Notes: generated from the letters alone by a model not told the origin. Shown: positions 1 to 64,000, numbered from the stretch's first letter. The stretch: DNA of 64,000 nucleotides from Caldicellulosiruptor changbaiensis (GCF_003999255.1 NZ_CP034791.1:2334501-2398500), one strand, 5' to 3'. Translations and numbers: made by a program.

Positions 1-515
1 AGGAAACAGATATCTATTTTTATGTTTTGATCGAGGCTCAATCAACAGTAGATGAAAGTATGCCAATAAGACTATTTGAATATATGAATTTAATATGGAA
101 AAGGCATATGGAAGAAAATAAGGAGGAACTTTTACCCCCGATAATTCCTATTGTGCTTTATAATGGTAAAAAGAACTGGAGTGTTCCTCGACATATAATA
201 AGAGGGTATGATATATTTAAGGATGATATATTCAACTACTGGTTAGTAGACGTAAATAAACTTGATGAAGAAAAACTCAAAGGCCGGTTAGACCTTTTGA
301 GCAGTATACTGTATTTAGAAAAGTCGAAGCGATATGCAGAAGAATTTGTGAAAAAGCTGAATGAAGTATCTGAATACATAAGGGGGCTACCTCAGGAGCA
401 GCTTAAGGTATTTTGTTCATGGCTGTTGAGAATTGTACGACCTCAGGTAATAGATCAAATGAAAAATATGATTGATGATCTTTTAAAAAAAAATAGAAGA
501 AGAGGGGGTGGATGA
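1..515 (+). CDS. Rpn-family PD-(D/E)XK nuclease / transposase-like protein, N-terminal part (5' end outside window, frameshifted 3' end)
   Basis: The reading frame is open to the left edge of the window (it reads E-T-D-I-Y-F-Y-V-L before the first TTG at 27), so the true start lies upstream. The segment V-L-I-E-A-Q-S-T-V-D-E-S-M carries the E-x-Q core of the Rpn nuclease family, followed by the usual I-P-I-V-L-Y-N-G segment. Rpn proteins are recA-independent recombination-promoting DNA endonucleases, often of variable copy number. The frame ends at 515 in an unnatural tail (N-R-R-R-G-G-G) just after a run of nine A at 485-493. Dropping one A continues the frame into the following ORF as D-L-L-K-K-I-E-E-E-G-V-D-D-V, so this and the next entry are one gene broken by a +1 shift. 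Family call from motif memory only. Confidence 0.75.
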   Translation, partial: ETDIYFYVLIEAQSTVDESMPIRLFEYMNLIWKRHMEENKEELLPPIIPIVLYNGKKNWSVPRHIIRGYDIFKDDIFNYWLVDVNKLDEEKLKGRLDLLSSILYLEKSKRYAEEFVKKLNEVSEYIRGLPQEQLKVFCSWLLRIVRPQVIDQMKNMIDDLLKKNRRRGGG

Positions 516-774
516 TGTGGGTGATTTTATATTCAATGTTCAACAACTGATTCAAGAATACTATAAACAAGCTGAAGAAAAAGGAAAAGAAAAAGGATAT
601 GAGGAAGGAATCGAAGAAGGAATAAAGCAGGGAATTGAAAAAGGTTCAAAAGAAACTCTTATGAACATAGTGAAAAATATGATACTTGCAGGAGCAGATG
701 ATAATTTTATAGCTAAGGTAACAGGATTAGAAATTGAACAAATAAAAAAAGTAAGGAGTAATCTCATGAATTGA
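508..774 (+). CDS. C-terminal part of the Rpn-like protein, possibly an internally started small protein
   Basis: This is the remainder of the Rpn gene in the next frame. It has the Glu/Lys/Gly-rich repeat region (E-K-G-K-E-K-G-Y-E-E-G-I-E-E-G-I) and the closing helical segment T-G-L-E-I-E-Q-I-K-K that Rpn proteins normally carry. It may also be made on its own: a purine-rich Shine-Dalgarno-like stretch (AGGGGGTGG, 503-511) sits five bases before an in-frame GTG at 517, giving about 85 residues. In E. coli, rpn genes are known to encode short C-terminal products from internal starts. Whether that happens here is inference. The hairpin at 858-897 is its likely terminator. Confidence 0.6.
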   Translation: MDDVGDFIFNVQQLIQEYYKQAEEKGKEKGYEEGIEEGIKQGIEKGSKETLMNIVKNMILAGADDNFIAKVTGLEIEQIKKVRSNLMN

Positions 775-857
775 GGATAACTTTTTGTTACTGTGTTCTA
801 ATATCATATCGAGCAAACAATGATGTTTTTTTATTCTTCATTAATAGACTTTAGAAT

Positions 858-897
858 AAAAGGAGCTATTCAGATTTGTTGCCGAATAGCTCCTTTT
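858..897 (+). terminator. Bidirectional-looking intrinsic terminator
   Basis: A 14-bp perfect stem (arms 858-871 and 884-897, sequence AAAAGGAGCTATTC on the left) with a 12-nt loop is followed by a T-rich stretch on the + strand. The A-run at its left edge gives a U-run on the other strand too. It lies between the convergent Rpn and alcohol dehydrogenase genes and can end both transcripts. Confidence 0.75.
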
Positions 898-943
898 GTA
901 TTTTTTGGATTCGATTTATAATTATTGTAAACATTTATTTAAT

Positions 944-2131
944 TTATTTATACGCCTTTCTCATAATTCCTACTGTCTCTTCAAAAGAAAGCTTATACGG
1001 GTCAACCTCAAAAAGTCCGCCCATTGTTTTTACTGCGTTGTCAGCAAGCTTTTCAATTTCATCCTCTTTAATTCCATAGTCAGACATCTTCAAATTCCCA
1101 ACACCGCACTCTTCCTGAAGCTTTTTCATTGCCTTGACAAATGCAAATGGTCTTTCATCCTCTGGCAAGCCGTCAACATCAATGCCCATTGCTCTTGCAA
1201 GCTGGATATACCTTTGAGGCACTTTTGATGCAAAGAATGTATGGTATGCTTCAGATAGCATTATAAGTCCTGCACCATGTGGCAAATCTGGATAAAATGC
1301 AGAGAGAGCATGTTCCATTGAATGCTCTGATGTACAGCTTGATAACGATTCAACAAACCCTGCCAATGTGTTTGCAAGTGCAACATATGTTCTTGCCTCT
1401 ATATTTGTCCCATCTTTTACGCAAAGCGGCAAGTACTTTGCTATAAGCCCAACGCTTTTGAGTGCAAACATATCACTTACTGGTGTTGCAATCTTTGCAA
1501 TATACCCTTCAACCGCATGGAAGAAAGCGTCAAACCCTTGGTATGCAGTAAGGTGCGGTGGCACACTTAACATAAGCTCTGGGTCAACCACAGAAAGCGT
1601 CGGAAATGTGTACTGATTGCCATAGCCTATTTTTTCGTTTGTTTCTTCATTTGTTATAACAGTCCAAGGGTCAGCCTCTGTTCCAGTTCCAGCTGTTGTT
1701 GTTATTGCCACAATAGGAAGTGCACCGTTTGTCGGTACTTTTCCTTTGCCTGTCCCACCGACAATATAGTCCCAGTAATCACCCTCGTGTTTTGCCATAA
1801 GAGCAATGCTTTTTGCAGAGTCGATGCTGCTTCCACCACCAAGACCAATCACAAAATCACAGCCTTCTTCTTTTGCTAATCTTGCCCCTTCCATAACATG
1901 TTTTTTGATAGGATTTGGCAAAATCTTGTCAAATACAACATAGTCTATTCCTTTTTCTTTTAAGATAGAAATTAACCTGTCCAAGTATCCATACTTTTTC
2001 ATAGAGGTACCTGCTGATATGACAATCAAAGCCTTTTTGCCAGGCAAATTCTCGTCTCTGAGCCTGTTTAAACTTCCTGGACCAAAGAGAATTTTTGTCG
2101 GCATAAAGTAGTTAAACACTAAATTTTCCAT
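944..2131 (-). CDS. Iron-containing alcohol dehydrogenase
   Basis: A 395-residue cytosolic NAD(P)-dependent dehydrogenase of the group III (Fe-ADH) family, interconverting alcohols and aldehydes or ketones. Visible motifs are the N-terminal F-M-P-T-K-I-L-F-G-P-G, the dinucleotide-binding loop G-G-G-S-S-I-D-S-A-K, and the metal-binding region with F-D-A-F-F-H-A-V-E-G-Y and H-G-A-G-L-I-M-L-S-E-A-Y-H. Length is normal for the family. The ATG at 2131 is chosen because GGAGGG lies about nine bases before it; a longer frame starting at 2161 would place that site inside the coding region. The gene is divergent from an HxlR regulator, with a cre-like palindrome over its -35 region, so it is probably under catabolite and aldehyde or redox control. 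The exact substrate (butanol, ethanol, 1,3-propanediol) cannot be told. Confidence 0.92.
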   Translation of the reverse strand: MENLVFNYFMPTKILFGPGSLNRLRDENLPGKKALIVISAGTSMKKYGYLDRLISILKEKGIDYVVFDKILPNPIKKHVMEGARLAKEEGCDFVIGLGGGSSIDSAKSIALMAKHEGDYWDYIVGGTGKGKVPTNGALPIVAITTTAGTGTEADPWTVITNEETNEKIGYGNQYTFPTLSVVDPELMLSVPPHLTAYQGFDAFFHAVEGYIAKIATPVSDMFALKSVGLIAKYLPLCVKDGTNIEARTYVALANTLAGFVESLSSCTSEHSMEHALSAFYPDLPHGAGLIMLSEAYHTFFASKVPQRYIQLARAMGIDVDGLPEDERPFAFVKAMKKLQEECGVGNLKMSDYGIKEDEIEKLADNAVKTMGGLFEVDPYKLSFEETVGIMRKAYK

Positions 2132-2276
2132 GGTTTTTATCCCTCCAAAATATAATTTCAAAACTCAGAGCCAAAATTCCTTTTAAGTTTAGTATAATAT
2201 TCTTGTCAACGTTTACAAGAGTGCACTTTTTGGATATAAAGTATCATAGATGATACTAAAGGAAGGTGTTTTTGAT
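2132..2276. promoter_or_regulatory. Divergent promoter region with cre-like palindrome and second operator
   Basis: Leftward (dehydrogenase): -35 TTGTAA at 2213-2218 and -10 TATACT at 2191-2196, spacing 16. Rightward (hxlR): -35 TTTACA at 2212-2217 and -10 TATAAA at 2235-2240, spacing 17. A near-perfect palindrome at 2202-2219 covers both -35 boxes; its minus-strand 15-mer TTGTAAACGTTGACA (2204-2218) fits the Bacillus cre consensus WTGNAANCGNWNNCW at every position. A second palindrome, GTATCAT-AG-ATGATAC (2241-2256), sits directly after the hxlR -10 and is the best candidate for the regulator's own operator. Confidence 0.7.
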
Positions 2277-2669
2277 ATGGCTCAAAAGCAGAAAGTCAAA
2301 GAAGCAACATGCGAAATAGAAGTAGCATTTGAAGTAATAGGTGGAAAATGGAAACCACTTATTTTGTGGTATTTAGGTGAATATGGAACACTTAGATTTG
2401 CTCAGCTGCAACACTTAATTCCTGATATTACTCACAGAATTTTAACAAAACAGCTTCGTGAGCTTGAGGAGTATGGACTTGTTGAGAGAAAGGTCTATCC
2501 TGAAGTACCTATTAAGGTTGAGTATACAATAACCGAAAAAGGAAAAGAAGTACTACCTATCTTAGATATAATGTGCGACTGGGCTGATAAGTACAACTAT
2601 TTTGGATATAAACTAAAGTACTGTCTTTGCAATGAAGATTCCTGTGAGATTGCTCAGGATGATTCCTGA
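2277..2669 (+). CDS. HxlR-family winged-helix transcriptional regulator
   Basis: A 130-residue DNA-binding protein with the HxlR signature near the N-terminus (C-E-I-E-V-A-F-E-V-I-G-G-K-W-K-P-L-I-L-W-Y-L) and the helix segment H-R-I-L-T-K-Q-L-R-E-L-E. The conserved early Cys is the redox- or electrophile-sensing residue in relatives such as YodB and HypR. The C-terminus has further Cys residues (Y-C-L-C-N-E-D-S-C) that could add a second thiol pair. Start at 2277 follows AAGGAAGGTG with about eight bases between. It is divergent from the Fe-dependent alcohol dehydrogenase, which it probably controls together with itself; the ligand is inferred to be an aldehyde or thiol-reactive compound. Confidence 0.9.
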   Translation: MAQKQKVKEATCEIEVAFEVIGGKWKPLILWYLGEYGTLRFAQLQHLIPDITHRILTKQLRELEEYGLVERKVYPEVPIKVEYTITEKGKEVLPILDIMCDWADKYNYFGYKLKYCLCNEDSCEIAQDDS

Positions 2670-2724
2670 ACACAGAGAAAAGCCGCTGGCAAAATTTTAA
2701 AATTAAAAAGGGGGATATTTACAA

Positions 2725-3081
2725 ATGTACCTTTTTGTCTATGGCAGCCTTCTTTCTCATAACAGCCACAACTATTTGCTCAAAGGCTGTAAATTTATAG
2801 GAAAAGCCATTTTAGAAGGCTTTGGGCTTTACAAGGTAAGCTGGTACCCAGCGATAGTACCAAAAGAAAACTCAAAGGTGCTTGGTGAGGTTTACCAAAT
2901 TGATCCAAGCACCTTAAAGAAAATAGATGAATTTGAGGATGAGGGTGAGCTTTACAAAAGAAAAGAGGTTGAGGTTATATTAAATGACAACAGGAAAATT
3001 AAAGCATGGGCGTATATTTATCTTTGTGATGTTGATGAGAATAACTACATACCATTTGAAAGTCAACCGTGGAATGGATAA
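2725..3081 (+). CDS. Gamma-glutamylcyclotransferase-like (AIG2/GGCT fold) protein
   Basis: A 118-residue protein starting M-Y-L-F-V-Y-G-S-L, the glycine-rich Y-G-S-L substrate-binding signature of the GGCT/AIG2 superfamily, with an acidic stretch D-E-F-E-D-E-G-E-L-Y-K-R that holds the usual catalytic Glu, and a closing A-W-A-Y-I-Y segment. These enzymes release 5-oxoproline from gamma-glutamyl amines or peptides, but the substrate of this bacterial subgroup is unknown. An AAGGGGGA site lies about 11 bases before the ATG. It follows the hxlR gene by 55 bases and may be cotranscribed with it. Family call is good; function is loose. Confidence 0.85.
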   Translation: MYLFVYGSLLSHNSHNYLLKGCKFIGKAILEGFGLYKVSWYPAIVPKENSKVLGEVYQIDPSTLKKIDEFEDEGELYKRKEVEVILNDNRKIKAWAYIYLCDVDENNYIPFESQPWNG

Positions 3082-3088
3082 AAAATAA

Positions 3089-3187
3089 AAGTAAACACTA
3101 ATTTCTAGGACCTGAGGTGACTAAAAGTATCCACCTGAATGTACTTTAATCTTTACTAATTGTAAATAAAAAATAAAGTGTTTACTT
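3089..3187. repeat. 99-bp element bounded by 11-bp inverted repeats
   Basis: AAGTAAACACT at 3089-3099 is exactly inverted at 3177-3187. Between them is a small AGGTG/CACCT hairpin and no reading frame. It could be a MITE-like remnant or a structured 3' end of the cyclotransferase transcript; no target-site duplication was seen. Confidence 0.35.
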
Positions 3188-3234
3188 CCAAATGACTGGT
3201 AAAAAAAGAATTAAACTTTTTTAACTTTTATCAT

Positions 3235-4479
3235 CTAAGGCCGCTTATTAGTTTTCCAACGTTTAATTATTTCAGCAGTCACAATACCTGTTTCTGTTAA
3301 TTCCCCTTGTTCGTTTAGCAAATTTTCCAATGTTCCTACAAAAAGTCCATCACATCCCAAATCCCAAGCCATTTGAGCTTGTTGGAGCTGTTGTTCAGGA
3401 TTTGGATTTATTAACCATTCTCCAATTACCTGAAGTCCAAGCTTTTGAAGCTGCTGAATTTCTTCTTTAGTTTGCCATCCAGGAACAATAGAAGTTTGAA
3501 CAATATCCGCTCGACCAATATTTCTTAAACAACTCATATAAAATACAGGATAACGAGCAGTATAAGGACGTTCTGAATCTCTGATAAAATGCGCTAACCA
3601 ATACCACATAGAAGGATTGAAATTTTTTGAAACTTCATCACTCAAAATTATACTCATATCCAACAAAGTACCCCTATAAAATTCAACAAAAGTTTTACAA
3701 TTCAGAGTATCTTCCCAGTAAGGAGGTGGAAAAACTTCATTAAAACTTTTATAATTAGTTCCCCATGCATAATTGAGCTTTTCAATATCTGAATAATGGG
3801 ATTGTATATATTGTTGATATGCTCCAATAGCATAAGGATCAAAACCCCAAAAGGCATCCCACGGATAAGAAAGTATTCCCTCCATTCCCACTCCAATATC
3901 TACTCCATTAACATACTTTAGCAAATCCCTTTCTCTCAAATGTTTGAATAGAGCATTTATGCCCTTTTTTAGTTCTTCTCTAACTACTGGATGCCAGGGC
4001 GAACCTCCCCATCGTCCCCAAATTTGGTTTATTTTGTCATCTGCAGTTTTAGGAATTGCCTCTGGATACTTTTCCCAAAACCAATCTGGAATGCCATGAG
4101 AATAAAATGATATTATTACTTTTATGCCTGCTTTATGTAGAAGTGGTAAATACTTGTCAATAATCTCAAAATTGTAATTACCGTTTTCGTCTGGCCATGG
4201 TATAAAAGGTAAACGATGAGCGTCTATACCTATCTTTGCAGCTGTCCATACACGCTTTGGATTCCCTATTCCGCCCCACGATACAAATCTAATATTTTTT
4301 ATCCATCCATCCTTTCTGTAAAAATATATTGTATTGTGTTTTATCCCAGATTGCCCTATTACATTATAACTAAAATAATTAAACCAATCAGTTAACACAG
4401 ATATGATAACTAAGAGTACTATCATTACTCTGGTAATATTATATCTTGCAACTAAACAAAATTTCTTTTCCTTTCCCAT
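3235..4479 (-). CDS. Membrane-anchored GH42-like glycoside hydrolase
   Basis: A 414-residue protein. Residues about 16-32 form a single membrane segment or uncleaved signal anchor, so the catalytic part lies outside the cell. The rest looks like the TIM-barrel domain of GH42 beta-galactosidases: the segment around residue 200 (V-G-M-E-G-I-L-S-Y-P) with Glu200 as candidate acid/base, then Y-I-Q-S-H-Y-S-D-I-E-K-L-N-Y-A-W-G-T (typical of GH42), and a later G-E-W-L-I-N-P with a candidate nucleophile Glu. It is shorter than true GH42 enzymes (about 650-700 residues), with no C-terminal trimerisation domains. The usual Asn before the acid/base is a Met here, so activity is uncertain. AAGGGGAG precedes the ATG by seven bases. 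It stands alone near a decayed glycosyltransferase. Confidence 0.6.
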   Translation of the reverse strand: MGKEKKFCLVARYNITRVMIVLLVIISVLTDWFNYFSYNVIGQSGIKHNTIYFYRKDGWIKNIRFVSWGGIGNPKRVWTAAKIGIDAHRLPFIPWPDENGNYNFEIIDKYLPLLHKAGIKVIISFYSHGIPDWFWEKYPEAIPKTADDKINQIWGRWGGSPWHPVVREELKKGINALFKHLRERDLLKYVNGVDIGVGMEGILSYPWDAFWGFDPYAIGAYQQYIQSHYSDIEKLNYAWGTNYKSFNEVFPPPYWEDTLNCKTFVEFYRGTLLDMSIILSDEVSKNFNPSMWYWLAHFIRDSERPYTARYPVFYMSCLRNIGRADIVQTSIVPGWQTKEEIQQLQKLGLQVIGEWLINPNPEQQLQQAQMAWDLGCDGLFVGTLENLLNEQGELTETGIVTAEIIKRWKTNKRP

Positions 4480-4759
4480 CCTGCTTCTCCCCTTTTATGT
4501 ACTTTTTAATGTTATCTCAATCTCGCAATCCATATTTTTCAATTTCCTTACTCTTTCGGTATATCTTGTATCAAGATTTTTCCTTTTTATTATTTTTGAA
4601 ACTTGCAACTGTTTTATTCGTTTTAGTTAAACTTGATAAATGAATTTCCAATTATAAAAAGCTTTGTAAAATAATTTTGTTGCGAAATAAGCAAAAAAGA
4701 TAATTGTTTTATTTTTTATCACAAGTAATTTGTGTTAACAGTTGGAAAATAACCAAAAA

Positions 4760-4947
4760 TTAGTATCGCAATTTAAATTTAAGTTTAAAAATAAGCCGCA
4801 AACTTTGAATAATTGTTCCTATGACTTTCATTTTACTTATTCCTTTTTTAAGGTCATATCTGAGAATTATTGGAACTTCATCAAATTTAGCACCAATTTT
4901 ATGTAATTTAATCAAGTTGTTGAATAAATAATTATACCATTAATGTT
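4760..4947 (-). pseudogene. Remnant of a family 2 glycosyltransferase (C-terminal fragment)
   Basis: On the minus strand a stop-free stretch ending at a TAA (4760-4762) reads W-Y-N-Y-L-F-N-N-L-I-K-L-H, then K-I-G-A-K-F-D-E-V-P-I-I-L-R-Y-D-L, then K-K-G-I-S-K-M-K-V. This matches the C-terminal region of dolichol-phosphate-mannose-synthase-like GT2 enzymes (the E-V-P-I-x-L-R-Y-D segment). No start or catalytic region remains; upstream the frame is closed by a stop and then meets the insertion sequence at about 5000. The rest of 4480-5001 holds nothing else recognisable. Read directly by translation; family assignment is from memory. Confidence 0.5.
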
Positions 4948-5001
4948 ATTATATAGAACTATAAATTACTCCACGTGTATTTAAAAGAAAATTTACAGTT
5001 T

Positions 5002-5906
5002 TCAATTTTTTTGAATATAGACCTCTATCAAATAAGTAATCATAATCCAGTCTACATGCTTCTTATATGTTCTAAAACCTCTTAGCCTTACTTGTTCTAA
5101 ATTGTACTCTCCTTTTAACTTTCCAAATAATCTTTCAATTTTTGTCCTTTGCTTATATAGCCTTTGTCCTTCCTCACTTCTTAAAAATTCCATATTTTTT
5201 ACCCTCAAAATATTTTTTACATTACTAAAATCCTTACTATTTCTCTTATTTACCGCCGCTACAAACTTTACCTCAAGTCTATCTGCCACCTCAAACAACT
5301 TCGCACAATCATAACCTGCATCTGCCAATATTACCTCAAGCCAAATATCTTAGCTTCATACAAAAGTTCTACTACTTTACTGTCATGGATATTTGCACGT
5401 GTCAACCACCATACCATAGGTATAACCTCATCTTCAACTGTTGCTAACACATGTAATTTATACCCATTGTAAAAACCTAAACTAACACATACTCCTACTT
5501 CTGCCTCTTTGTCATCCCTCGAGCTTCTCAAAGGTGTAGAATCTATAGCACAAACTTTTGTCTGCGGATCTATTTCTCTCACTAAAATTCTTGCTATTCC
5601 TTCTATATATTCTTCTTCAATTACTTTTGCCCATTTCGAAAAATATGAATGATCAGGGCTCTTCTCTATCCCTATAGCCTTTTTAAATTCTTCATCTTCA
5701 TTTATCTTGTATTCTAATTCCCTGAAGCTGTTTATCTTGCTTTTGACTTTGTAAACAAAACAAGCTATTATATGGCTTAGCTTAAATTTCTCCGGTCTTC
5801 CTCTCCTGCTGCTTTTTATCTTTAATCCCAAGGCTTTTATTACTTTCTCAATTGTCATAAGTATCTTTAAAAATTTTTGTTTTTGTGTTTTAATAAAATT
5901 AGACAT
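5002..5906 (-). pseudogene. IS5/IS4-type DDE transposase, split by a single-base frameshift
   Basis: Two adjacent frames make one DDE transposase of about 300 residues. The first (to 5331) has R-R-G-R-P-E-K-F, a helical N-terminal DNA-binding part and C-A-I-D-S-T-P-L (first catalytic Asp). The second has A-D-A-G-Y-D (second Asp) and K-I-E-R-L-F-G-K-L-K (catalytic Glu). The break is at about 5335: the first frame reads F-G-L-R-stop, and adding one G at the G-A-G-G would give F-G-L-E-V-I-L-A-D-A-G-Y-D. No slippery heptamer precedes it, so this looks like a deletion (or sequencing error) rather than programmed frameshifting. The ATG at 5906 is chosen: AAGGAGG lies six bases before it, whereas the ATG at 5912 touches that site. 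Confidence 0.8.
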
Positions 5907-5907
5907 T

Positions 5908-5972
5908 GCCATCCTCCTTAGTTAGGTGTTTTTAGTCTTCTCTTGCTATAATTTTACCTTAAGGAGGATGGC
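5908..5972 (-). promoter_or_regulatory. Fold-back hairpin masking the transposase ribosome-binding site
   Basis: On the minus strand the arm GCCATCCTCCTTA (5972-5960) pairs perfectly with TAAGGAGGATGGC (5920-5908), which contains the Shine-Dalgarno AAGGAGG and abuts the ATG. Transcripts that enter from outside would fold this 13-bp stem and hide the start site. Known insertion sequences (IS10, IS50) use this arrangement to avoid expression from neighbouring promoters; its role here is inference. Confidence 0.6.
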
Positions 5973-6243
5973 TTTTTATATATATCTATTTATTGTCTTT
6001 TCTGTTAATCTGTTTTATTCAACAAGCTAATTTTTTCAATATATTCTGAAAAAAATCGACATAATTTTGAATCTTTAGCATATATCTTATATCAATTACA
6101 TTTGCTCTTAAAATAACTTTCAATATCAAATTTTGACAACTTAAATGCAACACTAATTGTATTTCTTTTTGAAAACAACCGAAAACTGATTTTTTACTAA
6201 TATCATCCATAAATAGTTACAATTATCTGATTTAAACTTAATT

Positions 6244-7005
6244 TCATACATCTAAAACTTCCTTGTAATATTTCACCCTTTTTATTACCTTCCTGTGTAA
6301 AAGATAAATAAAAGCAATTAGAAATAACACTATAGAAATCAATTGACTGGGAGAAAAATAACTAGTAATCAAGACACCTCTGTTGTCCCCTCGTGCAAAT
6401 TCAATAAAAAATCTAAAAATGGGATATGACAGAAAATAGAGCAAAACTCTATTAGATTTGACTTTGTATTTCATTATTAAAAAAAGGACAAAAAGAAATA
6501 TTGCTTCCACTTCTCTAGTTGGGAATCTTTTGATTTCAAAAATATTGAACAGTTTCCAATCTACTATTTTACCATAACAACAGCCTGCAAACATACATCC
6601 AATTCTACCAAATGAATGAAATATTAATAAAGAAGGTATGACACTATTGTAAATCTCTGCGGATTTTTTTACTTTAAACAATTTTAACAATATGTAAGAA
6701 ATAACAAAAAAACCTATAACACCAAAGTAAAAAGTGAAGCCTGCTTTCTGAAATCTTTCAGATAATGGAAGTTTCAATATGCCCGGTTTAATAAACCAAT
6801 TTCCTATGTTGGCAAGTATTAATCCACAAAGTGTAGAAAATATGTAAATAGATAGTAAAAATGTCTGCATATTAGGACTAATCTTTTTTTCTCTAAGTTC
6901 TTTAATAAATAAATAAACTCCTATTGTAAAACCAATTCCGCCCAATATATTATAAAACGGAATATTAGAATCAATATTTATTGATTTATGCAACTCAACT
7001 TCCAT
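6244..7005 (-). CDS. Prolipoprotein diacylglyceryl transferase (Lgt) family membrane protein
   Basis: A 253-residue polytopic membrane protein with the Lgt signature H-S-F-G-R-I-G-C-M-F-A-G-C-C-Y-G, the following P-T-R-E-V-E-A segment (P-T-Q-x-x-E in true Lgt), the R-F-F-I-E-F-A-R-G-D-N-R-G segment with its conserved Arg and Glu, and a final S-P-S-Q-L-I-S-I. Lgt moves diacylglyceryl from phosphatidylglycerol to the lipobox Cys of prolipoproteins. Start at 7005 is chosen for a GAAGGTGA site four to five bases upstream. The sequence is divergent and the gene stands alone, so it may be a second, specialised Lgt paralogue rather than the housekeeping enzyme. Confidence 0.75.
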   Translation of the reverse strand: MEVELHKSINIDSNIPFYNILGGIGFTIGVYLFIKELREKKISPNMQTFLLSIYIFSTLCGLILANIGNWFIKPGILKLPLSERFQKAGFTFYFGVIGFFVISYILLKLFKVKKSAEIYNSVIPSLLIFHSFGRIGCMFAGCCYGKIVDWKLFNIFEIKRFPTREVEAIFLFVLFLIMKYKVKSNRVLLYFLSYPIFRFFIEFARGDNRGVLITSYFSPSQLISIVLFLIAFIYLLHRKVIKRVKYYKEVLDV

Positions 7006-7085
7006 TTTTTCACCTTCACTTACTGTACTAGTGAAGTTCAATTTCAGTTATTATTGCTCAACATGTTTAATTTATTTTTCAATTG

Positions 7086-7115
7086 GGAACTACCTGGAAT
7101 ATTCCAAGTAGCTCC
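7086..7115. terminator. Palindromic hairpin between lgt-like and small membrane-protein genes
   Basis: A 30-bp near-perfect palindrome (left half GGAACTACCTGGAAT) followed by CTTTT on the + strand. It lies after the stop of the small membrane-protein gene at 7172, transcribed leftwards. The T-run is better on the + strand, so it may be bidirectional. Confidence 0.5.
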
Positions 7116-7171
7116 TTTTAATCCTATTTAGCATTAGTGTAGATGATTTTTGTTTTAAAACTTGTTATATC

Positions 7172-7534
7172 TTATGCCTTTTGAACAAAACAAATAATAG
7201 CAGCAATCACATATAAGATCAGTACTATCCACACAAAAATATTTGAAAATAGCGTAGCAAAGAGAGCAATTAGTGCAATAATCGAACTTGCTACAAATAT
7301 TATTCCCGCAACCTTAGTTTTAGATAAACTTAGAACTCCACCCACAATTCCCCCTATCAGTTGTATAATTCCCATTATCAGGATAAATCCACCAGCAGCC
7401 TTAGCGCTTTTCTCATTAGAAGCCGACAATAAAGCGCTTACGCATGATGTACACAAAAAAGATGGCAGGGAAAAAATAGCTCCACATATACCCAAAATTA
7501 AAGGAGCAATAGATTTTTGAGACTTTGTCTCCAT
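7172..7534 (-). CDS. Small four-helix membrane protein of unknown function
   Basis: A 120-residue protein made almost wholly of hydrophobic segments (about residues 9-30, 45-66, 72-92 and 95-116), rich in Gly, Ala and Ile, with a Cys pair (C-T-S-C) in the first helix region. The layout resembles small DUF4064-type membrane proteins, but I do not recognise it with certainty. AAGGGGTG lies about eight bases before the ATG, which supports real translation. It is a single gene between two hairpins (7086-7115 and 7578-7607). No function can be assigned. Confidence 0.65.
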   Translation of the reverse strand: METKSQKSIAPLILGICGAIFSLPSFLCTSCVSALLSASNEKSAKAAGGFILIMGIIQLIGGIVGGVLSLSKTKVAGIIFVASSIIALIALFATLFSNIFVWIVLILYVIAAIICFVQKA

Positions 7535-7577
7535 TTGCGATTACACCCCTTTACATTAGATTTCATAATTCTATTTC

Positions 7578-7607
7578 CTTAAAACGCTCACCTGTGAGCG
7601 TTTTAAG
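7578..7607. terminator. Strong hairpin in intergenic region 7535-7848
   Basis: A 13-bp perfect stem with arms CTTAAAACGCTCA and TGAGCGTTTTAAG and a 4-nt loop. It ends in GCGTTTT on both strands, so it may be a bidirectional terminator downstream of the 7849-8142 gene. The rest of 7535-7848 shows no further gene or site. Confidence 0.5.
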
Positions 7608-7848
7608 TCACCCTTTATTTGTTAACTTTCTGCCAGTTATTATAGTTGCTAAAATGCATTCTTTTGGCACATATAACTTTGCAACCTAATTAGTTATTTA
7701 CTTTCATTTTAAATCCCCAGACTGCCTATTTGAGTTTTTAAAATTGAGTTGCCAACTATCAGAAGAATTGGAATCATCAATATATATGCAAAGATTTATT
7801 ATGTAAATTGCTTGTTAACCTTTGTTTACGCAAATTATTTTCGCTGAA

Positions 7849-8142
7849 CTAAAATTCACTCCCAGATAAAAAAGTACTGCGATGGTCTAAGCTAGGACCA
7901 CTATCCGTTTCCAAAATATACTGAAATACAATCCTTACTAACACAGCCCAACCAAGAGAAATAAAATTTACTACACTTGCTACAACAGTCATTCTTGAAA
8001 TTAGCTCTTTTTTTAACAACTTCAAAATTCCATAATATATTGCACAAAATCCTACGAAAAACAAAAATACAACTACCAGTCCTATCAAGAAGTCCCATGC
8101 GCTAATATCCTGAGGAAATATTCCTAGTTCGTATACCTTCAT
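7849..8142 (-). CDS. Small hypothetical membrane protein
   Basis: A 97-residue protein with two or three hydrophobic segments (about residues 17-42 and 52-75) separated by a short basic loop (L-K-K-E-L-I-S-R). AGGGAG lies four bases before the ATG. Nothing in it is recognisable and no neighbour points to a role. It might be the intact part of a longer decayed gene, since the tail (D-S-G-P-S-L-D-H-R-S-T-F) is polar and unlike the rest. Confidence 0.45.
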   Translation of the reverse strand: MKVYELGIFPQDISAWDFLIGLVVVFLFFVGFCAIYYGILKLLKKELISRMTVVASVVNFISLGWAVLVRIVFQYILETDSGPSLDHRSTFLSGSEF

Positions 8143-9532
8143 TTAACTCCCTAAACAACTTAACTCTTCTTAAAATAATTAGATTTTAAAGAGAGATTAA
8201 AAAGAAGGACAAACCAAAATATATTAATCCTGCCTTTATACCTTGTACTTTACTACTTTCCCTACAAACCTTGCAAGGTTTTCAAAAAGAAAATCACATA
8301 TTGTTGTATATTAAGTATATACTATGTCATTTATTTGTCGATTCAATTGATTATCTTTTTATTGAATTGTATGCTTACTTTCCACTGTATGCATTGTCGC
8401 TACCCTTTTCTGTGGCTTGTACCATTAAGACTTAACAAAACTCTCTCATACTGTTTTCGCAGTAGCTCTTCACATACCCTGATTATCTGCAGATTTCCAA
8501 TTATTCATCTTATTTTTTATACCCTTTTCCTTTTTTAATATTTCTCATTTTTACACGTACAAAATTTGTTTCTCACAAATTCTCATTTACACTTTAGCCC
8601 GTAAAGAATACTCTTTTTCTTTTACTAAAATCAGTAAAATATTCTGTTCTATTTCTTTAAAGTTCTAACACTTTTCAAACAATATTCAATTAAAAATCTT
8701 ATATATTGTTTATATTATATTCATATTATACTAATTCCAAGAAAAATTTTCAATAAAAATTTTTAAAAATCGAAAAAATATTCATTATTTCGTCGTTTTT
8801 TTGCACGATACTTAGCACAATTATCTATTGAGAGTAAGGTATAAAAGAGTGAAATTTTTAGGAAAAAGGGCATAGATATTTTGGTTCTTATTCTTATTAT
8901 TGTATAATGCATTGAAAACTTTTTGAAAAGATTACAATAAATTAAAAAAGCAATTTCAGGGCTATGATAAAAAAGTATTAGAAATTTATTGAACAGTAAG
9001 AATTGTAGAGCCAGTATATAAGTGTCAAGGAAAAAATTAATTATACAGGAAGATACAAAAAGTAAAACGTGACATTCCTAGAGCATAGATACACAAGATT
9101 AGTGCTTCTTGACTCTATATTATTATGTCTGGTAAGATAAAAATTACTCTCCTTGGGAATTCAGTGAACAAGGAAAAAGCATTAATAGTATTATTAAACA
9201 AATATGCTAAAAATTTTATTTAGCAGAAATTTTAAAACGATGTTTATGATAGTTATGATAATGATAAACATCTATGATTTAAAATACAAAAAGGCAAAAC
9301 TGTATTTAGCTATTGACGATGACTCTTTGGATTTTGGTTCCCAAAAGAGTCTAATATCGATATAATGAAAGGTATTTGAAGTAAACATAACTAAGAGGCA
9401 AAGAACCATGAAAGTTTGAACTGGAAACAGTATTTCGAAATATACCAAAATTGAATATGTTTATGATAGCAACAAAAATAGGAAAATTATAGCTATTTCG
9501 ACTATAGTAAATTTAAATCGTATAATAGGAGT
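8143..9532. other. 1.4-kb gene-poor region, probably decayed mobile DNA
   Basis: This stretch is very AT-rich and has no frame with a plausible start, ribosome site and protein-like composition. Between about 8850 and 9520 on the + strand, short stop-interrupted pieces look protein-like, for example K-A-K-L-Y-L-A-I-D-D-D-S-L-D-F-G near 9290 and T-K-I-E-Y-V-Y-D-S-N-K-N-R-K-I near 9450. These recall the catalytic region of IS4/IS701-type transposases. I read it as the relic of an insertion sequence, at low confidence. Confidence 0.3.
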
Positions 9533-9581
9533 AAAAAGGGCTTGCCCACAATATTACTTAAAAGTGGGAAAAGCCCTTCTT
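9533..9581 (-). terminator. Intrinsic terminator of the gltX-cysE-cysS operon
   Basis: On the minus strand, just after the cysS stop, AAGGGCTT-CCCAC pairs with GTGGG-AAGCCC and is followed by a T-run (TTTTT). The position and U-tract fit rho-independent termination of the operon. Confidence 0.85.
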
Positions 9582-9584
9582 TAT

Positions 9585-10982
9585 TTATCTCACCCTCTCA
9601 ACCTTTGTGCCTTGGGGTGTGTCCAAAACTATATAGCCTAAACTCTTTAGCTCATCTCGTATCCTGTCCGCTTCAAGAAAGTTTTTAGCTTTTCTTGCCT
9701 CATTTCTCTTTTCAACAAGCTCTAAAATCTCTGGTGGAATTTCATCCTTTTTCTCTTCATATTGCTCTAAGATTCCTAAAATGCTGCAAAGCTCTTTTAA
9801 AGTGTCTCTTGCCAAAATCAGCACATCTTTTGAGCACGTATTTGCATGTGTATTTATTTCTCTTACCATCTCAAAAAGATATCCTGTTGCCTCGGCAGTG
9901 TTGAGGTCATCTTCCATTGCATCTATAAATTTTGCTTTTAGCTCTTTTAAGACAGCTTTAAGTGTACTGTCGCTACTATTTGACGTTGTTCCGTTTTTAA
10001 TCAAATATTCAAGGTTTTCATAACATGTGTAGATTCTCTTCAGCGCGCTTTCTGCCTGTTCAATCAAATCAAGAGAAAAGTTTAAAGGCTTTCTATAATG
10101 AGCTTGAAGCATAAAAAGTCTCAGTGCCTCAGGATGGTATTTTTCGATAATTTCTCTTACAGTAAAAAAGTTCCCAAGCGACTTTGACATCTTTTCATTG
10201 TTTATATTCACATACCCATTGTGAAGCCAAAAACGTGCAAAAGGTTTTCCTGTTGCAGCCTCGCTCTGTGCAATCTCATTTTCATGATGAGGAAAGATCA
10301 AATCCTGCCCACCTGCATGAATGTCTATAGTCTGCCCAAGGTATTTCATTGCCATAACAGAACACTCTATATGCCAGCCGGGCCTACCCTCACCCCAAGG
10401 TGAACTCCAGGCTGGCTCACCTTCTTTTTTAGCCTTCCACAGGGCAAAATCAAGCGGGTCTTCTTTCTTCTCGTTTGGATCAACACGCGCGCCAGCCATC
10501 AGCTCTTCAATGTTCTTGTGAGAAAGCTTTCCATATTCTGCAAATTTTCTTGTCCTAAAATACACATCACCATCAACAACATATGCATATCCGTTGTCTA
10601 TAAGCCTTTGTATCAGGGCTATCATATCTTCTATCTCTTCTGTTGCTCTTGGATTTTTGGTTGCTCGCTTGACATTTAGCCTGTCTGCGTCTTTGTAATA
10701 CTCTTGTATGAATCTTTCAGCAAGTTCAAAGACGGTTATGCCCTCTTTGTTTGCTCTGTTTATCATCTTATCTTCAATATCAGTAAAGTTTTGGATGTAT
10801 ATAACCTCATAGCCTTTATACTCAAAGTACCGCCTCAAAGTGTCAAATACGATCAAAGGCCGGGCATTGCCAATGTGAATAAAATCATAGACAGTTGGAC
10901 CACATACGTACATCTTTACTTTGCTTTCTTCTAACGGCTCAAACTCCTCTTTTATCATTGTCAGAGTGTTGTAAAGCTTCAT
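9585..10982 (-). CDS. cysS: Cysteinyl-tRNA synthetase
   Basis: A 465-residue class I aminoacyl-tRNA synthetase that charges tRNA-Cys with cysteine in the cytosol. Visible features are the N-terminal C-G-P-T-V-Y-D and F-I-H-I-G-N-A-R (HIGH-type) motif, the zinc-site region with G-W-H-I-E-C-S and [10 protein letters not shown], and K-M-S-K-S-L-G-N (KMSKS). Length is normal. It is the last gene of a gltX-cysE-cysS operon; its start overlaps the 3' end of cysE by 44 bases, pointing to translational coupling. The operon links cysteine synthesis with its use in translation, as in Bacillus. Confidence 0.97.
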
Positions 10983-11643
10983 ACTCTTTTAATCTCCTTT
11001 CGTACTCGGCAAGTTTTTTCTCTAAGTCTTCTATCCTTGCTTCAAGCCTGCAAATTTGCATTGCAAGCGGGTCGGGAAATCTAATCTGGTCAAGCTGTTC
11101 TTCAACAGTTGGCTTTTCCTTTTTCTCTTTTCTTACAACCCTTCCTGGTACCCCAACTACTGTTGAGTTGTCTTCAACCTCACGAAGAACAACTGCATTT
11201 GCACCGATTTTCGTATTATCCCCCACCTTAAAGGGTCCTAAAACCTTTGCACCAGCACCAATTAAGACATTGTTGCCAATTGTAGGATGGCGCTTACCCT
11301 TTTCTTTACCTGTTCCACCTAATGTAACGCCTTGATAAATCAGTACATCATCGCCAATCTCAGCTGTCTCACCAATTACAACACCCATGCCATGGTCTAT
11401 AAATACACGCCTGCCAATCTTAGCCCCGGGGTGTATCTCAATTCCTGTTTTGTGGCGGGCTCGCTGAGAAATCCAGCGGGCAATAAAGTACATCCTTCTT
11501 TGATAAAACCAGTGAGCAATCCTGTGATAAATTATTGCCCAAAGACTGGGGTATAAAAGTGTCTCAAGCCTGCTTTTGCAAGCAGGGTCTTTTTCCATAA
11601 TGACATCCATCTCTTCTTTTATCATCCTGATGAATTTAAACAT
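10939..11643 (-). CDS. cysE: Serine O-acetyltransferase
   Basis: A 234-residue enzyme that acetylates serine with acetyl-CoA to O-acetylserine, the first step of cysteine synthesis. The left-handed beta-helix hexapeptide repeats are clear ([34 protein letters not shown]), with catalytic His and Asp in D-H-G-M-G and the acceptor-site G-K-R-H-P. After the normal core (about 180 residues) there is a 40-residue charged, coiled-coil-like tail ([18 protein letters not shown]) that replaces the usual feedback-inhibition C-terminus, so regulation by cysteine may differ. It sits between gltX and cysS. Confidence 0.95.
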
Positions 11644-11687
11644 ACTTCTTCATAACTCCTTCTAAAAAAGTTCAAAATAAATCTACT

Positions 11688-13145
11688 CTAATTATACCAC
11701 GTTTTGAAGAATTCCAATCGTTTTAGTATGTTTTCTTTACCCACAATCTCTATTATCTCCACCAGCTCAGGGCCATGGGTTTTACCAGTCAACGCAACTC
11801 TTATTGGCATAAACAGGTTTTTGCCCTTGTAACCTGTCTCTTTTTGAATCTCTTTGAAAAGTAGCTTAATAGCTTCTGGAGTTAATTCATTCATCTGCCT
11901 TATCTTATTTTCAAACACATTAATTAAATCCTTCACATGATCCCACTTTAAGACCTCTTTTGCCTCATCTTCTTCTATTTTGACTTCATTGTTAAAGAAG
12001 ATATCAACCCTGTCTTTTATTTGAGATAGATAATCCAGTCCTTCATACACAGATTTTACTATCTTCTTGAGCCATTCAAATTTGGACTTTGCCTCATCTT
12101 CATTGATATATCCAGCTTCAACAAAGTATGGTATGCACATCTGGGTAAGTTCATCCAATGATTTTAGTTTAATGTGCTGAGAGTTTATATAATTTAGCTT
12201 ATCAATGTCAAATATTGCAGGATTTTTGGAAACTCTATCTAATGAGAAATTCTCAATTAGATATTCCATGTCAAATATTTCTTTATCCTCTGGTGGTGAC
12301 CAGCCAAGTAAAGCCAAGAAGTTTATGAGCCCCTCTTTTAAATATCCTTGATCTTTATACTGTTCGACCCAAGCAGAACCGTGGCGCTTTGACATCTTTG
12401 TCCTGTCTTTTCCTAAAATCAAAGACACGTGCGCAAACTGTGGCAAGTCAAACCCAAGTGCGTTGTAAATTAAAATCTGGCGCGGAGTGTTTGAAAGATG
12501 CTCTTCACCTCTTATAACATGCGAAATCTTCATCAAGTGGTCATCTATGACAACCGCAAAGTTATATGTGGGAATTCCATCAGACTTGACAATAACAAAG
12601 TCGCCAATATCATCGCTTAAAAACTCAACCTCTCCACGCACAAGGTCATGGACAACTATCTTAACACCTTCTGGTACTCTGAACCTGACTGCTGGTTTTC
12701 TCCCCTCCTGCTCAAATCTTCTTTTTTGCTCTTCTGTTAAATTCCTGCACTTACCAAGATATCTTGGCATCTGACCTTTTGATAAAAGCTCTTGTCTTTG
12801 AGCTTCAAGCTCCTCTTCTGTACAATAACAATAGTATGCGTAGCCTTTTTCAAAAAGCACATCTACATACTTTTTGTAGATATCAACTCTTTCTGTTGAT
12901 CGATATGGTCCATCTGGACCTCCCACCTCAACTCCTTCGTCCCATTCAATCCCAAGCCACCTTAAACTTTCTATTATGACCTTTTCGGATTCAACTGAAG
13001 AACGCTCCAAGTCTGTATCTTCTATTCTCAAGATAAACTTTCCACCATATCTTTTGGCAAAAAGGTAGTTGAAAAGTGCTGTTCTTGCACCGCCAATGTG
13101 AAGGTGCCCTGTTGGGCTTGGTGCAAATCTTGTTCTTACTTCCAC
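11688..13145 (-). CDS. gltX: Glutamyl-tRNA synthetase
   Basis: A 485-residue class I synthetase charging tRNA-Glu (and, in many Firmicutes, tRNA-Gln before amidotransfer). The motifs are F-A-P-S-P-T-G-H-L-H-I-G-G-A-R near the N-terminus, the Cys-rich insert Y-C-Y-C-T-E-E-E-L, and K-M-S-K-R-H-G. The start is a GTG at 13145 with AAAGGA about 12 bases upstream. It is the first gene of the gltX-cysE-cysS operon, 44 bases before cysE. No T-box leader is visible upstream or between gltX and cysE, unlike the Bacillus operon. Confidence 0.97.
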   Translation of the reverse strand: MEVRTRFAPSPTGHLHIGGARTALFNYLFAKRYGGKFILRIEDTDLERSSVESEKVIIESLRWLGIEWDEGVEVGGPDGPYRSTERVDIYKKYVDVLFEKGYAYYCYCTEEELEAQRQELLSKGQMPRYLGKCRNLTEEQKRRFEQEGRKPAVRFRVPEGVKIVVHDLVRGEVEFLSDDIGDFVIVKSDGIPTYNFAVVIDDHLMKISHVIRGEEHLSNTPRQILIYNALGFDLPQFAHVSLILGKDRTKMSKRHGSAWVEQYKDQGYLKEGLINFLALLGWSPPEDKEIFDMEYLIENFSLDRVSKNPAIFDIDKLNYINSQHIKLKSLDELTQMCIPYFVEAGYINEDEAKSKFEWLKKIVKSVYEGLDYLSQIKDRVDIFFNNEVKIEEDEAKEVLKWDHVKDLINVFENKIRQMNELTPEAIKLLFKEIQKETGYKGKNLFMPIRVALTGKTHGPELVEIIEIVGKENILKRLEFFKTWYN

Positions 13146-13252
13146 TGTATACTTCAGTCCTTTCTTTTGAATTTTATGAATTATTTCTGTATCTCAATAG
13201 CTCATTTATTTTATCCTTTAGGAAAGAATTAAAAACATATTCTCTTTTTTAA

Positions 13253-13281
13253 AGTATAATCTTTGAAAATTCTATAGTCAA
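13253..13281 (-). promoter_or_regulatory. Sigma-A type promoter of gltX-cysE-cysS
   Basis: On the minus strand, -35 TTGACT (13276-13281) and -10 TATACT (13253-13258) are separated by exactly 17 bases, about 107 bases before the gltX GTG. The leader between shows no T-box or other riboswitch. Confidence 0.75.
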
Positions 13282-13320
13282 TGCAAAAAACAATAGCTTA
13301 TTTAATTTTCAATGGACATT

Positions 13321-16050
13321 TTAAAATCTTCTCAACTTTTTTATATCTAATATCTCGTGGTCTTTTTCATCCTGTTTCTTTTCTTTTTTAGATAATAGTT
13401 TTACTTTTTTTCCTGGTTTACGTGTGTCATTAGCCTTTGTGATTAAATCTTTTTTACCAAAATCCATTTTAATTTTTAGATACTTTACTTTTTTCATAGT
13501 ATTGCATGTTTGAAGGAACAACCTTTCAATCTGAACATACAGTGCAAATCTCCTGATTGCAATTTCTAAAAGAAAAAGAAAAATGCAAAGAATAATAAGA
13601 AAATCACTCAAATCCTGCTGAGAGTACACTTCTTTAAGTTTACCCTTATAGATATCTCCGGGATTTTTTACAACTTTTGCATTTGACAGTGCAATAAACT
13701 GCTCAAACCTGCTGCTGTCAAAATCCACCCTAAATTCATCAGAGTAATTTATAGAGTATAAAAAGGTGGACATTTTTGTTTTTCCATCTTCAGTCACAAA
13801 AGCAACAAAGGTGTAATTCCCCGGCATAAACTCAGCCATTGTTTCAAACTTGTCAGGTGAAGTCCTTTTCATTTTTAACATCTTCTCTGCAGCATTTGGA
13901 TAGATGCACTTTAGAGTTGCAGTAGCATTGCTTTTAAACTTCCCATTTATACTGACAACAAGCCCTTTTTCCTTTTGCACATCAAAAGTAAAACTGTCAT
14001 CTTCGGCACCCTTTTCAAGCCATTTGAAAAGATTTGAAAAAAACTTTGAAAATTTGTCCCACATCACCCAGTCACGCGACCAGCTGCCGTTTAAGTCTGA
14101 ACACCACGCAGCAGTTTTGCCAAGCCCATATCTCCAAACTGTCAAAATGGGCTCATCCTCATCACTTACAAGAAGACTTGTTGCAATATCCTTTTTTGTT
14201 GTGGCAATGTAACCATAAAGCGGCGGATATGAAGAAAAGGCAGAGTTTATAAAGTTCGTTTCAACAACCTTAGGGATAAATTTTTTCTCCTTTATATACT
14301 TTCCTTTTATAATCTTTGCCTCTTTCAAAAACACATCAATTAGGTTTGAAGCATCCTTGACATAATAAAATCTCCCTGAGGTATATGCTGCCATCCAGCT
14401 CAAAATTGGCGCATTTATAGAAGAACCTACGCCAATTGTTGTAATCTTTATATTATTCCTTTTAGCAATACTTGCTGGATATTCATAACCGCCCTCCTCA
14501 CCATATCCATCAGTGAGAAGAACAATCACCTTGTCTTTAGCTTTAGATTTTCTAAGCGTATTGACAGCTTCAGTTAGCGGTGGAATTATAGCTGTCCCAC
14601 CACCTATCTGAATTCCGGAGATGTTTTCTATAACCTCATTTTTGCTTTTTAGTTTCCCAAACTTACTTGCCCAGTAAAAGTTATGGTCAAAGGCAATAAC
14701 ACCAACACTATCTGAGCTCTCAAGATGGTCAATCATCTTTGCAGCAGCGCTTTTGGCAATTTCCAATTTGTTTATATTTCCTAAATTACTTTCGCCCATG
14801 CTTCTCGAATGGTCAATGACAAGAACCACAGCCACATTTCTTTCCTTCTCTTTGTTTTTAAGCTGCATTTTGACAGGCAACATCTTTTCCAGCACCGAAT
14901 TTGAATAGTTGCCAAGTGCGTACGAATTTTCACCGCCAATCACCAAAAGTCCGCCGCCCAAGTCCTTTACATACCTTTCGCAATCATTTAAAAATTTGTC
15001 GGTCAAATGGTTTTTTGATACATTACACAAAACCACAAATGAATACTGCATAAGTCTATCAAGCCCAAAATCTACATTATCGCTAATTACCATATCATAA
15101 TCTGCTGAATATGAATCAAGAAGGCTTCTGACATTTTTCACATCATCAATATTCTGGTAAACCACCAAAACCTTCTGTGGCTTTTTGACCTGACACATTG
15201 CATATGCAAAATTGTTTTTATCCTCCTCATCATCCTCTGCTTCAATTACACCCTGATACCTGTAAATACCTTCTCTGGGCAGTTTGTCTTTAATCACAAA
15301 CCTGTTCTCGCCTTTTTCAAGCATTATTTTTTGAGAAAAAATCAAACTGCCATCTCTGAAAATTTTGAGCTGAGCAGATGCAGGATATGTACTGTTTATA
15401 TTAGCAAATACAGAAAACTCCTGATTTTTAACCACTTTTTGGGGAATTTTGAGACTTGAAAACTGAATATCTTTTTCCTTTTCACTTTTCAAAAGCAAAA
15501 CTTTCACATCTATGCCATTGTTGTTGAGCAAATCAATAGTAGTCTTTGCATTGCCAACCGTTTCTTTCCCATCTGTCAAAATCACAAGTCTTTTTTGAAA
15601 GTCCTTGGGAAATAAATTTGCTGCAAACTTTATGGCATTTTCAATGTTAGTCTCACTTGTATCAACCACTGACCCAAACTCAGAAAATTTAGGATTATTC
15701 TTTAAGGAAAATTCCACATTAGTATCCTGTCCAAACACAACCACAGACTGCATTTCATTTGATTTTTTTAGCTTTATCGCTTTTTGGATAAAGTCTTTCA
15801 TCTTATCAATGTTTTTGGCATTACTATCCGACAGGTCTGCAAGGTAAATAGTTGCAACTTTGTTTGATGATATTGTAAGCTTTGGTATTGAAAGTGCTAA
15901 TATAATAAGAAGGAATATAACAATCCTCAGAACAACAACAAACTTTTTCCCTAAGCCTTCTTTATAAAACCTTTTTGACAGAAGCCAAATAACTACTCCT
16001 AAAATGGGTATTAACAATAAAATAAGCGGTCTTTCAAGACTTATTCTCAT
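13321..16050 (-). CDS. Large membrane VWA protein with two VWA-like regions and a GATase1-like segment
   Basis: A 909-residue membrane protein. Two N-terminal membrane segments (about 8-25 and 37-58) are followed by a first VWA-like region with Y-L-A-D-L-S-D-S-N (MIDAS D-x-S-x-S) and V-I-L-T-D-G-K. Next comes a class-I glutamine-amidotransferase-like segment (about 290-395, G-G-G-L-L-V-I-G-G-E). A second VWA domain (about 405-580) has V-I-D-H-S-R-S-M-G and L-L-T-D-G-Y-G. A C-terminal membrane segment lies near 815-835 and a Lys-rich tail inside the cell. It is the last gene of the eight-gene MoxR/VWA operon and overlaps the previous VWA gene by 17 bases. Known relatives are metal-dependent adhesion or assembly factors working with MoxR ATPases; its client is unknown. 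Confidence 0.85.
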   Translation of the reverse strand: MRISLERPLILLLIPILGVVIWLLSKRFYKEGLGKKFVVVLRIVIFLLIILALSIPKLTISSNKVATIYLADLSDSNAKNIDKMKDFIQKAIKLKKSNEMQSVVVFGQDTNVEFSLKNNPKFSEFGSVVDTSETNIENAIKFAANLFPKDFQKRLVILTDGKETVGNAKTTIDLLNNNGIDVKVLLLKSEKEKDIQFSSLKIPQKVVKNQEFSVFANINSTYPASAQLKIFRDGSLIFSQKIMLEKGENRFVIKDKLPREGIYRYQGVIEAEDDEEDKNNFAYAMCQVKKPQKVLVVYQNIDDVKNVRSLLDSYSADYDMVISDNVDFGLDRLMQYSFVVLCNVSKNHLTDKFLNDCERYVKDLGGGLLVIGGENSYALGNYSNSVLEKMLPVKMQLKNKEKERNVAVVLVIDHSRSMGESNLGNINKLEIAKSAAAKMIDHLESSDSVGVIAFDHNFYWASKFGKLKSKNEVIENISGIQIGGGTAIIPPLTEAVNTLRKSKAKDKVIVLLTDGYGEEGGYEYPASIAKRNNIKITTIGVGSSINAPILSWMAAYTSGRFYYVKDASNLIDVFLKEAKIIKGKYIKEKKFIPKVVETNFINSAFSSYPPLYGYIATTKKDIATSLLVSDEDEPILTVWRYGLGKTAAWCSDLNGSWSRDWVMWDKFSKFFSNLFKWLEKGAEDDSFTFDVQKEKGLVVSINGKFKSNATATLKCIYPNAAEKMLKMKRTSPDKFETMAEFMPGNYTFVAFVTEDGKTKMSTFLYSINYSDEFRVDFDSSRFEQFIALSNAKVVKNPGDIYKGKLKEVYSQQDLSDFLIILCIFLFLLEIAIRRFALYVQIERLFLQTCNTMKKVKYLKIKMDFGKKDLITKANDTRKPGKKVKLLSKKEKKQDEKDHEILDIKKLRRF

Positions 16051-17845
16051 TCATAAACACCATCCACTCAAAAGTCAAAAATATTAGCGATAGTATCAAT
16101 AATATATCCTTCAAGAGATACGGAACTTTAGCATTGGTCTTTGCACCAGTTTCCGAAAAAGCTAAAGTAGCATCTGTCTTTTTTTCTTCAGATTCATCCA
16201 GAGCATAAGTAGGATAATTTACTGCAAATTTGTAGCTTGTGTTATTACTTAAATTCAAGGTATAAACTCCCAACCGGTCGTTTTTAGGAAGAATCAAAGG
16301 GTATGAAGCAAAATTCACAACTTCCCTTTTATTACTGGGTAGAATAATTTCAGCTTTTCCATCTGTATACGAAAAAACTTTTATTTCCTCGCCTGGATAG
16401 AATGTCATCTTCTCAAATGGCTGGTTCCCCCTAACAAAGTTATTTTTGATGTTGGTTATTAATATGGGAAAAGAGACTTTCAGCGGAAGGTCACTGTCGT
16501 CAATTGCAAAGCCAATTAATACTGTAGGGAGGTTTTTTACTATACCAAAAGAAATAACCGGTTTGCCGAAAAGTTTTGCAACAGGTTCAAGTCTTTTATC
16601 ATCAATTGAGATTGCTTTTTGAACAGCAAATTCCATTCCATCAATGTTTCTTGAAATACTAGACTTTACAAATCTCGCATACCCCTCAATGTCTGTCTTA
16701 TTTCCTATTGATACTCCTAATAGTTTAGATACATCTTTGTCTTTAGATAAAATGAATATACAAGCTCCCTTTTTAGGAAACTTTTGAGGAACAATACCGT
16801 CAAATACGTATATATCAAAGCCATCAGCTATATTTTTTACATCTTGTAACTTGTACAGCTCAACATCATCAAAAGCTGAAAATGCCTTTTCCAAGAAAAA
16901 GTTTCCTTTGCCAACATACAAAACTTTCTTTTTAGTTGGCGGTGGGGCTAAAATTGTCCAAAAAATATTGTCTTCTCTTAAGCGGTCAGGATAGTTTATC
17001 CTTGCCCATACAACCTTGTAATTCCCTTTTATTTTCTCAAAAATCACACTCTCAGACTGCTTTGGCAAAAGCATCACGCTTTTTACACCAACAAGTTTTT
17101 GGTCTGCAAAAAGCTCAATCTCAAAACTTGCTCTCTTCAGTCCCCTGTTTGTAACCACCACAGCTGCATCAAATCCATCTTTGAAAGCAGAAAGTGAAAC
17201 ATTGTCTATACTAACATTATCATCTGGTTTTGGAAACTCAAATACATGTAGGTTATCTTGTACTTTTACCTTTTTGTCTGTAAACAAAAAGAAAGTATAA
17301 CTTGAGGTATCAAACAATTTTGAAATAACATTGATACTTTCTTTTAAGTTTGTGACATAATAGGTTGGCAGCACTTTACCAATAGAAATTTTTGCAAAAG
17401 AGGGAGAAACATCTTTTGCCAAAACCTCAATGCTATCAGAAAATGTGACAATGCTCACCTTAGAGTCTTTGAACAGTGTATCTAAAATACTTCTTGCAAT
17501 TTCTTTAGATTTTTCAAGATAGGTTTTGTTGTCATGTGTCAAGCAGTTCATTGTACTACCCACATCAAATGCAAAAATGACCTTCTTTTTGGTGTCTGTA
17601 ATAGAAATATATGGACCTGCAAGATTTAGTGAAAATGCAGCAAGTGTTAAAATCCCCAGTATTAAAAGAAGGCTTAGTCTCAGTTTTTGTGCCGGTTTTG
17701 ATACCCTCTTTTGTTTTTTTAACCTTTCCCACAAATAAGTGCTGGAAATGACCACCTTTTTATATTTTGGTCTTATCATGTACAACACAACAAGTACAGG
17801 TATGCTCAAAAGAAACAGTAAATACAGCGGCTGTGTGAATCTCAT
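16034..17845 (-). CDS. BatA-type membrane VWA protein
   Basis: A 603-residue protein starting with the BatA-like N-terminus (M-R-F-T-Q-P-L-Y-L-L-F-L-L-S-I-P-V-L) and two membrane segments (about 5-22 and 60-80). A VWA domain at about 85-220 follows, then a periplasm-side-like beta region and a C-terminal membrane segment near 578-598. The MIDAS motif is altered: F-D-V-G-S-T-M-N gives D-x-G-S-T rather than D-x-S-x-S, so metal binding may be weakened. GGAG lies seven bases before the ATG. It lies two bases after the DUF58 gene and overlaps the next VWA gene, so production is tightly coupled. Probably acts with MoxR, DUF58 and the second VWA protein at the membrane. Confidence 0.85.
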   Translation of the reverse strand: MRFTQPLYLLFLLSIPVLVVLYMIRPKYKKVVISSTYLWERLKKQKRVSKPAQKLRLSLLLILGILTLAAFSLNLAGPYISITDTKKKVIFAFDVGSTMNCLTHDNKTYLEKSKEIARSILDTLFKDSKVSIVTFSDSIEVLAKDVSPSFAKISIGKVLPTYYVTNLKESINVISKLFDTSSYTFFLFTDKKVKVQDNLHVFEFPKPDDNVSIDNVSLSAFKDGFDAAVVVTNRGLKRASFEIELFADQKLVGVKSVMLLPKQSESVIFEKIKGNYKVVWARINYPDRLREDNIFWTILAPPPTKKKVLYVGKGNFFLEKAFSAFDDVELYKLQDVKNIADGFDIYVFDGIVPQKFPKKGACIFILSKDKDVSKLLGVSIGNKTDIEGYARFVKSSISRNIDGMEFAVQKAISIDDKRLEPVAKLFGKPVISFGIVKNLPTVLIGFAIDDSDLPLKVSFPILITNIKNNFVRGNQPFEKMTFYPGEEIKVFSYTDGKAEIILPSNKREVVNFASYPLILPKNDRLGVYTLNLSNNTSYKFAVNYPTYALDESEEKKTDATLAFSETGAKTNAKVPYLLKDILLILSLIFLTFEWMVFMNENKS

Positions 17846-17847
17846 TT

Positions 17848-18708
17848 TTATACTCCAACCATCCCAAACAAGATTTTATTTAGATTATCAGATGTCAAAA
17901 TCTCATAAAACCTTCCATTTGCTTTTTGAACCAGCTCTTTCAATGTATTTTGAAGATTTCTTAACTCTTGCTGATACCATTTGATTAAGGCATCAGAAAT
18001 CTCAATATTGACCTTTTTATTACTTTCACTATCAATAAGCTCGCAAAATGAATAATCAAATTGAGGAAACACTTCAAGCCTGTCTAACACCTGACAGCAA
18101 TATACAAACGAAGACTTTCTCAAAAGAATTTTCAAAACATTCTCTGCACCTTCGAATAAAAAGTCAGAAAAGATAAATGAAATACTTTTTCGCGGAATAA
18201 AGACATTTTTGATATTATCAAAATTTGCCAAACCTTCAAATTGTGCATCCTCCAAGAACTTTACAATCTTTGCAAAACTTTGCTTGCTTTTAAAATGACC
18301 TGAGTGCAAAATATGGTCCTCTTTGACCAAAAATATATTGACACCATCAAGTTGCGACAAAGCAATATAACAAAGGCATGCAACAAGCGCTTTTGCCATA
18401 TCACCCTTTTTTGTGGTGCTACCAAAGTCCATTGATTTTGACATATCAATAAAAAAATTATATGTTGTTTGTCTTTCTTGCTCAAAAAGTTTAACATAAA
18501 GTCTTTGAGTTGCTGCATATATCTTGAAATTCACCTTTCTAAAGTCATCACCCGGTATGTATTCCCGATGGTCACTGAACTCAAGGGAATTCCCACGCCC
18601 TTTTGCTTTCTGCTGACCTTCAAATTGCGAAGTTATACTTATATTAAATTCGAACTTCAAATTGCTGATACTTGCAAGAAGCTTGTCATCAACAAGTCCG
18701 CCAAACAT
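17848..18708 (-). CDS. DUF58-domain protein
   Basis: A 286-residue soluble protein with the DUF58 hallmark region (G-N-S-L-E-F-S-D-H-R-E-Y-I-P-G-D-D-F-R-K-V-N-F-K-I-Y-A-A) and a VWA-like fold with an intact MIDAS D-M-S-K-S. The start at 18708 is chosen because GTGGTGA lies seven bases upstream and the protein then begins M-F-G-G-L-V-D-D; a longer frame to 18915 would overlap moxR by 176 bases. DUF58 proteins are partners of MoxR AAA+ ATPases and are thought to link them to VWA clients. It follows the moxR gene by 31 bases. Confidence 0.9.
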   Translation of the reverse strand: MFGGLVDDKLLASISNLKFEFNISITSQFEGQQKAKGRGNSLEFSDHREYIPGDDFRKVNFKIYAATQRLYVKLFEQERQTTYNFFIDMSKSMDFGSTTKKGDMAKALVACLCYIALSQLDGVNIFLVKEDHILHSGHFKSKQSFAKIVKFLEDAQFEGLANFDNIKNVFIPRKSISFIFSDFLFEGAENVLKILLRKSSFVYCCQVLDRLEVFPQFDYSFCELIDSESNKKVNIEISDALIKWYQQELRNLQNTLKELVQKANGRFYEILTSDNLNKILFGMVGV

Positions 18709-18739
18709 TAAAATATCACCACTTTTGCTTATAACCTTT

Positions 18740-19723
18740 TTACCATTCTTTAAGACTTTGCAAAATCTCCTCAACAATATCAGCAGGTTTTTTACCTTCT
18801 GAGATTGCCTCAAAGTTAAGTCCAATTCTGTGGCAAAGAACGCTTTTAGCCAAACTTTTAATATCATCAAATGCAACATTCGGCCTTCCTTCAAATAGTG
18901 CATTTGCCTTTGCACCTAAGACAATGTGCTGTAAAGCCCTTGGACCTGCTCCAAACCTCAAGTATTTTTTTGCAATCTCATTTTGCTCTATATGTGGCTG
19001 TGTACTCATAACAAGCCTTGCAGCATACTCCAAAACTGGCCTTGCAATCGGTACTTTTCTGATTATCTCTCCAATTTGAATTATCTCTTGTGCCTCAATT
19101 ATTTTATTTGGCTCTGGCATTTGACTTTCAGTTGTCAGGTTGACAATTTCAATCATCTCATCAAAGCCAGGAAGTGGAACATCCACTTTAAACATGAACC
19201 TATCCTGCTGTGCTTCAGGAAGTGGATATGTCCCTTCCTGTTCAAGAGGATTTTGCGTTGCAAGCACAAAAAACGGCTCATCAAGCTTGTAAGTTGTGCC
19301 CATAACAGTGACGGTTTTTTCTTGCATGGCTTCTAACAATGCCGATTGCGTTTTTGGTGTTGCTCTATTTATCTCATCAGCCAGAATGATATTAGCAAAT
19401 ATCGGACCTTTTTGAAACGTAAAATTTAAAAAACCATCTTTGTCTTTGGAAATTATATTTGTACCCACAATGTCTGATGGCATTAAGTCAGGAGTAAATT
19501 GTATTCTGGAAAACTTGAGGTTTAAAACTTTTGCAATTGACTTTACCAAATGAGTCTTTCCCACGCCTGGCAGACCCTCTAAAAGAACATTTCCGCCGCA
19601 GAAGATAGCAATTAAGACCTTTCTGATAATATCTTTTTGCCCAATTATGACTTTGGTAATTTCACCTTCTATCTTGTTTAAAACTTCCATTGTATATTCA
19701 ATATTCTGTAAAATCAAATCCAT
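18740..19723 (-). CDS. MoxR-family AAA+ ATPase
   Basis: A 327-residue ATPase with Walker A G-L-P-G-V-G-K-T, Walker B I-I-L-A-D-E-I-N-R-A, sensor 1 F-V-L-A-T-Q-N-P and the C-terminal G-A-G-P-R-A-L segment with sensor 2 Arg. MoxR proteins act as chaperone-like ATPases that mature or load metal cofactors into enzyme complexes, working with VWA proteins. GAGGTGA almost touches the ATG at 19723; a TTG two codons later (19717) has better spacing and may be the true start. It is the fifth gene of the operon, directly after the Ser-rich membrane protein (stop one base upstream) and before DUF58. Confidence 0.95.
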   Translation of the reverse strand: MDLILQNIEYTMEVLNKIEGEITKVIIGQKDIIRKVLIAIFCGGNVLLEGLPGVGKTHLVKSIAKVLNLKFSRIQFTPDLMPSDIVGTNIISKDKDGFLNFTFQKGPIFANIILADEINRATPKTQSALLEAMQEKTVTVMGTTYKLDEPFFVLATQNPLEQEGTYPLPEAQQDRFMFKVDVPLPGFDEMIEIVNLTTESQMPEPNKIIEAQEIIQIGEIIRKVPIARPVLEYAARLVMSTQPHIEQNEIAKKYLRFGAGPRALQHIVLGAKANALFEGRPNVAFDDIKSLAKSVLCHRIGLNFEAISEGKKPADIVEEILQSLKEW

Positions 19724-19724
19724 C

Positions 19725-21212
19725 TCACCTCGAATTTTCTAAGCTTTCAAAATACCTCTTTGTTATCTCTTTTGCCCATGCTGGAACTTCATCAGTTTCA
19801 AGATACTCGTTTGCCTCTTTTTTGTACTCTGAAAAAACACTGTTAAAGTTAAGCTTTTGGCCTCTTTCACCAACTCCCTCTTTCTGGACCAGCTTCCCAC
19901 TTTCCTTGCCAGTATTAAGTACAGCTTGGTTTGAAGCCTCTATATCATGTAGATTTTTTGTAAAAATTTGCGGTGGTGATACCAAAGAAGATGTCGGTGG
20001 AATTGCTGCACCAAGCCCTCCTCTTTCATTTCCTATATTATCCATCTGTACTTGCCCAGCTCTGCCTGTTGACTGCTGGCTGCCAGCCTGTCCATCGCCG
20101 GTACTATTCCTTGAGTTGCCTTGTTGATTTCCTCTCCCTCCTCCGTTTGCTGTATTATTACTGCTGTCTTGTTGGCCCGTGCTACTTAGCTCTCCACTGC
20201 TGCTTGAGCTGTCCTGATTTTGCGAAGAACTTGAACTGATTGATGCTCTCTCAGAAGACTCTTCTGCTACCCCTGTTTTTGTCTGAGAACCTTGAGCAGA
20301 ATCTTTATTATTAGAACTATCTTTTTCAGTGGTATCTTGTCCATTTGATAAAGATGAATTTGAAACTTTGCCATTGTTTTTAGCTGAAGAATTTTTTAAA
20401 GTAACAGCCCCATTTCTTTTTTGACCAAAACTTTCTCCTTTGGCAAGATAATCTTGAAGTCTGGTTGCAGCAGAAACAAGCACAGAAGCTTTTAAATTTT
20501 CCTTTTTCAAATTTTCAAGCAAAAACCACGCCTTCTGCTTTGCAAGGTTCATTTCACCTTTGGACTTTGCAATTTTTATCTCTTTTTTCATCTTCATGAT
20601 AATTTCATCTATTTTTCTTTTTTCTAACCCATTTAGTTTTAGATTTTTGAAAACCTCTTTTTTGACACCTTCAATTTTATTTATTTCATTTTTCTTCTCA
20701 ACATTCAAAACGTGCAGCCTTTCTGCCTCTTTCATCTTCGGATTGGGAATGCTAAGAATTACTGTAAATGACAAAACTACAAATAGAGCAGCTGCCCATT
20801 TTCTTACATCAAGCTGTGGTTTTATAACCTTTCTCAAATCTATGTTTCTAATTATATGGGCAGCTGAGCTTTTGACATACTTAGAAATCTCATCACAGCT
20901 GTCAATTAATTCTAAGGAAGTTGTAATTATCTCTTTAAATCCAAAGCTGTCAATCAAGAGTGCTGTTTTTTCAAGCGAGGGTTTGCTTTTAATAATGTAA
21001 ATTAAATAACCAAGAAAAAGAAATATACTAATTCCTATTTGAAAATGCCATTTAAAATACACTGGCACTTTTCTTGACAAAAACTCTATTATTAAGTTCT
21101 GCACAGAACAAATTACAACAAATATCCAGAGCTTAGATAAAAATATGCAAAACATTTGCCTTTTTTGCACTCTTTTTAAAAATTCCAAAATCAAATCTCC
21201 GCCATCTTTCAT
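19725..21212 (-). CDS. Membrane protein with long Ser/Asn/Gly-rich low-complexity region
   Basis: A 495-residue protein of unknown family. Two membrane segments near residues 22-45 and 52-70 and a third near 140-157 are followed by a charged, Lys/Glu-rich helical region (about 165-240). A low-complexity tract (about 265-400) made of Ser, Gly, Asn, Gln and Thr comes next, and then a closing segment with E-V-P-A-W-A-K-E-I-T-K-R-Y-F-E-S-L. The layout suggests a DUF4175-like protein: membrane anchor, coiled region, flexible linker and a short terminal peptide that could be the docking site for MoxR or VWA partners. AAAGGTG precedes the ATG by eight bases. It starts two bases after the ABC permease stop. 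Confidence 0.75.
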   Translation of the reverse strand: MKDGGDLILEFLKRVQKRQMFCIFLSKLWIFVVICSVQNLIIEFLSRKVPVYFKWHFQIGISIFLFLGYLIYIIKSKPSLEKTALLIDSFGFKEIITTSLELIDSCDEISKYVKSSAAHIIRNIDLRKVIKPQLDVRKWAAALFVVLSFTVILSIPNPKMKEAERLHVLNVEKKNEINKIEGVKKEVFKNLKLNGLEKRKIDEIIMKMKKEIKIAKSKGEMNLAKQKAWFLLENLKKENLKASVLVSAATRLQDYLAKGESFGQKRNGAVTLKNSSAKNNGKVSNSSLSNGQDTTEKDSSNNKDSAQGSQTKTGVAEESSERASISSSSSQNQDSSSSSGELSSTGQQDSSNNTANGGGRGNQQGNSRNSTGDGQAGSQQSTGRAGQVQMDNIGNERGGLGAAIPPTSSLVSPPQIFTKNLHDIEASNQAVLNTGKESGKLVQKEGVGERGQKLNFNSVFSEYKKEANEYLETDEVPAWAKEITKRYFESLENSR

Positions 21213-21214
21213 TT

Positions 21215-22114
21215 TCAGACACCTTTAGCCCTTGTGTCTTTTCTGAAAAATCCTCTTCTTAGAGGATTTAAAAAGTAACTACTTAGAGCTATGTTAATAA
21301 ATGTTCCTATCAAACAAAGCAAAAAGTGAACTTGGTAACCTTTTACTTTATAACTATATGTAAAAAACAAGTCGCTTCTTCCAATTTGGGTAAATATATA
21401 TTCTACCAACGCAAAAAGAGGGCTCAAAGAGGTAAGCAAAAGTTTTATCAAATCAGCCTTCCTTGGCGGCTGAGATGGTAAAGCACTAATTACATCTGAT
21501 AAAGCTACTACTGAAATGTAACTTATTAATACTACAACAACCACAAAGACAATTACCACTACTGTTGCACCAATACTTCTTTTGAGTATTGTGGACATTA
21601 AAAGTCCTAAGGATCCATAAAATAAAATCAACACAAAAATATATACAAACATGCCCAATATATCTTGAAATTTCATAAGCCCATAAAGATAAAGTAAAGC
21701 ATATACCGGAAAGGTAGCAAAAAATAGAATTATAACCTCACCTGCCGCTGCAATCATCTTGCCTATTACTATTTCAAAGTTGCTCATGGTAGTTGAAAGA
21801 AGAATGTCAAGAGTTTGATTTTCTCTTTCCTTAGCTATCGCCTGTGAGGTTAAAATAACCATCAACATACCAAAAAAAGCTATTAAAAGGATAATTAAAA
21901 ATATCTGAAAGCCTATTGCATTAGTTTTATAAATTTCAACCTCAACAAACTCCTTGGCAAAGTTTTTCAAAAAAATAAAACTGAAAACTGTTATCAATAA
22001 AAGCCAGCCTGCCAGCGTCAAAGCAAATTTCATGCTTCTTGTTCTTTGTTTTATTTCCTTTGTAACAATTGGATTTGCAAATATTGATCTTAAAAATCTT
22101 TTTATTTTTTGCAA
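21215..22114 (-). CDS. ABC-2 type transporter permease
   Basis: A 299-residue membrane protein with six hydrophobic segments and the N-terminal N-P-I-V-T-K-E-I-K-Q-R-T-R typical of ABC-2 permeases related to NatB/gliding-type transporters. The central S-Q-A-I-A-K-E-R-E-N-Q-T-L-D-I-L-L-S-T is the hallmark coupling segment. Start codon is TTG at 22114 with AGGAG about ten bases upstream. It follows its ATPase partner by 31 bases. Together they probably export or position an envelope component; the substrate is not visible. Confidence 0.9.
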   Translation of the reverse strand: MQKIKRFLRSIFANPIVTKEIKQRTRSMKFALTLAGWLLLITVFSFIFLKNFAKEFVEVEIYKTNAIGFQIFLIILLIAFFGMLMVILTSQAIAKERENQTLDILLSTTMSNFEIVIGKMIAAAGEVIILFFATFPVYALLYLYGLMKFQDILGMFVYIFVLILFYGSLGLLMSTILKRSIGATVVVIVFVVVVVLISYISVVALSDVISALPSQPPRKADLIKLLLTSLSPLFALVEYIFTQIGRSDLFFTYSYKVKGYQVHFLLCLIGTFINIALSSYFLNPLRRGFFRKDTRAKGV

Positions 22115-22145
22115 AACCTCATCACTCCTCTACCCTATAAAATTC

Positions 22146-23078
22146 TCAGTTTTCAACCTCTTGAATTGCTTTCATAAACGCCTCTTCCAAACTGCCTTCA
22201 ACAAGTCCTACTTCACATACTCTTGCTCCCCTGTCAATCAAGCCTTTTATAAGCAAGAACATATCATTATCATCACCGTCAAAACTCAAAATGTAGCCAT
22301 TTTCTATTACCTGAACATTCGACACAGCAGGAAATTCCTTAAATACTGTAAGTGCTTCTTCAAAATCCTCTGCAAATCTTACCTTTATCCTCTTTGTTCC
22401 ATGAGCTAACATCGTAATTTGTGCAATATCGCCTTGAGCAACCATCCTACCCTGATTTATTATGCCAACATGTGTACAAAGTTCAGAAAGCTCTGGTAAG
22501 ATATGTGAACTTATTATAATCGTCTTTCCCATATCTTTTAGGTTTTTTAATATCTCTTTCATCTCAATTCTTGACTGTGGGTCCATTCCAGAAGCCGGTT
22601 CATCAAGCACAAGAAGCAAAGGATTGTGAATAAGACATCGTGCTAAGCACAGTCTCTGTTTCATACCACGCGAAAGGGAGTCAACAAAGTCATATTTTTT
22701 ATCTGTCAAGCGGACAAGTTCAAGAAGGTCATCTGTTATTTTCTGAGCTTTTGTACCTTTTATTCGGTATGCGTGGGCAAAAAATTCTAAATATTCATTC
22801 ACTTTAAGATTGTCATACACACCAAAAAAGTCAGGCATATAACCAATTAGCGCCTTTACTTTGCTTAAGTTTTTGGAGATGTCCATACCATTAATTTTAA
22901 CACATCCACCGTCTGCTCTTAAAAGCCCGCACATAATCTTCATTGTTGTTGTTTTTCCAGCACCATTTGGACCAACAAATCCAAATATTTGACCTTCTTC
23001 AACCGAAAACGAAAGATTGTCAACAGCCTTTTTCTTCCCATAAAACTTTGTCAAACCTTCTATCTCCAAAAGCGGCAT
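22146..23078 (-). CDS. ABC transporter ATP-binding protein
   Basis: A 310-residue ATPase with Walker A G-P-N-G-A-G-K-T-T, signature S-L-S-R-G-M-K-Q-R-L, Walker B L-L-V-L-D-E-P-A-S-G-M-D-P and switch His (I-I-S-S-H-I-L-P). The C-terminal 80 residues form the extra domain found in NatA/CcmA-type exporters. It is the second gene of the operon and pairs with the ABC-2 permease that follows. The preceding gene's stop lies two bases before its ATG, so the three membrane-related genes are translated as a unit. Confidence 0.95.
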   Translation of the reverse strand: MPLLEIEGLTKFYGKKKAVDNLSFSVEEGQIFGFVGPNGAGKTTTMKIMCGLLRADGGCVKINGMDISKNLSKVKALIGYMPDFFGVYDNLKVNEYLEFFAHAYRIKGTKAQKITDDLLELVRLTDKKYDFVDSLSRGMKQRLCLARCLIHNPLLLVLDEPASGMDPQSRIEMKEILKNLKDMGKTIIISSHILPELSELCTHVGIINQGRMVAQGDIAQITMLAHGTKRIKVRFAEDFEEALTVFKEFPAVSNVQVIENGYILSFDGDDNDMFLLIKGLIDRGARVCEVGLVEGSLEEAFMKAIQEVEN

Positions 23079-23080
23079 TT

Positions 23081-25495
23081 TTACTTTCCACCACCTTCTA
23101 CAGAAATAAGAGGAATGCTTGCAACTGAAGAATTATCAAATCCAACTACCTTAATGCGTAATTTTCCTCTATAAAGATATTTGCCAAAATCACTTTCTGA
23201 AATTAAGATAGCCTTGCTCAAATCAACTCTATCCCATTTCTTGCTTTTGAAGTTGTAAATAAATTCATTTACATTATTTCTCCCATACAATGAATCATTT
23301 CTGACCGAGACCTTTTTAACATCTTCTAAAACACTTGCAACGTTGTACTCTATCTCTATCTCTCCTTTTCCATAATAAGATACTTGAACACCCGGTCCAT
23401 AGGAAGTTGAATTTTGGAATGTATTTTTAATAATTACCGGAACTATAATGCCATAAGGAATAACCATTTTTCCATCAACAAGCCACGTTGGTTTTATGTC
23501 AACTCTGAAAATTGCTTCACCTCTGGTTTTCACCAATTTAGAATTTACTTTTAACTGCGAATCATTGAAATTTCTGATATAACCTATTGCATAAAAATTT
23601 GAATAATTATTTTCTGGTATTGATGTTATACAAAGGTCTACTAACCTATTAATGTACATATAGTTTAATTGTCTGTTCTTGTTAAAATTATAAAGCTGGT
23701 TTCTAATTCCATTTGCAATATCAGTGCCTATATTTGAAAAGGACTTTACAACCTTAGCATAGGGTTTTAGATTCTCTACATAAGCCATGTTGTTAGACAA
23801 AAATACAAACAAATGGTTAATTTCATAGTTTGATTTATTTTCTATCTCTACAGATGGTTTTAAAATATCCTTTAAATTTAACTTCATCTCAACTAAAGGA
23901 CTGGGAAGTTCATAAGTTTCTAAGTCCCTTACAAACTTTACAGAAAATGCTGGAACATTTTTAAAGATAATCTTTTCCCATGGATAATACTCAAAATCAT
24001 TTGCATAATCCCTGTTCACAACAAATGCTTTGAAAGATTTGACCAATGGCTCTATCTTTTGACTGTTAGCACCTTCAATTTCTAAGTTAGTCTTAAGTGG
24101 TGTAAAAATCTGGTAATACTTATTCGCTATATATCCTTTCCTGTCGGTGTTGTAAACAATAAAGTTTGTTTCTGTAATGCTTGGCTGTTTAATTTTATAC
24201 ACATTAGCAACACCAAATATAACTCCTGTCCAAACTATACTTCCAAACAATATAAATTGCCATGTAAGGTGACGTCTATTAAACTTTTTTAGTATCAAAT
24301 AGTTCCCAAAGCTAATTACAAAAATGTATATAACTATCAAAATAATTATCAAACCATTCTGAGGCCATTTTACGTTTACTGCTAAATTGTAAATTGAGTT
24401 ACTTACACCCAAGGAGTAAGAGTAAGAGGTAGAATTTGTAATAATCCCTTGAAAAAACTTTGAATATTCAGAATAACAACTTTGTAGTAGAAACCCTAAT
24501 AATTTATCTCTCTTTTCTGCCGGTATGTCCATTTCAAATGGGTCAAATGAGGTTACCAGCACAACGCCATTGCCAATTATCTTTCGCTGAATATGTAACT
24601 GACTTATCTTTTCTCCATCTTTTAAAACAAAATCCACAAATCTTGTATCATTCAAGACAATATCTTCTGAATTTTCTTTATCCACCTCGACAGAGGTATA
24701 ATTGACCTGTTGTTCATCTATATTAAGACTGATATCTCCCTTTTTAATACCCATAATTTTCCCTTCTAAAAAGTTATCTTTAAAAATTGACAAATTCTTT
24801 TGATAATTTTCTCCCAAGAATATAATTAACTTGCCACCTCTAATAATATAATTTTTTAACGCTCTGTATTGATCAGCAGAAAGATTTGAAGTTTTATAAT
24901 TATGAATTATTATGGTATCAAATCTCTCTAATAACGATGAGGTTATAGGAAAATTTGAACTATCCAATAAAACCACAGTGATACTGCTTGTTGCTTGTTG
25001 AGATGGCTTTATCAAATATTTTACTTTATCCTTTTGGTCTGAAAGAAGACCAATGCTCAAATTATATCCTTTCTTAGGCGGGACTATCTGCTTGTTTAAA
25101 ATCACATCTCCTTTTGAATTGTAAATTTTAACATATATTGCAGAATATATCATGTCGCCAAAACACATGGGTAGAATAATAGACTTTTTTGAATTTGCTG
25201 CAAGCTCAAATTCCTTTGAAAAACTAAACTTTTTTTCCTTTGGTCTTGAAGCTACCGGAGTGGCAAATGCGTCATTTTTGGGCTCCCACCATTCAACAGA
25301 AATTTTGCCCTTGAAGTAGTCTTGACTTTTGTTTTGTAAAGTTATCTTAAGCTCAATTAAATTGTATAAATTTACTTTGTTATCAATTCCATATTCAATA
25401 TTGGTAATTTCTATACTGTTATTAGCATATGTAATACTCTCTCCTATCAGTAAAAACAAAAAAATAAATAAGACAACAACCAGCCTTTTTCTCAT
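23081..25495 (-). CDS. Large exported membrane protein, first gene of the MoxR/VWA/ABC operon
   Basis: An 804-residue protein. An N-terminal signal peptide (R-K-R-L-V-V-V-L-F-I-F-L-F-L-L-I-G-E-S-I-T-Y-A) leads into a beta-rich extracytoplasmic domain that opens like a CARDB/immunoglobulin-type fold (I-E-L-K-I-T-L-Q-N-K-S). A GATase1-like segment follows near 185-240 (L-K-N-Y-I-I-R-G-G-K-L-I-I-F-L-G-E). One strong membrane helix lies near 375-395 and a long beta-rich C-terminal domain after it. ATG at 25495 is chosen since AAAGGAG lies ten bases upstream. Resembles the large protein that often accompanies ABC-2/MoxR clusters in clostridia; function unknown, presumably the envelope client or scaffold. 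Confidence 0.75.
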   Translation of the reverse strand: MRKRLVVVLFIFLFLLIGESITYANNSIEITNIEYGIDNKVNLYNLIELKITLQNKSQDYFKGKISVEWWEPKNDAFATPVASRPKEKKFSFSKEFELAANSKKSIILPMCFGDMIYSAIYVKIYNSKGDVILNKQIVPPKKGYNLSIGLLSDQKDKVKYLIKPSQQATSSITVVLLDSSNFPITSSLLERFDTIIIHNYKTSNLSADQYRALKNYIIRGGKLIIFLGENYQKNLSIFKDNFLEGKIMGIKKGDISLNIDEQQVNYTSVEVDKENSEDIVLNDTRFVDFVLKDGEKISQLHIQRKIIGNGVVLVTSFDPFEMDIPAEKRDKLLGFLLQSCYSEYSKFFQGIITNSTSYSYSLGVSNSIYNLAVNVKWPQNGLIIILIVIYIFVISFGNYLILKKFNRRHLTWQFILFGSIVWTGVIFGVANVYKIKQPSITETNFIVYNTDRKGYIANKYYQIFTPLKTNLEIEGANSQKIEPLVKSFKAFVVNRDYANDFEYYPWEKIIFKNVPAFSVKFVRDLETYELPSPLVEMKLNLKDILKPSVEIENKSNYEINHLFVFLSNNMAYVENLKPYAKVVKSFSNIGTDIANGIRNQLYNFNKNRQLNYMYINRLVDLCITSIPENNYSNFYAIGYIRNFNDSQLKVNSKLVKTRGEAIFRVDIKPTWLVDGKMVIPYGIIVPVIIKNTFQNSTSYGPGVQVSYYGKGEIEIEYNVASVLEDVKKVSVRNDSLYGRNNVNEFIYNFKSKKWDRVDLSKAILISESDFGKYLYRGKLRIKVVGFDNSSVASIPLISVEGGGK

Positions 25496-25558
25496 CTGTT
25501 TAATCTCCTTTCGCACAGGTTTATTTTTAAAGCCCTTTCAAAAATTACTACTTTATAT

Positions 25559-25586
25559 ATTCTATCAAATTTTGCTTTTTTGTCAA
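25559..25586 (-). promoter_or_regulatory. Promoter of the eight-gene ABC/MoxR/VWA operon
   Basis: On the minus strand -35 TTGACA (25581-25586) and -10 TAGAAT (25559-25564) are 16 bases apart, about 64 bases before the start at 25495. No terminator hairpin is visible between this promoter and the stop of the upstream dynamin-like gene at 25681, so readthrough from that gene is possible. Confidence 0.7.
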
Positions 25587-25680
25587 TTTAAACGTACATA
25601 AAATCAAAAATGTTATGTGCTGTAGTTACTGAGTAAATATACATTAAAAAAGAATAATTAAAGTCCGAGCTGGTTCTGTC

Positions 25681-27447
25681 TTATTTCAATTCAAAAATAA
25701 CTTGAGAAAGTTCAGTTTTCAATTTTGTAACTCTTTCTAACACCTTTTGATTATATAGCATTTTCCTTTCCAGCTCACTTTTGCTCTTATTAAAATCTTC
25801 TTTAGAATTTCTCAAAAGCTCGGTTATAATGCCACAAACCTGTGATATTTTGTCTTCCATATCAGTTTTAAAAGCCTCAAAGCTTTCTTCCATTCTTCTT
25901 AGAAAGTCATACCTGATTCTGCCAATGTTTCTGTCAACATCAATTTCAACCCTGTCAAGTACTCTCTTTAAAATAATCTTTTGAGCAAGTTTTTTGGACA
26001 AAAGATAAGTAAAGTATACAGGATCAATCTCTAATGCACCAACTTCATAGCCTATTTTGTAAGTAAATTTGCTTTGTGCCACAAACCTTTGCAAACCTTC
26101 ATAGTATTCTATATCAATAGAAAAGAGCTGTCTTGTTCTGTCTTTGATACTATTTATTACCTCATTTATTTTCTCACAATACCTCGACAAAAGAGCTGAG
26201 TACTTATTTTCAATTTGTTTTTCAAGATCACTTTTTAACAGTTCAAACTCTTCCACAATAGCCTTCTCAAGATATTTTTCGAGCTGCTCTTTTTGTTCAA
26301 TTCTTTTAAGTCTTGCAACTGATGGATAATAATCATTTATCTTTTTAGTTATCTTAACTACAAGTTCCCTCTTTATTTTTTCCATCTCGTCATCAAAACT
26401 TTGTAAAATATCATTCATCTCAATTTTAAATAGCTTATAAATTTCAATCTTGTTTTGATTTACTTTATCCAAAAACTCATTAAATTTCTCAATATTTTCT
26501 TCAAGCTGTTTTAATGGCATAACCTTGAGTTTCATATCACTTTCCAAAAATGTTTTGCAAACTTCTAAAAAGCTATCTAAACTTTTCAGATTACTCAAAA
26601 CTTGCACCTTTTCTTTTTCATCTCTTAAAAATCGTTTTAGTTCCTCTTCAAAAATTTCTATGCCACTTTTTTTGATAACTTCTCTGCTATCCTGCACCTT
26701 GCCTTCAAGTGCCATTTTTGCTGAAATAGGAAAGATATTTACATTTTCTTTCTTTGTAATATCCTTAATTACACTTTTTGTAAAACTTACTATCTCCTCT
26801 AATTCATTTTTATTTGTCAAGTCACATTTATTAATTACAAAGAATATCTTATCTACACTTTCGGCAATCTTAAGTAGAAACTGTCTTTCAACTTCAGTAA
26901 TTGGTGGGTCAACAGACAATACAAATATGACTGCATCTGCCTTGTCTACAAATTCATATGTCACATCTGTGTTGTGTTGATATATAGAACCAATTCCTGG
27001 TGTGTCAACAATTACAACATCCTTATTCAAAAAATCAAACGGATACCCTATCTCAATTGTATCCACACCTTTTTGATTTTTAGGATTCCCTTTTTCTGTG
27101 CAGTAAAGCTCAAGCTCATCAACTGGAATTTCTTTTTTTACACCATTGTTAAAAATTACATCTATTTTAATCTCAGGACTATAATAAATCTTTGTTATAC
27201 TTGATGTCAAAGGAAGAACTCCTGTTGGTAATAAATTTGTCCCAAGCATGTAATTTATTAGCGTAGATTTTCCTCTTTTGAACTGACCCAATATAACAAG
27301 GTAAAATGCATCTTTTTTGATTTTTCCTTCAATATTACTTGCCAATCTCTTGATAGATTCTGAATCAATCTCCTCTGATAGCTTTTTAATTTGGTGGGAA
27401 AAGTTTTTAATATTCTCCTGCATGATATCATACGCTGTGTCCCTCAT
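25681..27447 (-). CDS. Bacterial dynamin-like GTPase
   Basis: A 588-residue large GTPase. G1 is G-Q-F-K-R-G-K-S-T-L (about residue 53-62), G2 lies near L-P-L-T-S-S-I-T, G3 is V-D-T-P-G-I-G and G4 is N-K-C-D-L-T. The C-terminal half is a long helical stalk (many heptad-like Lys/Glu/Leu segments) as in dynamin-like proteins that polymerise on membranes. No membrane helix is present; a helical paddle or tip is the likely lipid contact. AAAGGAGGTGA lies eight bases before the ATG, a very strong site. It is the second gene of a two-gene unit behind the Cys-rich DUF6062-like gene, 39 bases after it, and under the fluoride riboswitch. Relatives remodel, fuse or protect membranes under stress. Confidence 0.9.
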   Translation of the reverse strand: MRDTAYDIMQENIKNFSHQIKKLSEEIDSESIKRLASNIEGKIKKDAFYLVILGQFKRGKSTLINYMLGTNLLPTGVLPLTSSITKIYYSPEIKIDVIFNNGVKKEIPVDELELYCTEKGNPKNQKGVDTIEIGYPFDFLNKDVVIVDTPGIGSIYQHNTDVTYEFVDKADAVIFVLSVDPPITEVERQFLLKIAESVDKIFFVINKCDLTNKNELEEIVSFTKSVIKDITKKENVNIFPISAKMALEGKVQDSREVIKKSGIEIFEEELKRFLRDEKEKVQVLSNLKSLDSFLEVCKTFLESDMKLKVMPLKQLEENIEKFNEFLDKVNQNKIEIYKLFKIEMNDILQSFDDEMEKIKRELVVKITKKINDYYPSVARLKRIEQKEQLEKYLEKAIVEEFELLKSDLEKQIENKYSALLSRYCEKINEVINSIKDRTRQLFSIDIEYYEGLQRFVAQSKFTYKIGYEVGALEIDPVYFTYLLSKKLAQKIILKRVLDRVEIDVDRNIGRIRYDFLRRMEESFEAFKTDMEDKISQVCGIITELLRNSKEDFNKSKSELERKMLYNQKVLERVTKLKTELSQVIFELK

Positions 27448-27486
27448 CGCAAATCACCTCCTTTTGAAATGTCAGCTCAAATGCAC

Positions 27487-28137
27487 TTAATCTTTAGACC
27501 CTGCAACAAACTCAACAGCCATGTGCCATGCTCTTACCTCTTCAGGCGTATAGCTTTCATGAATGTTTCGATAGTCGTTCTTTTCTTTTATCTTCTCAAG
27601 ATGATGCAAGATTACATCAATTTTGTGCTTCACAATCGATAAGAGGTCTTTTTGAATTGACATTGAAGGCATTTTTTCTAAAACTTGCTTTAGGTGTCTT
27701 TGACATATGAAACCTCTTTCTGCAAATGCAGATTTAAACTGAGACTGTGCTGTAAAGTAGTGAGAAAACGCTCTTGTGTAGGTATCTTCAAAGCCTTGTT
27801 CTTTTTCACAAAAGATGCACATATTTTGGTCTTGAGTTTTCCTTTTACGAGGCAATATTTCAATATGGTGGTTGTTTTTAAAACTTCTCAGCAAATCCGA
27901 ATATATAATGGCATGGGCAAGCACATCTCCAAACGACTCTAACTTTCTTGCATGCTCTGGACAGATTCCCCCTTTTCTTATTTTGTCACGTAAGCTGTAA
28001 TCGTTTACTGATTCATACAGAAAGTCATCAAAAAACTTATCCATTGCCTTGTTTTTAAGATGGCATACAATACACTTATCTTCTTTGAAGTTTTCTATCA
28101 TTTCAAAATACACAATATCCAAAGTGCATCCCCCCAA
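27487..28137 (-). CDS. Cys-rich DUF6062-like protein, first gene after the fluoride riboswitch
   Basis: A 216-residue soluble protein with four paired Cys/His motifs: C-I-V-C-H-L-K near residue 23, G-I-C-P-E-H-A near 58, C-I-F-C-E-K near 103 and I-C-Q-R-H-L near 138. These alternate as C-x-x-C and C-x-x-H, suggesting two zinc- or iron-binding units or redox-active thiols. The pattern fits the DUF6062 family as I remember it; no function is known to me. The start is uncertain: GGGGGG overlaps the ATG at 28137, and a TTG at 28122 has better spacing. It lies 36 bases after the riboswitch terminator and before the dynamin-like gene, so both should be expressed only when the terminator is bypassed. 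Confidence 0.75.
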   Translation of the reverse strand: MGGCTLDIVYFEMIENFKEDKCIVCHLKNKAMDKFFDDFLYESVNDYSLRDKIRKGGICPEHARKLESFGDVLAHAIIYSDLLRSFKNNHHIEILPRKRKTQDQNMCIFCEKEQGFEDTYTRAFSHYFTAQSQFKSAFAERGFICQRHLKQVLEKMPSMSIQKDLLSIVKHKIDVILHHLEKIKEKNDYRNIHESYTPEEVRAWHMAVEFVAGSKD

Positions 28138-28172
28138 AGCCTTTAAAAAAGCTTAAAACTCTTTAAAAAAGC

Positions 28173-28209
28173 AAAAAACTCCTGCCCGCATCTTGTACGG
28201 ACAGGAGTT
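28173..28209 (-). terminator. Riboswitch expression-platform terminator
   Basis: On the minus strand AACTCCTG-T-CCG pairs with CGG-G-CAGGAGTT and runs into TTTTTT. The AACTCC of its 5' arm is the same segment the fluoride aptamer needs for its pseudoknot, so ligand binding and termination are mutually exclusive. Confidence 0.9.
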
Positions 28210-28262
28210 ATCAGCCAACCAGGGTATTCCCTGTGGCATTTTAAGGCGAACTCCATCGCCTC
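28202..28262 (-). ncRNA. Fluoride riboswitch aptamer (crcB motif)
   Basis: On the minus strand the conserved 5' element GGCGATGGAGTTCGCC (28260-28245) is followed by TTAAAAT, a GCC-ACAGGG / CCCTGG-GGC stem-loop, and then TGATAACTCCTG. This is the crcB-motif layout, and the GGAGTT / AACTCC pseudoknot complement is present. It closely matches the bacterial fluoride riboswitch sequences I remember (for example from Bacillus cereus crcB). Fluoride binding should stabilise the pseudoknot, block the overlapping terminator and switch the downstream genes on. The genes it controls here are the DUF6062-like protein and the dynamin-like GTPase; no crcB/fluc or CLC-F gene is in the window. Confidence 0.93.
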
Positions 28263-28288
28263 TATATTCACTTTTTCTTTCAGTTTTT

Positions 28289-28317
28289 ATTATATGAAGT
28301 TTTGAAATTTTAGTCAA
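28289..28317 (-). promoter_or_regulatory. Promoter of the fluoride riboswitch operon
   Basis: On the minus strand -35 TTGACT (28312-28317) and -10 TATAAT (28289-28294) have the ideal 17-base spacing. The aptamer starts about 27 bases after the -10. The promoter begins 12 bases after the xylanase stop codon with no terminator between. Confidence 0.85.
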
Positions 28318-28328
28318 TAATTAGTTTT

Positions 28329-30389
28329 TTACTCTTCCGGCACAACTGAGGGGTCAATCAAGCTCCAAAATGCAAACTTTGGCTGATAATCCTTGTCAAA
28401 TAGAAGTGGATAGTCACCTTTTAGCCATGAGTAATCATCTTTCAACCCCCAAAAGGTAACACTTGTAACTACATTTTTGTACTTCTTTAAAACATCAAAA
28501 ATTGCTTTTAATTTTTTGGCCTGTTCAATTAGAAGGTAACGGGTATACGCATCATCATCTTCTGTCATGTTCTTTGCAATACTTATATCAATCTCTGTAA
28601 AATGTATCTCAAGCCCCGGAATCTTGCTAAAAAGCTTTATGGTCTCCTCGATTTCACTTACATCCGGCCAGTCAAGTGAAATATGGCACTGAAGCCCTAC
28701 TCCATGAATTGGCACACCTTTTGCTTTTAGATTTTTAATAAGTTTGTATATAAACTCTCTTTTATATGGATCTTCAGTACTGTAATCATTGTAGAAAAGT
28801 TTTGCATTTGGGTCTGCTTCATGTGCCCAGATAAATGCCTTTTCAATGTACTCTGGCCCTAAGATATTGAACCAGTCGCTTCTTCTATATCCATCTGGCT
28901 GATTCTCATCAATTGCTTCATTTACAACATCCCATGCATAGACCTTTCCCTTATACCTTCCAACAACTGTTTGAATGTGCTTTTTTAACCTGTCTAACAG
29001 TATCTTTTTGTCCTTCTCACTATTTGTCAGTTTTTCACCTGTTTCAGGATTTGTAAAGAACCAGCTTGGAGTTTGCTGATGCCAAACAAGAGTGTGCCCC
29101 CGCAATGAGATATTATTCTTCTTGCAAAAATCTATATATTCATCTGCAATGCTGAAATTAAAACCACCTTCATAAGGTTGAAGGCTTTCTGGTTTCATCT
29201 CGTTTTCTGGTGTTATGCTGTTAAAATGTCTTTTTATGACTTCTACATCAACTGGATTTGTCAAAGCTTTATACGGCACAGCAACTCCAATCTTGAAATA
29301 GTTTTTGTACTTTTCAAAAAGTGATGGCAGATTATAATCTGGTATAGGCTGCCCCCAATTTTCATCTGCGATGGAATAAAGGTCTACATAATAAGATACC
29401 GCAACTGCTGGCTTTACAAAAAAGCTAACATCCTTTGCAGAAAACTTGGTATCAAGATCAAGAGTTGCAAATAGCTCTGTCCACTTTTTAGGTGTGACGT
29501 TCTGTTTTGTCAAAACAATCTCTTTTGTCGACTTTCCATCGTTTATTTTTATCCCTGCTAAGAAGCTAACAGGCTTTGAACTGCCTTGGTAAACAAGCAC
29601 CGAAAAATCATATGTTCCTCCTTTTTGGAGCAATCCTTTTATCGGAAAGAGAATCTTCCCATTTTTACTCTTCTGTGATGGCTGAATCTTTAGACTGTAA
29701 GTACTGCTGTAGGCTTTGTCCTTTGTAAGCGTGAGTTTGCAGTTTTTATCTTCCGGCAAAAAGCCGCCAGTATTTTTGTTCTCAAAATTCTCCTGTTTGA
29801 GAATATAAGCGGTTTCTAAATCCTTTATTGCAAGCAGGTCAATGTAAAAAGAATCGCTTTTGCTTGTTGGCATATTTACAATCAAATTAATTTTCTTAGC
29901 CTTCTTATAATTATAGGCCTGGATTTTTCCACTTACCCTTGTCCATATGTTTGGCAATAATACCTTTTCAGCAACAATAAGTTGGTTTTTACCACTTGAA
30001 TCTAAAATCTCTAAGGTTGCAGAAATTCTTTGAAGCTTTTTTGTAGCTTGCATTGCATAAAAAGAAATTTCATACTCTCTTGAGAAGTCTAAAAACTTTG
30101 TAATATCAACTACAACTCCATCACTTACATTTTTTCTCCCTGATACCAGTACTGAGTAAAGACCTTCTGCACGAGCAGAATTTGTAATCTTTAGAGTTAC
30201 ACTGGAAGGATATTTCACTAATGGAGAGACACTTTTGCCTTCAAAGTTGTACTCAATGCATTTCTTTTTTGAACTTGCCTGTTCTGCAAATGAATAAGTT
30301 ATAAATTTTAAAGGTACAATACTACTTATTACAAACAACAAAGCAAGAATAAAACCTAACTTTTGACTTTTTAACCTTCTAACTACCAT
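28329..30389 (-). CDS. Secreted GH10 endo-beta-1,4-xylanase with two CBM22-like modules
   Basis: A 686-residue extracellular enzyme. Signal peptide at about 1-37, two CBM22-like xylan-binding modules at about 42-195 and 200-345, GH10 catalytic domain from about 355 to the end. Catalytic residues: acid/base Glu491 in W-D-V-V-N-E-A-I-D and nucleophile Glu599 in I-H-F-T-E-I-D-I-S; also the GH10 segments S-I-T-P-E-N-E-M-K and R-G-H-T-L-V-W-H-Q. It cuts internal xylan bonds. Start at 30389 is chosen because AAGGAGTG lies seven bases upstream. It is the last gene of the SBP-permease-permease-ROK-xylanase operon; its stop lies 12 bases before the riboswitch promoter and it has no terminator of its own. 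Confidence 0.95.
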
Positions 30390-30417
30390 ATAAACACTCC
30401 TTTTTAAAGTTCGTTTT

Positions 30418-31617
30418 TTAAACATAATCAGGGAATGAAAGCATATCAGAAATCACCATTGCAACACAACCTAAAACGCAAGCTCTGTCTTTTAGCCTTG
30501 AAACTTCAACCCTCACATGATGGTATTGTGTAATAAATGACCTTTTGAAGACAATTCTCCTCAGTTCTTCTAAAAACAAGTCACCCATAAATGAAGCCTT
30601 ATTACCTATTATAACTATATCTGGGTTAAATATATTGACCAAATTTGCAATACCTATTCCAAGCTTGTTAGCAATATCTTTTATAGCGTGCAATGCAACC
30701 TTGCTTCCCAGTTTTGCAGAATCTATTATGTAACTTGCATCCAATTTATCAACATTCTTTTTGTTTATATACTCATCTTCCCAGCTACTTTCAACCATTT
30801 TTTGAATAAGACTCAAAAGTGCCCTTTCTGAAGCGAAATTCTCTAAGCAGCCCACATTGCCACAACTACATACGTCATCATTAAAATCAATAGTTGTGTG
30901 CCCAACCTCTCCCGCAAATCCTTTTGCACCTCTGTAAATCTCATCGCCAATGACAATACCAGCACCAATTCCTATGCCAACACTCACATATACAAGGTGA
31001 GAAACATCGCCCCAGTCGCCAAACCACTTTTCACCCAAAGCACCTGCGTTTGCTTCATTGTCAATGTAAACTGGTAGATTAAATCTTTCTTCAACCATTG
31101 CTTTCAAAGGCACATCTTTCCATCGGAGATTAGGAGCAATAAGGACTGTGCCTGAGGTTTTTTCAACAATACCTGGGACTCCTATGCCTATGCCCAAAAT
31201 TCCTTTTTGTGTCTGCGGAGCCACTTTTATGGCCTCGCTAATTAATTCAAAAAGAACTTCTAAGATTCTCTCTTGAGTTTCCCCAAGTCTAATATTTGCG
31301 CTCTTTTCCCAAACTATCTCGCCAATAAAGTTTGTTAAAACCAAGTGAATATAGTTTACTCCAAGGTCAATCCCAATTATGAGCCCAACATTTTTATTTA
31401 CCTCAAGTAAAACCGGCCTTCTTCCACCTTTTGAATGACCATAACCTTTTTCTATAACAAACCCTTCTCTTATAAGTTCGTCTGTCAAATTTGAAACAGT
31501 GGCTTTATTTAAATCTACAAGTCTCGAAATCTTTGCTCTTGAGATTGTTTTGTTATCCAATATAGTTTTTAAAACTAACAGTTTATTAATCTGTTTCAGT
31601 AATGTATGATTGCCCAT
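30418..31617 (-). CDS. ROK-family transcriptional repressor, XylR-type
   Basis: A 399-residue regulator. An N-terminal winged helix ([21 protein letters not shown]) precedes a ROK sugar-kinase-like domain with G-I-D-L-G-V-N-Y, the [14 protein letters not shown] segment and the zinc site [11 protein letters not shown]. It is transcribed with a xylo-oligosaccharide-type transporter and xylanase, and a XylR-like operator lies at the operon promoter (34915-34939), so autoregulation by xylose or xylo-oligosaccharides is likely. ATG at 31617 follows AAAAGGA by nine bases. It is probably not a kinase, given the DNA-binding domain. Confidence 0.9.
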
Positions 31618-31702
31618 TTCTTCATGTCCTTTTTTAAAATGTGTTTGGAAATTATTATAACTCAAAACTTTATGTTCATGAAATATTCTTCATTAAAACA
31701 TT

Positions 31703-32530
31703 TTAACCCTTTACAGCACCTGCCATCATACCTTTTATAATCTTGTCTTGGCCTAAAATGTAAGCAATTAGCATTGGCAGGAGTGACAAAGTCAAGAATG
31801 CCATTATAGCAGGGATATCTGAACCATATTGGCCTTGGAAATCCCAAATTCCCAAAGGTAAGGTCCTCTTTGAAGGACTGCTTGTCAGCACAAGAGCAAA
31901 TATAAATTCATTCCATAAATAGGTACCATTGTAGATTGCTACGGTAATGAGTGCAGGTCTTGAAAGTGGAAGAATTATGTTAGAGTAAATTCTAAAAAAG
32001 CTGCATCCATCAATTTTAGCTGCCTCTTCAAATTCAACAGGAATCTCTCTCATAAACTCTGTTAAGATGAACACTGACATGGGAAGACTTAATGCCACAT
32101 ACGGTCCAATCAAACCGAATATGTTGTCATAAACCCCTATTCTCTTAGTCAAAAGATAAATAGGAATCAAAGTTACATGAATAGGTATTGCCATTCCTGC
32201 TATAATAAGAGAGTACAATGCATTATTGAACTTAAACTTAGCCCTTGCAAATACGTAGGCAGACATTGATGAAATAAGCAAAATAAGAACCACAGATAAA
32301 GAAACAGCAATGACACTATTTTTGAAATATGAAATAAAATTGCCTTTGAAAACTGTCAAGTAGTTACTAAACGTTGGCTGCTTCGGTAATTCCCAAACCG
32401 CTCCTGTGAGCAAATCCATTTGAGTTTTGAAAGATGTAAAAGCCATAAACAAAAACGGCAAGTCAGCAATCAAGACCCATATAATTAAAAAAACTATAAA
32501 CCACTTTTTTATTTCCTTTCTCATTCCCAT
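31703..32530 (-). CDS. Sugar ABC transporter permease (MalG/CUT1 type)
   Basis: A 275-residue inner-membrane subunit with six membrane segments and the cytoplasmic E-A-A-x-x-x-G loop (E-E-A-A-K-I-D-G-C-S-F-F-R-I-Y-S-N-I-I-L-P). The start at 32530 has AGAGGTGA eight bases upstream. It forms the second half of the translocation pore with the preceding permease, fed by the solute-binding protein two genes upstream. No ATPase is encoded nearby; such CUT1 systems usually share an MsmK-type ATPase from elsewhere in the genome. Context points to xylo-oligosaccharides as substrate. Confidence 0.94.
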   Translation of the reverse strand: MGMRKEIKKWFIVFLIIWVLIADLPFLFMAFTSFKTQMDLLTGAVWELPKQPTFSNYLTVFKGNFISYFKNSVIAVSLSVVLILLISSMSAYVFARAKFKFNNALYSLIIAGMAIPIHVTLIPIYLLTKRIGVYDNIFGLIGPYVALSLPMSVFILTEFMREIPVEFEEAAKIDGCSFFRIYSNIILPLSRPALITVAIYNGTYLWNEFIFALVLTSSPSKRTLPLGIWDFQGQYGSDIPAIMAFLTLSLLPMLIAYILGQDKIIKGMMAGAVKG

Positions 32531-32575
32531 TTTTCTCTTCACCTCTACTTCTTTGAGCAGTTAGGGTTTTTATTG

Positions 32576-33466
32576 TTAAGCTTCTTTTTGTCTTGTTGCA
32601 AAGTATGCAATAAGTCCTGCAGTGGTTATAATGATGAACATTGCTGAAGCTATTGTACTACCATAGCCCATCTTAAATGAAGCAAAAGCATTCTTGTACA
32701 TGTATGTTGCCATAAGCTCAGTTGCTCCAGCTGGTCCACCTTCTGTCATAACGTATATCAAATCGAAATATTTCAAAGACCCAATTAATGAAAGTATACA
32801 CGCTGTTTTTATAGAAGGCAGCAGTAAAGGTATCTCAATCTTCCAAAAATACTGAGTTTGCGTTGCACCATCTATTTTAGCTGCTTCATAAAGCTCCTGA
32901 GGAATATTTGATATAGCAGCTATAAAGAATATCATGTAAAATGGAATATACTGCCAACATATAACAGCAATTACAGAGTATAGCGCTATTGAAGGGTCTC
33001 CAAGCCAGTCTTTGGCTAAATTCTCTAAGTGAAGTAGATTTAAAATTGCAGAAATTAAACCAAATTGAGGGTCATAAACATATTTAAAAAGAACACCTAT
33101 TGCGACTGAGGACATTAGCATAGGTAAGTAAAAGAGAGATTTGAAGATATCAAATTTCTTGCCTCCTCTGTCTATTATAATTGCAATTAAAATAGCAAGT
33201 GGGATCTGAATCAAAAGAGAGAGTATTATTATTTTTATATTGTTAGTTAACGAATGCCAAAATACACTGTCAGTAAAAAGAGCTGACCAATTTTTAAATT
33301 TCACAAATTCTTTTTTTGGCGAAATTCCATCCCACTCGTAAAAACTTAGCCAAAAAGACATTATGATTGGATAGACTATATAAATACCGATAAAAATTAA
33401 TGTGGGAAGCAAAAATAGAACTATACCCAACTTTTCTGAAATACTGTGGTCTTTTGCCTTAGTCAT
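32576..33466 (-). CDS. Sugar ABC transporter permease (MalF/CUT1 type)
   Basis: A 296-residue permease with six membrane segments and the E-A-A loop E-A-A-K-I-D-G-A-T-Q-T-Q-Y-F-W-K-I-E-I-P. ATG at 33466 is preceded by GAGGAGG at good spacing; the longer frame would put that site inside the coding part. It follows the solute-binding-protein gene after an intergenic hairpin (33529-33564) and precedes the MalG-type permease by 45 bases. Its partner proteins and the downstream ROK regulator and xylanase point to xylo-oligosaccharide uptake. Confidence 0.94.
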   Translation of the reverse strand: MTKAKDHSISEKLGIVLFLLPTLIFIGIYIVYPIIMSFWLSFYEWDGISPKKEFVKFKNWSALFTDSVFWHSLTNNIKIIILSLLIQIPLAILIAIIIDRGGKKFDIFKSLFYLPMLMSSVAIGVLFKYVYDPQFGLISAILNLLHLENLAKDWLGDPSIALYSVIAVICWQYIPFYMIFFIAAISNIPQELYEAAKIDGATQTQYFWKIEIPLLLPSIKTACILSLIGSLKYFDLIYVMTEGGPAGATELMATYMYKNAFASFKMGYGSTIASAMFIIITTAGLIAYFATRQKEA

Positions 33467-33528
33467 CAGCAAAAACCTCCTCAAGTATTCTGCCCTTCAC
33501 TATTAGAAAAACAGTTTTTATTAAACGA

Positions 33529-33564
33529 CATTGGTTCCCTCCCTTCCACGGGCGGGAACCAATG
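33529..33564 (-). other. Intercistronic hairpin after the xylan-operon solute-binding-protein gene
   Basis: Arms CATTGGTTCCC and GGGAACCAATG form an 11-bp perfect stem with extra CCC/GGG pairs inside. No U-run follows on the minus strand, so it is more likely a 3' stabiliser that keeps the binding-protein mRNA abundant relative to the permease mRNA than a full terminator. Confidence 0.6.
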
Positions 33565-33585
33565 CCTCTTGAATTTCCCTCCTTT

Positions 33586-34899
33586 TTACTTACCAAATAC
33601 TTCTTTAGCTGTCTTTTCCATCTTTTGAGCTGCAGCCTTCGGTGTCATTGTAAGTCCAAACATTGCCTGGCATGTATCCTTGTGAACCTCAGCCAATTGT
33701 GGTGGCAGATATTGGTCATACCATAGCTGGACATGTTTCGCTTTACTTATTATGCTATTTAATTTTTGAAGTTTTGGATCATCCAGCTTTACACCCTTTA
33801 CAGGAGGAATTCTTCCAATCTGAATTCTTTCCTTTACAGACTGGTCATCAATCAAGTACTGAATCATTTTAAATGCCTCTTTTGGATATTTACACCTACT
33901 TGAAATAGCGTAGAAGTTGTCACCCAATGTACCAACAACATTGTTTGGATCGCCTTTACCACCCTTGATTGCCGGGAATGGGAAGAAATCTAAATTGTTA
34001 TCATAGAACTTTTTATTTTCACTCTTTATAACAGAAATCTCCCATGAACCCATGAGCTCCATAGCAGCTTTGCCTGCATATAAAAGCATTCTTGATTGAC
34101 CTGTGTCGTAGTCAAGTCCATTATAGCCTTTTGCAAATGCTCCTAACTTAACAAGTTCTTGTAGCATTTCTCCTGCCTTGATAAATACAGGGTCTTCAAA
34201 GCTTCCGCCTTTTCTGGTAGCTGCTCTTTCAAAAACTGAAGGACCTCCTAACCTGTCAACAAGATACATGTAAAACATTGAACCAGGCCACTTTGTCTTG
34301 TTCGCTAAAGCAAATGGAGCTATTCCCTTTGCCTTCAGTTTTTTAACAATGTTTAATAGTTCATCATAAGTAGTTGGAACCTTTAGGGAATATTTTTTGA
34401 AGATCTCTTTGTTATATAGAACAATTGCTATTGCCACATTTTCAACTGGAACAGCCCAAATTTTTTTATCAAATGTTACCATGCTGATAGCACCATCTAA
34501 AAATCTGTTCTTGTAGTTGTTTTCATTCATATAAGCAGTTATATCTTTTACTTTTCCACTTTTGATGTATTCGTAAAACTGTCCTCCACCCCATGTGGGG
34601 AAAACATCTGGAGCTTGATTTGCACCCATTGCAATTTTCAATTTAGTCTTGAATGCATCATTTTGTAGAGGAACAACTTCTACTTTTACCCCAGGGTTTG
34701 CTGCCATAAAGCGGTCAACCGCCTTTTGAATAACTTTCTTTGCATCTTCGTTTGTCTGAATGTGCCAGAATACAATCTTCTTTGTCCCACTTGTTGCAGA
34801 ACTACTGAAAGCCTTTTCAGAATGCAATGAAATAATGCATACGCTTAAAGTGAAAGTAATAACTAAACATAACGCAACCCACTTTTTAAAACTCTTCAC
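33586..34899 (-). CDS. Extracellular sugar-binding protein (family 1), xylan operon
   Basis: A 437-residue secreted binding protein. Signal peptide with hydrophobic core [15 protein letters not shown]; the Cys could be a weak lipobox (L-S-V-C). The mature part shows the family pattern [10 protein letters not shown] and [15 protein letters not shown] at 34899 is chosen because AAGGAG lies eight bases upstream. It is the first gene of the operon, directly behind a promoter carrying a XylR-type operator. Likely binds xylo-oligosaccharides. Confidence 0.93.
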
Positions 34900-34914
34900 A
34901 CCAATCACTCCTTT

Positions 34915-34944
34915 TTAGTTTGTTTACTAAATAAACTAATTATA
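34915..34944 (-). promoter_or_regulatory. XylR/ROK-type operator overlapping the -10 box of the xylan operon
   Basis: The 25-bp element 34915-34939 has outer arms TTAGTTT and AAACTAA and inner GTTTA / TAAAC arms, closely following the length and arm sequence of the Bacillus xyl operator as I remember it. It directly abuts a -10 TATAAT on the minus strand (34939-34944) and lies just upstream of the ribosome site, so a bound ROK repressor would block transcription start. No clear -35 was found. The rest of 34945-35201 holds only the + strand promoter of the next gene. Confidence 0.75.
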
Positions 34945-35201
34945 TTACTTCGCCAAAAATTTTAATTTTCCTTCTTGATTTTTTATTAAATTAGCATATT
35001 TTAAACATGAAACCATAAAATTTGAGGTACTAATTTGTAAAAAAATTGTTGTACGAATTGCTGATTTTAAAACAAGATATTTGTGAGTTTTGTGAGGAAA
35101 GCTTTTACTATAGGTTCTTCTTTACTTTTAGCTGCTGATTTTTCTGAAAAAATACTTTATAATTTAATTATATAAAGAAATTATTTTAGGTTTGATATGA
35201 A

Positions 35202-35864
35202 ATGAATAAAGCATTAGTCAAACTCTTTACAATCCTGGCTTTTTTACTTGTTCCTATGTATATTATCTGGGCTATTGTGGACAATACCCAGCAAACTAAA
35301 AAGATTTCTTTTCCAAACAATCAAAGGCAGTATTATATTACATCAGCTAGTAAAGAAACTCCAAAGAAAGGCAGTAAGGCAAGCAATGTATATTCAACTG
35401 TGTACTCTGGTACCTCGGTAGAAAAGGTTTCAGATGCCATTTACATTATTAGCAGTAAAAATTCGGATGGGACTTCATCGCAGAAAATCTATTACAAAAA
35501 CAAGGTCTTACCATCTGAAATGAAATATTACAATCCAGTAATAAGATTTATAAAACAGCAGATTTTAGAATCCAACATATTTGAACAGGGATTATATGAT
35601 GTCTATATTGAAAAAATTGATCTTTCCTCAAAGTATATAAATGCAGCTGTCATGTTCTATCCTCTTGAAGAAATTGAAAAATCAAAAAATTCTTCTATGA
35701 TCGAAGGTGAAATGATTGTTTTGACACTTTATGTAGATAGAAGCAAAACTCCTGAGGAGTATTCCTTGCTCTCTGTTATAAAAGGTGAACATTCAAATGA
35801 CTTTTTCAACGTCTTTTTAAAATCGGTTTACAAATTTACTGTTATAAAGAAAGGAGAAAAGTAA
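35202..35864 (+). CDS. Hypothetical exported or membrane-anchored protein
   Basis: A 220-residue protein with one N-terminal hydrophobic segment (L-F-T-I-L-A-F-L-L-V-P-M-Y-I-I-W-A-I-V) and then a polar, Ser/Lys/Tyr-rich domain likely outside the cell. No family recognised. TATAAT-like boxes precede it (35157-35176), but the ribosome site (TTAGGT) is weak. It ends ten bases before the DNA glycosylase gene, so the two are probably cotranscribed; an AAAGGAG over its own stop codon region could serve the next gene. Confidence 0.6.
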   Translation: MNKALVKLFTILAFLLVPMYIIWAIVDNTQQTKKISFPNNQRQYYITSASKETPKKGSKASNVYSTVYSGTSVEKVSDAIYIISSKNSDGTSSQKIYYKNKVLPSEMKYYNPVIRFIKQQILESNIFEQGLYDVYIEKIDLSSKYINAAVMFYPLEEIEKSKNSSMIEGEMIVLTLYVDRSKTPEEYSLLSVIKGEHSNDFFNVFLKSVYKFTVIKKGEK

Positions 35865-35874
35865 AGATAGACAT

Positions 35875-36579
35875 ATGAACTCCGAAAAAGGCTCTTTCCG
35901 ACCAAAAGATGTAAATCTTTCTCGGAAGTTATATGAAATATTCCAAAGACTATACGAATTTTGGGGCCCTCAAAACTGGTGGCCAGCTGAAACAAAGTTT
36001 GAGATGGTTGTTGGCGCAATCTTGACTCAAAATACATCGTGGAGTTCAGTTGAAAAAGCCATTTCAAATCTCAAAAAAGCAAATATTCTGTCAATTGAAG
36101 GAATTCTGCAAACTCCTGACGAAATATTAGCTCAGCTAATTCGTCCAACAGGTTATTACAATCAAAAAGCTAAAAGATTAAAAGATTTTTGTAGTTTCTT
36201 GAAAAACGAATTTAATTTTGACTTGCAAAAGCTTTTTAGCCTTGAAATTCCAGAACTGAGAGAGAAATTGCTCTCACAAAAAGGTATAGGATATGAAACT
36301 GCTGACAGTATAATACTCTATGGAGCTGAAAAGCCTATTTTTGTTGTTGACGCTTATACAAAAAGGCTTTTTTTCAGGCTTGGCTTGATAGAAAGTGAAA
36401 AAATTGAATATAACCAGCTGCAATCTATTATTATGGAAAATTTAGAACCTCAAACATCTTTGTTCAACGAGTTTCATGCACTTATTGTAAAACACTGTAA
36501 AGAGATTTGTAAGAATAAAAAGCCTGAATGCAAAAAGTGTTGCTTACACAAAATGTGCGAGGCTGGCACTTTTAAATAA
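35875..36579 (+). CDS. Endonuclease III-related HhH-GPD DNA glycosylase (MagIII-like) with 4Fe-4S cluster
   Basis: A 234-residue DNA repair glycosylase. The helix-hairpin-helix reads L-S-Q-K-G-I-G-Y-E-T-A-D-S-I-I-L-Y and is followed by the catalytic Asp segment F-V-V-D-A-Y-T-K-R. The C-terminal cluster loop is C-K-E-I-C-K-N-K-K-P-E-C-K-K-C-C, giving Cys ligands of the EndoIII type. EndoIII has a catalytic Lys (G-x-G-R-K-T-A); here Tyr-Glu replaces Arg-Lys, so this should be a monofunctional glycosylase, as in Helicobacter MagIII (3-methyladenine) or Mig/TDG-like enzymes. Likely removes alkylated or deaminated bases. It follows the exported-protein gene by ten bases; the best ribosome site lies rather far upstream. 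Confidence 0.88.
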   Translation: MNSEKGSFRPKDVNLSRKLYEIFQRLYEFWGPQNWWPAETKFEMVVGAILTQNTSWSSVEKAISNLKKANILSIEGILQTPDEILAQLIRPTGYYNQKAKRLKDFCSFLKNEFNFDLQKLFSLEIPELREKLLSQKGIGYETADSIILYGAEKPIFVVDAYTKRLFFRLGLIESEKIEYNQLQSIIMENLEPQTSLFNEFHALIVKHCKEICKNKKPECKKCCLHKMCEAGTFK

Positions 36580-36591
36580 AGTACCAGCCTC
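36559..36591. terminator. Convergent terminator hairpin
   Basis: GAGGCTGG-ACTTT pairs with AAGT-CCAGCCTC across the stop codon of the DNA glycosylase gene. It lies between two convergent genes. It lacks a long U-run on either strand but is the only hairpin available for both. Confidence 0.6.
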
Positions 36592-36610
36592 TATTAGAGA
36601 CTAAACATTA

Positions 36611-39600
36611 TCATTTATCAGCCCAGTTCAAAACCGTGTCGTTGACCGTCATCTTCCCGCCGCCTTCATCTTTAACTGTTAGTTTTCTGTTCTCTATCTC
36701 TTCTTTATTTGCACCTTTCTCGACTGTAGACCAGCTACCTCTTGTGTATTTATATTCGAATGTTTCACCTGCGTTAAGTTTAACAGTCACAGTATATGTT
36801 CCGTCTTGCAGTCTTACAAGTTCTATTGCTCCATCCTTATCTCCTGGATTCCAGTCAGAAAGTCCAGCTTTTCCAAACGAACCTGCCAAATAGATAACAT
36901 CATCATCTGTCCCAGCTGGTACCTTTACTTTAAATGTGACTTCAATATTTCCATTACCATAAACTTTTGGAACTGCTACTGTGCTTGAGCTTTCTAATGA
37001 TACAGGGTCCTTACCAGTTACCTTAGTAAAACCTTGTGGAAATTCATTGCTCTTGTATGCAACAAACATTGAAATTGGTGCAACCAATGCTTTGCCAGCA
37101 ACAAAGTTTGTAAGATTCTTAATTGGTGTTGTGCCAACTTCATCTCCATTTGCAACAACAACCCAGTTCCCCTCTGGCAGTGTGACCTCTTGTACTTTCT
37201 TTGTTGAGTTGTAAACAACTATAATGTCATTCCATGTATCTTTTGGATATGTCAGTCTATAGCCTAACGTTCCTTTTGGTGTTTGGATAAATGTTAAATA
37301 CTTTTGAATATCTGCTGCTGTTGTCATCCTAAATGCAGGATGCGCCTTTCTGAGAGTAATCAAACCTTGATAATACTTGAAAGTATTAATCCATTTTGCT
37401 TTTAAGCTCCAGTCATACTTGTTTATTTTGTCACCTGCATTGTATGAGTTGTTATTCATATATTTTGTTCTGTTGAATTCAACTCCACCGTGTAAGAATG
37501 GAACACCTTGTGCTGTCAAAACGATTGCATTTGCAAGTCTACCCATCTTATCTTTGATATAATCTGGTTCATTTGGAACACTCTTTTGAAGTTTGTCCCA
37601 CAGTGTTAGGTTGTCATGTGCTGAAACATAGTTAATACACTCATCAGGGTCTTTTGCAAAGTCACCAAGTCCGCCTTGGATACCTCTTTTCAGGTCCTCA
37701 AGCCTGTAAGAATAGTTCCCCTGCATAAAGCCCTTGGACTCGTTGTCAAGATTACCCCTTATAGCCTCTCTAATCCTGTCATTAAATAGCCCTATGTGTA
37801 GTCCTGCCTGGTTGAATGAGCCTATTTCCATTCTAAGTGACGGGTCAAGCGGTGATGCACCTGCCATCCAACCTTCACCATAAATTACTGCTGACGGATT
37901 AATTTTTCTTACTTCTTCTTGTGCTTTTGCCATAGTAACCCTGTTTATTGCTGCCATTAAGTCGAATCTGAAACCATCTATATGATATTCTTTTGTGAGG
38001 TACACCAATGTATCAATTATAAACTTTCTGACCATTGGTTTTTCGGTTGCAACTTCGTTGCCACAACCAGATGCATTTGAGTAGTTACCATCTTTGTCTT
38101 TTCTGTAAAAGTATCCCGGCACTATCTTGTCAAAAATTGAGAATTTAGCATCTCCTATCTGGAATGTGTGGTTAAATACAACGTCTTGAATAACACCTAT
38201 TCCTGCCTTGTGCAGAGCCATAACCATCTGTTTGTACTCTTTAATTCTTGCAATTGTATTTGGATTTGTAGCATATGAACCTTCAACATTTTGATACAAA
38301 ACAGGATCATATCCCCAGTTATAGCTTTTGTCAGGATTTGTCTCATCAACCGAACCAAAGTCATATGTTGGAAGCAGATGTACATGGGTTATACCAAGCT
38401 CTTTCAAATGGTCAATACCTGTTTTCACGCCATTTGGTCCTTTTGTACCTGTTTGAGTAAAGCCTAAGTACTTGCCTCTAAACTCTGGCCTTATTCCACT
38501 TGAAGCATCTATTGTAAAGTCTCTAACATGCGTCTCATAAATTATTGCATCTTCTTGGTTTTCAAGCTTTATAAATGTATCTTTTTCCCAACCAACTGGA
38601 TTTGTATCTTTGGGGTCAAAAATTAAAGTTCTTTCAGAGTTCGCAGAGGTTGCTCTTGAATATGGATCTGGTACAACATATTTTCTGATTGAGTCATCAG
38701 TTAAAGAATTTGATGCATGCCAAACTTCGTACTGATAGTACTTTCCTTTCAAATCACCTTTTATCTTAAGGTACCAAGTACCGTTCACAGACTGCTCCAT
38801 TTCATACTCTTTGTATTTTGTGGTTTTGTAATCGTCATAAAGTCTTAAAATAACTGCTATTGCAGTTGGCGCCCAAAGTCTAAATGTAGAATAACTCTTT
38901 GTATACACAAGCCCAAGGTCATTTCCTTTGTAATAATATTTTGGATTGTCCAATATGTCTCTTGCCTGAGCAATTGCAGATTTAAAACCATCTTTAGAAA
39001 TAACATATGGAACCTGTGGCTCAAGTTCCTCTTCAGTTGTAATCTTGAAAGTGTCAACTTTTGTTATCTTCTCATTTCCTGTGTAAAGTTCCTCAATTAC
39101 TTTGTCATTTCCCATTCCATCTGGGTACCACTTTGCAGATGTACCATCCCATGATGTGAACTTGAACTTAGCACCAATTACAACGCCGTCTTTGCCAAGT
39201 TCTTTTACAAGCTCATAGTACCCTTTCTGCGCATTCCATGTCATTTTCCATTCAGGAAGTGGTTTATATTTTCCTTCTGGAGAAGCTGTTCCGCCCCAGT
39301 CGTTCATAGTTCCTGATACGTATACATCAAGTTTACCAGTTGTATCTGTGAACTTAAAATCACCTGCACCTGGTTTTAAGATAAATCTCACTTTTGTGCC
39401 GCCATCAATGAGCTCATACCCTGCTTCTTCTGGCTTAAAATTCTTATTTATCTTGGGCAAAACTGGCTCAACTTTTTTGATAGGAATTTCTTCATAAAAT
39501 GCCGTAACTTTGAACCCTTGAGTTTTGTTATTTGGAAGAATATCTGCTTTCTTCGCAAGCTTTACAACGATTGTATTAAGTCCATCAATGAAAGCTGTCA

Positions 39601-40021
39601 TCTTAGGAGTTTTTTGAGGCTGGGATGTGTAGATTTGCTCTTCTCCTTCAATTAGCCAAACCTCTTTTGTTCCGTTGATGTTAGAGATGAATCTGTCAAA
39701 TGCAACATCTTTTGCTTCCCAATTGCCCTTTCTTACGATAATACCCACTTTAGTTATTTTGCCAGGAAGCTCTACAACTGCTTTCACACCAAAGTCATCT
39801 TTAGAAGTAAACTCATACGCTTTCCCTTCTGCCCCAACCGGCTCAACAGGCCAAATCCAGAGGTTCCAGCCCTGATAGTCTTCATTATAACGGTAGTAGT
39901 GAATAATTAATGTGGTCTTTTCACTTGCAGCAAGAGTTGAAAGTGGCAAAACAATTGATACTAAAAACGTCAAAGTAATTAATAGTGCTGTCAAACGTTT
40001 GCTTAAATTAATTTTAATCAT
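36611..40021 (-). CDS. Secreted type I pullulanase (GH13) with CBM41 and CBM48
   Basis: An 1136-residue extracellular debranching enzyme that hydrolyses alpha-1,6 bonds in pullulan and branched starch. Signal peptide 1-32; CBM41 at about 35-135 (W-N-L-W-I-W-P); an Ig-like and starch-binding-like region at about 140-335 (V-S-G-T-M-N-D-W); CBM48 at about 370-440; GH13 domain from about 490. The pullulanase signature Y-N-W-G-Y-D-P is at 567-573. Catalytic residues are Asp687 (G-F-R-F-D), Glu716 (Y-G-E-G-W) and Asp803 (S-A-H-D-N). A C-terminal carbohydrate-binding-like module (about 1015-1136) follows. AAGGAGGT lies eight bases before the ATG. Single-gene transcript with a perfect promoter and LacI/cre-type operators upstream. 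Confidence 0.96.
39991..40002. promoter_or_regulatory. LacI-type operator-like palindrome inside the pullulanase 5' coding end
   Basis: TCAAACGTTTGC (core CAAACGTTTG is a perfect palindrome) lies over codons 7-10 of the pullulanase gene, 153 bp centre to centre from a similar site at the promoter. The two could form a repression loop; this second site may also be chance, since it encodes ordinary residues. Confidence 0.4.
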
Positions 40022-40143
40022 AAATATAGACCTCCTTCAAACTGTATTAATTGATAAAAAAACAAAGGTAAAAACTAAGATAAAAAACCTTCAAGTCAAA
40101 CTGAACCAATAATAACTGAATTTTAATTAGTCTTAGAGATTAT

Positions 40144-40199
40144 GCAAATGTTTGCTTAGCTTTTGTTTTGATTATATAATTTTTAATTAAAATTGTCAA
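40144..40199 (-). promoter_or_regulatory. Pullulanase promoter with LacI/cre-like operator
   Basis: On the minus strand -35 TTGACA (40194-40199) and -10 TATAAT (40171-40176) are exactly 17 bases apart, a consensus promoter. GCAAACATTTGC (40144-40155) follows the -10 by about 15 bases, over the start of transcription. It matches the operator style of LacI-family maltose repressors, and in the form ATGCAAATGTTTGCT it misses the cre consensus at one position, so MalR-like or CcpA control is possible. Confidence 0.75.
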
Positions 40200-40239
40200 T
40201 ATGCTGCATATTGAATATTTTTTTTACAGAAACTTGTGA

Positions 40240-40286
40240 AAAAAATACAAAAACAAATCCCTACCTGCTTCCTGCAAGTAGGGACT
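40240..40286 (-). terminator. Intrinsic terminator after the broken SLH gene
   Basis: On the minus strand CCCTACTTGC pairs with GCAGGTAGGG around a 5-nt loop and is followed by ATTTGTTTTTGTATTTTTT. A good rho-independent terminator 28 bases after the restored stop of the SLH gene. Confidence 0.8.
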
Positions 40287-40313
40287 TCGTTGATATACAA
40301 TTTATAGACATTT

Positions 40314-40837
40314 TTACTCTAACTTGAAAAAGACTCTATAAATCAGTTGAGCGGCTTCTGCACGTGTTGTGTTCTTCTGAGGATTTATATTCTTCCCATC
40401 ACCTTTTATCAAACATTAGCAATTAATATTGCAGTGCTATTTTTAGCATAATCTGAAACCTTATTTGCATCAGCAAATTTTGTAATAACTTCAGTATCAG
40501 CTTTGCTAAGCGGCTCTTGAGCAATTTCTAATGCTCTTTTTGTCAATACAAACATATCCTGTCTTGTTAAATAGTCTCCCGGTCTTAACTTATTCCCTCT
40601 TCCCTTAGCAACACCAAGACTTTTCGCAATTCCAATCTCTTTATAATATTGGTTATTTGGTTTTACAACTATAAAATTCGAAGCTACCTCAGTTTTTAAA
40701 TCTTTAGTTCCAATGGGGTCAACTTTTATATTTATTTGCTTTTTAATCTGAACTAAGTTATCGGCAAACACCTTTACAGGAAGTAGAAGATATACAAAAG
40801 AAATAATAAAAATCAAGGCAAGAAGAAATGAACACAT
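40314..40837 (-). pseudogene. Secreted S-layer-homology (SLH) protein, frameshifted
   Basis: A short secreted protein: signal peptide (L-L-A-L-I-F-I-I-S-F-V-Y-L-L-L-P-V-K-V-F-A), a 50-residue linker, then SLH repeats (G-R-G-N-K-L-R-P-G-D-Y-L-T-R-Q-D-M). The frame stops at about 40409 (I-L-I-A-N-V-stop), but a frame change there gives L-I-K-G-D-G-K-N-I-N-P-Q-K-N, then T-T-R-A-E-A-A-Q-L-I-Y-R-V, a textbook SLH repeat ending at a stop at 40314. One T missing from a T-run explains it. An intact gene would encode about 175 residues. The start is unclear: GAGGTGA precedes an ATT rather than the ATG at 40837. It lies 221 bases after the solute-binding-protein gene. Confidence 0.8.
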
Positions 40838-40991
40838 TCTCTTAATAATAAATTTTCACCTCTTTTTATTCTAATTTTATAAAGATGCGAAATAAAAAAC
40901 ACTTGCATTTTAATGGCCATTTCTCTTATAATTGATGTCAAATTAATCAAACTTTAAACCATTTGTTCATCAAAATCCTATATATTAATTC

Positions 40992-41037
40992 AGAGGCTAC
41001 CAGCAGCAAAGAACATGCCTTGCTGGTAGCCTCTTTT
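40992..41037. terminator. Strong hairpin between SBP gene and SLH pseudogene
   Basis: AGAGGCTACCAGCA pairs with TGCTGGTAGCCTCT. TTTTT follows on the + strand, while the minus strand, on which the binding-protein gene is transcribed, has no U-run. It may still act as the 3' stabiliser of the solute-binding-protein mRNA or as a bidirectional terminator. The remaining 40838-40991 shows nothing further. Confidence 0.55.
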
Positions 41038-41058
41038 TGCTCCATGATGGTAGCCCTA

Positions 41059-42645
41059 CTATTGGTTCCTCTCCTTAAAGTACTGAGTTAGCTGCCTCAG
41101 TGCCTCAGCTTTTACCTTGTCAACACCTGCTGCCTTGAGTTTCTTGTCAAGTGTTGCAAATGCCTGGTCTACATTCTTTACCATACCTAAGCAGATTGGG
41201 TTGTAGTACTGGGTCATAACACTGTTAAGGTTTGCAATCTCTGTCTTGACCTTTGTCTGGTCAAGTGAGAATGAGGATAGTGGTGAGCTTACAAGCGCCT
41301 TCTTGATTGTATTTCTGAGAGCAATGTAGTTATCATCCCAGCTTGCAAGTGGTAAGAACTGGTCTTTGTTTGTAAACCAGAATCCTGCCGCATCAGGGGG
41401 ATATGTGTTATTTTCAGCTGTAACACCTTTTGGCAAATCAATCTTGTTATTTTTGATGATATAGTTTTTACCCTGAATGCCAAAGTAAACAAGATAGTTA
41501 TATGACTTTTCTTCCATAATCAAGTCAAGTGCCATAAGTGTTCTTTCAGCATTTTTTGTCTTTGCAACCAGAGCAACACCATTGTTGATGTATGGGTCTG
41601 CTGGTCTGTGGCCTCTCTTATCAAATATGGGGATAACCTCAACCTTCCAACCCTTTTGCTTTGCATTTGCAAGATTAGACTGTATATCTTGGCTATTTCC
41701 AAACGCAACTGCAGACTTTCCTTGGTCAAAAGCGTCTTTGCTTCTTACTTTGTTAGCATATGCATTTCTGTTGATGTATCCTTTGTCATACCATGACTTT
41801 ACCTTTTTTGCTGCTTCTTTGAAAGCAGGAAGTATTTCTTTGTCCATTATATAGTAAACTTTTGGTTTGGTGTCGTATATGGTTGTGAAAAGACCTGTTC
41901 CACCTGTTGAAACTCTTGCAACATCTTCTAAGTAGTCTGTCTTTTCTACTAATAATCTCCACATTACAGAATTTAGGTCATATTGGTTGTCCAAGTTCAT
42001 CGGCATCATTGTTTTTTCATTTTTCTTTATTGCAGCAAGGTATGGTTCAATATCATTGTATTTTTTGATTGGTGGCAGCTTATATTTTTGTCTCAAATCG
42101 CCTCTGATAATAACAACATCAGCTTTTCTGTCAGGTGTTGCAGTTGGAATCATATAAATCTTGCCTTTTACTTTTGCCTCTTGCCAAGCAGCAGAAGGTG
42201 TTGCCTTGTAGTGTCTTGGCATATATTTTTTAATCATGCTCATTGTAAGTTCTTTAAAAGCACCCTTTGCTGCCTCTTGGAAATAGAAGCACCAGTTTGC
42301 TGCGTAAATCCAGTCAACATCTTCGCCTGATGCCAAAATGAGAGGATATTTGTAGTTCAAATCGCCCCAGCCAATGTAGTTAATCTCCATTGTAGCATTG
42401 ATGTCTTTTTGAAGCTTTTTGTTAAGCTCTTTCATAACATTTGGAAACTCAGCTGGTGCATCACCCAAAAGATATCCAACAATTTTAACAGGTTTTGAAA
42501 CATCAATACTTGGGTCAAATCCCGGGGCAGTTCTTTTTGCTTTTGACTGTGCACTAAATCCAGGGACAAACATCGAAACTAACACTGTTGAGAGAACAAA
42601 ACACACTGTCAAAGCAAGTGCTAAGGCTTTCAAATTTTTCCTCAT
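41059..42645 (-). CDS. Extracellular oligosaccharide-binding protein (LplA-like, long family 1 type)
   Basis: A 528-residue secreted solute-binding protein. Signal peptide A-L-A-L-A-L-T-V-C-F-V-L-S-T-V-L-V-S-M-F ends near residue 34. The mature part (V-K-I-V-G-Y-L-L-G-D-A-P, later D-W-I-Y-A-A-N-W) matches the long LplA-type binding proteins of clostridial oligosaccharide systems. ATG at 42645 follows GGGGAGG by about ten bases. It is the last gene of an LplB-LplC-SBP operon and is preceded by an intercistronic hairpin at 42681-42718. The neighbouring YesM/YesN pair upstream of the operon probably controls it. The sugar is unknown. Confidence 0.92.
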   Translation of the reverse strand: MRKNLKALALALTVCFVLSTVLVSMFVPGFSAQSKAKRTAPGFDPSIDVSKPVKIVGYLLGDAPAEFPNVMKELNKKLQKDINATMEINYIGWGDLNYKYPLILASGEDVDWIYAANWCFYFQEAAKGAFKELTMSMIKKYMPRHYKATPSAAWQEAKVKGKIYMIPTATPDRKADVVIIRGDLRQKYKLPPIKKYNDIEPYLAAIKKNEKTMMPMNLDNQYDLNSVMWRLLVEKTDYLEDVARVSTGGTGLFTTIYDTKPKVYYIMDKEILPAFKEAAKKVKSWYDKGYINRNAYANKVRSKDAFDQGKSAVAFGNSQDIQSNLANAKQKGWKVEVIPIFDKRGHRPADPYINNGVALVAKTKNAERTLMALDLIMEEKSYNYLVYFGIQGKNYIIKNNKIDLPKGVTAENNTYPPDAAGFWFTNKDQFLPLASWDDNYIALRNTIKKALVSSPLSSFSLDQTKVKTEIANLNSVMTQYYNPICLGMVKNVDQAFATLDKKLKAAGVDKVKAEALRQLTQYFKERNQ

Positions 42646-42680
42646 ACCTAATACAACCTCCCCAAGTTTTTTTGAATCTA

Positions 42681-42718
42681 TACCAACAGGCACTTTTTTA
42701 AAAGCACCTGTTGATACC
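42681..42718 (-). other. Intercistronic hairpin before the LplA-like gene
   Basis: GGTATCAACAGGTGCTTTT pairs with AAGTGCCTGTTGGTAT (G-U pairs allowed), starting five bases after the permease stop at 42723. No U-run follows, so it is probably an RNA-processing or mRNA-stability element that uncouples binding-protein from permease expression. Confidence 0.6.
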
Positions 42719-42722
42719 ATTT

Positions 42723-43601
42723 TTAACCCTTTACTGCACCAAGAGTTATACCACGTACAAAGTATCTTTGGACAAAAGGATACAAGAAGATTATAGGCCC
42801 TGTTGCAACAACAGTCATGGCAAGCTTTAATGTCTCTTTTGGCATGTCTATTCGAACAACATTTTGAAGGATATTAGCAGCAACATTCACGCTGGATAAA
42901 ATTAGATACAATGTATACTGAAGTGGGTATAGATTTTGTTTTTCAATGAACATCATAGGCGTCCACCAGTCGTTCCAATAGTTTAGTGCAATGAAAAGTC
43001 CAATGGATGCTAAAGCTGGTTTTGAAAGTGGCAATACTATCCTTAGAAATATTGTAAAGTCTCCTGCTCCGTCAATCTTTGCTGACTCAATTAATGAATC
43101 TGGAATAGAACCTCGTATAAAGTTTCGCAAAATCAAAATGTAAAATACATTGAAAAGTGGTACTAATATTAAAACCAGTACGTTGTTCTTAAGATGATAG
43201 TAATTTGCAAGAATAATGTAGTAAGGTGCAAGACCGCCGTTAAAAAGTGTTGTAAAGTAAAGGAAAAAAGCCAAAGCGTTTCTGTATTTTACGTCTTTTC
43301 TATACATAACATATGCAGCCATTGTTGATAAGAAAAGAGATAAGCTTGTACCAACTGCTGTAACTATAATTGTTATTATATAAGCTCTTATTATTCTCTG
43401 AGGATTTTGGAAGATCAGTTTGTAGGCATTAAGCGAAAACTCTCCTGGAATTAGTGTATAACCGTGATTGATAATATAGTTTTCAGAAGCAAAAGAACTC
43501 ACAACAAGAACTACAAAAGGTATAAATGTAAACATTCCAATTATGGTGATAAATATATATCCAATTATGTTAAATAGTATATAATCTTTGCCTTTTCTCA
43601 A
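42723..43601 (-). CDS. Sugar ABC transporter permease (LplC/MalG type)
   Basis: A 292-residue permease with six membrane segments and the coupling loop I-E-S-A-K-I-D-G-A-G-D-F-T-I-F-L-R-I-V-L-P. The start is a TTG at 43601 with AAGGGG eight bases upstream, which gives M-R-K-G-K-D-Y; an ATG at 43622 has no ribosome site. It follows the LplB-type permease by 26 bases and precedes the binding-protein gene after a hairpin. Works as a heterodimer with LplB; the ATPase is encoded elsewhere. Confidence 0.92.
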   Translation of the reverse strand: MRKGKDYILFNIIGYIFITIIGMFTFIPFVVLVVSSFASENYIINHGYTLIPGEFSLNAYKLIFQNPQRIIRAYIITIIVTAVGTSLSLFLSTMAAYVMYRKDVKYRNALAFFLYFTTLFNGGLAPYYIILANYYHLKNNVLVLILVPLFNVFYILILRNFIRGSIPDSLIESAKIDGAGDFTIFLRIVLPLSKPALASIGLFIALNYWNDWWTPMMFIEKQNLYPLQYTLYLILSSVNVAANILQNVVRIDMPKETLKLAMTVVATGPIIFLYPFVQRYFVRGITLGAVKG

Positions 43602-43627
43602 CGTTATCGCCCCTTTTAGCATAAAGT

Positions 43628-44548
43628 TTAGAACAGTGCATAGTCTTTATCGTATCTTCTTACAAGCCAGTTAACAACCATAATAATTACAAAGCAAAGC
43701 ACAGATTGATATGCACCCGCAGCTGATGCCATGCCGATGTCTTGAACTTGCATGAGGCTTCTGAACACCAATGTGTCGATGATGTCTGTATAGTCAAGAA
43801 GAAGACCATTGTTCCCTATTATCTGGTAGAACATGTCAAACTCGCCACGCAAAATTCTACCCAGTGCAAGTAAAATCAAGATTATCATAGTAGGTTTTAA
43901 CATTGGAATTGTTATATAAAATATTCTTTGGAATATGTTTGCTCCATCAATTATAGCAGCTTCATAACACTCTTCATCAAACCCCATTATCGCTGCTAAA
44001 TAAAGCACACTTCCATAACCAACCCATTTCCAAACATATAGCATTGGTAGGAGAAAATACCAATAAATCGGATTTGAATAGATATCTATTGGCTGGCCTC
44101 CAAAATTCTTAATTACTGTGTTAATAAGACCATAGTCATAGTTGAAGAAGTTGTACATCATTGCAGAAACAACAACCCACGATACAAAGTATGGCAAAAA
44201 CATTACAGATTGTATAAACTTTTTGTAAATCTTTCCGGCAAGCTCAGCAATAGCAATAGCGCACGCCACTGAAAAGACTGTATAAGCAGCTAAAAAAGCC
44301 AAATTATAAAGAATAGTATTTTTTGTGACAAGCCATGCTCTTCCCGATGAGAAAAAATACTCAAAGTTCTTAAATCCATTCCATGGGCTAAACAGTATGC
44401 CGTCCCTGTAGTTAAATTCTTTAAACGCTAAGATTATTCCACCCATCGGTATGTAAGCAAATAAAATATAGTAAATTCCGACTGGTAAAAACATCAAATA
44501 TAAAACTTTGTTCTTTTTGATTTCTTGCCAAAATCCGTTTTTTTGCAA
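43628..44548 (-). CDS. Sugar ABC transporter permease (LplB type)
   Basis: A 306-residue permease with six membrane segments and the coupling loop Y-E-A-A-I-I-D-G-A-N-I-F-Q-R-I-F-Y-I-T-I-P. AAGGAG lies eight bases before a TTG at 44548; the GTG at 44557 overlaps that site, so TTG is preferred. First gene of the operon. A TATAAT lies upstream on the minus strand near 44610 but no good -35 is seen, as is common for promoters that need an activator such as the adjacent YesN-type regulator. Confidence 0.92.
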   Translation of the reverse strand: MQKNGFWQEIKKNKVLYLMFLPVGIYYILFAYIPMGGIILAFKEFNYRDGILFSPWNGFKNFEYFFSSGRAWLVTKNTILYNLAFLAAYTVFSVACAIAIAELAGKIYKKFIQSVMFLPYFVSWVVVSAMMYNFFNYDYGLINTVIKNFGGQPIDIYSNPIYWYFLLPMLYVWKWVGYGSVLYLAAIMGFDEECYEAAIIDGANIFQRIFYITIPMLKPTMIILILLALGRILRGEFDMFYQIIGNNGLLLDYTDIIDTLVFRSLMQVQDIGMASAAGAYQSVLCFVIIMVVNWLVRRYDKDYALF

Positions 44549-44685
44549 TTTCGCCACTCCTTTTGTCTTGTTTGAACAAATTCTTCAATTGAGTTTTTCT
44601 AATTCTTATTATAAAAGGTCAATTAGATTTTCATATGGGACAAAATTAATATTTTCTTTGTAAAATTAAGATGATTAAAATGCAA

Positions 44686-44741
44686 CAAAAAAAATGGAAG
44701 CTATGCTTTATAAGACCAGAGGCACAGCTTCCATTTTTGTT
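44686..44741 (-). terminator. Intrinsic terminator of the YesMN operon
   Basis: On the minus strand AAAAATGGAAGCT pairs with AGCTTCCATTTTT (longer with TGC/GCA pairs) and runs into TTTTT, 27 bases after the histidine-kinase stop. Confidence 0.85.
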
Positions 44742-44767
44742 CAATTTTTATTGGTCAAATTTTTTGC

Positions 44768-46552
44768 TCAATCCTCAATAGGAAATACTATCTTGGCAAT
44801 TGTCTTTTGGTTCGGAATACTCTCATAAAAAAGCCCAGAGTCATTGCCAAAATAAATCTTAAGTCTGTCATTGATATTTTTTATCCCGTACCCATGTACT
44901 CTTGATGTCTCAAGTTCACCTTTTCTTATCTTTTCTAACTTATCCTCAGAAATTCCTACTCCATCGTCAATGACATATATTGTTGCCATTTTTCCATCCT
45001 GAATCTCACCTTTTATTGTTATTGTACCTTTCTGGTCATCCCTTTCCAAGATACCATGAAGTATAGAGTTCTCAACAAGAGGCTGAAGCGTAAGTTTTGG
45101 AATTTTTGCCTTTAAAAGCTCTTGTGGTACATCTATCTTGAGACTGATACAATTGTCAAAGCGATAGTTTTGAATCATAACATATGCCTTTACATGCTCT
45201 ATCTCGTTTTCGACCATTACAACATCTTCGCCTCTGCTAAGACTAAGTTTGTAAAACTGTGAGAGTGATGTTACAAGCCTTGAGATATCCTCATTTTTAT
45301 TCTTGATAGCAATCCAGTTGATTAAATCCAGTGTATTGTACAAGAAATGCGGATTTATCTGAGACTGTAATGCTTTTAACTCAAGGTTCTTCTTTTCTTT
45401 TCCAAGTTGGTACTGTTGATACAGCAAGTCTTTAATCTTTCTTATCATATAGTTAAAAGTATAAATTAGCTGACCCACCTCATCATTGGACCTTGAATCA
45501 AGTTCAATATCAAAGTCACTCTTTTCCACTACCTTTTTCATATTATGAATGAGTCGTTTTATCCTTGTGGTACTTGAGGTTGCAGCCCAAAAGGCAAATA
45601 TTAATGTAAAAGGTGTTATCAAAAATATTATAAAAAATACCTGCTTGATAGTCTTTACATTTAGCTGATGAACCTCTTTGTAAGGCACGACAAGTACAAG
45701 CTGCCAATCTGTGTTATTAATGCCCCTTGTCCTGACAAGAAAGTTTTCTTTTTCAACTTGGAGGTCAAAAACCTTTGCCTGGTCAGATGTTGATCTTTTC
45801 AATACCTCTTTTGCCAGCATGTCAATTGGCAAGTCTGTTTTATTTACTGAACTTGCAACTATTTGATTTTGAGAGTTTACAAGAAATGCTAATGTTGTTC
45901 GTGTAAAAAGTGCTTGGTCCAAGATTTTCTTAAGTTCACTGCTGGAGATGTCAGCCCTCAAAGCAGCCTTGTATTCACTAATGTTTTTGGGGTCAGGTAT
46001 AAGCCTGATGAGTGATACAAAACTATCCTTTGAAATCCCAAGCATCCTTGGCGTTACCCATCGAAATAACTCTCCACTTGCCACCATCTGAGCATACCAT
46101 GGAAATTTTTCTATCCTTTCAAAAAGAAAATAATTCTCTGTTTCACTCAGCCTTGCTAAACCTTGTGTCATGTAAATGGAAATGTCAATGATATTGAAAT
46201 TATGGCACGCACTGTAGAAAACCTTTGTAAATCTTTGAGAGTCAACAAGCCAATTCCCTATATTTTCATAGTAATACTCGTCTGGTCTATTTATAAGCTC
46301 TTGTACTGTTGAATCAAGTGCTAAAACATTCAAAACATTTTTAACAGATGTCACTCTGTTTTCTAAAAACGATGCTGTCTGTTCGACAATCTTTCCCGAC
46401 GAGTAAATTGCCTGTTTTTCAACATCCCTTCCGATAATGATATAGTTTATAAAAGAAAAAATGCTAAAAGATATCAAAATTACAAACATATATGAGGCAA
46501 ACAGCTTGTATTTTATGCTCATGTTTGAAAATTTATCTATAATCTTTTTCAT
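44768..46552 (-). CDS. Sensor histidine kinase (YesM type)
   Basis: A 594-residue membrane kinase. Membrane segments at about 15-35 and 297-318 flank an extracytoplasmic sensor domain; a HAMP region (T-T-R-I-K-R-L-I-H-N-M-K-K-V-V) follows. The phosphoacceptor His is in A-L-Q-S-Q-I-N-P-H-F-L-Y-N-T-L, and the ATPase domain has L-Q-P-L-V-E-N-S-I-L-H-G, D-D-G-V-G-I and G-Y-G-I-K-N-I. Phosphorylates the AraC-type regulator encoded just before it; the two genes overlap by four bases (ATGA-type coupling). Probably senses an oligosaccharide directly or through a binding protein, and controls the LplBC-SBP operon downstream. Confidence 0.95.
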   Translation of the reverse strand: MKKIIDKFSNMSIKYKLFASYMFVILISFSIFSFINYIIIGRDVEKQAIYSSGKIVEQTASFLENRVTSVKNVLNVLALDSTVQELINRPDEYYYENIGNWLVDSQRFTKVFYSACHNFNIIDISIYMTQGLARLSETENYFLFERIEKFPWYAQMVASGELFRWVTPRMLGISKDSFVSLIRLIPDPKNISEYKAALRADISSSELKKILDQALFTRTTLAFLVNSQNQIVASSVNKTDLPIDMLAKEVLKRSTSDQAKVFDLQVEKENFLVRTRGINNTDWQLVLVVPYKEVHQLNVKTIKQVFFIIFLITPFTLIFAFWAATSSTTRIKRLIHNMKKVVEKSDFDIELDSRSNDEVGQLIYTFNYMIRKIKDLLYQQYQLGKEKKNLELKALQSQINPHFLYNTLDLINWIAIKNKNEDISRLVTSLSQFYKLSLSRGEDVVMVENEIEHVKAYVMIQNYRFDNCISLKIDVPQELLKAKIPKLTLQPLVENSILHGILERDDQKGTITIKGEIQDGKMATIYVIDDGVGISEDKLEKIRKGELETSRVHGYGIKNINDRLKIYFGNDSGLFYESIPNQKTIAKIVFPIED

Positions 46553-48126
46553 ACATAATACCTCTCCCTAAAATCAGATGGAGTAAGTCCAACCTTCTTT
46601 TTGAAGATTGTAGAAAAGTAATTAGGATCACTAAATCCTACCTTCTCTGCTACTTCATATAGCTTTATACTATCATCTTTTAAAAGCTCTTTGGCTTTTT
46701 CAATTCTCACCTCAGTTATATAATCGTTCAAAGTTTTACCTGTGGCTTTTTTGAACATAGCACACAGATAATTAGGGCTGAAATAAAAATGATTAGCAAT
46801 TTTCTGGATTGTAAGTTCCTTGTCAAAATAGTTTTCTTCTATAAATTTCATAATCTGGTAAGCCTTTTTGTTTAGATTTCCTCTTTGATTGAGTATGTCA
46901 AATATCCCATCAAGAGTTTCATATAAAACCTCTCTTATTTCATCTAAGGTGATCTTTTGATCAATTTCTTTCCATTTTTGTACCCTGCCATCTTCGTCTA
47001 ATCTCTGTGTAATTCTTCTTTGCTTGCCTATCTCATAAGCAATTATTACCATCTCAAAAAATAGGTTTTTCACCTTTTCAATGTTCGGATACTCATTTGA
47101 TTTTAACCAGAAGCAAAATCTTTCAATCTCTTCTTTTACTTTCTTTACACCATCATCTTTCAGAAAGCGTTCGTACATTTCTAAATTAAAAGGCAGCTTG
47201 TATTCTTCATTGCTTTTTAAAGACTTATAAATATAAAAACTACCAAAACCATGATAGAAAATCTTTGTATGTATGAATTTGCCCATTTCCTCTAAACACG
47301 ATTTTATTTTGCTACTGTGAGTAGGCTCACCAATTGCCAAAGATATATCACAAAATTTACTTAATCTTTCTTTTAGCAAACTTACAAACTCTCTCGTTTT
47401 TACATCATCAATTTTGTCTTTTCTTTTAAAAATAGCAACAAAGCTATTTGAGGAGGTAAATGAAAAGAGAAATGGAATTTCATTTTCTTCACCAAGCTTA
47501 TTAAAAGTCTCTTGATATATGTACCTTAGGATATCATTTACACTTGTTTGTGTCTCTTCTTTTTTCCATTTAACTATACCAACAATTGGAATAAGGTGAG
47601 AGCTGACAAAATCGGCCATCCCATATCTTTCTAATAAATCATAATCTGGCTCATCTTTTAAAAGCTGCTGAACAATCTGGCTACAAATATAACAAAAGCT
47701 TTCATTATAATATTCCATTAACCTCTTTTTATTTTCCTCTTCTTCTCTTTCCTTATTGATAAGTTCAACTACTCTTTTCATGGTTTGAGTTATTTTTTCA
47801 ACATCTAAAGGTTTTTCGATATAGTCAATGGCATTTAGATGGATTGCAGAAAGAAGGTATTCCTTTTCAGCATATCCACTTATAAATACTATCTTACACT
47901 TTGGGAACAAACTTTTAAGATGCTTTGAAAATTCTATGCCATCCATTTTGGGCATTCTAACATCACAAAGAAGTATGTCAGGGGCGAAATTTTCTACAAC
48001 CTTCAAAGCTTCTTGACCATTTCTTGCACTTTTTATACTACTTATTCCAAGATCTTCCCAAGGTATTAGACTTTCAAGACTTTCTCTTGTGATTCTTTCA
48101 TCTTCAACAATAAGAAGTTTTAACAT
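46549..48126 (-). CDS. AraC-family response regulator (YesN type)
   Basis: A 525-residue response regulator. Receiver domain 1-120 with L-I-V-E-D-E-R and phosphoacceptor Asp in L-L-C-D-V-R-M-P; a long middle domain; C-terminal AraC HTH at about 425-525 (L-T-I-Q-K-I-A-N-H-F-Y-F-S-P-N-Y-L and the second helix V-A-E-K-V-G-F-S-D-P-N-Y-F-S). ATG at 48126 follows AGGAGG by about 11 bases. First gene of a two-gene operon with the YesM kinase. A TATAAT box lies near 48182-48187 on the minus strand. Confidence 0.95.
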   Translation of the reverse strand: MLKLLIVEDERITRESLESLIPWEDLGISSIKSARNGQEALKVVENFAPDILLCDVRMPKMDGIEFSKHLKSLFPKCKIVFISGYAEKEYLLSAIHLNAIDYIEKPLDVEKITQTMKRVVELINKEREEEENKKRLMEYYNESFCYICSQIVQQLLKDEPDYDLLERYGMADFVSSHLIPIVGIVKWKKEETQTSVNDILRYIYQETFNKLGEENEIPFLFSFTSSNSFVAIFKRKDKIDDVKTREFVSLLKERLSKFCDISLAIGEPTHSSKIKSCLEEMGKFIHTKIFYHGFGSFYIYKSLKSNEEYKLPFNLEMYERFLKDDGVKKVKEEIERFCFWLKSNEYPNIEKVKNLFFEMVIIAYEIGKQRRITQRLDEDGRVQKWKEIDQKITLDEIREVLYETLDGIFDILNQRGNLNKKAYQIMKFIEENYFDKELTIQKIANHFYFSPNYLCAMFKKATGKTLNDYITEVRIEKAKELLKDDSIKLYEVAEKVGFSDPNYFSTIFKKKVGLTPSDFRERYYV

Positions 48127-48217
48127 TTTTAGTAAATCCTCCTGCACAAAAAGCTACAACTAAAAGATATACTCTATATTGATATTATACAACAAAAATT
48201 TATAACCTCTAAAAATA

Positions 48218-48260
48218 AAAAGCCTGCCATCTTTTTTGCGAACTAAATTGGCAGGCTGTT
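48218..48260 (-). terminator. Intrinsic terminator of the small winged-helix gene
   Basis: On the minus strand AGCCTGCCA pairs with TGGCAGGCT and is followed by TTTTATTTTT, 20 bases after the stop of the small winged-helix gene. Confidence 0.85.
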
Positions 48261-48280
48261 TAAAGGTCTTTTGAGTATCC

Positions 48281-48457
48281 TCATTTTGCCTGGTAATAAC
48301 AGCGCTTTGGTGACTCTATCAGACCTTCATTTTTAAGATCCTTTATTGCCTTTTCCACTTCCTTTTTATCAAGCCCTGTTTTTTCAACAATGTCTTGAGT
48401 TTTCAAAGGCTGGTCAGAGCTTTTTAGCGCCTGCAGCACAATTTCTTTTGGGTTCAT
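48281..48457 (-). CDS. Small winged-helix DNA-binding protein
   Basis: A 58-residue protein forming essentially one winged helix: N-P-K-E-I-V-L-Q-A-L-K, T-Q-D-I-V-E-K-T-G-L-D-K-K-E-V-E-K-A-I and the wing L-K-N-E-G-L-I-E-S-P-K. It looks like a stand-alone MarR/LexA-type DNA-binding unit of unknown target. AAAGGAG lies about ten bases before the ATG at 48457. Single gene with its own terminator; no ligand domain is present. Confidence 0.75.
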   Translation of the reverse strand: MNPKEIVLQALKSSDQPLKTQDIVEKTGLDKKEVEKAIKDLKNEGLIESPKRCYYQAK

Positions 48458-48638
48458 TTTTACTCTCTCTCCTTTCACTTTAATTTTAAATTAGACTTTT
48501 CTTAATTTTGTTATCCTCACAGTAAATATATTACCACTCTTTCGTCGGCTCTTAACACAAAAAGGATTGCAAAGAAGTAGTATAATTTTAAGTGGGAACT
48601 TTACATATGCCAAAACCTAAGAAGGGGATGATGAGCAA

Positions 48639-49346
48639 ATGAAGTGCTTATTGTCTTCTTCTTATGTGTTAATGTTTGACAATTACTATTCTTTTCAGCC
48701 AAGACTCAAAAGCTTATGCAAAACAATTGACCTGAGTAACATTAGCTCTACAAGATACATGTGTTCAACAAATACCTTAGAAATGATCTCTGATAAGATT
48801 AAAAATATAAAAAATTCATTGTGTTTCCTTGGCTCAGGTGACTTTCATCATTTTACCCTGCTACTTCTCAAAAACATTTCTCAAAAAATCTCTTTAATTG
48901 TCTTTGATAAGCACGTTGATTACTCAAACTTTTTTGAAGGATTTGTAAGCTGCGGCTCGTGGTTAAAAGATGCATGCGATTTAGAAAATGTAGCTGAGGT
49001 CTTTGTACTTTCAGAGGAAAAAAAGAATGTTGAAAATCAAAAGCTAAAAATAGCATTACCCTCAGAATACAGAAAAATCCAGCCTCGATTTGATATTTAC
49101 ATAAGCATTGACAAAGATATTTTGAGTTCTTCCTCTTTAAAAACAACATGGGACCAAGGAAGCTGCGATGTCGCCACCCTTTTTGAGATTCTTTCCTACT
49201 TTGCTTCTAAATACACCATAATTGGCTCTGATGTTTGCGGAGAACCTCCTGTCAATTTCTTTTCGCCAGAGCACAAGAAAAGTGAAGATATTAACTTGAG
49301 ATTGTTAAGCTTTTTCACAACAAGTTTACAACTTTTAGCTGGATGA
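48639..49346 (+). CDS. Arginase-fold (ureohydrolase-like) protein
   Basis: A 235-residue protein related to the arginase/agmatinase superfamily, shorter than the usual 290-310 residues. Counterparts of the metal-binding motifs are visible: G-S-G-D-F-H-H-F for G-G-D-H, F-D-K-H-V-D for D-A-H-x-D, and I-S-I-D-K-D-I-L for S-x-D-x-D. The second half of the last motif (D-P) is missing. A Mn2+-dependent hydrolase acting on a guanidino compound is possible, but substrate residues are not recognisable. The ribosome site AAGGGGATGATGAG precedes the ATG closely. It ends inside a hairpin terminator at 49341. Confidence 0.7.
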   Translation: MKCLLSSSYVLMFDNYYSFQPRLKSLCKTIDLSNISSTRYMCSTNTLEMISDKIKNIKNSLCFLGSGDFHHFTLLLLKNISQKISLIVFDKHVDYSNFFEGFVSCGSWLKDACDLENVAEVFVLSEEKKNVENQKLKIALPSEYRKIQPRFDIYISIDKDILSSSSLKTTWDQGSCDVATLFEILSYFASKYTIIGSDVCGEPPVNFFSPEHKKSEDINLRLLSFFTTSLQLLAG

Positions 49347-49371
49347 GAGACATCTCGTCCATTATTTTTTT
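49341..49371 (+). terminator. Intrinsic terminator of the arginase-like gene
   Basis: GGATGAGA pairs with TCTCGTCC (one G-U pair) around GACA, followed by ATTATTTTTTT. The stop codon lies in the 5' arm. Confidence 0.8.
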
Positions 49372-49420
49372 GCATTTTTCTTGGTGAAGATTATTTGGCA
49401 TTGCAATTTAGATTCATTTA

Positions 49421-49464
49421 AACTATAATATAACTATAAATTAACTGTAACTTAACTATAATTT
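49421..49464. repeat. Four 11-bp phased direct repeats upstream of the HTH/amphi-Trp gene
   Basis: AACTATAATAT, AACTATAAATT, AACTGTAACTT and AACTATAATTT start at 49421, 49432, 49443 and 49454, so the period is exactly 11 bp, one helical turn. They end where the ribosome site (GAGGTG) of the HTH gene begins. This spacing puts identical faces on the same side of the helix, as expected for a multi-site protein-binding array. The adjacent HTH protein is the natural candidate ligand. Confidence 0.6.
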
Positions 49465-49476
49465 GAGGTGATTTTA

Positions 49477-49902
49477 ATGGAAAAAGAGGTTTTGAACTTT
49501 GAAGAGGCGGCTAAGTTTTTGGAAATATCAAGCAAGACGTTTAATCAGCTTTTAAAGGATGAAGATATCCCTGCATGAAAGATTGGAAGAGAGTGGCGCT
49601 TTTCAAAAAAGGCCTTGCTTGAGTGGCTTGGCAAAGGCTCATCAAGGGATTATTTCAAAAACCAAATTATTACACGGTTCGAAGAAGTAAAAAGTGGAAA
49701 AACTGAAAACTTAATCTCTCACGCAAAAGAGATACTTGACACAATTGCACATGAAAAATCAATCACCATTGAAGACAAAAGATTTGAATTTCCTGACAAC
49801 GTAGAGATGGAGGTAAAAATTAAAAAAAGAGTTGATACCATCAAGTTTGAACTTGAATTTGAATGGCAGAATGAAGAAAAGGGAGATGAAGAGGATGAAT
49901 AA
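49477..49902 (+). pseudogene. Excisionase-type HTH plus amphi-Trp-like protein, interrupted by in-frame TGA
   Basis: One 142-codon frame starting at 49477 (GAGGTGA five bases upstream) reads L-N-F-E-E-A-A-K-F-L-E-I-S-S-K-T-F-N-Q-L-L, an excisionase/MerR-type helix-turn-helix. A TGA at 49576-49578 then falls where relatives have Trp or Arg (I-P-A-stop-K-I-G-R-E-W-R-F), and the frame resumes to the end. A single G-to-A change from TGG explains it. The C-terminal half has the amphi-Trp-like pattern I-T-I-E-D-K-R-F-E-F-P-D-N-V-E-M-E-V-K and ends in F-E-W-Q. The gene overlaps the next by eight bases. It may be a pseudogene, or TGA may be read through at low level. Confidence 0.75.
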
Positions 49903-51114
49903 CAGAAATTTGGAAATTAGGAAAAGAAAGTCATTGGTATACCGTGGAATGCGTTTATATTTGGTTTTGTGAGTTTTTTAAACGACTTTTCAAGTGAGCT
50001 GACAATAAGAGCGTTGCCTCTTTTTTTGAAAAATGTCCTGAACACAAAAACATCTATTATAGGACTTATAGAAGGAGTGGCAGACTCAACTGCAACAATT
50101 TTAAAAATCTTCTCAGGGTATCTTTCTGACAAGTTAAATCAGCGAAAATGGCTTGTCACTTTGGGCTATGGCCTCTCTGCAATCTCAAAACCACTTTTGT
50201 ACTTTGCAAACAACTGGGTATTTGTACTGATAATAAGGTTTCTCGACAGAGTAGGCAAGGGTATTAGAACATCTCCAAGAGATGCACTAATTGCAAATAC
50301 CACAAAAAAAGAGGAACTTGGAAAGGCGTTTGGTTTTAATAGAGCAATGGACCCGGCAGGCGCAATCTTGGCACTTTTGGTGGGTTCTGCAGTTATCTAT
50401 TTTTCTTCAAAGAATGCAATTAAACTTACAGACCATTTATTTAAAATTTTAGTTTTAATTTCAATCTTCCCAGTATTCATTGCTCTTTTTCTCATAGTTG
50501 CATTTGCTGTAGATGTTAAAAATGGAAACAGCAGTGCAAACAAAGTGAACCTCTCTTTAAAAGGTTTCGACAAAAGATTTAAGCTGTATCTTCTCACAAT
50601 TGCAATCTTTACACTTGGTAACTCTTCGGATGCGTTTTTAATACTTCAAGCTCAAAACAGGGGCTTGAGCATTTTAGAAATATTTTTGATGTTAGCTGCT
50701 TTTAATTTTATCACCACAATCAGTGCCTATCCAGCAGGACTTCTTTCAGATAGAATAAAACGTCAACATTTAATTGTCGCTGGCTGGATTGTGTATGCTC
50801 TGATTTACTTGGGCTTCGGCCTTGCAACAAAGACATATCAAATAGTTATATTGTACATTCTATACGGTCTATATTATGGTCTTACAGGAGGTGTTGAAAA
50901 AGCACTTGTTGCTGATTTAGTTGAGCCTGAAAAAAGAGGAACTGCTTATGGACTTTATAATGGGGCTGTTGGAATATTCGCATTTCCTGCAAGTTTGATA
51001 GCTGGATTTTTGTGGCAATACATCTCACCTTCTGCACCGTTTATATTTGGTGCAGTCCTTGCAATTATCGCTTCTATATCTCTTTTGAAAGTGGTTAGCT
51101 TAAAAAGAGATTAA
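49895..51114 (+). CDS. Major facilitator superfamily transporter (N-terminus in another frame)
   Basis: A 12-helix MFS permease of about 400 residues with D-S-T-A-T-I-L-K-I-F-S-G-Y-L-S-D-K-L between helices 2 and 3 and A-D-L-V-E-P-E-K-R-G-T-A-Y-G-L-Y in the second half. The main frame has no plausible start before GTG 49969, though it reads G-I-P-W-N-A-F-I-F-G-F before it. The natural ATG at 49895 (M-N-N-R-N-L-E-I-R-K-R-K-S-L) is in another frame and joins at about 49935 if one G is added. So the N-terminal 13 or so codons are frame-shifted. ATG 49895 overlaps the previous stop (ATGAATAA), pointing to coupling. Substrate unknown. Terminator at 51141. Confidence 0.8.
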
Positions 51115-51140
51115 AAATGTTTACTCGAAAATTGATAACC

Positions 51141-51179
51141 TGGGGCCAGCTCAATATCAAAAGCTGTTGCCCCATTTTT
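51141..51179 (+). terminator. Intrinsic terminator of the MFS gene
   Basis: TGGGGC-AGCT pairs with AGCT-GCCCCA and is followed by TTTTTC on the + strand. It directly abuts the stop of the convergent response-regulator gene. Confidence 0.8.
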
Positions 51180-52820
51180 CTATCCATTCAACCTTACATT
51201 CTTAAACTTTACTACTTCTTTGTACTCAGAGGGGCTATAACCTGTATATCGCTTAAATATCCTCGAAAAATAGTGAGGGTCTGGGATGCCAACTTTATCT
51301 GCAACCTCATATGTTTTCAAATCAGTTGTTGCAAGAAGCTCTTTAGCCTTCTCAATTCTGTATTCATTTATAAAATCAGAAAGATTCTTTCCTGTTTCCT
51401 TTTTGAATAGTCTACTTAAGTATGAAGGACTTACAAAGAACTTTTCCGAAATCTCTGAAAGTGATATTTCATTGTAAGAGTAGTTTGCTTTAATGTATTC
51501 AATCACCTTTTTAATTAAGCTGCCCATCTTGCTCTGGTTGTGCTTTTGTACCTCCTCGATTGTCTTTTGGATTGACATTTTAAGTACACCATTTAGCTCA
51601 GAAATACTTTTACATTTTAAAATCTCACTCAAAAACTCAATGTCTTGCAGCTTGTCTTCTTGTTCATATTGGCTTGAGCTTGACAAAACCTGAGCTTTTA
51701 TCATGTTGATCTCAATTAACATAAGATAATATAGATTGAATATATATTGTTTGTCAGCCTTTGATTTTTTTAATGTCTCTTCAAGTTCTGATAATAGTAT
51801 ATCTATATTTGAAATATTGCCATATCTTACATTTGAAATAATTTCATTTTTCAAATATTTTAATTTTTTATCATCAACATACACAAAAAGATGTGAAAGG
51901 TCCTTGTAATATATTATGTCTTCATTGTCAAAGTAAAACTTGTAGTTAATAGCATCAATGCACTCTTTGAATTTGTTTGGAAGCTCCACAATACCGTAAC
52001 CCCATGTACTGACAACTAATGTCAGATCTATGTTAAAACACTCAATAGCTGCTTTTTTGAGTTGTTTTAAAAGTTCAAAAAACTCTAACTCCTCTTTTTT
52101 GGAAGGTTCACATTCAAAACTTACAACATAGACTGCTTGAGAATTGTTTAGGTATATTGTATATATAGAACAATCTTTATCAATAAAATCATTCAGTATA
52201 TTAGAAACACCCAAAAGATACAAATGACTATTTGGTTTTTCGTTTTCTTCTTTTATCCCACATTCTGCCAAAATCATGACAAAGTTCTTTATATCAATTT
52301 TATATACTTCTGCCATCTGGACAATTTCATCTTCATTTGTAATCATCTCAAATATGACATTGAACAAAAAGTTTTCTCTCAAAATTGGCAATTTCTCTTG
52401 TAAAAGTCTATTTATCTTCTCAAGTTCTTCTATCATTGTTTTTTCCTTATTTATCTCGGCAATAGCTTTTTGAACAACATTTATTATATCTTCCACCTTT
52501 GTTGGCTTTAGCAAAAAATCAAATGCACCAAATTTTATGGCTCTTTGAGCATATTCAAATTCTCTGTAAGCCGTGAGAATAATAATCTTACACTGAGGCA
52601 AAATGGCCTTTATTCTCTCAATTAGCTCAATCCCATCCATGTTAGGCATTCTGATGTCTGTAATGACTATGTCAGGCGTAAACTTTTTAATAAGCTCTAA
52701 GGCCTCTTCGCCAGTTGAAGCTTCGGCACAGATCTCACAGTCAAAATCTTTCCATCTAATTACATTTCTAATTCCCTTTCTTATAAGCATATCATCATCA
52801 ACGATTAAAATCTTGTACAT
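51180..52820 (-). CDS. AraC-family response regulator (YesN type), second system
   Basis: A 546-residue regulator: receiver domain with I-L-I-V-D-D-D and phosphoacceptor Asp in V-I-T-D-I-R-M-P (about residue 55), a middle region of about 300 residues, and a C-terminal AraC double HTH (I-S-L-S-E-I-S-E-K-F-F-V-S-P-S-Y-L-S-R-L-F and V-A-D-K-V-G-I-P-D-P-H-Y-F). GAGGGGTAA precedes the ATG by about eight bases. Third gene of an SBP-kinase-regulator unit. The likely target is the adjacent LplB-LplC-SBP operon at 56166-59637. Confidence 0.95.
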   Translation of the reverse strand: MYKILIVDDDMLIRKGIRNVIRWKDFDCEICAEASTGEEALELIKKFTPDIVITDIRMPNMDGIELIERIKAILPQCKIIILTAYREFEYAQRAIKFGAFDFLLKPTKVEDIINVVQKAIAEINKEKTMIEELEKINRLLQEKLPILRENFLFNVIFEMITNEDEIVQMAEVYKIDIKNFVMILAECGIKEENEKPNSHLYLLGVSNILNDFIDKDCSIYTIYLNNSQAVYVVSFECEPSKKEELEFFELLKQLKKAAIECFNIDLTLVVSTWGYGIVELPNKFKECIDAINYKFYFDNEDIIYYKDLSHLFVYVDDKKLKYLKNEIISNVRYGNISNIDILLSELEETLKKSKADKQYIFNLYYLMLIEINMIKAQVLSSSSQYEQEDKLQDIEFLSEILKCKSISELNGVLKMSIQKTIEEVQKHNQSKMGSLIKKVIEYIKANYSYNEISLSEISEKFFVSPSYLSRLFKKETGKNLSDFINEYRIEKAKELLATTDLKTYEVADKVGIPDPHYFSRIFKRYTGYSPSEYKEVVKFKNVRLNG

Positions 52821-52837
52821 CTTTAAATTACCCCTCT

Positions 52838-54670
52838 TTACAAGTATTCTAAGTTATCTTCATAGACTTTTTCTATTGCCTCAACCAAAATTTCTATCTT
52901 TATTGTGGTGCCCTTATTAGGCACACTTTCGATTGAAAAGTGAGCATTACTACCATATATCAATTTTAATCTCTTTACAACATTCAGAAGTCCAATTCTT
53001 GTGTATGATTTTTCTTCTTGGTCAAACTCAAGCTCATCTGCAAGACCATCACGAATTTTATTTAATTTTTCTGGATTCATCCCTATCCCGTCGTCTTTCA
53101 CAATTATGTTGAGCTTTTCATCAAACACATAACATCCAATAAAAATCTTGCCTCTCCCTTTTGGTCTTATCCCATGAAAAACAGAGTTTTCTACAAGCGG
53201 TTGAATCAAGAGTTTTGGAATTCTAAACTTTAAAGCCTTTTTGTCTGCGTCAATCTCAAGTTTCAGATTTTCCTCTCCAAAGTTTATCTTTAAAATAGAA
53301 ATGTACGAAGTTATGTATTTTAGCTCCTCTTCAAGAGGCAAGAATTTTTCTTCTTTCAAATTCACCTCTAAAAGTCTTGAGAGGGCTATCACAACATCAC
53401 TAATTTGAGATACCCCGTTTAGCTGCGCAAGCCAGTTAATTGACTCTAATATGTTAAATAAAAAATGAGGATTGAGCTGACTTTGCAGCGCTTTTATTTC
53501 AGCTTCTTTTCTCGTTATTTGCTCTTTGTAGATAGAATTTATAAGATGATTTATCTTCTGCACCATGCTATTGAAGTTCTCAATTAAAAGCCCAAGCTCA
53601 TCTTTTCGCTCAAGGTCATTTATTGTAGTATACTCCCCACTTCTTACTTTTTTTGTTGCCTCAACAATAGCCGAGATTGGTTTTAAAAAATCCATAGAGA
53701 GTAAAAGAGCTGTAGCAGAGGTTATCATGAAGGACAAAAAGCAAAGGATAATTAACCATATGCGAAGTTTATCTATATCTTTAAAAAGAACTTTTACAGG
53801 TATTGATGTTACAATATACCAATTTACTTCTTTTATCGGCAAGACATTTACGATAGACTCTTTCGAGGTATATGTAACAACGCCATTTTCGTTTTTTATA
53901 CTATCGGTAAGCTTCATAACCTCTTGTTTGTTGAGCTGTCCTTTTGTACAAACGAATGTGTTTTGACCAATGAGCGAAATTGCTTGACTTTTTTCTGCAA
54001 CAAGCTCTGAAAATGTCTTGGTAAACAGTTCGGTATTTACCATAATTGCTAAAATTCCCTGAAATTTTAACGTCCTAGGATTATTAATGAGCCTTACAAT
54101 AAGAACAACTGGGTTATTTTCGTTTTCACCATCGATATTTGCAACATACCACACAGGTTTTCCATCGCCGTTTGATGCTATACGGTAGAGTCTCTCAAAT
54201 GTAATGGCCAGTGGTACAATCTCATCAAGTCCCTTTTTCTGAGATGTGTTGTCAACTATACACAGTTTCTTGTCTTTTGTAAAAATTCCAATAGATTGAA
54301 TATCACGATGTCCTAAGATTATCTTTCTAAGTTTATTCGTAAATGAGGCAACATCGTCGTAATAGTCAATTTTTCTTTGGGCTTTTTCAAGTACATTATA
54401 TAACTCACTTTGATACAATACATCTTGGGTAATCAGATTTAATTCATTTATTTTATCAACAATTCTCAATCTTGCAGTTTTTATAACATCAGAGGTGTAA
54501 CCAATATACTTTTCGAAAATCAGGTCGGAAGAAATTCTAAAGCTTACAACACCTATCAGTATTATTGGAATAAAGATTTGGATATATGCAACTGCCAAAA
54601 ATTTCTTGTCTATTGAAATGCTTCTGTAATATTTTAAAAACCTATCCAAAATTCCTTTACTTTTTCCCAT
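52838..54670 (-). CDS. Sensor histidine kinase (YesM type), second system
   Basis: A 610-residue membrane kinase. Membrane segments near residues 27-47 and 293-315 bracket a Cache-like sensor domain. HAMP follows (S-A-I-V-E-A-T-K-K-V-R-S-G). The phosphoacceptor is in L-Q-S-Q-L-N-P-H-F-L-F-N-I-L, and the ATPase part has L-I-Q-P-L-V-E-N-S-V-F-H-G and D-D-G-I-G-M. It begins two bases after the solute-binding-protein gene and ends 17 bases before the response regulator, so all three act together. The extracytoplasmic domain probably reads the loaded state of that binding protein. Confidence 0.95.
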   Translation of the reverse strand: MGKSKGILDRFLKYYRSISIDKKFLAVAYIQIFIPIILIGVVSFRISSDLIFEKYIGYTSDVIKTARLRIVDKINELNLITQDVLYQSELYNVLEKAQRKIDYYDDVASFTNKLRKIILGHRDIQSIGIFTKDKKLCIVDNTSQKKGLDEIVPLAITFERLYRIASNGDGKPVWYVANIDGENENNPVVLIVRLINNPRTLKFQGILAIMVNTELFTKTFSELVAEKSQAISLIGQNTFVCTKGQLNKQEVMKLTDSIKNENGVVTYTSKESIVNVLPIKEVNWYIVTSIPVKVLFKDIDKLRIWLIILCFLSFMITSATALLLSMDFLKPISAIVEATKKVRSGEYTTINDLERKDELGLLIENFNSMVQKINHLINSIYKEQITRKEAEIKALQSQLNPHFLFNILESINWLAQLNGVSQISDVVIALSRLLEVNLKEEKFLPLEEELKYITSYISILKINFGEENLKLEIDADKKALKFRIPKLLIQPLVENSVFHGIRPKGRGKIFIGCYVFDEKLNIIVKDDGIGMNPEKLNKIRDGLADELEFDQEEKSYTRIGLLNVVKRLKLIYGSNAHFSIESVPNKGTTIKIEILVEAIEKVYEDNLEYL

Positions 54671-54672
54671 AC

Positions 54673-56004
54673 TTATTCACCCAATTTTTTCATATTCTCT
54701 TCCCATGCCAAAATAGCTTTTGCCCAAAACTGCTCAGGCGTAATTTTGTCATTTAGAACATAAGGAATGTTTTTAGTAACAACCTCGTCCCAAATAGTCC
54801 TATCAATAAAATGGTCAGGCGGTGAAACAAGCACATCTGCATCTTTAATAAGCCCTTCAGCCTTTGCTCTGAGTGGATTTGTAATTTTTGGTGGATTTGT
54901 TATTTTCACGTTTGGAATAAGTCCCGTCCTTTCAACAAAGATTCTTGCTGTTTTTTCTGAGGTGAGATATTTTAAAAGTCTTATTGCTGCATCCCTCTTT
55001 TTGGGGTCTTTCCAGCAAGATGCGCTCATATAAAATGTTCCTCCACCAAGCCCATAAATTAGCTGTCTTTTGCCACCTGATATTACCTGAGGGAAAAAAT
55101 ATATATCAACTGTTTTTGGATCACATTTTGGAATAAACCAAGACCCTTGAACAATCATAGCTGCCTTTTTGGATAAAAATAAATCATTTCGCTGTTTGCT
55201 AGTAAGAGTATAGTAATTATCAGGAAACGCTCCTATTTTGTAGAGCTCTTTTAAGTAATCCAGCGCTTTTATGTAAGATGGTGATATCTTATGACCTTTT
55301 AAAGGGTTTTCCACTTCTTGCTTTGTCCCAATTGCAACTACTAAGTTTTGATATATGTACGTACCTTCTGGCTGAGCATTGAAAGCAATGGGAATGATCC
55401 CTTTGGCCCTGAGTTTTTTACACACGTCTTTGAGCTGAGTAAAATTTTGAGGTACTTTCAAATGATATTTTTCAAATATGTCCTTGTTTACAAAAAGACA
55501 CTCAACAATTGTCTCAAAGGGGAGTCCATAAATTTTCCCATTCCACATAACATATTTCCACATATTAGGATAAAAACCTTGATACCACTTTCTATCACTT
55601 TTTAGCACATTGGTTAATTCAGCAACTTTATCGTTTTTAATCAATATATCCCTAACAGATCCTGGGAAAAGACCAAAGACATCAGGAGAGTTTCCTGAAG
55701 CAAAATCAGTTTGAAGTTTTATCAAAAAATCATCACCAAATAAAGACTCATTAACAACCATAATATCCTTATTCTCTTCTTGGAACTTATTCAAAACAAA
55801 TGAAAGTGTGTCAGCATAAGGGTCAACACCCCCCCATGAACTAATAAATCTCAGCTCAGTTTTAATATTTGTTTCATCATTGGCAATCATTATGTTTTCT
55901 TGAATGTTTTTTTGTGTATTCAAAATTAGCATCAATATTATTGTAATGGTAGTTATTAGCGGTATGAAAAAGCTAAAGTAAGCTATCTTCTTTTTACTAA
56001 ACAT
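54673..56004 (-). CDS. Membrane-anchored sugar-binding protein coupled to a two-component system
   Basis: A 443-residue family 1 solute-binding protein (I-S-S-W-G-G-V-D-P, S-P-D-V-F-G-L-F-P-G) with an N-terminal hydrophobic segment (A-Y-F-S-F-F-I-P-L-I-T-T-I-T-I-I-L-M-L-I-L) but no lipobox or clear signal-peptidase site, so it is probably an uncleaved membrane anchor. It shares an operon with a histidine kinase and a response regulator but not with permeases. That context suggests a sensor role like XylFII of the XylFII-LytS-YesN systems rather than transport. ATG at 56004 is preceded by GGTTGGGA by about seven bases. Confidence 0.88.
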   Translation of the reverse strand: MFSKKKIAYFSFFIPLITTITIILMLILNTQKNIQENIMIANDETNIKTELRFISSWGGVDPYADTLSFVLNKFQEENKDIMVVNESLFGDDFLIKLQTDFASGNSPDVFGLFPGSVRDILIKNDKVAELTNVLKSDRKWYQGFYPNMWKYVMWNGKIYGLPFETIVECLFVNKDIFEKYHLKVPQNFTQLKDVCKKLRAKGIIPIAFNAQPEGTYIYQNLVVAIGTKQEVENPLKGHKISPSYIKALDYLKELYKIGAFPDNYYTLTSKQRNDLFLSKKAAMIVQGSWFIPKCDPKTVDIYFFPQVISGGKRQLIYGLGGGTFYMSASCWKDPKKRDAAIRLLKYLTSEKTARIFVERTGLIPNVKITNPPKITNPLRAKAEGLIKDADVLVSPPDHFIDRTIWDEVVTKNIPYVLNDKITPEQFWAKAILAWEENMKKLGE

Positions 56005-56105
56005 TAAAAATCCCAACCTTACACTCTTGCTTGAATAACTACATTTTTAATTATATTTTACCTTATCTTTCATGCCCCAATCAATTTAATTAATTGACTA
56101 ATATT

Positions 56106-56150
56106 AGTAACAAACGGGATACCAATATAAAACTGACTATTGGTATCCCG
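56106..56150 (-). terminator. Terminator of the second LplBC-SBP operon
   Basis: A long stem: on the minus strand ACAAACGGGATACCAATA pairs with TATTGGTATCCCGTTTGT and is followed by TACTAATA. The U-run is weak but the stem is very strong. It lies just after the solute-binding-protein stop (56166) and upstream of the SBP-kinase-regulator operon. Confidence 0.75.
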
Positions 56151-56165
56151 TTTGTCTATATTTTT

Positions 56166-57668
56166 TTATTTCTTTCTTCCAGTCTTCTTTAAGAACTCAT
56201 CATATTGTTTCTGAGCTTCTTTTATTATAATGTCAACTCCAGCTTGTTTAAACTTCTGGATTGCCTGTGGTATATACTTATCTGGGTCAACAGAACCTGT
56301 CTCAAGAAGTGGAATGTACTGTTTCCATACACTCTTGCATGCAGCAACTTGAGTCTTAACCTTTGAGTCATCAAAGTTAAACCCAAGGCTCAAAAGTGGC
56401 AGTGCTTTCTTGTTATACTCTTCAAAGTTTTTCCACTTGTTCGGGTCTTCATTCTCATAGATGTAGTTTATAAACTGGTTACCAAACATCCAACCAAGAC
56501 CTGGGCTGTAGTCCTTTGCTTTTGGACCAGGAGCAATAATACCTTTCTTTTTATCTTTGAATACGTAGTGCTGTCCTTCGATACCAAAGTTTACTAAGTT
56601 GTTTAGATACTTGTCTGTGTTGAAGAGCTCTAAGAACATGAGTGCTCTTTCAGGATTCTTAGATTTTGCATTTATTGCCTGCATTGAACCAATACACTCT
56701 CTTGTAGACATAACAGGTGGTGTGATGTCAATCTGCTTCCACTCATATCCTGTTGAGATTGACATTTCAGCATCTTTACCAGGTTTTAAAGACTGTGGCA
56801 TTACGAATACCTTTCCTGCCTTCAAATCTGACATCCAGTCTGTAACCTGAGCTGCGTCTTTTCTGATGTAACCTGCCAAGTAATACTTTCTTACTGTCTT
56901 AAAGAGAGCTTTTGTATTTGGCTGTTCAAGTTCATTTACTATCTTTGTACTCTTGTTATTTGGATAGAGTGAAACAGGAACATCATCATCTACAACCTTA
57001 TCCCAGTCAAGCAAGAATCTTGGAGACTCACCTGCATATGCTCCTAATGGATATACTCCCGGCTCTTTTTGCTTAATAACCTTCAGATATGGCTCTAAAT
57101 CTTCTAACTTCTTAACTTTTTTGAACATGTCCTGAAGCTTATACTTCTTTACCAAGTCCATTCTTACAATAAATCCCCAGTTATGAGCCTTTTCTTTGTT
57201 TGCAGGAATTGCATATAAAATGCCATTAATTGAAGCACCCTTTATAAAATCATCACCTAAAAGCTTCTTTGTCTTTGGTGCATACTTTGAAAGAAGGTCA
57301 TTTCCTGGTTTGTTGAGTGGTAAAAACGCACCTTTTGCAACGTTAGTTCTGTAGTTGTTTGTCCAAATAGCTGTAAAACAGATGTCAAATGGCTCACCAG
57401 CTGCAATCTTTGTCTGCATTCTGTCGTTGTACTCGCCCCAGTCAAACATTGTCATTTTGATTTCAGCGTTGAGTTTTGGTTTAATGTACTCATTTACCTT
57501 TTGGTTAATCAAATCCCAGTCTTTCTGTGGTGTACCGATGACATACCATGTGAGTTTAACATAAGGAAGTTTAGATGAAGATGCTGCAAAGCCACTTACG
57601 ATGCCAATCACGCTTGTCAACGCAAACGCTAAGATGAGCATCACTACAAAGAACTTTTTGAGTTTCAC
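56166..57668 (-). CDS. Extracellular oligosaccharide-binding protein (LplA-like), second system
   Basis: A 500-residue secreted binding protein. Signal peptide V-V-M-L-I-L-A-F-A-L-T-S-V-I-G-I-V-S-G-F-A ends near residue 30. The mature part opens V-K-L-T-W-Y-V-I-G-T-P-Q-K-D-W and has F-D-I-C-F-T-A-I-W, as in LplA proteins. GTG at 57668 is chosen with GGAGG about nine bases upstream. It is the last gene of an LplB-LplC-SBP operon, behind an intercistronic hairpin (57704-57745), the same arrangement as in the 41-44.5 kb operon. Together with the GH5 cellulase downstream this suggests glucan or mannan oligosaccharides, but the ligand is not visible in the sequence. Confidence 0.92.
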   Translation of the reverse strand: MKLKKFFVVMLILAFALTSVIGIVSGFAASSSKLPYVKLTWYVIGTPQKDWDLINQKVNEYIKPKLNAEIKMTMFDWGEYNDRMQTKIAAGEPFDICFTAIWTNNYRTNVAKGAFLPLNKPGNDLLSKYAPKTKKLLGDDFIKGASINGILYAIPANKEKAHNWGFIVRMDLVKKYKLQDMFKKVKKLEDLEPYLKVIKQKEPGVYPLGAYAGESPRFLLDWDKVVDDDVPVSLYPNNKSTKIVNELEQPNTKALFKTVRKYYLAGYIRKDAAQVTDWMSDLKAGKVFVMPQSLKPGKDAEMSISTGYEWKQIDITPPVMSTRECIGSMQAINAKSKNPERALMFLELFNTDKYLNNLVNFGIEGQHYVFKDKKKGIIAPGPKAKDYSPGLGWMFGNQFINYIYENEDPNKWKNFEEYNKKALPLLSLGFNFDDSKVKTQVAACKSVWKQYIPLLETGSVDPDKYIPQAIQKFKQAGVDIIIKEAQKQYDEFLKKTGRKK

Positions 57669-57703
57669 AAAAACCAACCTCCCCAACTTTTTGTTTTTTT
57701 ATT

Positions 57704-57745
57704 ATAAGCCCCACAGCCTGCTAAAACCAGACTTTCGAGGCTTAT
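57704..57745 (-). other. Intercistronic hairpin before the second LplA-like gene
   Basis: ATAAGCC pairs with GGCTTAT with weaker inner pairs, placed 13 bases after the permease stop. It mirrors the hairpin at 42681-42718 in the paralogous operon. Confidence 0.5.
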
Positions 57746-57757
57746 ATCCACCACGCA

Positions 57758-58663
57758 TTATCCTTTGATAGCACCTATTGTAAGACCTTTAACAAAGTAT
57801 CGCTGGAAGAATGGATAAGCTAAAACTATTGGACCCATTCCCAAAACTGCCATTGCCATTCTTGCAGATTCTGCAGGTATGTCAGGCGGAATAGATGGAT
57901 TCATCGCTAATTTGGAAGCAATCTCTGCTAAGTATTGTATTTTTTGCTGAACCCTGTACATCAAATATTGCAAGTTATATAGTTCTTCCTTTTCAATCAA
58001 CATAAACGGAAGCCACCAGTCATTCCAGTACATTATTGCTGCAAAGAGTGCTATTGTTGCAAGTCCCGGCTTTACTAATGGAATAACTATTTTGAAAAAT
58101 ATAGTAAATTCCCCTGCACCATCAATCTTGGCTGATTCAATTATAGAGTCAGGCAATGACATTGAAAGGTATGTTCTAAAAATCAAGACGTACCACATAT
58201 TCATTACATATGGAAAGATGAGAGCAAAAATTGTGTTTTTTAAATGCAGCACATTTACACAAACTATATACCACGGCACAAGTCCAGCGTTAATCAACAT
58301 TGTGAAAAATCCAAAGAAAGTGAAGAATTTTCTATACTTAAAATCTTTTCTGAACAGTACATATGCGTACATTGAAACTACCGCAACACAAAGAAGTGTA
58401 CCTACCGCAGTTACAAATATTGTAATACCATACGCACGTGCAATTGCAATCCCTTGCCCAAGTACAAAATCATATGACTTTGCACTAAATTTGACTGGAA
58501 TTAGTCTATACCCTACTTGTCTCATTGCCTCATCATCACTTAGAGATATAGCAACAACTGCCCAAAGAGGAACTAAGCATAAGAAAGTTATGAATAAAAA
58601 CACTATGTGTAATATCACTTCTGCCGATGTTGATATTTGCATAAATTTGCTTTTTGAATGCAT
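57758..58663 (-). CDS. Sugar ABC transporter permease (LplC/MalG type), second system
   Basis: A 301-residue permease with six membrane segments and the coupling loop I-E-S-A-K-I-D-G-A-G-E-F-T-I-F-F-K-I-V-I-P, almost the same as in its paralogue at 42723. GTGAGG lies about four bases before the ATG at 58663; an internal ATG at residue 8 is an alternative. It follows the LplB-type permease by 29 bases and is followed by a hairpin and the binding-protein gene. Confidence 0.93.
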   Translation of the reverse strand: MHSKSKFMQISTSAEVILHIVFLFITFLCLVPLWAVVAISLSDDEAMRQVGYRLIPVKFSAKSYDFVLGQGIAIARAYGITIFVTAVGTLLCVAVVSMYAYVLFRKDFKYRKFFTFFGFFTMLINAGLVPWYIVCVNVLHLKNTIFALIFPYVMNMWYVLIFRTYLSMSLPDSIIESAKIDGAGEFTIFFKIVIPLVKPGLATIALFAAIMYWNDWWLPFMLIEKEELYNLQYLMYRVQQKIQYLAEIASKLAMNPSIPPDIPAESARMAMAVLGMGPIVLAYPFFQRYFVKGLTIGAIKG

Positions 58664-58692
58664 GAATCCTCACGCCTTTCCTATTTTGATTG

Positions 58693-59637
58693 TTAAAAGA
58701 GAGCTTTTTCTGGATCAAGTCGTCGAACAATGAGATTAGAAGTCAACACTAATATAAAACCCATTATCGACTGGTAAAAGCTTGCTGCCGAAGCCATTCC
58801 TATGTCATTCATCCCCATTAATGTCCTGTATACATATGTATCAATGACGTTTGTAACATCATAGAGTGCACCGCTGTTCATAGGAAGCTGATAGAAGAGA
58901 CCAAAGTCTGCATAAAATATTCTTCCTATACCAAGCAGGACAAGTACCACTACCAGTGGAGACAAAAGTGGAAACGTGATATGTTTTATCTGTTGCCACT
59001 TGCTCGCTCCATCAATAAGCGCTGCTTCATAGTACTCAGGGTCGATTCCTGTAATTGCAGCTAAGTATATAACCGCATTGTATCCTGTGTACTTCCATAG
59101 ATTTGCTAAAATAAGTATCACCGGCCATGGTTTTGGCTCAACATACCATGCAATTGGTTCTATTCCAAGTTTAGGCAAAACCAACGTATTTAATATTCCA
59201 AGGTCAACACTCAAGAATGCAAACGCCATGTAGGCAACAACAACCCATGATAGAAAATAAGGCAAAAACATTACCGACTGGTAAAACTTTGCCATAAATC
59301 TTGCTCTCATCTCACTTAAGGCAATTGCAGTTGCAATAGCAGCTAAATTACCAAGAACAATAAATGCTAAGTTATATAAGAGTGTATTTCTTGTGATTAT
59401 AAATGCATCAGGCGTTTTGAATAGAAATTCAAAGTTTTTAAAACCAACCCATGGACTTTTTAAAATTCCTACATCGTAATGTACATCTTTAAAAGCTATG
59501 ATAAGCCCAAACAGTGGAAGATAAGAAAATGCAATCAGGAGAATTACCCCAGGTAGTGCCATTATAAATAATGGAAAATTTTTGTTAAGTTCTTTTACAA
59601 AACCAGAGCGTGAATATGTGCGCTGACCACTTCTCAT
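58693..59637 (-). CDS. Sugar ABC transporter permease (LplB type), second system
   Basis: A 314-residue permease with six membrane segments and the coupling loop Y-E-A-A-L-I-D-G-A-S-K-W-Q-Q-I-K-H-I-T-F-P. AAAGGGG lies about 11 bases before the ATG. First gene of the LplB-LplC-SBP operon. The 268-base upstream region has two direct repeats (59739-59750 and 59773-59784) that could be sites for the YesN-type activator encoded at 51180, and no obvious consensus promoter, as expected for an activator-dependent operon. Confidence 0.93.
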   Translation of the reverse strand: MRSGQRTYSRSGFVKELNKNFPLFIMALPGVILLIAFSYLPLFGLIIAFKDVHYDVGILKSPWVGFKNFEFLFKTPDAFIITRNTLLYNLAFIVLGNLAAIATAIALSEMRARFMAKFYQSVMFLPYFLSWVVVAYMAFAFLSVDLGILNTLVLPKLGIEPIAWYVEPKPWPVILILANLWKYTGYNAVIYLAAITGIDPEYYEAALIDGASKWQQIKHITFPLLSPLVVVLVLLGIGRIFYADFGLFYQLPMNSGALYDVTNVIDTYVYRTLMGMNDIGMASAASFYQSIMGFILVLTSNLIVRRLDPEKALF

Positions 59638-59738
59638 CTTGCATGTTCCCCTTTCTATGTTAAGTCTTTGGAAATTTCCCTTGCGCTGAGTTTGATTTTC
59701 AACTATAGTTTACAATCCTACTTATAAAAAATGAATTG

Positions 59739-59784
59739 ATAAAATTGCATTCTTTTTGTTAATTATTGATATATAAATTTGCAT
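59739..59784. promoter_or_regulatory. Direct repeats upstream of the second LplBC operon
   Basis: ATAAAATTGCAT (59739-59750) and ATAAATTTGCAT (59773-59784) differ at one position and are 34 bp apart, about three helical turns. AraC-type activators bind such direct repeats. They lie about 100-147 bases before the first gene. Confidence 0.45.
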
Positions 59785-59838
59785 TATTTTGATTTAAAAG
59801 CAGTCAAAAAAGTATAAATTAAAAAATGTAGAAGGCAG

Positions 59839-59873
59839 AAAAAAAGGAACTATCCTATTTGATAGTCCCTTTA
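59839..59873 (-). terminator. Intrinsic terminator of the GH5 cellulase gene
   Basis: On the minus strand AAGGGACTATC pairs with GATAGTTCCTT (one G-U pair) and is followed by TTTTTCTG, 32 bases after the cellulase stop. Confidence 0.85.
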
Positions 59874-59905
59874 TGTGGTACAAGCTTATTATAAAATCTA
59901 TCCTT

Positions 59906-62176
59906 TTACATCTTTCCTGTAAGTTCTAAAATTTTGTAGATTATTTGTGTAGCCTCTGCACGTGTAACCTTTGCTTTTGGCCCAAAACTTCCATCTGTAA
60001 ATACATCCATGAGTCCAAGCGAAATAGCAGCATTTACATCTTGTCTTGCCCAGCTACTGATTGAGTTTTTGTCTGATATTGCAATCTCTTCAGTAGCTTC
60101 AACTTTTTCATCTGTCAGAACCCTGTAAATTCTCATTGCAAACACTGCCATCTCTTCCCGTGTCACTGCCTTCTCTGGTTTTATATATTTGCCATCTCCC
60201 AAAATTATGCCTGCCTTATATGCCGTAGATACTTCATTTGCATACCAGCTATTTTTGCTTACATCTGCAAACTCTCCCATGTAGCTTTCCTCTTGCAAAT
60301 CTAAGAGTCTGACTGCCATAGCAGCAACCTCAGCTCTTGTGACTGCCTTTTCAGGACCAAATAAATTTGTAGAAATTCCATTGACTATTTTCTTAGAATA
60401 AAGCTTTGAAATAGCCTCATACCCAGTTGTCTGAGGGGTAACATCTTCAAAAAGCATATTTGTAAATCTTACATTGTCTAAGTACATTCTACCTTTAAAA
60501 TCACTGTTTACATCTGCAACAACTATGATTATGTCTCGCAGATGGGTATCAGGTCCAATAATCTTCCCCTCTTTTATCTTATCTAAATCAAAAGAAATTT
60601 TGAAAGAATAAAAGCCATCTGGTGTTTTCTTCAGTGTAGATAAATTGCTCAAATCTATATTAAAGCTATCCTCTGCCTGTGCCCAATAGTTAAGAGAAGG
60701 TGGTGCAAACGCCAGGAAGATTGCAAGCTCACCTTTTGTTGCCTGTTTTGGTTTTAGGTAAAAGTCAAAGCAGAGATACTTACAATCACCTCTTGTTATA
60801 TTTATATTCCTCAAAATTAGCCTTGGAGCAGAAGCCCAACCATCTTGAGGCTTCTTTTCAGGGTACTCAACCTCCCATGAAAGTGCATTTGAACCATTTG
60901 CCTCTTCTATTGTTAAAGCACCCTTAACACCAGATGGTTCATCCCAGTCCCAACCTTGCCGTGTACCATCTTCAAAATCAGATGGCAAAATAGGTTGACC
61001 AATTGGGGCACACGCGACTTGATCTTGAGAAATTTTCAATGTTCTCTCAATAGGCTGATATGGAATACCCTTTATTCTTGATCGTACATATTCACCAGAG
61101 ATGCTAAGTTCTGAAATATCCCATTTCTGGTCGCTGCCAGGGTCCAAATCTGTTGCTTGAGACACACCGCTAATGTAGGGTACAAAAGCACCAGAAGTTT
61201 CATTTTTATTTGTCAGAGACCAGTTTACCCAACTTATATTGTTTGCGTTAAGGTACTCAAGCCATTTGTCAGCCTCATCAAGATATGGTCCACCATCACC
61301 GCTTGCCTCACTTGTCCCCCATTCTGTTACAAATACTGGAACGCCTGCTTCAATTGCCCTTTTCATATTTTCAAATACATATCCATCTACCTTGTGTGTA
61401 CCTGTATAGAAATGAACAGAATACATGACCTTGTCATCTGCAATTGGGTCTTTTATCGCAAAATCTGGTCTTTGGCTCCAATTTGGCGAACCTACAATTA
61501 TAATGTTTTCATTTCCCATCTGACGCAGCATCTTTATAATTGGTTCAGCATAAGCTTTTACCTTTTTCCACCCTGCTTCATCATTTGTTACACCTGGGTC
61601 TGTTGGGTTTGGCTCATTGCACAACTCATAAATTATATGAAAATTGTTTGGAAATTTTTGAGCTATCTCCTTGAAAAAGTCTTTTGCCCCTTTATAAACT
61701 TCTGCATTAGGGTCGCCGGGATTGAGAACGTGCCAATCTACAATTACATACATGTCGTTTTGAATTGCCAATTTAATACCTTCAATGACCTTGTCTTTTA
61801 GTTGAGGATTTGTAGCATATCCACCTTCTCCTACATACATTGCCAAGCGAATTACATTGCAACCCCAGTCATTTGCAAGTGCAGCAAACGCATTGTTGTT
61901 AATTATCTGTGGAAACCATTGCAGTCCGTGTGTGCTCATACCACGAAGCTGAATAGGCTCTCCATTTTGGTCGGCTAAAATCCTTCTTCCATTTTGTTTG
62001 ATAATTTGCAGTCTTCCAGCCACAGAAGGTTTTTTTACCAAGCTGTTGCCAATCAGGTGTGGATACTTATCTTTTTCATACGCAGTATTTTGAGCAAATG
62101 TAACAAAGGGAAAAAGAGATAGTAAAAAAGTAAAAACCATAAAGACTGCAAAAACTCTAAGACATTCTTTCTTCAT
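59906..62176 (-). CDS. Surface-anchored GH5 cellulase with CBM28-like module and SLH repeats
   Basis: A 756-residue extracellular endo-beta-1,4-glucanase. Signal peptide ends near residue 28 (F-V-T-F-A-Q). GH5 catalytic domain at about 50-370, with acid/base Glu188 in I-Y-E-L-C-N-E-P-N and nucleophile Glu285 in F-V-T-E-W-G-T. A CBM28-like glucan-binding module lies at about 390-565 ([12 protein letters not shown]). Three SLH repeats from about 585 to the end ([26 protein letters not shown]) tie it to the S-layer. ATG at 62176 is chosen: AGGAGGGTGA lies six bases upstream, and a longer frame has no signal peptide at its start. The architecture matches Caldicellulosiruptor GH5-CBM28-SLH enzymes (Csac_0678-like, from memory). 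A cre-like site lies 200 bases upstream. Confidence 0.95.
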
Positions 62177-62376
62177 AAAATTCACCCTCCTAAAATAACG
62201 TTTGTAATCATTAAAAAATTCCCTAAATAACACATGAAAATTTACCTTGCACACCTTTTGTCTCCTCTTCTCTTGTAAAATCTTCTCCTTTTTCGTCAAA
62301 GAAAAAAATCCCTCTCAGATATGCAACTTTGAAAGGTCTAAATAATTTTTAAACAACTAAATCTAACTACCAGTAC

Positions 62377-62391
62377 ATGTAATCGTTATCA
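62377..62391. promoter_or_regulatory. cre-like catabolite-repression site upstream of the cellulase
   Basis: ATGTAATCGTTATCA fits the Bacillus cre consensus WTGNAANCGNWNNCW at all defined positions. It lies about 200 bases before the cellulase ATG, inside the 440-base gap between aspS and the cellulase gene. CcpA binding here would repress the cellulase when easily used sugars are present. Apart from this site and the aspS terminator, I see nothing else in 62177-62616. Confidence 0.65.
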
Positions 62392-62526
62392 TCTCTTTAG
62401 AAATTACTATAGTTCACCTTTTGACTAAATTGAATTAAGAAAATTGAATTTTTGTTTTGAAACCTTGACATGGTATTTGTACTATATTGAAATGAAATGA
62501 AGTAAAAATTTTATAACAACAAAACA

Positions 62527-62577
62527 AGGCTCATACCCTTTTTCAAGTTTAGGTACTTTTCTCAAGGATATGAGCCC
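62527..62577 (-). terminator. Intrinsic terminator of aspS
   Basis: On the minus strand GGCTCATATCCTT pairs with AAGGGTATGAGCC and is followed by TTGTTTTGTT, 40 bases after the aspS stop. Confidence 0.85.
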
Positions 62578-62616
62578 TTTAAATCTTTTTATATCAACTT
62601 TTTCTCCAGCGATTCT

Positions 62617-64000
62617 CTATACCTTCACAACATCTACCTTAATATGAAGCTCACGAAGTTGTTTTGGCTCAACCTCTGATGGTGCATCTGTGAGCGGGCA
62701 TGAAGAATCCTTTACTTTCGGGAATGCAATTGTATCTCTTATCGAATCAAGCCCTAAAAGAAGCATACAGAGTCTATCAAACCCATATGCAATTCCGCCA
62801 TGCGGTGGTGTTCCGTATTTGAACGCCTCAAGCAAAAACCCAAATCTGTCTTGTGCTCGCTCTTCAGTAAAGCCAAGTGCCTTGAACATTCTCTTTTGTA
62901 GCTCTGTTGAGTGAATTCTTATTGACCCACCACCAATCTCTGTTCCATTTAGAACAATGTCATATGCTTTTGACCTGACTTTTGCTGGATCTGTCTCCAA
63001 AAACTCTATGTCCTCGTCCATAGGCGATGTAAATGGATGGTGCTTTGCCACATACCTTCCTTCTTCTTCTGAGTACTCAAATAGAGGAAATTCTGTTACC
63101 CACAAAAGATTGAATTTAGACTTGTCAAGAAGGTTCAATTTCCTTGCAATCTCAAGTCTAACATTCCCAAGGACGTCAAATACAACCTCGTCTTTGTCTG
63201 CCGAGAACAAAAGAAGGTCGCCAACCTGCGCATCAAGTCTTTTTAGAATCTCATTTATCTCTTCTTCCTTTAAAAACTTGACAATTGGTGATTTTAATCC
63301 ATCACTTTCCACTGCTATCCATGCGAGTCCTTTTGCACCAAAATTCTTAGCGTACTCAACCAAGGCATCTATCTCTCGTCTTGAAAATTTCACAGCACAC
63401 CCTTTTGCGTTTATTGCTCTAACTGACCCGCCTTTGTTTGCTGCATCTGCAAAAACTTTGAATTCACAGTTTTTCACAATGTCAGTGAGGTTTACAAGCT
63501 CCATTCCAAAACGTGTGTCAGGCTTGTCTGAGCCAAACCTTTCCATTGCTTCTTTGTATGTCAGCCTTGGAAGAGGAAGTTTTAGATCTATTCCAAGCAT
63601 CTCCCTAAAAATTGTCTGAAGAAGCCTTTCATTAACCTCAATCACATCATCTACATCAACAAATGACATCTCAATATCAATCTGCGTAAACTCAGGTTGC
63701 CTGTCTGCACGCAAGTCCTCGTCTCTGAAGCACTTTACAATCTGAAAATACCTGTCAAACCCAGCAACCATTAAAAGTTGTTTGAAAAGCTGTGGTGACT
63801 GTGGCAGTGCAAAGAACTTGCCTGGAAAGATTCTGCTTGGAACAAGATAATCCCTTGCACCCTCTGGTGTTGATTTTGTAAGCATTGGTGTTTCTATTTC
63901 AATAAAGCCGTTTTGGGACAAGAAATTTCTAACCACTTGGTAAAGTTTGTGCCTGAACATTAGGTTTCTTTGCATATCAGGTCTTCTGAGGTCAAGGTAT
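62617..64000 (-). CDS. aspS: Aspartyl-tRNA synthetase (N-terminus outside window)
   Basis: A class II synthetase charging tRNA-Asp. The visible 460 residues include the motif region Y-L-D-L-R-R-P and [36 protein letters not shown] (motif 2), the bacterial-type GAD insert, and G-I-A-Y-G-F-D-R-L (motif 3). The frame stays open to the right edge, so the N-terminal anticodon-binding OB-fold domain (about 130 residues) is outside. It ends in [11 protein letters not shown] terminator follows at 62527. Whether it also serves tRNA-Asn cannot be told from this part. Confidence 0.97.

Follow-up and report, generated by a model that had tools for sequence, protein, structure and literature searches.

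The operon described here is located on the minus strand of a stretch of 64,000 nucleotides from Caldicellulosiruptor changbaiensis (NZ_CP034791.1:2334501-2398500), which is referred to as the window in the following. It comprises a predicted promoter, an aptamer of the fluoride riboswitch class, an intrinsic terminator and two genes, the first encoding a DUF6062 protein and the second a dynamin-like GTPase (DLP). Coordinates of these features and of related elements in other loci are compiled in Table 1.

Table 1. Features of the DUF6062-DLP operon and of related loci. Positions without further prefix are counted within the window.
Feature	Position	Strand	Characteristics
Sigma-70-type promoter, predicted (TTGACT, 17 nt, TATAAT)	28289..28317	-	11/12 consensus matches
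Fluoride riboswitch aptamer (RF01734, crcB motif)	28195..28269	-	cmscan 48.8 bits, GA 34, E 1.8e-10, model 1-64 (full length)
Intrinsic terminator (expression platform), overlapping the 3' pseudoknot strand	28177..28209	-	14 pairs, 7 G-C, T tract
DUF6062 protein, CxxC/CxxH twice	27487..28122	-	PF19538, E 9e-17, 61.7 bits (cut-off 27)
Dynamin-like GTPase (DLP), 588 aa, preceded by AGGAGGTGAT	25681..27447	-	PF00350 Dynamin_N, E 1e-30, 107.4 bits (cut-off 27)
GH10 xylanase with two CBM4/9 modules	28329-30425		
Second DUF6062 paralogue of the window genome	genome 1073031-1073720 (L102)		219 bits
Second RF01734 element of the window genome	genome 2401918		upstream of crcB-crcB
Stalk-only DLP paralogue	L190:9902-10729, L181:3182-4015, L192:6071-7018, L178:9921-10751		each with own fluoride aptamer
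Tandem fluoride aptamers	L019:1501-1560 and neighbour, L021, L029, L082		before antiporter-USP unit
Tandem MutS-domain-V protein pairs	L043, L052, L053, L054, L060, L083		behind fluoride switches
112-aa and zinc-ribbon/HEAT proteins	L222:4623-5362; L013, L051, L225		
~140 aa helical protein (cluster 4)	L131, L136, L152, L170, L173, L181, L183, L190, L194, L199		

Riboswitch, promoter and terminator of the operon

The aptamer reached 54.6 bits when it was rescored with our own covariance model R1. Its pseudoknot is composed of GGAGTT and AACTCC, and the AACTCC strand is at the same time the start of the terminator, lying within its 5' arm (AACTCCTG). Folding of the terminator stretch resulted in a z value of -5.67, and the stretch from aptamer to terminator folds with -48.4 kcal/mol (z -6.15). 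Judged from its sequence, the combination of an aptamer and a terminator sharing the pseudoknot strand is the anatomy of a transcriptional fluoride ON switch, and a transcriptional ON arrangement was stated for crcB RNAs (PMC2864571). From this RNA class we infer that the operon is very likely induced by fluoride.

Most elements had been named in a preliminary description of the locus, comprising a crcB-motif aptamer with pseudoknot, a TTGACT-17-TATAAT promoter, an overlapping intrinsic terminator, a DUF6062-like protein with four Cys/His motifs and a dynamin-like GTPase with a strong ribosome site. The search with RF01734 that was suggested there gave a significant hit, both Pfam assignments lie well above their cut-offs, and the ribosome site AGGAGGTGAT is present before the DLP gene. 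The promoter was likewise found and is well placed, though it is no proof alone, as promoter-like matches in this AT-rich region number 12 versus 11.3 in shuffled sequences and hence are not in excess.

The gene of the GH10 xylanase is located directly upstream. No terminator-like site was detected in the interval between this gene and the riboswitch promoter, so that readthrough into the switch is possible.

The genome contains two RF01734 elements. The second one precedes a crcB-crcB tandem and is located 39 kb from the DLP operon, outside the window. Since the crcB-crcB pair possesses its own fluoride switch, the DUF6062-DLP operon is an addition to the channel and not its replacement, and a loss of the fluoride channel from the genome is ruled out. 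The statement in the preliminary description that the two genes occur “instead of a fluoride channel” therefore applies to this operon, but not to the genome.

Sequence and predicted fold of DUF6062 and DLP

Translation of the DUF6062 gene more likely starts at a TTG (28122), 7 nt after GGGGGG; an in-frame GTG (28113) is the alternative. The PF19538 match spans positions 16-222 of 243. Eight residues, namely C14, C17, C51, H54, C99, C102, C137, and H140, are invariant in 12 sequences of the class, and the same eight Cys/His residues are invariant in a set of nine sequences, eight of them derived from other loci and phyla. This set covers loci from Bacillota, Myxococcota, Caldisericota, Bacteroidota, Atribacterota, and Planctomycetota, all of them near a DLP or behind fluoride switches. 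The predicted model is all-helical (pLDDT 87.5). A comparison of this model with the PDB yielded no fold counterpart (best E 0.7), and a sequence search returned nothing below E 0.01. From the CxxC/CxxH motifs we infer that DUF6062 probably binds metal at two CxxC...CxxH sites and acts as a helical accessory protein; a guarding of metal sites would be compatible with these motifs.

Within PF19538 the window copy represents a divergent, switch-linked branch. The second paralogue of the same genome, which is not associated with a riboswitch, is found in all relatives of the genus. In a sample of Bacillota some switch-linked DUF6062 genes have no DLP nearby and other DUF6062 genes occur without a switch; DUF6062 thus is often part of the fluoride regulon, yet separable. 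The neighbors of the switch-unlinked copies were varied and gave no consistent hint at a function. The link to fluoride provides DUF6062 with its first physiological context.

The DLP carries the GTPase motifs GQFKRGKST, DTPG, and NKCD. None of the key residues in the P-loop, DTPG, and NKxD varies among 50 homologs, so the GTPase should be active. The AlphaFold model (pLDDT 83.7) exhibits a helical neck and trunk, and with Foldseek the closest structures were BDLP (2j69, E 2.6e-20) and IniA (6j72, E 1.8e-18), followed by Cj-DLP, SynDLP, and mitofusins. A profile comparison matched 2j68 with 2.7e-50. Residues 450-473 at the trunk tip are of low confidence or disordered in the model, and we take this tip to be the position at which BDLP bears its lipid-binding paddle. 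Neither a transmembrane stretch nor a strongly hydrophobic stretch was found in the DLP sequence.

With BDLP, IniA, Cj-DLP1/2 (5owv), and DynA the window protein shares the GTPase domain and the long helical neck and trunk; its low-confidence tip lies at the paddle position. It differs from them in that it is only 13-20% identical over aligned columns, consists of a single GTPase unit and belongs to a distinct clade under putative fluoride control. By homology, the DLP represents a distinct BDLP/IniA-type family that is found under predicted fluoride riboswitches across many phyla. In anammox/Planctomycetota genomes the full DLP is accompanied by a stalk-only paralogue of 275-315 aa that lacks a GTPase domain, an arrangement recalling the two-part DLPs of bacteria (PMC6104087).

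Distribution of the operon and linkage of DLP to fluoride switches

Sixty related genomes were surveyed, including 12 other members of the genus and family. All of these 12 contain at least two RF01734 elements, one before crcB-crcB and one before DUF6062 or its remnant. Within the class a DLP is kept in 13 genomes, and in 13/13 it is part of an aptamer-headed operon; most of the genes counted are intact, while one is frameshifted (G007), one is present as remnants (G001) and one is cut by contig ends (G035). The composition of the operon is variable. In G023 and G028 the aptamer is directly followed by the DLP gene without DUF6062, the order in G015, G030, and G035 is aptamer-CPA antiporter-USP-DLP, and in G029 (locus L123) the DLP is also located behind an aptamer, after a MutS-like gene pair. 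G009 carries aptamer-DUF6062-antiporter-USP-DLP, and the longest form, aptamer-DUF6062-Na+/H+ antiporter-USP-DLP-112 aa-zinc ribbon/HEAT, was detected in the sister species G002. Given the longer operons of G009 and G002, the window species carries, as deduced from gene order, a reduced version. A search of its genome with a single query did not detect the antiporter. In several genomes (Table 1) the antiporter-USP unit lies behind two fluoride aptamers in tandem, which are spaced by about 110-130 nt.

Four of the 12 other genus and family genomes (G005, G008, G011, and G012) encode aptamer-DUF6062 without DLP, G004 and G006 retain only fragments of DUF6062, and in G001 and G007 the DLP genes are broken, so that this locus can do without the DLP. 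An obligate DUF6062-dynamin pair is ruled out, since each gene was found alone behind switches. The fluoride-responsive module of DUF6062 and GTPase proposed in the preliminary description is consequently retained as one riboswitch-controlled unit, with a link that is far stronger and wider than foreseen, but not as a fixed pair. A recurrence of the aptamer beside these genes in other genomes, which the description had suggested to look for, was indeed observed.

For the wide survey, six aligned DLP proteins served as the query against genome contigs, a procedure that is blind to RNA. It yielded 80 loci, whose best segments are 28-53% identical, and these loci were then searched with a covariance model for which 18 aptamers from the first survey had been used. 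An aptamer was located at most 300 nt from the DLP start in 57/80 loci; a further 13 have one on the same strand at a distance of up to 3.5 kb. Where the available upstream DNA amounted to 3.5 kb or more, 40/43 loci were aptamer-positive. Among the ten other loci, three have no upstream DNA (L122, L134, and L196) and four have less than 0.8 kb (L124, L160, L197, and L199), the contig of L124 ending within an antiporter-USP-DLP operon; in L131 the aptamer lies 7.8 kb upstream of the DLP. The remaining two, L175 and L200 from Scalindua (genomes G440 and G452), keep a DLP in genomes without any RF01734 element. These two marine anammox genomes differ in this respect from the other anammox genomes sampled.

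The positive loci are labeled as Bacillota, Atribacterota, Thermodesulfobacteriota, Myxococcota, Pseudomonadota, Deferribacterota, Aquificota, Nitrospirota, Calditrichota, Planctomycetota, Caldisericota, Bacteroidota, Gottesmaniibacteriota, and one archaeal bin; many of them are MAGs, for which single labels may be wrong. The link of these predicted DLPs to putative fluoride switches is not a local one; a dozen phyla or more show it. In the majority of phyla the DLP has a switch of its own and is the first gene behind it, with neither an antiporter nor crcB adjoining.

As a control, all Dynamin_N genes and all RF01734 hits were determined in 34 genomes of the wide survey. Proteins with more than 90 bits were regarded as clade-like DLPs, the score standing in for the clade, and an aptamer was counted if it was located on the same strand at most 4 kb upstream. 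By these measures 33/38 clade-like DLPs were preceded by an aptamer versus 0/21 other Dynamin_N entries, a few of which are two matches in one long gene (Fisher p 1.3e-11). The aptamers of the clade-like DLPs are mostly situated about 200 nt before the GTPase domain. In a tree, which was calculated quickly and has long branches and an unsure deep order, the DLP clade falls on one side of a branch with the paralogues outside; the exception is the fragment L221, which itself exceeds 90 bits.

The quality of the RNA elements was assessed with 95 aptamers from DLP loci, whereby the pseudoknot was outside the search model. Nevertheless, 99.8% of its cells were paired, and both sides had changed at 4/6 pairs. 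For P1, P3, and the pseudoknot together 98.8% of cells were paired and changes on both sides occurred at 11/13 pairs. None of 500 shuffles had an equally high share of paired cells, and sliding the partner by one column reduced the share to at most 57%. The alignment columns A14, T15, G16, G19, and A116 are invariant. By this pattern of covariation and conservation the predicted aptamers at DLP loci are genuine fluoride aptamers and not look-alikes.

Candidate role of the DLP in the fluoride response

Based on the anatomy of the switch, the family membership of the DLP and the conserved linkage, we regard it as reasonably probable that the operon is induced by fluoride and that its DLP, a member of a distinct BDLP/IniA-type family, acts at the inner membrane when the cell is stressed by fluoride/HF. 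As long as fluoride is absent, transcripts started at the promoter (about 28290) would end at the terminator. In the presence of fluoride the Mg-F-bound aptamer would hold the pseudoknot and block the 5' arm of the terminator, allowing DUF6062 and DLP to be made. The DLP may then tether, repair or remodel the inner membrane, alongside the exporters, Na+/H+ antiporter, USP, enolase, and pyrophosphatase of the same regulon. An action on membranes is likely from the predicted fold, and membrane protection is the likeliest role compatible with it. Membrane damage recruits bacterial DLPs of this fold, DynA and IniA among them (PMC8844932). HF crosses membranes, and exposure to fluoride alters the expression of membrane-integrity genes, inducing such genes (PMC11139923), which suggests that a need for a DLP could arise. 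Arguments against this reading are that several close relatives lack an intact DLP at the locus, that Scalindua retains the gene in genomes devoid of RF01734, and that the protein has a poorly modeled trunk tip and is free of transmembrane stretches.

The main rival to a membrane role is dose compensation, in which the DLP would be a fluoride-sensitive GTPase and the switch would merely bring it back to its normal amount, a proposal also made for enolase and pyrophosphatase. GDP-AlFx, BeFx or MgFx mimic the transition state of GTPases, enolase and pyrophosphatase as known fluoride targets belong to the same regulon, and the catalytic residues of the DLP are invariant. However, the same chemistry applies to the remaining dynamin-like GTPases in the control genomes, none of which has a switch (0/21), and the absence of the DLP from several close relatives indicates that it is no housekeeping enzyme; we consider this explanation unlikely. 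We rate as quite unlikely that the DLP serves as a membrane scaffold which organizes or recruits an exporter or antiporter, with DUF6062, the 112-aa and the zinc-ribbon/HEAT proteins as adaptors. Such a function would suit the operon of G002 and G003, in which DLP, CPA antiporter, USP, DUF6062, and the 112-aa protein are joined (in G002 also the HEAT protein), as well as the GTPase-less stalk paralogue with its own switch in anammox genomes, but it is at odds with the position of the DLP in most phyla, where it directly follows its own switch and has neither crcB nor an antiporter as a neighbor.

It is very improbable that the DLP belongs to phage defense or to a general envelope-stress response for which fluoride is one cue only. 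DynA confers phage tolerance (PMC8844932) and PADLOC returned weak matches to LeoA (6.2e-23) and LeoBC (4e-16), but the matches are generic to dynamins and cover parts of the protein, and the neighbors are fluoride-response genes and no defense genes. An assignment to LeoA/LeoBC was rejected, the matches being partial and DUF6062 being the sole operon partner. A chance adjacency of the aptamer and unrelated genes has a practically negligible probability and is ruled out by the difference between clade-like and other dynamins within the same genomes and by the recurrence of the link in many phyla.

Beyond the window, we consider it quite probable that the DLP family forms an ancient core component of the fluoride regulon in a dozen or more phyla, that membrane remodeling is a general, so far unrecognized arm of the fluoride response, and that DUF6062, the 112-aa and the zinc-ribbon/HEAT proteins are further, undescribed members. 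In the reviews covered, the fluoride response is presented as export combined with the repair of pH, phosphate, and glycolysis. A switch-bound GTPase of membrane type across phyla points to a further challenge of fluoride to cells, probably at the membrane. To our knowledge, few physiological triggers are established for bacterial dynamins; the DLP operon offers a natural, ligand-defined on-switch for the study of a bacterial dynamin, with one gene to delete for its function.

With the known fluoride riboswitch systems (crcB/Fluc, CLC-F, Na+/H+ antiporter, enolase, and pyrophosphatase) the window shares the aptamer, the pseudoknot and the overlapping terminator. The target is different, as a dynamin-like GTPase and DUF6062 are absent from the gene lists covered, which contain mutS, K+ or Cl- transport and formate hydrogen lyase for crcB RNAs (PMC2864571) and exporters, antiporters, pyrophosphatase, HAD, and enolase for the fluoride response (PMC11139923). 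In the literature covered, no report of a link between fluoride riboswitch and dynamin and no relevant co-mention of crcB and dynamin was found. The link of fluoride switch and DLP is apparently undescribed, although an earlier entry in a table of riboswitch targets, such as that of Baker et al. (2012), may exist.

Antiporter, enolase, pyrophosphatase, and MutS genes of the known regulon also occur in the regulon surveyed here. Thereby tandem pairs of MutS-domain-V proteins were found behind fluoride switches in related families. Furthermore, two undescribed proteins, a helical one of about 112 aa without Pfam match and a zinc-ribbon/HEAT-repeat protein of about 131 aa (PF13646), recur together in fluoride-switch operons, and a family of helical proteins of about 140 aa (cluster 4) adjoins the DLP in such operons in several phyla (Table 1).
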